Shown: piece by piece, positions 1-27,197 of the stretch
How the letters are laid out: every line of letters starts with the position of its first letter
How positions within the stretch are numbered: the first letter of the stretch is position 1
Source of the DNA: a virus
Virus record (IMG/VR): IMGVR_UViG_3300043827_000433
Span: 1-27,197 of that record
Reading direction: 5' to 3' (one strand)
DNA length: 27,197 nucleotides
Program-made: the position numbers and the translations under genes
Notes under the pieces: generated by a model
Databases searched by the model: none
What the model was told of the DNA's origin: nothing
Seen by the model: only the letters and a program-made list of their open reading frames with translations

Positions 1-360
1 ATGATTCTTTATTAGTGCAACTAATGGCTGACCCTTTGACCATTTAGGCGACACTTGCAAAGTGTGATAATGATTTGCACCATTCACTACATCGGGCATT
101 CGCTTCTCTGCTACAAGTTTCGCAAGATGAATTGCGTTGTGTGCTTGAGGATTCTTTAGGAGCTGTTGTTTCTTCGCCTCACTCACGCCACCATTCCAGA
201 AGCTGAATTGTTTTGGGGCGAGACACACCTGCGTTGCTGTTTGCTTGCGTTCTATAGCTCGTGTCTGGATGACTGATGCAACGCCAGCCATACCCTCAAA
301 GCCTTCACCTCTAGCTTCACCTAGTAGCGTCAAAGTTATAACAAGTATCTCAGCGGTCAT
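1..360 (-). CDS. SleB-type cell wall hydrolase (endolysin candidate), C-terminus off window
   Basis: A 120-residue reading frame starts at the ATG at 360 and stays open to the window edge, so the C-terminus is missing. The sequence fits the Hydrolase_2/SleB family of peptidoglycan hydrolases: an N-terminal LLGEARGEGFEGM block whose first Glu (residue 15) is the expected catalytic acid, then ASVIQTR, QFSFW near residue 53, and a late NHYHT...VSPKWSKG block. Family members cleave peptidoglycan, so the likely role is host lysis or cell-wall penetration. I see no signal peptide or membrane segment; the hydrophobic stretch at residues 5-12 belongs to the catalytic helix. Its start overlaps the end of the preceding 32-codon ORF by 11 nt, which implies translational coupling. 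The family call is good; the lysis role is inferred. Confidence 0.85.
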   Translation of the reverse strand, partial: MTAEILVITLTLLGEARGEGFEGMAGVASVIQTRAIERKQTATQVCLAPKQFSFWNGGVSEAKKQQLLKNPQAHNAIHLAKLVAEKRMPDVVNGANHYHTLQVSPKWSKGQPLVALIKNH

Positions 361-448
361 AGTCTTTACCTTCTACTATCACATAGATGGGGCTGTTTGA
401 TGACGAAAAGATTTGTTTGATATAAATGATTTTTGCTTCGTTATTCAT
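350..448 (-). CDS. 32-aa overlapping small ORF
   Basis: This small ORF reads MNNEAKIIYIKQIFSSSNSP then IYVIVEGKDYDR and stop. Its ATG shares one base with the stop of the upstream 139-aa gene (TAATG), and its 3' end overlaps the SleB gene start by 11 nt. That nested arrangement is typical of coupled phage genes and is the main reason to believe it. It is alternately polar and beta-prone, with no membrane segment and no recognised family. It may act mainly as a coupling ORF. Moderate confidence that it is translated. Confidence 0.45.
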   Translation of the reverse strand: MNNEAKIIYIKQIFSSSNSPIYVIVEGKDYDR

Positions 449-867
449 TAGTCTCTCCCGCTACTGATTGCGCCGCAGTAGTCGCTAGGCTTCTCTGCTG
501 TGATTGTTCCGAGGTTGTAGGTATCATTCGAGGCAGAAGCGTGAAGAAAGCGACCCTCTTTGATGCTCTCAAACTTGCGGTTTGCTTTCTCTTGTGCGAG
601 ACGCAACACGCCACCTTTCATTCCTTTGGCGTGCTTACTATTAGAGAGAGAGACGATTGCGACACGCATCAGAGCGTGAAGGATAGCTTCGGGTTGAGCG
701 TAGAAGTAGAACGCTTTGCCGTTGCCCATATCGTGCAACTCTCCAGAGGTTGCACCCCAATTAAACATCTGGTTAAAGAAGTTCTCGATTTGGGTAAGTG
801 AGCCTTCCAAGAGGAAAGCGGTTGTGTTTCCGAACGCTTGCTTTGTGATTGTGATTTGGTTTTTCAT
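448..867 (-). CDS. Hypothetical phage protein, 139 aa
   Basis: I chose the ATG at 867 (MKNQITITKQAFGN). The open frame extends upstream to a TTG at 903, but nothing supports that start. The protein is soluble and mixed alpha/beta, with aromatic patches (NFFNQMFNWG, KAFYFYAQPEA) around residues 28-60 and a basic stretch near residue 80. There is no membrane segment or catalytic motif, and I do not recognise a family. It lies between a 56-aa coiled-coil-like gene and the coupled 32-aa/SleB pair on the same strand, so it is part of that minus-strand operon. Base composition is richer in G+C than the genes from 1500 onward. Confidence 0.65.
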   Translation of the reverse strand: MKNQITITKQAFGNTTAFLLEGSLTQIENFFNQMFNWGATSGELHDMGNGKAFYFYAQPEAILHALMRVAIVSLSNSKHAKGMKGGVLRLAQEKANRKFESIKEGRFLHASASNDTYNLGTITAEKPSDYCGAISSGRD

Positions 868-906
868 TTTGTCTAGTTTGCTTTCTGGTTGTTGTTTCGT
901 CAAGGG

Positions 907-1077
907 TTATTTTATAGGCTCGCCCATATACTTTTTATGAGCCTCATCCTTTTTGGCTTGTGCCTCTACCACGATGTTGTCGAGGCGTTGTGCCGAGGCT
1001 TGGAATCCTGCGGTGATAGCTTCGAGGCGTTTGATGGTTTCGTTGATGTCGAACTTGATGTTTAATTTAACTTTCAT
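907..1077 (-). CDS. 56-aa helical small protein
   Basis: The ATG is at 1077 and the stop at 907. After a short beta-prone start (MKVKLNIKFDIN) the rest is a long amphipathic helix with heptad-like hydrophobic spacing (IKRLEAITAGFQASAQRLDN...), ending KKDEAHKKYMGEPIK. It is likely a small coiled-coil protein. No family is recognised. It is the first gene of the minus-strand module and sits about 7 bp downstream of a sigma-70-like -10 box, so its leader would be very short (an AAAGG lies immediately before the ATG). A spanin or scaffold role cannot be claimed, because there is no signal or lipobox. Confidence 0.6.
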   Translation of the reverse strand: MKVKLNIKFDINETIKRLEAITAGFQASAQRLDNIVVEAQAKKDEAHKKYMGEPIK

Positions 1078-1083
1078 ACCTTT

Positions 1084-1111
1084 AATCTATCACAGATATA
1101 GCTTCTGTCAA
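1084..1111 (-). promoter_or_regulatory. Sigma-70-like promoter for the minus-strand lysis module
   Basis: On the minus strand a perfect TTGACA (1106-1111) is followed, after a 16-bp spacer, by TAGATT (1084-1089), which matches TATAAT at 4 of 6 positions. It points at the 56-aa gene starting at 1077. No GTGTAAT motif is present here, unlike the rest of the window. Confidence 0.55.
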
Positions 1112-1480
1112 GAGCCACAGAGCATTTTTCTTCAGTTAAATTTCATTGATTATCAACAACTTACAGAGAATCGCAAAAAAATTTTATATATACCACCCTA
1201 TTTTTGAAAAAATTAAAAAACTTAAGATCAAAAACAGCGTGGGGGGTACTAACTTCAATCTCCACACTATTTAAATTTATTATTTATTTATCTTATCTAT
1301 ACTTATTTCTCTATATATCTTTATTTAAATAATACAATAAAAGGGTTAATATCTATCTTATCTAGCTTATGCTTTAATACCCCTCCCCTTTTTAGAAATC
1401 TATAAAAAATCAATAGAATAAAATATCTTAAGAGGTCAAAATTTCCAATGGGTTATTTTTTGCTAGAAGCTTTTAGATAT
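1112..1480. other. AT-rich spacer, no gene seen
   Basis: About 370 bp of A/T-rich, low-complexity sequence with scattered G or C runs (for example GTGGGGGG near 1240 and CCCCTCCCC near 1380). I find no convincing coding frame, tRNA, clear terminator or long repeat. It separates the GC-richer minus-strand module from the AT-rich plus-strand genes, so it is either a transcriptional boundary or a junction between sequences of different origin. Confidence 0.5.
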
Positions 1481-1489
1481 GTGTAGATT
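1481..1489 (+). promoter_or_regulatory. GTGTA-type promoter motif (variant GTGTAGATT)
   Basis: GTGTAGATTTTTAT sits directly before an ATG at 1495 (14 nt from first G to A). It is the leftmost copy of the recurrent motif and one base off GTGTAATAT. Confidence 0.5.
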
Positions 1490-1494
1490 TTTAT

Positions 1495-1653
1495 ATGAGC
1501 TGTTCTTCAAATATATTTTTAATAAAAGCGGAAGCATATGCAAATAGTAGTAATTTTGGATATCCTTGTCTTGATGTAGGACTCCAAACATATTTAAAAT
1601 ATGAAAACGAAAAAATTAGTAATAATAACAATAATCTTATTAAGTTTAATTAG
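1495..1653 (+). CDS. 52-aa hypothetical ORF behind a promoter motif
   Basis: The ORF begins MSCSSNIFLIKAEAYANSSN and ends NNNNNLIKFN. It has no recognised family, no membrane segment and an Asn-rich tail. The case for it is positional: its ATG is at the same distance from a GTGTA motif as those of the solid genes. Its last 53 nt overlap the next gene (ATG 1601) in another frame. It may be a true micro-gene or just a leader for the downstream membrane protein. Confidence 0.35.
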   Translation: MSCSSNIFLIKAEAYANSSNFGYPCLDVGLQTYLKYENEKISNNNNNLIKFN

Positions 1654-1831
1654 TTTATATAAACAAATAAATTTAACACAAGTTCAAAAGAAATCAAAAG
1701 AAATAATCGTAGAAGGGAACAACGCTATTGTTTTAAAAGAAAATAAGATAAAATTAACACAGCCCGAGCCTTTAAATTTTAAGCCAGCCCAAAATTATCT
1801 AGAATCTGGCGGAAATTCGAAAAATAAATGA
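1601..1831 (+). CDS. Small single-pass membrane protein, 76 aa
   Basis: It has a short basic N-terminus (MKTKK), a hydrophobic segment at residues 6-20 (LVIITIILLSLISLY), then a polar Lys/Asn-rich tail. The topology could be an N-terminal anchor or an uncleaved signal; there is no lipobox Cys. Its stop overlaps the ATG of the next gene (ATGA at 1828-1831), so it is coupled to a cysteine-hydrolase-like protein. A phage inner-membrane or lysis-accessory role is possible but unproven. No Shine-Dalgarno sequence precedes the start. Confidence 0.55.
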   Translation: MKTKKLVIITIILLSLISLYKQINLTQVQKKSKEIIVEGNNAIVLKENKIKLTQPEPLNFKPAQNYLESGGNSKNK

Positions 1832-2301
1832 TTATATCAAATCAAGATCTTTTAGCGCCTTTTTATAATAACAAAAAACTTCCTAAAAATTTTGTAATTT
1901 CTGATAAGGATTATTTTTGTCCGACCCAAGCCATGATAGTTAATGAAATTTTTCCTAAATATTGGTGTTGGATGCAGTCTCTTAGATGGAGCAAATGGAT
2001 GCATAGGTGGGACTGTGATAATTTTGCAGATGCATTTAAATTATTTTCCTGTGGATATTACGAACAGGTTATTGAGAGTACCGCGAATGGAATAGCTATC
2101 GGGGTTATAAATTATATGGCAAACCAAAGGGCCGAAGATGGGCTAAAGGGTGGTCATGCGATTAATATTATATACGCTCAAAACGAAAAAAATGATGATG
2201 GTATAGATAATTTTAATCTTCTTTTTTTAGAACCCCAAAATGGAAAATTTTATAATTTAACTCAAGAAGAGTTCGACAGTATTTGGACGGTTTATATTTA
2301 A
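1828..2301 (+). CDS. Putative transglutaminase/papain-fold cysteine hydrolase, 157 aa
   Basis: The sequence shows a Cys-His-acid arrangement as in transglutaminase-like and papain-like folds: WDCDNFADAF with Cys63, GGHAINIIY with His110, and LLFLEPQNGKF with Glu135. Order and spacing (about 47 and 25 residues) suit such a fold, but I cannot name the family. The region before Cys63 is Trp-rich (KYWCWMQSLRWSKWMHRW). There is no signal peptide. It is coupled by ATGA to a 76-aa membrane protein, suggesting the pair acts together, perhaps on peptide cross-links or a host surface protein. The IS remnant begins 4 bp after its stop but does not disrupt it. Confidence 0.55.
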   Translation: MIISNQDLLAPFYNNKKLPKNFVISDKDYFCPTQAMIVNEIFPKYWCWMQSLRWSKWMHRWDCDNFADAFKLFSCGYYEQVIESTANGIAIGVINYMANQRAEDGLKGGHAINIIYAQNEKNDDGIDNFNLLFLEPQNGKFYNLTQEEFDSIWTVYI

Positions 2302-2305
2302 AATA

Positions 2306-2324
2306 GGCTTAAGACTAGCAGATT
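2306..2324 (+). repeat. Left terminal inverted repeat of the IS remnant
   Basis: GGCTTAAGACTAGCAGATT; pairs with 2599-2617. Confidence 0.7.
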
Positions 2325-2588
2325 GGGGGTTTGGGTTGAGGTTGGCGGGTGAGTTTGAGGAGGTGGTACTTCAAGGTGGGCCTCGACGATGCCGCCCAGA
2401 AGACGCTTCTGGGACTGACGATGAAAAAAGATAAGCCTGCGGAAGATGCCGTAGAGCCGATTGATGGTGTTGCGATTGAGTTGAACCAGGAAAGCGGCTT
2501 TCGAGGCCTCAATGTCCAAACAGAAGCACTCAATGACTTTTAAAAGCCGATACCTGCTGATCTTGCTGCCCTTCAGAGGTTTGGACAT
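2315..2588 (-). pseudogene. IS1595-type transposase remnant
   Basis: From ATG 2588 the frame reads MSKPLKGSKISRYRLLKVIECF...LNRNTINRLYGIFRRLI...KRLLGGIVE. This is the characteristic N-terminal zinc-ribbon/HTH part of IS1595 transposases up to the GGIVE that normally precedes VDESYFG of the DDE domain. After GGIVE the frame is wrong, and in a second minus frame the sequence reads LKYHLLKLTRQ, like the family's C-terminal tail. The DDE/N catalytic core is therefore missing, so the element cannot move on its own and could only be mobilised in trans. An AGGAG lies about 14 nt upstream of the start. Confidence 0.75.
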
Positions 2589-2598
2589 ATTTCATGGA

Positions 2599-2617
2599 AA
2601 TCTCCTAGTCTAGAGCC
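2599..2617 (-). repeat. Right terminal inverted repeat of the IS remnant
   Basis: Reads GGCTCTAGACTAGGAGATT on the minus strand, 16 of 19 identical to the left end. Confidence 0.7.
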
Positions 2618-2625
2618 TAAGGTAA

Positions 2626-2634
2626 GTGTATATA
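2626..2634 (+). promoter_or_regulatory. GTGTATATA promoter motif
   Basis: GTGTATATAATACAA directly precedes ATG 2641 (15 nt). The GTG of the motif is in frame with the gene but is better read as promoter than as a start codon. Confidence 0.6.
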
Positions 2635-2640
2635 ATACAA

Positions 2641-3546
2641 ATGCCTTGTCCATTAACAGATAATAGTTTACCGCAGCACCTTAAGGCGATCCTTAAAAAA
2701 ATAGAAGTTAGTAACAACCAGACATGGAAAGATTGTGCTTGTAGACTTTTGAGAGCTGAGCAAAGGTCAGATTCAGATTTTGGATACTATGTCACAGCGC
2801 TTCCTTGGTGCTTCCCAACTTTAGAAGATATACAAGAGGCACTTGCTGAGGCTAATGGGGATACCAGCTTTACTCATACAATGGTAGACGAGCACGAAGT
2901 TGATCTTAAAGATATTAGCGAAGCATTTTATGCAAAAAAAATTGAATTTAAAGGGTCTATAATTAGAACGGATAGTGCTTGTAGTGGAGATCCTGTGTTC
3001 TCTGTTCATATCTCTAGTAGCTTTAATGACCTGGTGGACGGAATAGATATAGAAAAATCTGTTTGCGATGCAAGATTTGATAATCCAGAAAATTCTGAAT
3101 TTTATCCTAGGTCCTTTGTTTATGGTCAAACCCCCCCTCTTTGGCAAGCACTCAGCGCTTATTATACGCCATCGAGTTTTATGGGGTTTAACAGCGCACT
3201 CTATAAGTATTGTGAAATTTGTCCAACATGCCAGGAACTAGTACAAGAAGGTGTGTTAGATGAGGATGACTGCGACCCAGCTAACTGTTTAGCTTATCAT
3301 AGTATTTTCATGAAGATATTCCCAAACATTTACAAATATGAAGAAGGCAGCGATTGCGAAAAAGGCAGATTCAAATACAAACAGTTCGGCGTTAAGATAG
3401 TCAATAATGACGCCCCAACCACTAATGATCCTTATATTGCAACAGTAAGAAATACTCTTAAGGGTTATGGTTTTCATCTGATTGGGGACGGGGCTCGTCT
3501 TAACGGCCCTAATCGGCCTCCGATCATCCAATTGACTATAGAATAA
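2641..3546 (+). CDS. Hypothetical phage protein, 301 aa, Cys-containing
   Basis: The start is set at ATG 2641 (MPCPLTDNSLPQHLKAILKK) because the promoter motif sits immediately upstream; an in-frame GTG at 2626 lies inside that motif. The protein is soluble and rich in aromatic residues and Cys, with a cluster YCEICPTCQ...DEDDCDPANC around residues 200-220 that could bind metal. The N-terminus is helical and the C-terminus ends in a beta-like PPIIQLTIE. No family is recognised. Its neighbours are other uncharacterised late genes, so a virion or assembly role is possible. Codon use is AT-rich like the main phage genes. Confidence 0.7.
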   Translation: MPCPLTDNSLPQHLKAILKKIEVSNNQTWKDCACRLLRAEQRSDSDFGYYVTALPWCFPTLEDIQEALAEANGDTSFTHTMVDEHEVDLKDISEAFYAKKIEFKGSIIRTDSACSGDPVFSVHISSSFNDLVDGIDIEKSVCDARFDNPENSEFYPRSFVYGQTPPLWQALSAYYTPSSFMGFNSALYKYCEICPTCQELVQEGVLDEDDCDPANCLAYHSIFMKIFPNIYKYEEGSDCEKGRFKYKQFGVKIVNNDAPTTNDPYIATVRNTLKGYGFHLIGDGARLNGPNRPPIIQLTIE

Positions 3547-3599
3547 TAAAAAAATTCTTATATACCATGAATATTAATATTAAATCTAAAAAATTTAAT

Positions 3600-3608
3600 G
3601 TGTAATTT
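3600..3608 (+). promoter_or_regulatory. GTGTAATTT promoter motif
   Basis: GTGTAATTTAAATAA runs straight into ATG 3615 (15 nt); no Shine-Dalgarno sequence in between. Confidence 0.65.
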
Positions 3609-3614
3609 AAATAA

Positions 3615-4262
3615 ATGGCATTCTTAAATGCAAATATTCCTCCTGTTGAATGCTATGTAAGAGGAAACTATCTACGCGATCAACAGGATTCTCGTGATAA
3701 ATATTTTCAAGTTTTAGTATTTGGAGTAACATCATTACCATCTCAAGTGCCACTTTTTAACTTTATTATGGAAGATGGTGGAATTTGGTGGCATGCACCA
3801 ATTAGCGCATTTTGCTCAAAAGCAGGAACTCCAGAGCAAGATATTCATGAATTGGAATTATGGGATAGTTTTAGTTATCATATAGCAGTAACTAAATTTT
3901 CTATATTTCAAAATAAAAAATTAAAATTCTTATCTAGAACTGGTAAAGAATATTTTGGAACATATTTGTTCACACTTGATTGGGCGCATAGTGATTATAA
4001 TGAACTTAATTTTGGATTTAGTGAAAGTCCAGGCCAACATAAATGTGGACACGTGCTTCAATTAGATAATGGAAACTTTGCTATCCAACCAAATAATAGA
4101 TTAAAATTATATGATCCAAACTTTGTTACAAAACAAGGAGAAAATCTTATTGAAAGAAAAGTTAATAGTCATATTTATAGCGTCGAGAACTGCCCTAAGT
4201 GGATTACAGAAGATTCTGATAACTATGAATATAGTGTAAAACAAATAAACGGAGAAACCTAA
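3615..4262 (+). CDS. Conserved hypothetical phage protein, 215 aa
   Basis: A soluble protein with blocks that recur, from memory, in marine T4-like phage hypotheticals: VRGNYLRDQ near residue 16, SLPSQVPLFNFIMEDGGIWWHAPISAFC at about 40-67, then LELWDSFSYHIAVTKF. It ends with NCPKWITEDS and a polar tail. I see no catalytic motif or membrane segment, so no function is assigned. The stop TAA shares its last base with the ATG of the next gene, which has a GGAG Shine-Dalgarno sequence inside this gene's 3' end. The two are one transcriptional unit led by the motif at 3600. Confidence 0.75.
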   Translation: MAFLNANIPPVECYVRGNYLRDQQDSRDKYFQVLVFGVTSLPSQVPLFNFIMEDGGIWWHAPISAFCSKAGTPEQDIHELELWDSFSYHIAVTKFSIFQNKKLKFLSRTGKEYFGTYLFTLDWAHSDYNELNFGFSESPGQHKCGHVLQLDNGNFAIQPNNRLKLYDPNFVTKQGENLIERKVNSHIYSVENCPKWITEDSDNYEYSVKQINGET

Positions 4263-4549
4263 TGAAAAAAACAATAAACATAACAAATAAAAACATAACC
4301 GATGGGGAAAAAACAAATCCTCAAAATTGCGCGATTGCTCGTGCAATTAAAAGTAAAATGAAAAAAGAAATACAAGAAGTTTCTGTTCTTCCTACTCAGG
4401 TTATTTTAAAAATAGATAATAAAATGTTTGTTGCGCCCATGCCAAAAAAAGGAACAAATTTTATCAAAAGATTTGACCGCGGTTTAGCAGTAGATCCTTT
4501 TGAATTAAATTTGAAATTTAAAAAAGGTTACGCGCTGACCTCAGTTTAA
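4262..4549 (+). CDS. Conserved small phage protein, 95 aa
   Basis: A basic protein: MKKTINITNKNITDGEKTNPQNCAIARAIKSKMKK, then a beta-rich part with KIDNKMFVAPMPKKGTNFIKRFDRGLAVDPFELNLKF. The NCAIARAIK followed by a P-K-rich F-I-x-x-F-D-x-G block resembles small hypotheticals seen in many phages whose function is unknown. A GGAG lies 7 nt upstream of the start, within the preceding gene, and the overlap indicates coupling. There is no membrane segment. Confidence 0.75.
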   Translation: MKKTINITNKNITDGEKTNPQNCAIARAIKSKMKKEIQEVSVLPTQVILKIDNKMFVAPMPKKGTNFIKRFDRGLAVDPFELNLKFKKGYALTSV

Positions 4550-4554
4550 TTTTT

Positions 4555-4576
4555 TATATTAATTAAAATTAATATA
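4555..4576. repeat. Perfect AT-only inverted repeat before the PhoH promoter
   Basis: Arms TATATTAATT (4555-4564) and AATTAATATA (4567-4576) around AA. It lies after the stop of the 95-aa gene and 6 bp before a GTGTAAT motif. It could be a weak terminator or a DNA-level operator; all-AT pairing makes a stable RNA hairpin unlikely. Confidence 0.4.
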
Positions 4577-4582
4577 ATAGGG

Positions 4583-4591
4583 GTGTAATCT
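4583..4591 (+). promoter_or_regulatory. GTGTAATCT promoter motif
   Basis: GTGTAATCT lies 24 nt before ATG 4607, a longer spacing than most copies. There is still no Shine-Dalgarno sequence between motif and start. Confidence 0.55.
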
Positions 4592-4606
4592 AATACGTAA
4601 GCCAGA

Positions 4607-5335
4607 ATGTCTAAAAAAAATAAACGTAAAGAAGACAAGTCGCCGGTTATACCTCAAAGGGATAAAATTCAAGGATTCTTGGATATTCGAGAATTTCAAT
4701 GGACAGAAAATCAAAAAAAATTCATAGAACTTCTTAATAGTAAAAATACAAAAATAGTTTTTTGTAAAGGTCCAGCGGGAACAGCAAAAAGTTTATTAAG
4801 CGTATACGCAGCTTTAAATGCAATAAATAATAAAAGAATTGGTGAGATATTTTATGTTCGCAATCCAGTAGAAAGCTCTACTCATAACCTTGGTTTTCTT
4901 AAAGGAGATCTTCATAGCAAGCTTGATCCATATCTTCAACCATTAATGGATAAACTGCATGAATTGTTACCGAAATCTCAAGTAGAAAGATTATTAAAAG
5001 AAGAAAGAGTCAAAGGATTACCAGTAGGGTTTCTTAGAGGCCTTAGTATTAATGCAAGTTATATTATATGTGATGAGGCGCAAAACTTAAGTATTCATGA
5101 TCTTCTTCTTATTACTACTAGAATGGGTAAATTTAGTAAGTTAATATTAATTGGAGATATTAGACAATCAGACATTAAAAATAGTGGATTTGATAAAATA
5201 TATAATCTATTTGATGATAAAAAAAGCTTTGACAAAGGTATTATAACATTTAAATTTGGCACAAATGATATCATGAGAAATGATATATTAGCTTATATTA
5301 TTGAAAGATTTGAAGAACTAGATAGTAAAAAATAA
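4607..5335 (+). CDS. phoH: PhoH-like P-loop ATPase
   Basis: A 242-residue PhoH-family protein. Walker A is GPAGTAKS (residues 55-62) and Walker B is IICDEAQN (153-160), followed by TTRMGKFSKLILIGDIRQSD, the usual sensor region of the family. The N-terminal QWTENQKKFIELLNSKNTKIVF is also typical. PhoH proteins bind and hydrolyse ATP; in bacteria they respond to phosphate starvation and have been linked to RNA metabolism. In phages, where they are common, the role is unsettled. The length fits the single-domain phage form with no PIN or KH domain. It has its own promoter motif and is followed after 39 bp by an unrelated small gene. Confidence 0.93.
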   Translation: MSKKNKRKEDKSPVIPQRDKIQGFLDIREFQWTENQKKFIELLNSKNTKIVFCKGPAGTAKSLLSVYAALNAINNKRIGEIFYVRNPVESSTHNLGFLKGDLHSKLDPYLQPLMDKLHELLPKSQVERLLKEERVKGLPVGFLRGLSINASYIICDEAQNLSIHDLLLITTRMGKFSKLILIGDIRQSDIKNSGFDKIYNLFDDKKSFDKGIITFKFGTNDIMRNDILAYIIERFEELDSKK

Positions 5336-5374
5336 TTAATTAGACTTTTTATTTATTTTTTATATTATATATAT

Positions 5375-5794
5375 ATGAAATTTTATTTAATATTACAAAC
5401 ACTACTAGAAAACGATGTTACTTTCGATAGACTAAAAGAAAGATATAAGGAGATATTAGCAGATCTTGTTAGCGCAAGAAATCAGCCGGATTGTGCTTGC
5501 AGAAATAAAGTATTAAACTTTCTTGAAGTAAAATATAAAGTTTCTGAAGAGAAAACCTTTTTAGACGAATTAATTGACGATAATTCTGTAAGAGATATAG
5601 TAATAGATATTTTAAATGAAGACGAAGAGGTTAATAGGATATTAAAGACACCACATCTTATCAAGAAAGAAGATGGTTATTATGAAAAATTTTTAAATAA
5701 ATTGCAAGAAACGAACGCGCATCATTACGTTAGATCCATAAGCGTTATAGATAAGGGAGAATTTGTAGAAATGTTTCTTTTTGGTTATAAATAA
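5375..5794 (+). CDS. Hypothetical protein, 139 aa
   Basis: A mostly helical, acidic protein: MKFYLILQTLLENDVTFDRLKERYKEIL, then QPDCACRNKVLNFLEVKYK (two close Cys near residue 50), an acidic middle (DELIDDNSVRDIVIDILNEDEEVNRIL) and a beta-like end EFVEMFLFGYK. No family is recognised; the first residues are helical rather than a signal peptide. It follows PhoH by 39 bp of AT-rich sequence without a GTGTAAT motif or Shine-Dalgarno sequence, so it is probably read through from the PhoH promoter. The next motif begins at the base after its stop. Confidence 0.7.
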   Translation: MKFYLILQTLLENDVTFDRLKERYKEILADLVSARNQPDCACRNKVLNFLEVKYKVSEEKTFLDELIDDNSVRDIVIDILNEDEEVNRILKTPHLIKKEDGYYEKFLNKLQETNAHHYVRSISVIDKGEFVEMFLFGYK

Positions 5795-5803
5795 GTGTAA
5801 CAA
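5795..5803 (+). promoter_or_regulatory. GTGTAACAA promoter motif
   Basis: GTGTAACAA starts at the base after the upstream stop codon and is followed 12 nt on by TTG 5807, the likely start of a 49-aa ORF. Confidence 0.5.
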
Positions 5804-5806
5804 TAT

Positions 5807-5956
5807 TTGCCTCAAGTCTATCCACCTACAATAATAGACGATTTGCGGGCGATAAAAATGACACCTCAAGATGAACTAGACAATGGAATCCATGTCTACG
5901 GACATCAAATAAAGAAGGAGACATATTTTGAAATCGCCCCGAGGCAAATTTTTTAG
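5807..5956 (+). CDS. 49-aa small ORF with TTG start
   Basis: It reads from TTG 5807 as MPQVYPPTIIDDLRAIKMTPQ then DELDNGIHVYGHQIKKETYF...IF, with stop TAG at 5954-5956. No family is recognised; it looks like a small soluble alpha/beta protein. The TTG start is chosen from its position 12 nt after a GTGTAAC motif and because nothing else fills the gap between two genes; the only in-frame ATG (codon 18) would leave about 32 residues. The TAG's G is the first base of the next promoter motif. Confidence 0.5.
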   Translation: MPQVYPPTIIDDLRAIKMTPQDELDNGIHVYGHQIKKETYFEIAPRQIF

Positions 5957-5964
5957 TGTAAACT
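5956..5964 (+). promoter_or_regulatory. GTGTAAACT promoter motif
   Basis: GTGTAAACTTTGCTT runs into ATG 5971 (15 nt) and overlaps the upstream stop codon by one base. Confidence 0.55.
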
Positions 5965-5970
5965 TTGCTT

Positions 5971-8900
5971 ATGGACCCCAAATTAAGATTTAACTTAACC
6001 GCTTTAAATGATAAAACATTTAAAGAGAAAGCAAATTCAGATTTTTTATCTGAAGAAGCCAAAAAGTTACAACAAACTGCTGTTGCTATAAATTTTATTT
6101 CCAAAGGATTTTCTAAAAAGACTAGCACATATAAAGAAAACCTTAAACAAACAAGAATAGACAATTACAACGCAAAGTGGTACGAATCTGGGTGGTATAA
6201 TAAAGGCTATGAACCTAGAAATTTAATTAATTTTTATTACACATCTAAGCCTAATAAAGGTCAAAACTGGTTTTATAAAAAAAACGCGCTCCCTTATACA
6301 GATAAAACGTCTACAGGAGTTTATTTTGACATAGAATGGTCAGGACTAAGAGATGACTATTTTCCTTCAACAGGAGAAGATCGCTTGTCCAACTTTGTAT
6401 TGGGCGGTTTCTTAGGCACCAAATACGATCTAGAAACTTTTGTTTTTCCTTATAGGAACTTTAATGAATTTTTTGATCATAACAATATTCAAGTTGGAGA
6501 TATGGGTCATAATATGTTTTACGATCAAATTAATAAATATATGCCAGGCGAGGATATAGGTTTTAATAGAATATTTTTTGAAAAAGGATTAAAAAAAGAA
6601 GATGTTAATGAGAATACCAAGGTTATTATCCTAAGCCACTCAAAAGATAACCTTCCATTTTCTGCAAGAGGAGTAAATATAGAAACTACTGGAACATTAA
6701 GTAATAGAAAATGGTTTAAAAAAATTGAAAAACAAAATGTTCCAAGATTTGACGTGTTTTTTTATGAACAAGAGCTTGAATTGGTCCAGGTTCCAGAACA
6801 AAACACGAATGAAAATTTTTTTGGATATGGACCAATTCTTGAATTAAAAAATCCTTCATATTCTAATTTTTCTAAAGATAATTTTTCAGTACAAGTCTCG
6901 GGAATATATCCTGAGATTTTATATAAAACATTTTGCGTCTACAATACGGGTGTTAAAACAGAAAAATTTTACCTTAACGCAAGCAATAAAGATATTGTAA
7001 ATATAATTGATTTTAATAAAAAAGACGCTTTGAAACCTTCAATTAATCCATCTTATATTTGGACAGACGAAGATTTCTCAACAAGATCTGGACAATTCAT
7101 AAAAGTTTACGAATTAGGTAAAAATGGTAATATTAATTTTAATTTAAAAATTAATACAAAGTACCTAAAAAATAATCTAAATCAAATTCATACGGAATAT
7201 GTGAATATTTATAGAGTTACTGGGAGGAAAGAAGTATCCAATAGTCCTAGTTTTATCAACGATTACGGACTCTTAAATGAGAAATTTACATTTCCAGTTA
7301 ATATACGAGCAATAGATAATGGAACAAAAATTACGCATACAAACTTTTTTGAAAAGGGTAAAAACTTATCTATTAATAATTTAGGGGTTGGACCATTCAC
7401 TTTAACCAAAACAGGAATTTTAGGTAAAAAAACTAATATTTTTAATATTACATTTCGCAGCATAGGAGAAAATATAAAATCGGAGTTAGTTAGGAATGAT
7501 ATTTATAATAGGATAAACAAACTTGGACCTTATACAGGACAAAATATTAAACACATTTATCCTATTCTTTCTGGAGAAGCGTATTTAAATAGCACAACAA
7601 ATTCGAAATGGATTAATTTATCTGTCAATGAAAGTCAAAATTTTAAATGGTCACAAAATAGTGGATTAGGTGATTTAGAATGCAACCTTTTCTTTAACAT
7701 TGACTCCAAAGAGATGTTGCCAAATTTTTCAAATTCAAACGGACAAAATTATATTGTTAAATTTGATCAAAATTTAAATAAATTTTTATTTAATGGATCT
7801 GAAGAGTCTCCCAAAATTTTTAAAAATAAAAATTATAGATTTTTATTTACAAATTTTTCTGATAATAATTTCAATATTTTAAATAGAAATGAAAATTATT
7901 TTGAGGACTATAAAATATACGAACCAGAATATAACAAAGTATTACAAAATTATAAGCTGCTTCAATTCAGGCTTGGGATAGGCGGTATTACGGGAAACCT
8001 TACTTGGTCTGGAAATATAAATAATTTGCCAATTACTGGAGAATTTAAAGTATTAAATAATGAAAATTATAACCCATGTTATCTATCAACAGGAATTGAG
8101 GAGTATTTTATATATAATATTTCCCCAACGGTTAAAACATACAGTAACAGTTTCGTTCCAGGGCGCGAACAATTAAAAACAGCTTTGGATCTCCCATTAT
8201 TTACGAAGGATTTCCTAAATAAAGAATCAAAAATTAATTTTTATCCATCTGTTGATCAAAATATTAAAATTATAAATTACAAAGATGATCCAATAGAACA
8301 AAATCCATGCAGAAGAATGTTTTATAATAATCCAAAAAGATTTTGGTATCTCATGACAAAAGTAGAATTTTCGCCAGATCGACTTTATCAACTTCCTAAT
8401 CTCGCTGAACGCTTAACTCGCAGTTTGGAGTCTAATCTTTTATCGCCAAGTCGCAGAGACGAAATAACTCGTGTACTCAGCGGCATCAATAATTTTATTG
8501 AAAATCAAAATGCTAGCGACTACCCGGCGGTAACTGGTTGGATTAGCGGATGTTATTCGGACGATGAATATTTAAAATTTTTAGATGAACAATACTCAAA
8601 GAAAAAAACCAACCCTTTTATTAATTTTACAACAGGAAAATACTATCATTTTGTTCGACCTGCTTCGACGGAAAAAGAAATTAATAACTTACAATTAGAA
8701 TTTTTCACTCTTGACAATTCAATTAATAAATTTAAGAAAGGAATACCAGAAGTAAACATTCTAAGAGATACACATCTTACTGATCCTACTTATTTAGTCA
8801 GAACCTTCAATGATACAAAAACAAAATATTTTGATCATATTCATTTTTATGTCCCTGCGACTGTAGATAAGAGTAAAAGATATTTTTATGGATTAAAACA

Positions 8901-9120
8901 TGATATTACTGGGAATGATGAAGCGGATATTGCCATATCACAAATAGAAATTTATGATAAATCTCAAGAAGTATATGTTCCTGCGAATTATATTGGACAA
9001 ATACCAACGCCTATATTTAGCGGAAATTTAAATTTCATTACTTCTGACGTAAATAAAGGAGAGATCAACATGCCATTGGTTCTAAGTGGAATTAGTGGAT
9101 TTGATCATATTAGATTTTAG
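5971..9120 (+). CDS. Large putative virion structural protein, 1049 aa
   Basis: The start is ATG 5971 (MDPKLRFNLTALNDKTF), preferred over an in-frame TTG two codons upstream because of the promoter-motif spacing. The protein is Asn/Lys/Phe/Tyr-rich and predominantly beta, with many short strands and G-N turns as in baseplate, tail-fibre or neck proteins. There is no membrane segment, Walker motif or obvious protease motif. A more charged helical region lies near residues 790-860 (FSPDRLYQLPNLAERLTRSLESNLLSPSRRDEITRVL), and the end returns to beta structure. I do not recognise a family, so virion protein is inferred from size, composition and the small structural-type genes that follow. Confidence 0.7.
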   Translation: MDPKLRFNLTALNDKTFKEKANSDFLSEEAKKLQQTAVAINFISKGFSKKTSTYKENLKQTRIDNYNAKWYESGWYNKGYEPRNLINFYYTSKPNKGQNWFYKKNALPYTDKTSTGVYFDIEWSGLRDDYFPSTGEDRLSNFVLGGFLGTKYDLETFVFPYRNFNEFFDHNNIQVGDMGHNMFYDQINKYMPGEDIGFNRIFFEKGLKKEDVNENTKVIILSHSKDNLPFSARGVNIETTGTLSNRKWFKKIEKQNVPRFDVFFYEQELELVQVPEQNTNENFFGYGPILELKNPSYSNFSKDNFSVQVSGIYPEILYKTFCVYNTGVKTEKFYLNASNKDIVNIIDFNKKDALKPSINPSYIWTDEDFSTRSGQFIKVYELGKNGNINFNLKINTKYLKNNLNQIHTEYVNIYRVTGRKEVSNSPSFINDYGLLNEKFTFPVNIRAIDNGTKITHTNFFEKGKNLSINNLGVGPFTLTKTGILGKKTNIFNITFRSIGENIKSELVRNDIYNRINKLGPYTGQNIKHIYPILSGEAYLNSTTNSKWINLSVNESQNFKWSQNSGLGDLECNLFFNIDSKEMLPNFSNSNGQNYIVKFDQNLNKFLFNGSEESPKIFKNKNYRFLFTNFSDNNFNILNRNENYFEDYKIYEPEYNKVLQNYKLLQFRLGIGGITGNLTWSGNINNLPITGEFKVLNNENYNPCYLSTGIEEYFIYNISPTVKTYSNSFVPGREQLKTALDLPLFTKDFLNKESKINFYPSVDQNIKIINYKDDPIEQNPCRRMFYNNPKRFWYLMTKVEFSPDRLYQLPNLAERLTRSLESNLLSPSRRDEITRVLSGINNFIENQNASDYPAVTGWISGCYSDDEYLKFLDEQYSKKKTNPFINFTTGKYYHFVRPASTEKEINNLQLEFFTLDNSINKFKKGIPEVNILRDTHLTDPTYLVRTFNDTKTKYFDHIHFYVPATVDKSKRYFYGLKHDITGNDEADIAISQIEIYDKSQEVYVPANYIGQIPTPIFSGNLNFITSDVNKGEINMPLVLSGISGFDHIRF

Positions 9121-9131
9121 AAAGAAATTTT

Positions 9132-9485
9132 ATGAGTTATTTTCCATGTATTCAATGTAAAGGATTTGTTCTCAGATGTCCAGGAGCAGAAGGAAATCCT
9201 AGTTGTCCTCTTGGGCAGAGGTTGGTTAGTCAAGGTTGTAGACCTTACGGAAGCCGTAATGATTGTTGCGAAGCTTATCGTTGTACATGCAAAACTGGTT
9301 TTTATATAATGCAAATCGATAGTAATAATTTAAAAACAAGCGCTAGGTCGAAATCCGCAAGTTTTAGATCTATATATTTATTAAATACACAATTACCAGC
9401 TATAGGGAATATCGAAACTAGTTTTAGTCTTGAGTCAATAGCGTACTTGGGAAGTATTAAATTTCTAAGCGTACCAATGAGTTAG
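9132..9485 (+). CDS. Cys-rich small protein, 117 aa
   Basis: The N-terminal half has ten cysteines: PCIQCKGFVLRCPGAEGNPSCP, then GCRP, NDCCEAYRCTCKTGF (residues 6-56). The second half is Cys-free and Ser-rich (SARSKSASFRSIYLLN...). Such a pattern suggests a small metal-binding or disulfide-bonded knot domain joined to a virion-binding tail. There is no signal peptide, so disulfides would have to form after release. It follows the 1049-aa protein by 11 bp with a weak AGAAAG ahead of the ATG. No family is recognised. Confidence 0.6.
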   Translation: MSYFPCIQCKGFVLRCPGAEGNPSCPLGQRLVSQGCRPYGSRNDCCEAYRCTCKTGFYIMQIDSNNLKTSARSKSASFRSIYLLNTQLPAIGNIETSFSLESIAYLGSIKFLSVPMS

Positions 9486-9487
9486 TT

Positions 9488-9496
9488 GTGTAATAT
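9488..9496 (+). promoter_or_regulatory. GTGTAATAT promoter motif
   Basis: GTGTAATATTTTAT immediately precedes ATG 9502 (14 nt). This is one of the cleanest copies. Confidence 0.65.
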
Positions 9497-9501
9497 TTTA
9501 T

Positions 9502-9720
9502 ATGAGCCAAGGAACAGAAGATCCTTACAACGACCCTCAATGGCCCACTGATTGGCGTGGACTACCATTAGGATGTAGCGGCGGCATGACTGGCATTTGC
9601 GGTGGATATCCATACAGTACGTTTGGGTATCCCATGGGTTATTGTTTAAAGTATACTGGTTATAGGCAAACGGCTGGAGGTTGCTGTTGGACTACCACAG
9701 TAGGAAGATGTTGTAGATAA
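9502..9720 (+). CDS. Cys/Gly-rich 72-aa protein
   Basis: It reads MSQGTEDPYNDPQWPTDWRG, then LGCSGGMTGICGGYPYSTFGYPMGYC and GGCCWTTTVGRCCR at the end. With seven Cys and many Gly, Tyr and Trp in 72 residues it resembles a disulfide-stabilised or metal-binding mini-protein. It lies next to another Cys-rich gene (9132-9485) but shares no clear alignment with it. It has its own promoter motif and no Shine-Dalgarno sequence. Function unknown. Confidence 0.6.
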   Translation: MSQGTEDPYNDPQWPTDWRGLPLGCSGGMTGICGGYPYSTFGYPMGYCLKYTGYRQTAGGCCWTTTVGRCCR

Positions 9721-9810
9721 TTGAAGATATATCACTCTTATTGGTCTTTAAAAAACAATCCCAAAATACAAACAGATGTTCTCAAATTAGTATAAAAATA
9801 TAATTTATAA

Positions 9811-9819
9811 GTGTATATA
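9811..9819 (+). promoter_or_regulatory. GTGTATATA promoter motif
   Basis: GTGTATATATCTAT directly precedes ATG 9825 (14 nt). The 90 bp before it (9721-9810) hold no gene that I can see. Confidence 0.6.
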
Positions 9820-9824
9820 TCTAT

Positions 9825-10466
9825 ATGCCAAATATTCAAGATTTAAACTTTAATAAAAATGTATCGATGGTATACGTCGAAGAGAATGGATTTACAGGAT
9901 ACAGAGGATTTGACTTTACTAAGATTGATGAAGTTGAAACAAAATTAACTACCCTACAAACAACGATCAATAGCGGGCTTAATTTTGGCATAGATGTTCA
10001 CCAGGACGATTTAAGTTATCTTGTTGATAGCGTTGATGCTCGCGGCCCCTATGTAGAAAGTTTAAATAGCAAGATATTTGCCACGGGTGATTCATATCCA
10101 GCTGGAGTCCAAGGCACAATTGTATTTCAAGCAGATTTAAGTCCTCAATTTGATGGCGTACAAACTTATCCAGAGCAAAGTTTAAATATAAGTAATTATG
10201 GTCCTAGCGGTTTAAATGGAACGATTATGAACGCTAATGCATATAGAAGAGAGCTTTATATACAAAATTTATCAACAGGTAAATTATATGTTAAATATGG
10301 AGCTGATATAGACTCAAACTCTTTTAATTTTATTCTAGCTGCAAACACAAAAACAGACGCTGGTGATGGCGGGAGTTTAACTGATCAAAGTTATGCGGGT
10401 TTAGTTAGCGTTAGTGGCTCAGTCCTAACTGATAGCCCAAGATATATAGCTTGGGAACGTTCATAA
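9825..10466 (+). CDS. Putative virion structural protein, 213 aa
   Basis: It has a short N-terminal part (MPNIQDLNFNKNVSMVYVEENGFTGY), a helical linker (KIDEVETKLTTLQTTINSGL, about residues 36-55) and a beta-rich C-terminal half with RELYIQNLSTGKLYVKYG, a pattern common in phage head-decoration and tail proteins that carry an Ig-like or jelly-roll fold. No exact family is recognised. The next gene's ATG (10468) is one base after its stop, so the two are co-transcribed from the motif at 9811. Confidence 0.65.
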   Translation: MPNIQDLNFNKNVSMVYVEENGFTGYRGFDFTKIDEVETKLTTLQTTINSGLNFGIDVHQDDLSYLVDSVDARGPYVESLNSKIFATGDSYPAGVQGTIVFQADLSPQFDGVQTYPEQSLNISNYGPSGLNGTIMNANAYRRELYIQNLSTGKLYVKYGADIDSNSFNFILAANTKTDAGDGGSLTDQSYAGLVSVSGSVLTDSPRYIAWERS

Positions 10467-10467
10467 T

Positions 10468-11769
10468 ATGAATAAAAAAGAACTGGAAATTGATTTTAGT
10501 TCTAGTATAGCTGCCGAAAAGAAAAAAGGTAAAGCGCCACTTAATAAACCATTCAGACTTCCAAAAGGAAGCAAAAAGAAATTCGGTGTTTATGTAAAAA
10601 ATGATAAAGGCAATATTGTAATGGTTAAATTTGGTGACCCAAATATGTCTATTAAAAGAGATGATCCTGCCCGCAGAAAAGCCTATAGATCAAGACATGG
10701 TTGTGATAATCCCGGCCCAAAAACTAAAGCAAATTATTGGAGCTGCAAAATGTGGAGCGCAAAACCAGTTAGTAAAATTACTGGAAATGAAGAAGAGATT
10801 ATCCTAGAAGCAGAAATACAAGCCAAAGGCAAAGGTCTTTGGTATAATATTCAACAAAAAAAGAAAAGAATGGGCAAAAACTATCGTCCAGCACAAAAAG
10901 GCTCTAAAGACCGCCCAACTCAAGAAGCTCTTAAAAAAGCCCAAGCTAATGATTATTTAAATGAAGATTATGAATGGGATGGTGAGACAGAGTTTGATCA
11001 AACTGAACTTTTAAAAATGGATCAAACATTAGCTCAAGCTGAAGAAGTAGAAGACGAGCTTGAAGACTATAAAGAAAATTTTTATGGCATGATTGTTGGT
11101 TCAATAACTTCTATTCAGCAACACGCAAAAAATATACTAGATAAATTAAATGATCCAATGGTAAAAGAAAATCTTACCGAACCATTTTTACAACAAACCG
11201 CTGCTCTTGCTGAAGACTATATGATTACAATTCACAACTATGTGATGTTTAATAAAGAAAACCAAGAGATGGAGGAGAGCGAAGCATCTTATATGTTTAA
11301 AGTTGGAGATAAAGTAAGAAATATTAATCCTAGTTGCAAACATTATGGCAGCGAAGGAATTGTTAAAGAAATTTTAGACCTTGGCATTAAAGTCGAAGGT
11401 CAATCTCAAGGAGTCTTAGAAGATGTAGGATATGCAGTAGTTTATGAATGCACAAACAAAGGCATGACTTGGGAAAAAGGCGATCTTCTAGGCAAAACAG
11501 AAATTCAATTAGAAAAAATTGAAGCCAAATGGAGCATGAAATATAAAAGAAGTATAGATTGCAAGAATCCAAAAGGCTTCAGTCAAAAACAATACTGCCA
11601 AAATAAAGCTTCCAACTGCGGATACGAAGATGATGAAGAATATAAAAATATGATGGTAACCGAAGGTCAAAAATTTAATGAGTTTTTAAAAGAATGCATA
11701 AAAACTAAAGAAGGCGACGACAAAGCCAAGTTTAAATCTTGCCTACAAGACTACAAAAATAAAAAATAA
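10468..11769 (+). CDS. Composite phage protein with marine T4-like phage domains, 433 aa
   Basis: Several modules recognisable from marine T4-like phage proteins are joined here. (a) Residues about 25-95: PLNKPFRLPKGSKKKFGVYVKND...RRKAYRSRHGCDNPGPKTKANYWSCKMW. (b) About 125-160: KGLWYNIQQKKKRMGKNYRPAQKGSKDRPTQEALKKAQ. (c) An acidic helical middle (200-275). (d) About 280-350: YMFKVGDKVRNINPSCKHYGSEGIVKE...DVGYAVVYECTN. (e) A tail with KRSIDCKNPKGFSQKQYCQNKA and FLKECIKTK...FKSCLQDYK. Modules of this kind often occur as separate genes or in other combinations. Their function is unknown; a basic, DNA- or capsid-associated virion role is plausible. Confidence 0.75.
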   Translation: MNKKELEIDFSSSIAAEKKKGKAPLNKPFRLPKGSKKKFGVYVKNDKGNIVMVKFGDPNMSIKRDDPARRKAYRSRHGCDNPGPKTKANYWSCKMWSAKPVSKITGNEEEIILEAEIQAKGKGLWYNIQQKKKRMGKNYRPAQKGSKDRPTQEALKKAQANDYLNEDYEWDGETEFDQTELLKMDQTLAQAEEVEDELEDYKENFYGMIVGSITSIQQHAKNILDKLNDPMVKENLTEPFLQQTAALAEDYMITIHNYVMFNKENQEMEESEASYMFKVGDKVRNINPSCKHYGSEGIVKEILDLGIKVEGQSQGVLEDVGYAVVYECTNKGMTWEKGDLLGKTEIQLEKIEAKWSMKYKRSIDCKNPKGFSQKQYCQNKASNCGYEDDEEYKNMMVTEGQKFNEFLKECIKTKEGDDKAKFKSCLQDYKNKK

Positions 11770-11788
11770 ATTGAACACAATCTCCCTT

Positions 11789-11797
11789 GTGTAATCT
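11789..11797 (+). promoter_or_regulatory. GTGTAATCT promoter motif
   Basis: GTGTAATCT lies 19 nt before GTG 11808. Unusually, an AGGAGA lies between the motif and the start, so this gene would have both a short leader and a Shine-Dalgarno sequence. Confidence 0.55.
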
Positions 11798-11807
11798 ATA
11801 GGAGATA

Positions 11808-12341
11808 GTGAATAAGCTTAAAAATTTATTCAATTGGTTTGGATGGAAAAGTAAACTAACATTAGCACTTTTAATAAATGGGACAATAGCTTATTATGGA
11901 ATTCAATTTGGGTTTTATTTAGCAAAAGATCATAGTATATCTAAACTTCCTAATTCTTGCTTTGTTGATTCTGTGGCATTTGCTTCTTATGCTAATTATA
12001 TATTATCTAGTAAAAATACATGGGCTCAAATTTATGCTTTTCAATATCATTATACAGATGAATTAAATAATTTTTCAACTATTTTTAATAAAAATTTAAT
12101 AGAGTACACAGCTTCTATACCCAAGTATAGAGGACACTCAATATGCGTTTTCGAATATAAAGGTATACTTTGGGTTTATGATAGTAATCATGGAACAATG
12201 CCAGTTGGTGTTGCTGGTAATAGATCAGAGTATCAAATAAGAATAACAAAATGGATTGAAAAGAAATACAAAGCTATAGTTTTCCACAGCATACTAATAG
12301 ACGATGATGCAGAAAGAACTAAAGCATGGATAGAAGAGTAA
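11808..12341 (+). CDS. Membrane-anchored papain-like cysteine hydrolase candidate, 177 aa
   Basis: It starts at GTG 11808, preceded by AGGAGA. It has a hydrophobic anchor at about residues 16-38 (KLTLALLINGTIAYYGIQFGFYL), then a small catalytic-looking domain: NSCFVDSVAFASYANYI with Cys51, YRGHSICVFEYKG with His110 and LWVYDSNHG with Asp125. The C-H-D order with a beta strand after the His fits papain-fold or transglutaminase-like hydrolases. It resembles in layout the separate candidate at 1828-2301 (Cys63, His110, Glu135), though the sequences do not align. The next gene starts inside its 3' end. Location in the host membrane is likely; the substrate is unknown. Confidence 0.6.
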   Translation: MNKLKNLFNWFGWKSKLTLALLINGTIAYYGIQFGFYLAKDHSISKLPNSCFVDSVAFASYANYILSSKNTWAQIYAFQYHYTDELNNFSTIFNKNLIEYTASIPKYRGHSICVFEYKGILWVYDSNHGTMPVGVAGNRSEYQIRITKWIEKKYKAIVFHSILIDDDAERTKAWIEE

Positions 12342-12511
12342 CCAAATTAATAAGAGATGTTAAATTAATAGCGCCGTCTTGTAATAACACAGAGCATTTT
12401 ATAGCTGAATTTTGGAAATATCACAAAAGAAAAAACAAGAAAAGAAACATCTTCTGGTTTTCTGTTTTGGCTGTAATCTTCTTTATATGTTGGATTTTAT
12501 CAAAAAATTAA
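12326..12511 (+). CDS. Small membrane protein, 61 aa
   Basis: A soluble basic N-terminus (MDRRVTKLIRDVKLIAPSCN...) is followed by KRKNKKRNIFWFSVLAVIFFICWILSKN, a single C-terminal membrane segment (about 42-58) with a positively charged entry. It overlaps the previous gene by 16 nt and the next by 25 nt. An AGAAAG precedes the start. It could be a tail-anchored accessory or holin/antiholin-like protein. No family is recognised. Confidence 0.55.
   Translation: MDRRVTKLIRDVKLIAPSCNNTEHFIAEFWKYHKRKNKKRNIFWFSVLAVIFFICWILSKN
12471..12479 (+). promoter_or_regulatory. CTGTAATCT promoter-motif variant inside a gene
   Basis: CTGTAATCTTCTTTAT precedes ATG 12487 (16 nt) and lies in the coding region of the 61-aa gene. 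One base differs from the GTGTAAT core. Confidence 0.4.
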
Positions 12512-12762
12512 AGGATTGGTGGAATGAACTACAACATTACAAGAAGTTCTTTTTTATTGTTTTTATTCCAGCTATTTTGTTTACAATTTACGGAGTCAGC
12601 GATTTTTACCTTAATTATTTTGATCTTCTTACTAAAGAGCACCATATGGGATTTTTTCTTAGGTTCTTTTTTCCGATCTCTTTAGCTCTTTTAGTTACCA
12701 GTTTAGAATATAGAAAAAGAAAAAGATTAATAAAAGACATTAAAGATTATTTAGATAAGTAA
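12487..12762 (+). CDS. Two-pass small membrane protein, 91 aa
   Basis: I chose ATG 12487 (MLDFIKKLKDWWNELQHYKK) over an in-frame ATG at 12412, because the longer version would lie almost wholly over the preceding gene and the motif variant at 12471 has the usual spacing to 12487. There are two hydrophobic segments, FFFIVFIPAILFTIYGVSDFYL and MGFFLRFFFPISLALLVTSL, and a basic C-terminus (EYRKRKRLIKDIKDYLDK). The topology and size fit a class II holin-like or membrane accessory protein, but the family is not recognised. It sits just ahead of the depolymerase gene. Confidence 0.55.
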   Translation: MLDFIKKLKDWWNELQHYKKFFFIVFIPAILFTIYGVSDFYLNYFDLLTKEHHMGFFLRFFFPISLALLVTSLEYRKRKRLIKDIKDYLDK

Positions 12763-12765
12763 AAA

Positions 12766-12774
12766 GTGTAATAT
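12766..12774 (+). promoter_or_regulatory. GTGTAATAT promoter motif
   Basis: GTGTAATATAATTAATAACAT leads to ATG 12787 at 21 nt, a slightly long spacing, with no Shine-Dalgarno sequence. Confidence 0.6.
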
Positions 12775-12786
12775 AATTAATAACAT

Positions 12787-14817
12787 ATGAGGGTAAAAGG
12801 AACACATCAATTGGGTTATCATAATGGATTAACCCTAAATCGACTTGGAGATTTCCCAGAATTTAGAGCAAAAGAATTTTATAGTTATCCAAGGTATTAT
12901 TTCTTTGATTTTGGAGTTTCTAGCACTGCCACATTAGGAGCAGATGCAAATGGTAATTATTGGAATAATTTTTCTGGAAATGCTGGTGTTTTTAATATAA
13001 AAACAAGTAAAAATTTAAATGCAAATATAGATATTCTCTCTGAGGTGGGGTATAATTTTGGCGCAAATAATCTTGGTGGATTAGTAAATCCAAGCGGAAA
13101 TTTACTTGGGGATTTGGCAATAGCATCTGCGACTAGAGATTATTATTTTAATGCTAGTCCAACGAATATGGGTTTCAGGTTATATAAATTAGATTCTTCA
13201 AAATTATATGATTTTAGTTTTTTTGGATCTAGAAATACTTCTGCAGCAACTAGAGTAACAGCTTATATTGTTTCTGGTGGAAATATTATCTCTAGTGGAA
13301 ATTTAACGACTAGTGGCCCAAACGTAGGCACTGAAGGCTATAATGGTAATAATAACACAATCTTAAATATTTATAATATTCAACCAAGTAATAATCAAAT
13401 TTTATTTTATTTAAATACAATCAGTGGTGGATTCCAATATTTGAATGCCATGAAAATTACAGAAAAACTTAATACAAATTTAAACACACTAGGAATAGGC
13501 AGTAGCATTATGAACCGTTGGAATAATATAAGTTTAGATTTATCTCAGCCTGTATTAAATGTTGGGATTGAAGGATCAACTGTTAAACAGTGGTTACCAA
13601 ATGCAGCGCAAAATTATTGGAACACAAAAATAGTCACAAATCAGACATCGCCAGTTATGTTAGTTTATTTGGGAAGTAATGATATCTCGGACGGAGATGA
13701 TGCGGCAACAGTTTATAATAATACTATTTTATTTTTGAATGAACTTTTAAACCTTAATTCAAATATTCAAATTATTTATTTATCTGTAATTAGATCTCCA
13801 TCAAAACAAGCAGCGGGTAAAATATCTATAGTTAATAGTGTTAATACTCAAGTTCAATCTTGGATTTCTAATTTAGGAACAAGAATTTATTATGCAGATA
13901 TAAATACATATTTAGCAGACATAGATGGTAACCCGCTTGAAGCAGAACTATTTCTTAGTGATGGACGACATCTAACATCTCTAGGATATACTAAATTAAC
14001 TCAAGTTGTTAAACCATTATTAACAACTGTTTTATCCACAAATCCAATAGATGCTCAAGGTTATAAATTAGTTTGGATGGATGATTTTAATGGGACAGGC
14101 ATAAATACAAATTATTGGTCCCCAGTTGATAATTATGATGGAGCGAATGGAGAACTTCAATTCTACACAAGTAGAACAGGCGCCGCAGGTAATCTAAATG
14201 TTAGTGGCAGTAAATTATATTTAACAGCAAGAAGTGGTAGTTATACAGCTCAAGGCCCATGGATGCCAGCGCCAGCAACTACTCAATTTACTTCTGCGTT
14301 AATTGAAAGTTTAAATAAAAAAGAATTTCAATATGGGAAAATTCAAGCTAATATCAAGATGCCTAGCGGTTTAGGATTATGGCCAGCATTTTGGATGCTT
14401 GGTGATAATTATTTTACAGCAGGTTTTCCATTATGCGGAGAGATAGATATTATGGAACACGCGAATGTTCAACCAAACTATACTTCAGCTTTACATACAT
14501 TTAATCGTAATCATACAATTCCTGCTGGAGGATGGGCGCAAGGTAAAGAGTTGCCTTCAGATTATTATAATCAATTTTATACTTATGGAACAGAATGGAC
14601 ATCCACTGGAATAAGTTTTTATTTAAACAATACAGGATTTTTTACCGTGACCACTGGTCAAGCGGGTACAGGAGTACAAGATTGGCCATTTAATCAACCA
14701 TTCTGGCTTAAATTAAATCTTGCGGTTGGTGGTTCTTATGGGGGGAGTCCAAACGACGGTGATTGGACTATTCCTCATTCTATGGAAGTCGATTGGGTTA
14801 AAGTATATCAAAAATAA
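12787..14817 (+). CDS. Depolymerase: malectin-like domain + SGNH esterase + GH16 glucanase
   Basis: A 676-residue three-domain enzyme. Residues about 37-230 (YFFDFGVSSTATLGADANGNYWNN...LYDFSFFGSR) resemble the beta-sandwich that precedes SGNH hydrolases in Bacteroidota. Residues 235-415 are an SGNH/GDSL hydrolase: GIGSS (Ser239), GSND (296-299) and DGRH (Asp392, His395). Residues 420-676 are a glycoside hydrolase family 16 domain with GEIDIMEH (Glu552 nucleophile, Asp554, Glu557 acid/base) and WPAFWMLG upstream, as in laminarinases. The expected action is removal of ester (for example acetyl) groups and cleavage of a beta-1,3-type glucan or galactan. There is no signal peptide, so delivery on the virion, through the first 35 residues, is most likely. 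The exact substrate is not predictable from the sequence. Confidence 0.88.
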   Translation: MRVKGTHQLGYHNGLTLNRLGDFPEFRAKEFYSYPRYYFFDFGVSSTATLGADANGNYWNNFSGNAGVFNIKTSKNLNANIDILSEVGYNFGANNLGGLVNPSGNLLGDLAIASATRDYYFNASPTNMGFRLYKLDSSKLYDFSFFGSRNTSAATRVTAYIVSGGNIISSGNLTTSGPNVGTEGYNGNNNTILNIYNIQPSNNQILFYLNTISGGFQYLNAMKITEKLNTNLNTLGIGSSIMNRWNNISLDLSQPVLNVGIEGSTVKQWLPNAAQNYWNTKIVTNQTSPVMLVYLGSNDISDGDDAATVYNNTILFLNELLNLNSNIQIIYLSVIRSPSKQAAGKISIVNSVNTQVQSWISNLGTRIYYADINTYLADIDGNPLEAELFLSDGRHLTSLGYTKLTQVVKPLLTTVLSTNPIDAQGYKLVWMDDFNGTGINTNYWSPVDNYDGANGELQFYTSRTGAAGNLNVSGSKLYLTARSGSYTAQGPWMPAPATTQFTSALIESLNKKEFQYGKIQANIKMPSGLGLWPAFWMLGDNYFTAGFPLCGEIDIMEHANVQPNYTSALHTFNRNHTIPAGGWAQGKELPSDYYNQFYTYGTEWTSTGISFYLNNTGFFTVTTGQAGTGVQDWPFNQPFWLKLNLAVGGSYGGSPNDGDWTIPHSMEVDWVKVYQK

Positions 14818-14818
14818 A

Positions 14819-14893
14819 TTATTTAATTCTCTCTTTTAAATAAAGTATATAAACTAAAACTGCACCACAAATTAGCCAAGAAGCCAGTGTCAT
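14819..14893 (-). CDS. 24-aa membrane micropeptide on the minus strand
   Basis: The ORF from ATG 14893 reads MTLASWLICGAVLVYILYLK then ERIK and TAA: one membrane span with a basic C-terminal end. It is too short for normal gene calling, but a textbook promoter motif (GTGTAATCTTTTTAT, 14908 down to 14894) is placed exactly 15 nt before its ATG. It ends one base after the depolymerase gene, tail to tail. Function unknown; holin-like, antiholin or membrane-protein modulator are possibilities. Confidence 0.6.
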   Translation of the reverse strand: MTLASWLICGAVLVYILYLKERIK

Positions 14894-14899
14894 ATAAAA

Positions 14900-14908
14900 A
14901 GATTACAC
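14900..14908 (-). promoter_or_regulatory. GTGTAATCT promoter motif, minus strand
   Basis: The minus strand reads GTGTAATCTTTTTATATG, almost identical to the copy at 9488 on the plus strand. It is the clear minus-strand instance found in the window. Confidence 0.6.
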
Positions 14909-14938
14909 TTAGCACCAAGGCTTGAACTTGACGCTAAG
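14908..14938 (-). terminator. Hairpin after Hsp20, possibly its terminator
   Basis: CTTAGC (14908-14913) pairs with GCTAAG (14933-14938) and CAAG (14916-14919) with CTTG (14927-14930), with a symmetric AC/AC internal loop and a 7-nt loop. On the minus strand it follows the Hsp20 stop by 7 nt and is itself followed by TGTAATC and a T5 run. It shares a base with the micropeptide promoter. Confidence 0.5.
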
Positions 14939-14945
14939 ATTATTA

Positions 14946-15302
14946 TTAGTCTATTTTAATTTTATTTTGTAGTTTTTTATTTTCTTTAACGAAGGTAATA
15001 GTTAGCAAACCATCCTCATGCTTTGCTTTAACTTCAGAAAGATCTACTTTTCTAGGCAAGTAAAAAGATTTTTCATATTTTACTTTGCCTTCTTTTCTAG
15101 TTGCCTTAATTGTTAGATATTCTTGATTTGTTGTAATATCAATATTTTCTTTCTTAAATCCTGCAAGAGGAATTTCAAGAGAATACTGATCATTTTCTAA
15201 AACAAAGTCAGAATATCCCTTATCATAATTAAATATAGAATCATTAAATATATTTTCAAATATATCTAATGGTCTATGTCCATTTCTTAGTGTTAATAGC
15301 AT
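14946..15302 (-). CDS. Hsp20/alpha-crystallin small heat shock protein
   Basis: I chose ATG 15302 (MLLTLRNGHRPLDIFENIFND), 118 aa, because AAAGGAGG precedes it at normal spacing. The frame extends upstream for 39 codons, but that part is non-Hsp20-like and covers the promoter. The alpha-crystallin domain runs from about residue 30: DFVLENDQYSLEIPLAGFKKENIDIT, then YLTIKATRK, KYEKSFYLPRKVDLSEVKAKHEDGLLTIT. ATP-independent holdase chaperones of this family occur in T4-like cyanophages and others, where they probably assist virion assembly under stress. It is encoded against its neighbours and has its own distinct promoter. Confidence 0.92.
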   Translation of the reverse strand: MLLTLRNGHRPLDIFENIFNDSIFNYDKGYSDFVLENDQYSLEIPLAGFKKENIDITTNQEYLTIKATRKEGKVKYEKSFYLPRKVDLSEVKAKHEDGLLTITFVKENKKLQNKIKID

Positions 15303-15331
15303 ATTTTTTATGCCTCCTTTGTTTATATTTA

Positions 15332-15350
15332 TATGCAAGATATATGCCAA
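15332..15350 (-). promoter_or_regulatory. Sigma-54-type (-24/-12) promoter for Hsp20
   Basis: The minus strand reads TTGGCATATATCTTGCATA. The GG (15347-15348) and GC (15335-15336) are separated by exactly 10 bp, and TTGGCA and TTGCA match the sigma-54 consensus. A start about 12 nt downstream (around 15323) would place AAAGGAGG (15313-15320) at the very 5' end of the leader, a consistent architecture. Confidence 0.55.
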
Positions 15351-15380
15351 CTTTCTACAGAGACAAAAGAGCAGAATAGA

Positions 15381-15426
15381 GTCAAAATGACATAATATTA
15401 AATTTATTAATATTGACAAAATGGCA
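15381..15426 (-). repeat. Pair of direct repeats upstream of the Hsp20 promoter
   Basis: GTCAAAATGACA (15381-15392) and GACAAAATGGCA (15415-15426) match at 10 of 12 positions with starts 34 bp apart, on either side of AATATTAA/TTAATATT arms. They lie about 40-80 bp upstream of the -24 box, where an activator could bind. Confidence 0.45.
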
Positions 15427-15451
15427 CAGATTTTATTTTAAATTATTTTAT

Positions 15452-15460
15452 GTGTATATA
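15452..15460 (+). promoter_or_regulatory. GTGTATATA promoter motif
   Basis: GTGTATATATTTATAT leads directly to ATG 15468 (16 nt). It is divergent from the Hsp20 control region. Confidence 0.6.
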
Positions 15461-15467
15461 TTTATAT

Positions 15468-15740
15468 ATGCCAATACCCCAAAAAAAGGATAAAGAAAAA
15501 GAAGGCGATTATATGGGTCGCTGTATGGAATTCATGAAAGATGAGAAATATCCTCAAAAACAAAAAGTAGCAATTTGTTTAAATACTTTTCGTGGCCCAC
15601 AAAAGAAAGCTAAAGCAGAGATTGAAGTGGATATTAATAATAAAGAAATAAGCATTGAAGCGCGTGCTTCTAAATTTAAGATTTTAGAAATAGATATTAC
15701 TGAAACAGAAGTTTACAAAAAAGCTAAAAACAATACTTAA
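15468..15740 (+). CDS. Small phage protein with C-x-x-F motif, 90 aa
   Basis: The start is ATG 15468 (MPIPQKKDKEKEGDYMGRCMEF); an in-frame ATG at 15450 overlaps the promoter motif. The segment DYMGRCMEFMKDEKYPQKQKVAICLNTF matches a short motif often found at the start of phage prohead-protease or capsid-associated proteins (F-x-x-x-C-M...P-x-x-Q-R-x-A-V-C). The rest is a beta-rich EIEVDINNKEISIEARASKFKILEIDIT. Function unknown; a capsid-maturation link is inferred from the motif only. Confidence 0.65.
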   Translation: MPIPQKKDKEKEGDYMGRCMEFMKDEKYPQKQKVAICLNTFRGPQKKAKAEIEVDINNKEISIEARASKFKILEIDITETEVYKKAKNNT

Positions 15741-15768
15741 TTTAAAATTAGATTAAATTATTCATTTA

Positions 15769-15777
15769 GTATATAAT
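15769..15777 (+). promoter_or_regulatory. Degenerate promoter motif GTATATAAT
   Basis: TTAGTATATAATATTATTAA precedes ATG 15786 at 17 nt. It lacks the leading GTGT, so it is a weak candidate for the zinc-ribbon/sigma operon. Confidence 0.3.
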
Positions 15778-15785
15778 ATTATTAA

Positions 15786-16211
15786 ATGAAAAGATATTGT
15801 CTTGATTGTGGATCCCCTACAGAATATAGTTTAAAAAAACCAGTATTTTGCGCCAATTGTGGTAATCCTTTTGAAAAGAATAACCAAGTTTCTCAAACAG
15901 TAGTCCAAAAAGTACAATTCCAAAAACCAACTATTGCGAAGAAAACATATTTACCAGAAGTAAATATTCAAGACGATCAAGATTTTGATCATGATGAAGA
16001 AGATGTTGCAAATACACCAATAATATCAAAAATTCAAGTTGAAACAGCTATAGAAACATCAAATCGAGGCGTTAAATTAAAAGATCTAATGGGAACAGGA
16101 GAAAATGTAAAAAGAAATAAAATAAAAACAAAAGGCAAAAAAACTTCAAAGAAACAAATATTAGAAGATTTTGCAAAAGAAGCTGGGTCTTTAAGAAAAA
16201 ATAGAAAATAA
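15786..16211 (+). CDS. Zinc-ribbon protein, 141 aa
   Basis: The N-terminal zinc ribbon has CLDC (Cys5, Cys8) and CANC (Cys22, Cys25). It is followed by a low-complexity acidic linker (DDQDFDHDEEDV, near residues 62-73) and a basic C-terminus (KRNKIKTKGKKTSKKQ). The protein would bind nucleic acid or another protein. It lies 3 bp before the sigma-factor gene, so the two are probably co-expressed. It could be a co-activator of late transcription, as gp33 is for gp55 in T4, but there is no sequence similarity to support that. Confidence 0.7.
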   Translation: MKRYCLDCGSPTEYSLKKPVFCANCGNPFEKNNQVSQTVVQKVQFQKPTIAKKTYLPEVNIQDDQDFDHDEEDVANTPIISKIQVETAIETSNRGVKLKDLMGTGENVKRNKIKTKGKKTSKKQILEDFAKEAGSLRKNRK

Positions 16212-16214
16212 TTA

Positions 16215-16898
16215 ATGAAGTCTTCGAAAGTAACTTTTGAAAGTAAAATTTCGGAGATAAATCAAGAAATTAGTAAAAGAAGGCACAAATGGAGCCTTAC
16301 GACTCTTGCGTGGATGGATTTTAATGATGTTGCTCAAATATTGAGAATACATATTTATAAAAAATGGAGCATGTATAACCCCAAACAGCCCCTTGCTCCG
16401 TGGATAAATAGAATTGTTAGCAATCAAATCAAAAATCTTATAAGAAATAATTATGGAAATTACTCAAGACCATGCTTGAAATGTGCTGCGGCAGAAAACG
16501 AAGATGGATGTAATATTTATGTTACACAATGCAATAAATGTCCTTTATATGCAAAATGGGAAAAGAGTAAAAAATCTGCACATGATATTAAGCTCCCCGT
16601 AGCTTTAGAGAATCATACCCAAGAAGTTCATAATATTATTGAAGACGAAATTGATATAGAAAAGGCCGCCCAAAAAATTCACTTAAAAATGCGTCAAGTA
16701 TTGAAACCAATAGAATGGAAATTCTATGAACTTCATTATATACAACATAAATCAGAAGAAGATTCTGCGAAATATATGGGATACAAAACTAATGAAAAAA
16801 ATCGCAAGATAGGCTATAAACAAGTTAAGAATCTTAAAAAAGCAATCATGATAAAAGTAAAAAAATATCTTTATAATGGAGATATAGATTTGGGATAA
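16215..16898 (+). CDS. Phage sigma-factor-like protein with Cys cluster
   Basis: The 227-residue protein has a sigma region-2-like segment at about 28-80 (LTTLAWMDFNDVAQILRIHIYKKWSMYN...PLAPWINRIVSNQIKNLIRNNYGN). A cysteine-rich insert follows with Cys87, 90, 99, 106 and 109 (CLKC...C...CNKCPLYAKWEK), a likely metal site. The last part, about 150-218 (LKPIEWKFYELHYIQHKSEEDSAKYMG...YKQVKNLKKAIMIKVKK), resembles sigma region 4 with a helix-turn-helix. It should direct host RNA polymerase to phage promoters, and the repeated GTGTAAT motif is the obvious candidate target. It lies in the packaging operon, 3 bp after the zinc-ribbon gene. I am confident of the sigma-like fold; target assignment is inference. 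Confidence 0.75.
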   Translation: MKSSKVTFESKISEINQEISKRRHKWSLTTLAWMDFNDVAQILRIHIYKKWSMYNPKQPLAPWINRIVSNQIKNLIRNNYGNYSRPCLKCAAAENEDGCNIYVTQCNKCPLYAKWEKSKKSAHDIKLPVALENHTQEVHNIIEDEIDIEKAAQKIHLKMRQVLKPIEWKFYELHYIQHKSEEDSAKYMGYKTNEKNRKIGYKQVKNLKKAIMIKVKKYLYNGDIDLG

Positions 16899-16899
16899 T

Positions 16900-17994
16900 A
16901 TGAGTGATAATTTACCAGAGCTAACAGAAGAACAACAATTAAAATTATTACAAGAATGGAATAATAGGCCTGACAATCCTCCGTCTTTAGTTGAGCTTGT
17001 TAAATTAGCTTTTAAAAGAGAAGATCTTGATGGAAGAAGCAAAGAAGGAAAAGCTGTTAAAAATTTTCTTGCCTCCAGACAAATTAAACCCAAGAAAAGT
17101 CACGAATATCAAGCTAAGGGATTAATTGAGCTGAGCGATGAGCAAAAAGAATACATTAGTAATAATTGCTCAACAATGACCGGATTAGAAATTGCCGAAA
17201 TTCTTTTTAAAAACAATAAATTAACAAATCTTAGCCAAGAAACAAGAAGCGTTCTTGAATATATGAAAACAGTTCCAACTAACGTAAAATACTTAGACGC
17301 TCATAATCAGAACGTAGCGGTTGATGAGTATAGGCCTCCAAGAAGCGAAGAGAGAACAATAGCAAAAGTTAATAAATATATTCTTGACGGAATAGATAAA
17401 GAAAAAATTACTCCAAAACAAAAAAAAGAAATTAATTCTTTAATTGGCTATATTAATACTTTTAGATTTACTCATCAAATAAATCTTTATGATGATGAAA
17501 GAGATAGAGACTTATTTGAAAGTAGTTTTGTTAGATATACTCATGATAAAAGTGATTTAACTCAAGAAGAAGTAGATCAATATATAGTTCTTTCTACAGA
17601 AGTTGTTATATCATCTAACATTCAACAAACAATCAACGCCCTCCAAAATCAAATAGATTTAGCAATACAAGAAGATGGAAAAATACCTATGGCACTTGTT
17701 GAGGCAAGTAATACGGCAAGAAAGGAATACAATGATTGCGTTAATCGTCAACAAAGATTACTCAATGATTTAAAAGTTAAAAGAAGCGAAAGACTTAGCA
17801 AGCAAGTAAAAGAAAACGCTAGTATATTAAACCTTGTTGAAATGTGGAAACAAGAAGAATCTAGGCAAAAATTAATTAAAATGGCAGAGCTTAGAAAAAA
17901 TGTTCTTAGAAAAGAAATTGAAAGACTTGGCACAATGGACGAGCTAAAATCAAAAATATTAGGTATATCTGAGGAAGATATTTTAAATGGATGA
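16900..17994 (+). CDS. Putative terminase small subunit or DNA-binding packaging protein, 364 aa
   Basis: The N-terminal half has two helix-turn-helix-like repeats: LTEEQQLKLLQEWNNRPDNPPSLVELVKLAFKREDLDGRS (residues 8-47) and LSDEQKEYISNNCSTMTGLEIAEILF (about 77-102). A central helical region is followed by a long coiled coil from about residue 275 (NTARKEYNDCVNRQQRLLNDLKVKRSERLSKQV...). The layout of DNA-binding N-terminus plus coiled-coil assembly domain fits a small terminase, though it is longer than most. Position supports it: it starts one base after the sigma gene and overlaps the ERCC4 nuclease, which overlaps the large terminase. A GGGATA lies ahead of the ATG. No specific family match was recalled. 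Confidence 0.55.
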   Translation: MSDNLPELTEEQQLKLLQEWNNRPDNPPSLVELVKLAFKREDLDGRSKEGKAVKNFLASRQIKPKKSHEYQAKGLIELSDEQKEYISNNCSTMTGLEIAEILFKNNKLTNLSQETRSVLEYMKTVPTNVKYLDAHNQNVAVDEYRPPRSEERTIAKVNKYILDGIDKEKITPKQKKEINSLIGYINTFRFTHQINLYDDERDRDLFESSFVRYTHDKSDLTQEEVDQYIVLSTEVVISSNIQQTINALQNQIDLAIQEDGKIPMALVEASNTARKEYNDCVNRQQRLLNDLKVKRSERLSKQVKENASILNLVEMWKQEESRQKLIKMAELRKNVLRKEIERLGTMDELKSKILGISEEDILNG

Positions 17995-18926
17995 GCGTAA
18001 TATGTAAAATTGATGGCAAGGAATTTAAAGATGAAAAAAGTCTTCATCTTGCATTAAAAGGTTATGGTTTAAATAAAGTTAAATATTATCAAACTTATTA
18101 TACCCGTAGAGATCTCTTAACAAATGAATTAATAAATTTTAAAACTAAGGAGCAATATCTTACTAGTGATTTTAATGACAAAAACAACATGAAAAAATGG
18201 TTAAAAGAACAACCCTTAGAGAAATCTCAAGAATATTGTAAAGAACTTTTAATAAAAAGAAAACAAAATAAAAAATTAACTTGTTCTCCAACTCAAGTTG
18301 AACTTAGAACTATTATGGCGCCTTCTATATTATTTTATAATAAGATTTTTAAAGATTATTACGATATTTGCTCTTCTATAGGATTAGAAAATAAATTTAT
18401 TCATCCAAATTTTATCAATAATCAGTTTAAAAATAAATTAACTCAAAAGGATACTATATATGTTGATACAAGAGAACAAAGTTGGTTAAAATTTGATGTT
18501 CCCTTTGAGATTAAGACTCTCTTATTTGGAGATTATGCTTGCTCTAATGATAATTGCAATTGCTTTATTGAGAGAAAAAGTTTAAGCGACTTTATTAGCA
18601 CGCTAAGCGTTAAGAACTATGATAGATTTAAAAATGAAATAAATAAAGCTTTAAATAATAATTCTTATATTATTGTTATGGTTGAAGAGACTCTCTCAAA
18701 CGCTCTAAGTTTTCAATATTTGCCTCATATTAGCAAAAAAATTAAAGCAACCCCAGAATATATATTTCATAATGTTCGTGAACTTTTACAAAATTATAAT
18801 AATTTACAATTTCTTTTTGTGGACGGAAGAAAAGAAATGACTAGGATTATTGAAGCTATTTTTAGTAGCAAATGTTTCTATAAAAAGATAGATCTTCAAT
18901 TAGCTTATGATATGAAAATTTTATGA
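17991..18926 (+). CDS. ERCC4/XPF-family structure-specific nuclease
   Basis: The C-terminal half carries the ERCC4 nuclease signature: IYVDTREQSW (Asp159, Arg161, Glu162), LLFGDYAC (Gly180-Asp181-Tyr182) and FIERKSLSDFISTL (Glu194-Arg195-Lys196). These bind metal and cut branched or flapped DNA. The first 150 residues are basic and mixed (TRRDLLTNELINF..., KKLTCSPTQVELRTIMAPS) with no family I recognise, perhaps for DNA or terminase binding. Both ends overlap neighbours by 4 nt (ATGA at 17991 and at 18923). The placement between putative small and large terminase suggests a debranching role before packaging, functionally like T4 endonuclease VII. That role is inferred; the nuclease call is strong. 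Confidence 0.85.
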   Translation: MSVICKIDGKEFKDEKSLHLALKGYGLNKVKYYQTYYTRRDLLTNELINFKTKEQYLTSDFNDKNNMKKWLKEQPLEKSQEYCKELLIKRKQNKKLTCSPTQVELRTIMAPSILFYNKIFKDYYDICSSIGLENKFIHPNFINNQFKNKLTQKDTIYVDTREQSWLKFDVPFEIKTLLFGDYACSNDNCNCFIERKSLSDFISTLSVKNYDRFKNEINKALNNNSYIIVMVEETLSNALSFQYLPHISKKIKATPEYIFHNVRELLQNYNNLQFLFVDGRKEMTRIIEAIFSSKCFYKKIDLQLAYDMKIL

Positions 18927-20767
18927 TATATTGTCCAAATAAATATAAAAAAACTTATTCAGATATCAATAAAGAATTATCTGAATTAAAAGGTGTTATT
19001 AATGATAAAGAAGCAAAAATCACTTTAGCTAAATTTTTAAGATCAAACTTAGGATTTACCACAGAATTAATTAGTGGAATTAAACTGGCTCCTTATCAAG
19101 AGATTCATCTTAAAGCTTTATTAAATAGAAACTTTAATATGTGCATATGGGGAAGGGGTTGCGGAAAATCGTTTGTTGCCGCTGTATTTTGTTTTTTACA
19201 ATGCGTATTTGAACCAAATACAAAAATATTAATTGCAGGACCTACTTTTAGAACTGCTAGATTTATTTTTAATAATTTAGAAAAAATCGTTGATAGTAAA
19301 GGGGGTGAATTATTAAAACAAGCTTTTGGTGCAAAAAGCAAAAGAAATGATCAATATGAATGGCAGGTAAATGGGGGAAGTATTGTAGCTATTCCATTAA
19401 GTGGTGAAAAGATTCGAGGATTTAGAGCTAATGTTCTTGTGCTTGACGAATTTTTTTTATTATCAGAAGATATAGTTAAAACTGTACTCATGCCATTTTT
19501 AGTTGCACCTCAGAATATGAAAGAGCGTATGGAAATAAGAGAAATTGAAAATAATCTTATCAAAGAAGGAGCCATGAAAGAGGAGGACAGAATGGTTTTC
19601 CCTAATAACAGCAAAATGATAGCTCTTTCATCTGCAAGTTATACTTTCGAGAATCTTTATAAAACTTATAATGAATGGACAGAAAAAATTTTTTCAAAAG
19701 ATGAATATGAAGCGACATATTTTGTATCTCAATTAAGTTACGAAGCTCTTCCAGAAGAAATGATTGATAAAACAATTATTGAAGAAGCTCAAGCAGGTGG
19801 ATCAAGTCATAGTAGTTTCCTTAGAGAGTATTGCGCTAGATTTATTGATGGTAGTGATAGTTATTTTAGTGCTAAAAAAATGGAAGAATGCACAATACCA
19901 AATGGTCAGGCTCCACATACTCTTATGAAAGGTTTAGTCAACAAAAAATATATTTTAGGAATTGACCCTAATATGAGCGATAGTCCTAATGCGGATTATT
20001 TTGCTATGGCAGTTATAGAGATTGATGACGAAACAAAAACAGGCACATTAGTTCATACATATGCAGGACTTGGAAATTTAAAAAATCATGTACAATATTT
20101 ATATTATATAATGATTAATTTTAATATTGTATTTATGATACTTGATAACGCTGGCGCAGACGTATTTCTCTCTGCTTGTAATGAATCAGAGTTATTTAAG
20201 AATAATAATTTTAAAATTAATTCTTTTGAATTTAATTCAGATTTAGAAGGTTTAGATTATGATCAAGAGATAAAAAGAGCAAGAAATTCTTATAATTTAG
20301 AAAATAAAAAAATAGCTTTTAATCAAGTATTTACTAGTAGTTTTATAAGAAAATCTAATGAACATTTGCAAGCATCTATTGATTATAAGAAAATATGGTT
20401 TGCTAGCAAAACATGTGCGAATGATAGTTTTTTTGAAGGTCAATTTAATCAAAATATACCTATAGATCTCATGAAATCAGAAGAGAAGAAAGACTGGTCT
20501 ACTTTAGATTTTATAGAGAATCAAGATGATTTTATCTATCAAACAAAAAAACAATGCACTCTTATAGAACACTCTTCTACCTCAAGAGGTACTCAATCAT
20601 TTGATTTACCCCAACATCTTAAAAGAAGCTCATCCGTTAATAAAGCTAGAAAAGATAATTATTCTGCACTTTTATTAGCAAATTGGGGTTTAAAGTGTTA
20701 TAATGATATAATAAATGCGCCAAAAGACGACATATCTAGCACTTTTGCTCCGATAATGATAAAATAG
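18923..20767 (+). CDS. terL: Terminase large subunit
   Basis: A 614-residue protein with the two-domain packaging-motor layout. ATPase: Walker A GRGCGKS (residues 77-83, preceded by MCIW), the GPTFRTARFIF motif at 106-116, and Walker B VLVLDE (171-176). Nuclease, RNase H-like: ILGIDPNMSDSPNADYF (Asp near 349), then MILDNAGADVF (Asp near 405). It powers DNA translocation into the prohead and cuts the concatemer. The start overlaps the ERCC4 gene (ATGA) and the portal gene follows after 18 bp with its own promoter motif. The GRGCGKS loop has a Cys where Thr, Ser or Ala is more usual, otherwise canonical. Confidence 0.95.
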   Translation: MIYCPNKYKKTYSDINKELSELKGVINDKEAKITLAKFLRSNLGFTTELISGIKLAPYQEIHLKALLNRNFNMCIWGRGCGKSFVAAVFCFLQCVFEPNTKILIAGPTFRTARFIFNNLEKIVDSKGGELLKQAFGAKSKRNDQYEWQVNGGSIVAIPLSGEKIRGFRANVLVLDEFFLLSEDIVKTVLMPFLVAPQNMKERMEIREIENNLIKEGAMKEEDRMVFPNNSKMIALSSASYTFENLYKTYNEWTEKIFSKDEYEATYFVSQLSYEALPEEMIDKTIIEEAQAGGSSHSSFLREYCARFIDGSDSYFSAKKMEECTIPNGQAPHTLMKGLVNKKYILGIDPNMSDSPNADYFAMAVIEIDDETKTGTLVHTYAGLGNLKNHVQYLYYIMINFNIVFMILDNAGADVFLSACNESELFKNNNFKINSFEFNSDLEGLDYDQEIKRARNSYNLENKKIAFNQVFTSSFIRKSNEHLQASIDYKKIWFASKTCANDSFFEGQFNQNIPIDLMKSEEKKDWSTLDFIENQDDFIYQTKKQCTLIEHSSTSRGTQSFDLPQHLKRSSSVNKARKDNYSALLLANWGLKCYNDIINAPKDDISSTFAPIMIK

Positions 20768-20776
20768 GTGTAATAT
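20768..20776 (+). promoter_or_regulatory. GTGTAATAT promoter motif
   Basis: GTGTAATATTTTATTTAA directly before ATG 20786 (18 nt); it begins at the base after the large-terminase stop codon. Confidence 0.65.
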
Positions 20777-20785
20777 TTTATTTAA

Positions 20786-22708
20786 ATGAATAAAAAATCT
20801 AAAAAGACAGAAGAAATTAAGGCTTCAATAGCTGTAGCCGCTTCGGAAGCCGCACCATTAATGGTATATGGTAATGATATTAATAGGCCAAATATTAAAA
20901 TATCCGAAATAAAAGCTGCCGCAAATACATCTAGAAGAAATGCTGCGTCTTCTATAGAAAAAACTAATAGATTTACTAATATTGACACTGGATTAATACC
21001 GTTCAGATATTCTACCTATGTTAAAAACTTTTCGACTTTAGACGTAAGAGATGCTATTATTCTTTGCCAAAAAGCTTATTATAATGTTGCAATTTTTAGA
21101 AATACAATAGACCTAATGACTGAGTTTTCTAGTAGCCCAATATACTTAAGTGGCGGAAGTCAAAAAGCTAAAGAATTTTTTGAAGCCTATTTTAAAAAAA
21201 TAAACCTTGCTAGTTTTCAAGATCAATTTTTTCGTGAATATTATCGGAGCGGGAATGTATTCATATATAGATTTGATACCTCTTTGAATCCCGAACAACT
21301 GCTTAGAGTTACTCAGACGTTTGGATCAAAGCTAAAATCTTTGCCTCAGGATGGATCAGTAAAACTTCCTGCTAGATATACTGTAATTAATCCGGCGGAT
21401 GTTTATGTCGGGGGAACAGTAAATTATTCATTCAATATTTATTACAAACTTCTTAGCGATTATGAGTTGGAAAAATTAAGAGATCCCAAAACTGAGGAGG
21501 ATAAAGAAGTCTACGATTCATTACCACAAAACATAAAAGATCAAATCAGGAGCAAGAGTAATTCTTATATACTGCTTCCGCTAGATGCGAAAAGGCTTGC
21601 TGCGGTCTTTTATAAAAAACAAGACTATGAGCCTCTTTCAATTCCTATGGGATTTCCAGTCCTTGATGATATTAATTGGAAATTAGAAATGAAAAAAATG
21701 GACATGGCCGTAACAAGAACAATGCAGCAAGCAGTCCTCTTGGTAACGATGGGTACAGATCCCGATAAGGGAGGGGTAAATCAGAAAAATTTACAGGCTA
21801 TGCAAACCCTTTTTGAAAACCAAAGTGTTGGTAGAGTGCTTATAGCAGACTATACAACTAAAGCGCAATTTGTAATTCCAGACATTGGAAATTTGATTGG
21901 ACCTCAGAAATATGAAGTTGTTGACAGAGATATTCAAATTGGTTTAAATAATGTACTTATTGGTAGTGAAAAATTTGCTAATCAAAGTATTAAAGTTCAA
22001 GTTTTTGTCGAAAGACTAAAACAAGCTCGCGAAGTATTCATTAATGAATTTTTAGTACCAGAGATTCGCAGAATGAGTAAAGATCTTGGTTTTAAGAATT
22101 TTCCAACTCCATCTTTTGAAGAAATGAATCTTAAAGATGATGTTCAATATTCTAGGATATTTAATAGATTAATTGAGCTTGGAGTTCTTACCCCAGAAGA
22201 AGGTCTTCAAGCTATTGATAGTGGTAGACTTCCAACAAATCAAGAATCAGTCGAATCTCAGCTTAAATTTAAGCAACTTAAAGATCAAGGATTGTATCAA
22301 CCAATTATTGGTGGCGGAGCAGCTCAGGTTGGCAGACCATCTGGATCAACGGGAATTCCTCAATCAACAAAAAATATATCTCCAATAGGTGTAAATGCTA
22401 ATTTTTCTGTAACTAAAATAAAAGAAAATATATTAGCCAGCCAAGATCTAGAAGAAGAAGTAAAACTTGCTGTAAGAAAGAAATTTAATGTTAAAAAATT
22501 AAGTAATCAACAAAAAGAAGATGCTGAAAAAATCTCTGAAATTATTATAGCCAATGAATTGCCAGAAAATTGGAAATCTAAAATTGAAGAATATCTAGAA
22601 AAACCTTTTGATCAAAATCAAGATCAAGTTATAAACATTGAAAAAATAGCCTTAGAACATCAAGTGACAAATTATCTAGCAAGTTTATTGTATCATAGTA
22701 AGAATTAA
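20786..22708 (+). CDS. Portal protein
   Basis: 640 residues. The N-terminal 60 are Ala- and Lys-rich and probably disordered. The core has portal-like features: IPFRYSTYVKNFSTLDVRDAIILCQKAYYNVAIFRNTIDLMTEF, the stem region YRSGNVFIYRFDTSL, and the helix-rich part RTMQQAVLLVTMGTDPDKGGVNQKNLQAMQTLF...LIGPQKYEVVDRDIQIGLNNVLIGSEKFANQSIKVQVFVERLKQAREVFINEFLVPEIRRMS. The C-terminal 130 residues (after EEGLQAIDSGRLPTN) are charged and helical. The dodecameric portal docks terminase and the neck. It sits immediately after terL, the canonical order. Its N-terminal codons show slightly higher G+C than the surroundings. Confidence 0.9.
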   Translation: MNKKSKKTEEIKASIAVAASEAAPLMVYGNDINRPNIKISEIKAAANTSRRNAASSIEKTNRFTNIDTGLIPFRYSTYVKNFSTLDVRDAIILCQKAYYNVAIFRNTIDLMTEFSSSPIYLSGGSQKAKEFFEAYFKKINLASFQDQFFREYYRSGNVFIYRFDTSLNPEQLLRVTQTFGSKLKSLPQDGSVKLPARYTVINPADVYVGGTVNYSFNIYYKLLSDYELEKLRDPKTEEDKEVYDSLPQNIKDQIRSKSNSYILLPLDAKRLAAVFYKKQDYEPLSIPMGFPVLDDINWKLEMKKMDMAVTRTMQQAVLLVTMGTDPDKGGVNQKNLQAMQTLFENQSVGRVLIADYTTKAQFVIPDIGNLIGPQKYEVVDRDIQIGLNNVLIGSEKFANQSIKVQVFVERLKQAREVFINEFLVPEIRRMSKDLGFKNFPTPSFEEMNLKDDVQYSRIFNRLIELGVLTPEEGLQAIDSGRLPTNQESVESQLKFKQLKDQGLYQPIIGGGAAQVGRPSGSTGIPQSTKNISPIGVNANFSVTKIKENILASQDLEEEVKLAVRKKFNVKKLSNQQKEDAEKISEIIIANELPENWKSKIEEYLEKPFDQNQDQVINIEKIALEHQVTNYLASLLYHSKN

Positions 22709-22743
22709 TAAGGTTATTTTTTTATTAACTTTTAATATTTCTT

Positions 22744-22752
22744 GTGTAATAA
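22744..22752 (+). promoter_or_regulatory. GTGTAATAA promoter motif
   Basis: GTGTAATAATTTTAA precedes ATG 22759 (15 nt), after a 35-bp AT-rich gap. Confidence 0.6.
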
Positions 22753-22758
22753 TTTTAA

Positions 22759-23064
22759 ATGCGCACATTTAATGGCTTACAAATATTTACACAACAGCTA
22801 ACTAATTCTGGTCAATTAGATCAAAGATATGTCACGTTAAATACCGAGCAGCGTATAACTGGTAGAAAAATAATAGCTAATTCTTTAATTTATAATCCTA
22901 ATTATATTCCTTCTGGGGCAAATTCTCCAGGAGTGAGTGGCCAAATATCTTTTAATGGAAAATTTGATTATATGTTGATTTGTGTTAGTGGAGATGGTGT
23001 AAATGGTTTGTGGAGAGGAATACCATTGGTAAACAATTGGGAATTCCCTGCAGAAGGTAACTAA
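22759..23064 (+). CDS. Small tail or adhesin-like virion protein, 101 aa
   Basis: It begins MRTFNGLQIFTQQLTNSGQL and continues DQRYVTLNTEQRITGRKIIAN, a pattern of short trimeric-fibre-like repeats. The end, SGQISFNGKFDYMLICVSGDGVNGLWRGIPLVNNW, matches the small C-terminal fold that recurs in phage fibre and decoration proteins (G-x-I-[SA]-[YF]-x...W-x-R). The same pattern closes the 83-aa protein at 25029. It is directly followed by the 590-aa gene, 1 bp apart. Confidence 0.65.
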   Translation: MRTFNGLQIFTQQLTNSGQLDQRYVTLNTEQRITGRKIIANSLIYNPNYIPSGANSPGVSGQISFNGKFDYMLICVSGDGVNGLWRGIPLVNNWEFPAEGN

Positions 23065-23065
23065 A

Positions 23066-24838
23066 ATGTCAATTTATAATCGAGTTTTAACACTACAAAA
23101 AGTTCCACAAGGAGGTTTTGCGTACGTTAATGGTACACAAGGCATACCTTTGAATAGCGGTATGCAGTTCTATATTGACAGTGTTAATACTGGGTTTTTC
23201 CCTCCAATTTCACCCTTTTCAACTGATCCGAATAAATATAGAAAGCAGAAATGGTTAAGTATTGGTCTAGAAGGAAATTCATTTAGGCGATATATTAACG
23301 AAAATATACATTTAAATGGTATTCCCTCTGGTCTTGAGCCTGGACATTTTGTCTATTTTACAATCGAGCCAAAAAGCAGTCTTTTAGAACAAGGAGCAGG
23401 AACTCAAAATCCTAGAAATTTAAGATATATCTCCTCGCTAAGAGCAAAGCCATATATGGTTGTTCAAAACGACGCAAATAGAGACAATAGCTACGAAAAA
23501 ACACCCTCTAATTTATTTACTGGAGTATCTGGAAATAATAACTTTGTAAAATTTCATCCTCAAAGTAGATATAAAGATTTAGCGCTACAATCGCTCAGAT
23601 TCCATCCAGTAATTGGTAATGGCTATGCAAATTATGCTTTGCGAAGCGGGGTAGCTATAAGCATTCAACCTAAAAATCATCATCTTGAGACATTTATTGA
23701 AATTAATGTATTAAGTGGAAGCAGGGTAAATTACGGAAACCGCAGCAGAAATTTTATTAATAATCTTAATTTTAATTCCCTTGCGAGTGGACCAAGTTTA
23801 AAAGTAATTGGAGCTTCAGAAACTTTAGCAAATGGAATTTATGTAGCAAATACTTCCAACGCTCATTTTTACGTTAATGAAAATAATTATAGAATAATTA
23901 GTGGAAATAATAATGTTTGGACTTTACTTAAACCATCGTCTGGTATTGGTTATGAAGTCCCAGCGATGAGCTCATCTTTTAATTTAAATGCATACACACC
24001 TTTATATAGAACATCTGGATCAAATACTCATTTTCCTAATAGCCATAAAGAGCATTTATTAACAAAACAAGTTGAACATCCTTCTGTTGGATGGTTTAAA
24101 ATAAGTAATCCAAACGAAAATATAAATGTTTCTAGATTAGTTACACATGATTTAATAACATCGAGCCAGGGTAGAATAGGAGGTTTTGCTTATTCTGCTC
24201 AGACTAATCGTTTAGGTTACGTTTATCATGCATATAATAATTTTGGTGGTATTAATACAGCAACAGGCTCTTATCTAGAAGTTTCTGTAACAACTGGAGT
24301 AAACCGCGAATTTAGTTTTGATACTGAACCAAAGTTTATAAAAGTTAATTCTTCTGGAGTATATACGTATATTACTCCAAGGCTACCAGCTAACAGCAAC
24401 CAAACTTTTTCATATTTTGCTCCTAATTTTATATATGATAACCACGGATATAACTCATTTCCTGGAGATACAGTTGCAGATTATGTTTTAGGAGACGCAA
24501 TTTTATCAAAACAGAGAATTAATTTTAAAAAATCACTCTCACCTAATTTACATCAAGCTAAAAAAGTAAATTTAAAATTAAAATTTCAAAGAGATGATAA
24601 GGCTAAAAATGAAGAAATAAAAATTATTAAAAATATTTTTCCAGTTCAAGAAAAAGATTATATTGGATTCGAAAGAGTTGTAGAATTTTATGATGAAAAA
24701 GATAATGATACATACCTTTCGACCCCGTTTTTCTCATTAACAGGAAAAGATTATAGTTTTGAGCAAAAAGAATTATTTATCTATAGATCTAGACCAGACA
24801 TGAATAATTCTACATCGCAAAACGTAATAAAATGGTAA
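23066..24838 (+). CDS. Putative virion structural protein, 590 aa
   Basis: It has an AGAAGG Shine-Dalgarno sequence within the preceding gene and ATG 23066. The protein is beta-rich with many Ser, Asn, Gly and aromatic residues (for example FVYFTIEPKSSL, HHLETFIEINVLSGS) and few charges until a Lys-rich section near 490-530. No membrane segment or enzyme motif is visible. Size, composition and position between small fibre-like genes suggest a tail, baseplate or fibre component. I do not recognise a family. Its stop is followed after 3 bp by the ATGA of the left direct repeat of the RNA element. Confidence 0.65.
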   Translation: MSIYNRVLTLQKVPQGGFAYVNGTQGIPLNSGMQFYIDSVNTGFFPPISPFSTDPNKYRKQKWLSIGLEGNSFRRYINENIHLNGIPSGLEPGHFVYFTIEPKSSLLEQGAGTQNPRNLRYISSLRAKPYMVVQNDANRDNSYEKTPSNLFTGVSGNNNFVKFHPQSRYKDLALQSLRFHPVIGNGYANYALRSGVAISIQPKNHHLETFIEINVLSGSRVNYGNRSRNFINNLNFNSLASGPSLKVIGASETLANGIYVANTSNAHFYVNENNYRIISGNNNVWTLLKPSSGIGYEVPAMSSSFNLNAYTPLYRTSGSNTHFPNSHKEHLLTKQVEHPSVGWFKISNPNENINVSRLVTHDLITSSQGRIGGFAYSAQTNRLGYVYHAYNNFGGINTATGSYLEVSVTTGVNREFSFDTEPKFIKVNSSGVYTYITPRLPANSNQTFSYFAPNFIYDNHGYNSFPGDTVADYVLGDAILSKQRINFKKSLSPNLHQAKKVNLKLKFQRDDKAKNEEIKIIKNIFPVQEKDYIGFERVVEFYDEKDNDTYLSTPFFSLTGKDYSFEQKELFIYRSRPDMNNSTSQNVIKW

Positions 24839-24846
24839 AATATGAA
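24834..24846 (+). repeat. 13-bp direct repeat, left copy
   Basis: GGTAAAATATGAA, covering the stop codon of the 590-aa gene and an ATGA. Identical to 25021-25033, offset 187 bp. Confidence 0.65.
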
Positions 24847-24861
24847 ATTATTTTTATATAG

Positions 24862-25006
24862 CTCCAATAACGTGACCACTTCTGAGATGCCCCCGCATCT
24901 GAGAGGGAGTCTGGAGAGTCAAGCTAATTGCTTGAAAAGGCAAATAACACACTCATGTGATTTCCCTAAACCCTCCACAGGGTATGGGGGGGTCACGTTA
25001 TTGGAG
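24862..25006 (+). ncRNA. Multibranched structured RNA element (HEARO/OMEGA-like candidate)
   Basis: A perfect 16-bp outer helix joins 24862-24877 (CTCCAATAACGTGACC) and 24991-25006. Inside are four hairpins: P2 24879-24890/24895-24906 (11 bp, one G-G mismatch, CCCC loop); P3 24919-24924/24930-24935; P4 24939-24945/24960-24965 with a bulged C and an inner 3-bp extension; P5 24970-24974/24979-24983 (ACCCT/AGGGT). It is GC-richer than its surroundings and lies within a 187-bp unit between 13-bp direct repeats. An in-frame 67-codon ORF runs through it but looks non-protein-like. From memory, HEARO RNAs sit at ATGA/GTGA sites and belong to the IsrB/IscB OMEGA RNAs; here both flanks contain ATGA, but no nuclease is encoded. 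Confidence 0.75.
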
Positions 25007-25020
25007 GGAGTAGATAAAAA

Positions 25021-25033
25021 GGTAAAATATGAA
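25021..25033 (+). repeat. 13-bp direct repeat, right copy
   Basis: GGTAAAATATGAA; includes the ATG (25029) of the next gene and its AAAGG-type Shine-Dalgarno sequence. Confidence 0.65.
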
Positions 25034-25280
25034 CGAAAGAATTAATTTAAAATATTTAAATTTAGATAATAAACTTTTAAAAGTTGTAGGAAATGATTTA
25101 TATTTTAATGATCAAAAGATCAATGGCAATGGCAATGGCAATGGCAATGTCCTTTTGGTTCCCCCCCCAACAAGCCCAACGTCTAACGGCACGGATGGCG
25201 CTATAGCTTATGATTCTAACTATTTCTATGTATGTATTGCAACGAATAGATGGCTTAGAGTTGCGCTGGCCACATGGTAA
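25029..25280 (+). CDS. Short tail fibre/adhesin-like protein, 83 aa
   Basis: It begins MNERINLKYLNLDNKLLKVV, then a flexible (Asn-Gly)n repeat (residues about 32-40) encoded by AATGGC units, a proline-rich VLLVPPPTSPTS and the ending GTDGAIAYDSNYFYVCIATNRWLRVALATW. That ending is a familiar small C-terminal domain of phage structural proteins and is similar to the end of the protein at 22759. It starts in the right-hand direct repeat flanking the RNA element, so expression must pass through the RNA unless an unseen promoter exists. Confidence 0.7.
   Translation: MNERINLKYLNLDNKLLKVVGNDLYFNDQKINGNGNGNGNVLLVPPPTSPTSNGTDGAIAYDSNYFYVCIATNRWLRVALATW
25122..25149 (+). repeat. AATGGC hexanucleotide tandem repeat
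   Basis: About 4.7 units of AATGGC, in frame as Asn-Gly. Slippage would change the linker length without a frameshift. Confidence 0.8.
25161..25168 (+). repeat. C8 homopolymer
   Basis: Eight consecutive C in an AT-rich gene, coding for part of the Pro run. Slippage here would shift the frame and remove the conserved C-terminal domain. Confidence 0.7.
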
Positions 25281-25300
25281 ACATTTAAATTAAAATAAAA

Positions 25301-25309
25301 GTGTAATCC
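25301..25309 (+). promoter_or_regulatory. GTGTAATCC promoter motif
   Basis: GTGTAATCC lies 28 nt before ATG 25329. The extra distance is taken up by a hairpin (AATCCT 25305-25310 with AGGATT 25316-25321, loop AATTA). Confidence 0.55.
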
Positions 25310-25328
25310 TAATTAAGGATTAAGGTAA

Positions 25329-26537
25329 ATGGGCATAAATAGAGTAATTTATAATACGCAAGGACTATTCGTAGCTCCACGTTCGGGAGAGCAATCGATT
25401 GGAAGAGATTATTTTTTACTTAATCATAGGATTTTAAAAAGAATTGAAAAACTTCAAAGTTTTAATTATTCTATACAAAAAAATGAATTAAATGCTCAAG
25501 GTTTTGGTCAAAAACAGAATATATTTCGTGGTCAAGGACTGGCGCCAGAAGTTTCTTTTAATTTTTCTTATATTCCAGACGGAGTTACAAATGAAAATAG
25601 ATTAGATTTTGATGTTAATCATTTTTCTGGTATATATTTACCAATGTTTTCTGGAATCTGCTCAAATAATCAAAGTTTAAATAACAGAGATTTTTATCTT
25701 GTAGTAAATAAAAATAATAATGATATTTTTTCTGATAATGCAACTTTTAATAATTCAATAGTAAACCCATCAAATGTTACTCAAATTATTAATACCAATT
25801 CAAGAAATTATGATCTTATTCATTTTCAAGATTGTTATCTTAATGAATATTCTTTTGATGTTAGTGTTGGAGATTTACCGGCAGTAAATCAAAGCTATAT
25901 CGCAGATAATATGATTTTTTATATAAGTGGATCTGGAATAAGATATTCTTATTTAGATTTAAGATCTGGAATCAATATACAAAATCATGAAAATATAATT
26001 GTACCAAAAAATTTAAATTATAATCAAACATCAATTAGTGGCCAAAACATTTTATTCCCAGGAGATGCAAATGTTTCATTTTATACATCAAATACAACAG
26101 GAGTTTTATTTTATACAGATACAATTCAAAATTTAAATTTTAATATTGGATTTAATAGAAAACCATATCGTTCAATTAATTACAAATTACCACTTTTGCG
26201 TAAAATAGAATTTCCAATAAACGGAGTTTTAAATACAAGTTTTGTTATAGATCAAACATTATCTGGGTCATTTTTAGATACATTAAATAGAGATGATGAT
26301 TACAATATAATTGTTAATTTTAATCCATCAAAAGCTGGAGTAGATAGAACAAGATTTATTTTTAGCGGCTGTAAATTTAGTAATATTACCTATGATTCTT
26401 CTATCGGAGCCAATAAAACTGCAAATTTAAGTTTTAATTTTGATTTAGATCCAGATTTTGGTAGAAGAGGAATATTTGCTAGTGGAAATGTTTTATATGG
26501 AATTTTAAATAATCAAAAGAAAGTATTGATATTTTAA
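25329..26537 (+). CDS. Putative virion structural protein (possibly tail tube), 402 aa
   Basis: The protein is almost entirely beta, Asn/Ser/Phe-rich, and without enzyme motifs. The C-terminal 110 residues (PLLRKIEFPINGVLNTSFVIDQTLSGSFLDTLN..YNIIVNF...RFIFSGCKFSNITYDSSIGANKTANLSFNFDLD) have the alternating pattern of tail-tube or related beta-barrel proteins, in which strands such as F-x-x-x-x-x-N-I-x-Y-D-S-S-I-G are common. That identification is tentative, and the N-terminal 200 residues are unrecognised. It is monocistronic with its own promoter motif and a 28-nt leader. Confidence 0.6.
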   Translation: MGINRVIYNTQGLFVAPRSGEQSIGRDYFLLNHRILKRIEKLQSFNYSIQKNELNAQGFGQKQNIFRGQGLAPEVSFNFSYIPDGVTNENRLDFDVNHFSGIYLPMFSGICSNNQSLNNRDFYLVVNKNNNDIFSDNATFNNSIVNPSNVTQIINTNSRNYDLIHFQDCYLNEYSFDVSVGDLPAVNQSYIADNMIFYISGSGIRYSYLDLRSGINIQNHENIIVPKNLNYNQTSISGQNILFPGDANVSFYTSNTTGVLFYTDTIQNLNFNIGFNRKPYRSINYKLPLLRKIEFPINGVLNTSFVIDQTLSGSFLDTLNRDDDYNIIVNFNPSKAGVDRTRFIFSGCKFSNITYDSSIGANKTANLSFNFDLDPDFGRRGIFASGNVLYGILNNQKKVLIF

Positions 26538-26558
26538 AAATTAATATATATAATAATA

Positions 26559-26567
26559 GTGTAATAT
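26559..26567 (+). promoter_or_regulatory. GTGTAATAT promoter motif
   Basis: GTGTAATATATT runs directly into ATG 26571 (12 nt), the shortest spacing shared with the copy at 5795. Confidence 0.6.
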
Positions 26568-26570
26568 ATT

Positions 26571-26870
26571 ATGAAAAATATGCTATCTAAATTATTTGGC
26601 CCAAACTGGAGATCCTCAACATCAGGAATAGTAACAGTTGTAGCAGTGTGCACCGCTTTAGCTATTCATGGTGATAATTCTCTTGTTGCATTTCTTCCAG
26701 ACAAAGCAGAAGAATATATTATTGGGTTTTCTAAATTAATCGCTGTTGTAAGCGGAATAGTTTTTGCATTGACTGTTAAAGATGCTGCTGTTACTGGTGG
26801 TAAAGTAGCTCAAACAAAAGAAGCAAAGAAAAGAATTGAAAAACAATTTGGACAAGGAGAAAATATATGA
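26571..26870 (+). CDS. Holin-like membrane protein, 99 aa
   Basis: There are two hydrophobic segments, about 18-36 (SGIVTVVAVCTALAIHG) and 50-70 (IIGFSKLIAVVSGIVFALTV), joined by a short acidic loop (FLPDKAEEY), and a basic C-terminus (KEAKKRIEKQFGQG). Size and topology match phage holins that make inner-membrane lesions. The next gene, a lipoprotein, starts in its stop codon (ATGA) with a strong AAGGAG. The role is inferred from topology and neighbour; a non-holin membrane protein is possible. Confidence 0.65.
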   Translation: MKNMLSKLFGPNWRSSTSGIVTVVAVCTALAIHGDNSLVAFLPDKAEEYIIGFSKLIAVVSGIVFALTVKDAAVTGGKVAQTKEAKKRIEKQFGQGENI

Positions 26871-27197
26871 ACAAATTAAATCTAATTGCAGTAGCCCTAA
26901 TGGGAATTTTTATGGTTGGTTGCACCACAACAAACAACGGTGGAGACAATCAAGTTGGTGGCACAACCGCAGTAGAAAATGCATTGCCTTATATTAAACC
27001 CGCAGTTATTCTTGCTTGCACAGTTGTTCTTGAGCAAGCTCTTTCACCAGAAGATAGAGTTGAAAAAGCAAAAATGATTAACAATATAGCAACAGTTGTT
27101 CAAGCTCTAACAGTTGGTCAAACTCCAACTCCAGACCAATTACAAAAAGCTCTATCAGATCATCTTCCAGCAGGAAAAACTCATTGGGCAAAATATA
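26867..27197 (+). CDS. Phage lipoprotein, C-terminus off window
   Basis: The gene starts at ATG 26867, preceded by AAGGAG, and stays open to the window edge (110 codons). The N-terminus MNKLNLIAVALMGIFMVGCTTTN has a basic start, hydrophobic core and a lipobox (MVGC, Cys19), so it should be a lipid-modified envelope protein. The mature part, ALPYIKPAVILACTVVLEQALSPEDRVEKAKMINNIATVVQALT, then TPTPDQLQKALSDHLP, resembles small lipoproteins that follow holins in other phages. It may help disrupt the outer membrane or act in superinfection exclusion; neither is shown. Confidence 0.75.
   Translation, partial: MNKLNLIAVALMGIFMVGCTTTNNGGDNQVGGTTAVENALPYIKPAVILACTVVLEQALSPEDRVEKAKMINNIATVVQALTVGQTPTPDQLQKALSDHLPAGKTHWAKY

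Follow-up and report, generated by a model that had tools for sequence, protein, structure and literature searches.

The stretch of DNA analyzed here (the window) comprises positions 1 to 27,197 of the IMG/VR virus record IMGVR_UViG_3300043827_000433, read as one strand, and the parts of the g101-g83 locus described below lie on the plus strand. The gene g590 (23066-24838) encodes a 590-aa protein that belongs to no database family and is the only gene beside which the RNA described below was found. An AlphaFold model of this protein was unusable (mean pLDDT 37). The next gene, g83 (25029-25280), encodes a protein whose C-terminus matches the C-termini of phage tail proteins (phrog_17312). Within g83, a GGCAAT tandem repeat (25118-25147) forms a length-variable stretch that is shorter in L013, a contig which is the 99% identical twin of the window. 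Upstream of g590 lies g101 (22759-23064), the first gene of a module made up of g101, g590, the RNA and g83. A promoter-like GTGTAAT motif (22744-22752) precedes g101; the next copy is found at 25301, after g83, and there is none between g590 and g83. The presumed transcription unit would start at the motif at 22744 and run through g101, g590 and the element to g83.

The GTGTAAT motif, often in the form GTGTAATAT, occurs on the plus strand of the window at 3600, 4583, 9488, 11789, 12766, 20768, 22744, 25301 and 26559, preceding ORF starts by 12 to 28 nt. The window and 79 related loci together contain 397 copies, of which 279 (70%) are located at most 40 nt upstream of an ATG ORF, compared with a mean of 3% for shuffled 7-mers. 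Judging from this distribution, the motif is probably a family-wide phage promoter. A protein encoded at 16215-16898, with homologues in L013, L026, L028 and L033, gave a weak Sigma70_r2 match just under the Pfam cut-off and is a candidate factor for these promoters.

Homologues of the g101 N-terminus also precede other modules in the tail locus. In many loci selected by their TerL protein, portal and g402 flank a tail locus holding different modules, although many of these contigs are fragments. Each cassette between portal and g402 has a g101-like gene at its start and a g83-like C-terminal motif at its end, and the cassettes vary in number and order (window 22759-25280; L019, L049-L056, L062, L099, L116-L123). 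The place and orientation of the g101-g590-RNA-g83 module relative to portal and TerL differ among phages. The module thus behaves as one cassette of a modular tail locus, which is distinct from mobility of the RNA itself. Elsewhere, g402 was found to be tandemly duplicated (L021, 9636-11977; L014, 7203-9544), and the window encodes a 676-aa protein (12787-14817) with a GH16 glycosyl hydrolase domain and marginal GDSL-type lipase and weak phage tail matches, possibly a polysaccharide-degrading tail enzyme.

A perfect 16-bp inverted repeat (24862-24877 with 24991-25006), hereafter P1, lies between g590 and g83. The RNA stretch has a GC content of 0.50, versus 0.31 for the whole window, and a predicted folding energy of -76.5 kcal/mol (z = -7.4), which was equalled by none of 200 shuffled sequences. 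The 13-bp sequence GGTAAAATATGAA is present exactly at 24834-24846 and 25021-25033. The inverted repeat, the GC-rich stretch and the direct repeat had been reported in a preliminary description of the locus and were all found as described there; the direct repeat proved to be part of a longer repeat of 20 nt with one mismatch (24827-24846 and 25014-25033).

Relatives were sought in IMG/VR. Searching with the g590 protein returned nine, then ten contigs, and a pattern built on the 3' side of P1 yielded two more distant ones, L028 and L033. A wider g590 profile gave 12 contigs in total, none beyond those already found. The comparison set consisted of 11 distinct sequences, all from IMG/VR: the window and contigs with a g590 protein 43-99% identical. 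A homologous RNA of about 145-155 nt was found at the same place in all 11. Indeed, every contig that extends to the end of g590 carries the RNA between g590 and g83. One contig (3300028569_002322) ends within the 5' strand of P1, and its sequence matches up to that point. A covariance model built from the 11 sequences, whose E-values are rough, detected exactly one copy per whole record; the palindrome also gave a weak echo on the antisense strand.

The RNA is tied to g590. A TerL relative is encoded by more than 500 contig stretches, a minority of which carry the element. Among 80 TerL-selected loci, it was present only where g590 was present, and L098 ends inside g590. The covariance model did not detect it in 73 loci of TerL relatives (1.03 Mb), all but one of which have no g590 match. 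Thus, in the IMG/VR contigs and TerL-relative loci searched, the RNA was never found without the g590 gene, nor was a g590 relative found in any named phage. Pattern searches returned further candidates that were not retained. The bacterial contig L016, from a P1 pattern search of a genome collection, scored 17-23 bits on both strands; it contains a long inverted repeat in a different context and was judged a chance or unrelated match. At fourteen loci matching a 17-nt 5' pattern, the rest of the element was absent, and these were classed by inspection as chance matches. A two-gap core pattern brought no new family member.

As modelled from thermodynamics and sequence comparison, the RNA is a compact four-way junction in which P1 closes three arms, P2 to P4. 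The 5' strand of P1 (CTCCAATAACGTGACC, 24862-24877) pairs with its 3' strand (GGTCACGTTATTGGAG, 24991-25006); the outer part of the helix covaries, and its core, UAACGUGA, is invariant in all 11 sequences. P2 (24879-24906) is a hairpin with an internal loop whose pairing is kept while its sequence varies freely. P3 (24907-24963) has an invariant base, AGUC/GAUU (24908-24911 with 24959-24962), which includes an invariant G-U pair. Above this base are a conserved 4x4 internal loop, a helix that reads GAGU/ACUC in the window and GAAU/AUUC in other sequences, and a variable apical hairpin. P4 (24964-24989) combines a C-rich/G-rich base with a variable apical hairpin and many compensatory changes. 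The four enclosed hairpins initially proposed are seen when the window sequence is folded alone, but the comparative structure retains three arms.

Covariation was assessed over the 11 sequences. RNAalifold returned 35 pairs, 11 of them with double changes. In a 42-pair structure, 18 pairs showed double changes with pairing kept, a count flattered in the distal P2 and P4 helices, which were taken from per-sequence folds before counting; the fixed-column counts in P1, the P3 base and the P4 base are independent of that choice. In this structure 89.8% of cells were paired, versus 43-50% when partners were slid by one to three columns. None of 500 shuffles reached any of its covariation measures, in a control that ignores the relatedness of the sequences. 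The close pair L028/L033 displayed five double compensatory changes and no broken pair. Folding energies were also low throughout: z ranged from -4.8 to -8.6 for the whole element and from -2.1 to -4.9 for its interior alone. When 14,477 segments of 160 nt from the window and 79 related-phage loci were scanned, no structural outlier for its GC content was stronger than the L094 element, and the L048 element ranked fourth. The multibranched structured RNA initially proposed is therefore genuine, since homologues carry the compensatory changes whose absence would have spoken against it.

Three observations point to an RNA of the plus strand: the P3 base has an invariant G-U pair, the P4 base has U-G cells with no matching A-C, and in 10 of the 11 sequences it is the sense strand that folds better. 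Neither the window region nor ten homologous loci matched any of the 4227 models of Rfam 15 at E-values up to 10. The RNA thus apparently belongs to an undescribed family, absent from Rfam 15.

The preliminary description had interpreted this region as the insertion of a mobile structured RNA, non-autonomous or domesticated and perhaps related to HEARO. The corresponding explanation is a non-autonomous mobile element, HEARO/OMEGA-like or MITE-like, with a 13-bp target duplication. The window alone is compatible with such an event, with its perfect terminal inverted repeat, its 13-bp flanking direct repeat and an ATGA within this repeat. However, the RNA sits at the same place in every relative, even where protein identity falls to 43%, with a single copy per record. 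A comparison with phages lacking the insert had been proposed, but every homologue that reaches the site carries the RNA, and no empty g590-g83 junction was found among the homologues. The two copies of the direct repeat are restricted to the window and its 99% twin; in the other homologues, the longest word shared by the flanks is 6-8 nt. Given this confinement and the lack of any empty site among the homologues, the repeat is not the scar of an insertion. Kinship with HEARO fares no better. Like this RNA, HEARO RNA (RF02033) and the omega RNAs of IscB and IsrB are highly structured, and ATGA adjoins the element in this one phage. HEARO/omega RNA sits just upstream of a RuvC/HNH (IscB) ORF (PMC9755519). 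In contrast, the phage RNA is followed by the 83-aa tail-like g83 and not by a RuvC/HNH nuclease gene, it is not mobile, and neither the window nor its relatives matched RF02033 at E-values up to 10. A RuvC/HNH ORF was not seen nearby either, in agreement with the absence of a nuclease ORF noted earlier. A mobile element is thus extremely improbable: the RNA is inherited with its neighbouring genes, and is neither an insertion nor a HEARO RNA.

An ORF of 67 codons (24842-25045) bridges the two genes through the RNA. Its equivalent is open in all 11 sequences, with lengths of 56 to 67 codons. In every sequence, the frame set by an ATG close to the stop of g590 stays open over the whole stretch between the first conserved motif and the end of the conserved 3' block GTTA, and the other two frames contain stops in all of them. 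In L027 and L032, the ORF stops at a TAG just inside the 3' strand of P1. The geometry of its ends is tight: in all 11 sequences, the ORF starts between -4 and +8 nt from the g590 stop and stops between -18 and +14 nt from the g83 ATG. When the interiors were shuffled, the probability of an open frame was 0.09-0.27 per sequence with phases kept and 0.045-0.18 with phases randomised. Over roughly seven lineages, which are not fully independent, the open frame is not due to chance. This argument rests on the shuffle test and not on a control with chimeras between homologues, because the frame is open in 52% of chimeras.

Coding through 24842-25045 had been set against an RNA element in the preliminary description. 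The frame is indeed open in 11 of 11 sequences, and one close pair, L028/L033, differs by codon position in a 4:4:17 ratio (P = 4e-4). However, other in-phase comparisons of homologues showed no third-position bias, and the peptide, which has no Pfam hit, is not conserved overall across the 11 sequences. The reason is that the frame in which the motif AGTC-AGAGA and the 3' block are read changes from phage to phage, so that the conserved RNA motifs read as SLES or VKRI, and as GVTLLEG, GSRY or GGHVI. As compensatory changes accompany the open frame, the RNA element is not refuted, and the stretch carries two layers, an RNA fold and an open frame. A programmed frameshift or g590-ORF fusion was dropped since the frame of the ORF relative to g590 differs among phages. 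Splicing or bypass was also dropped, as there is no consistent frame with g83.

Altogether, we favor the following interpretation, with a probability of about 0.5: the RNA would represent a new family of structured mRNA elements, conserved and acting in cis in a tail-gene operon of an uncultured phage family, translated through and tuning the expression of g83 relative to g590. Translation of the short ORF would probably begin through reinitiation at the stop codon of g590. Ribosomes would then read through the folded element by way of the ORF and be delivered to the g83 start codon, which would couple translation of g83 to that of the ORF. How much g83 product is made relative to g590 would depend on the balance between the folded RNA and the ribosomes that travel through it, the fold being either regulated or regulating. 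A cis-acting element is supported by the lack of a promoter motif between the two genes, and by the upstream frame that crosses the structure and stops near the g83 start in all 11 sequences. The effect on the downstream gene suggested previously is plausible as a cis effect. Predictions of start-site accessibility are mixed. In the window, the g83 start region (-18 to +6) is already predicted to be 0.78 unpaired, and masking the 5' strand of P1 is predicted to raise accessibility clearly in only some homologues and to lower it in L029. Simple sequestration of the g83 start is therefore not uniformly predicted. A strong Shine-Dalgarno match is missing from most of the phage's genes. This observation and the invariant 8-bp core of P1, which is more than simple coupling would need, count against a coupling interpretation.

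The junction could also adopt an alternative pairing (24955-24998), which is a prediction only. AUGUGAUU (24955-24962) is able to pair with GGUCACGU (24991-24998), so that P4 is extended and the inner P1 and lower P3 are lost; 24874-24876 could then pair with 24909-24911. In all 11 sequences, the alternative fold is predicted to be less stable than the native fold, by 2.4-13 kcal/mol. When the 5' strand of P1 was masked as if covered by a ribosome, an extended P4 was predicted in 9 of the 11 (by inspection). Dual pairing of this kind occurs in about 0.1% of random junctions, counted for one register, and the hypothesis was formed after seeing the sequence. These positions barely vary, so they offer no covariation for it; most of the P1 stretch that is invariant falls within the branch-migration zone. 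Such a bistable four-way junction, in which inner P1 and lower P3 would be exchanged for P2/P4 extensions by branch migration, may act as a translation-triggered RNA switch driven by a ribosome on the bridging ORF. We regard this switch as unlikely.

The translated cis-acting element we favor can be compared with several known systems. Attenuators and arrest peptides rely on translated leader ORFs. There, as here, a short ORF overlaps a structured RNA upstream of a gene; the phage ORF differs in lying between cistrons, crossing the whole structure and encoding a peptide that is not conserved. In coupling by RNA unfolding (f1 genes VII/IX, MS2 coat/lysis, E. coli rpmI/rplT; reviewed in PMC12548453), a structure also lies between neighbouring genes, as in the phage examples, and the upstream frame crosses it and stops near the next start. 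For f1 VII/IX, moving the upstream stop codon before the hairpin abolished coupling (PMC12548453). What sets the present element apart from those systems is its size of about 150 nt, its conserved four-way junction and a bridging ORF dedicated to it; its coupling is proposed. Finally, candidate structured RNAs from comparative genomics (PMC2864571, PMC8040213) are of the same kind, conserved and covarying with no known function, except that the phage RNA is new by its absence from Rfam 15 and not by comparison with candidate lists.

Other explanations would keep the RNA and change its role. The element might be a processing or stability device, P1 and the junction serving as the target of an endonuclease, for example RNase III, or as a block to exonucleases, which would give the g590 and g83 messages different lifetimes. 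In line with this role, the junction is compact, is closed by a 16-bp helix and sits between two genes of the same operon, and start-site accessibility does not change consistently. However, little sequence conservation is required of stabilising hairpins or of the sites recognised by RNase III, and the invariant P1 core and P3 loop therefore argue against processing; the selected open frame through the RNA is also left unexplained. We consider this explanation possible, if rather improbable. The region might instead be a small-protein gene with an incidentally structured mRNA, the peptide being the product that matters. Its frame is open in all 11 sequences with gene-like spacing at both ends, and L028/L033 display the third-position bias mentioned above. 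Nevertheless, the other pairs lack this bias, the reading frame of the conserved RNA motifs differs among phages, there is no Pfam hit, and a peptide does not need such extensive compensatory changes, making this quite unlikely.

Conversely, the RNA might act once released from the message, as a ribozyme, a decoy or a processed small RNA. Its invariant nucleotides cluster in the P3 internal loop, the P3 base and the P1 core, as in RNAs with tertiary sites. Yet Rfam, ribozymes included, gave no match at E-values up to 10, the RNA is always tied to g590/g83, and the open frame would be unexplained; a catalytic or trans-acting role thus seems decidedly improbable. It is very improbable that the inverted repeat acts at the DNA level, as a protein-binding or packaging site. 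The invariant half-sites TAACGTGA and TCACGTTA are in inverted orientation, as expected for such a site, but the interior arms covary, and the wobble pairs and sense-strand folding described above indicate a plus-strand RNA.

This work contributes an RNA family that Rfam 15 lacks, from a widespread group of uncultured phages. What is unusual about the element is that the same bases, lying between two genes of the tail region, preserve both a covarying RNA fold and an open reading frame. If either the switch or the coupling interpretation is true, the phage would set the ratio of two virion proteins by means of a large translated RNA junction, with no protein regulator.
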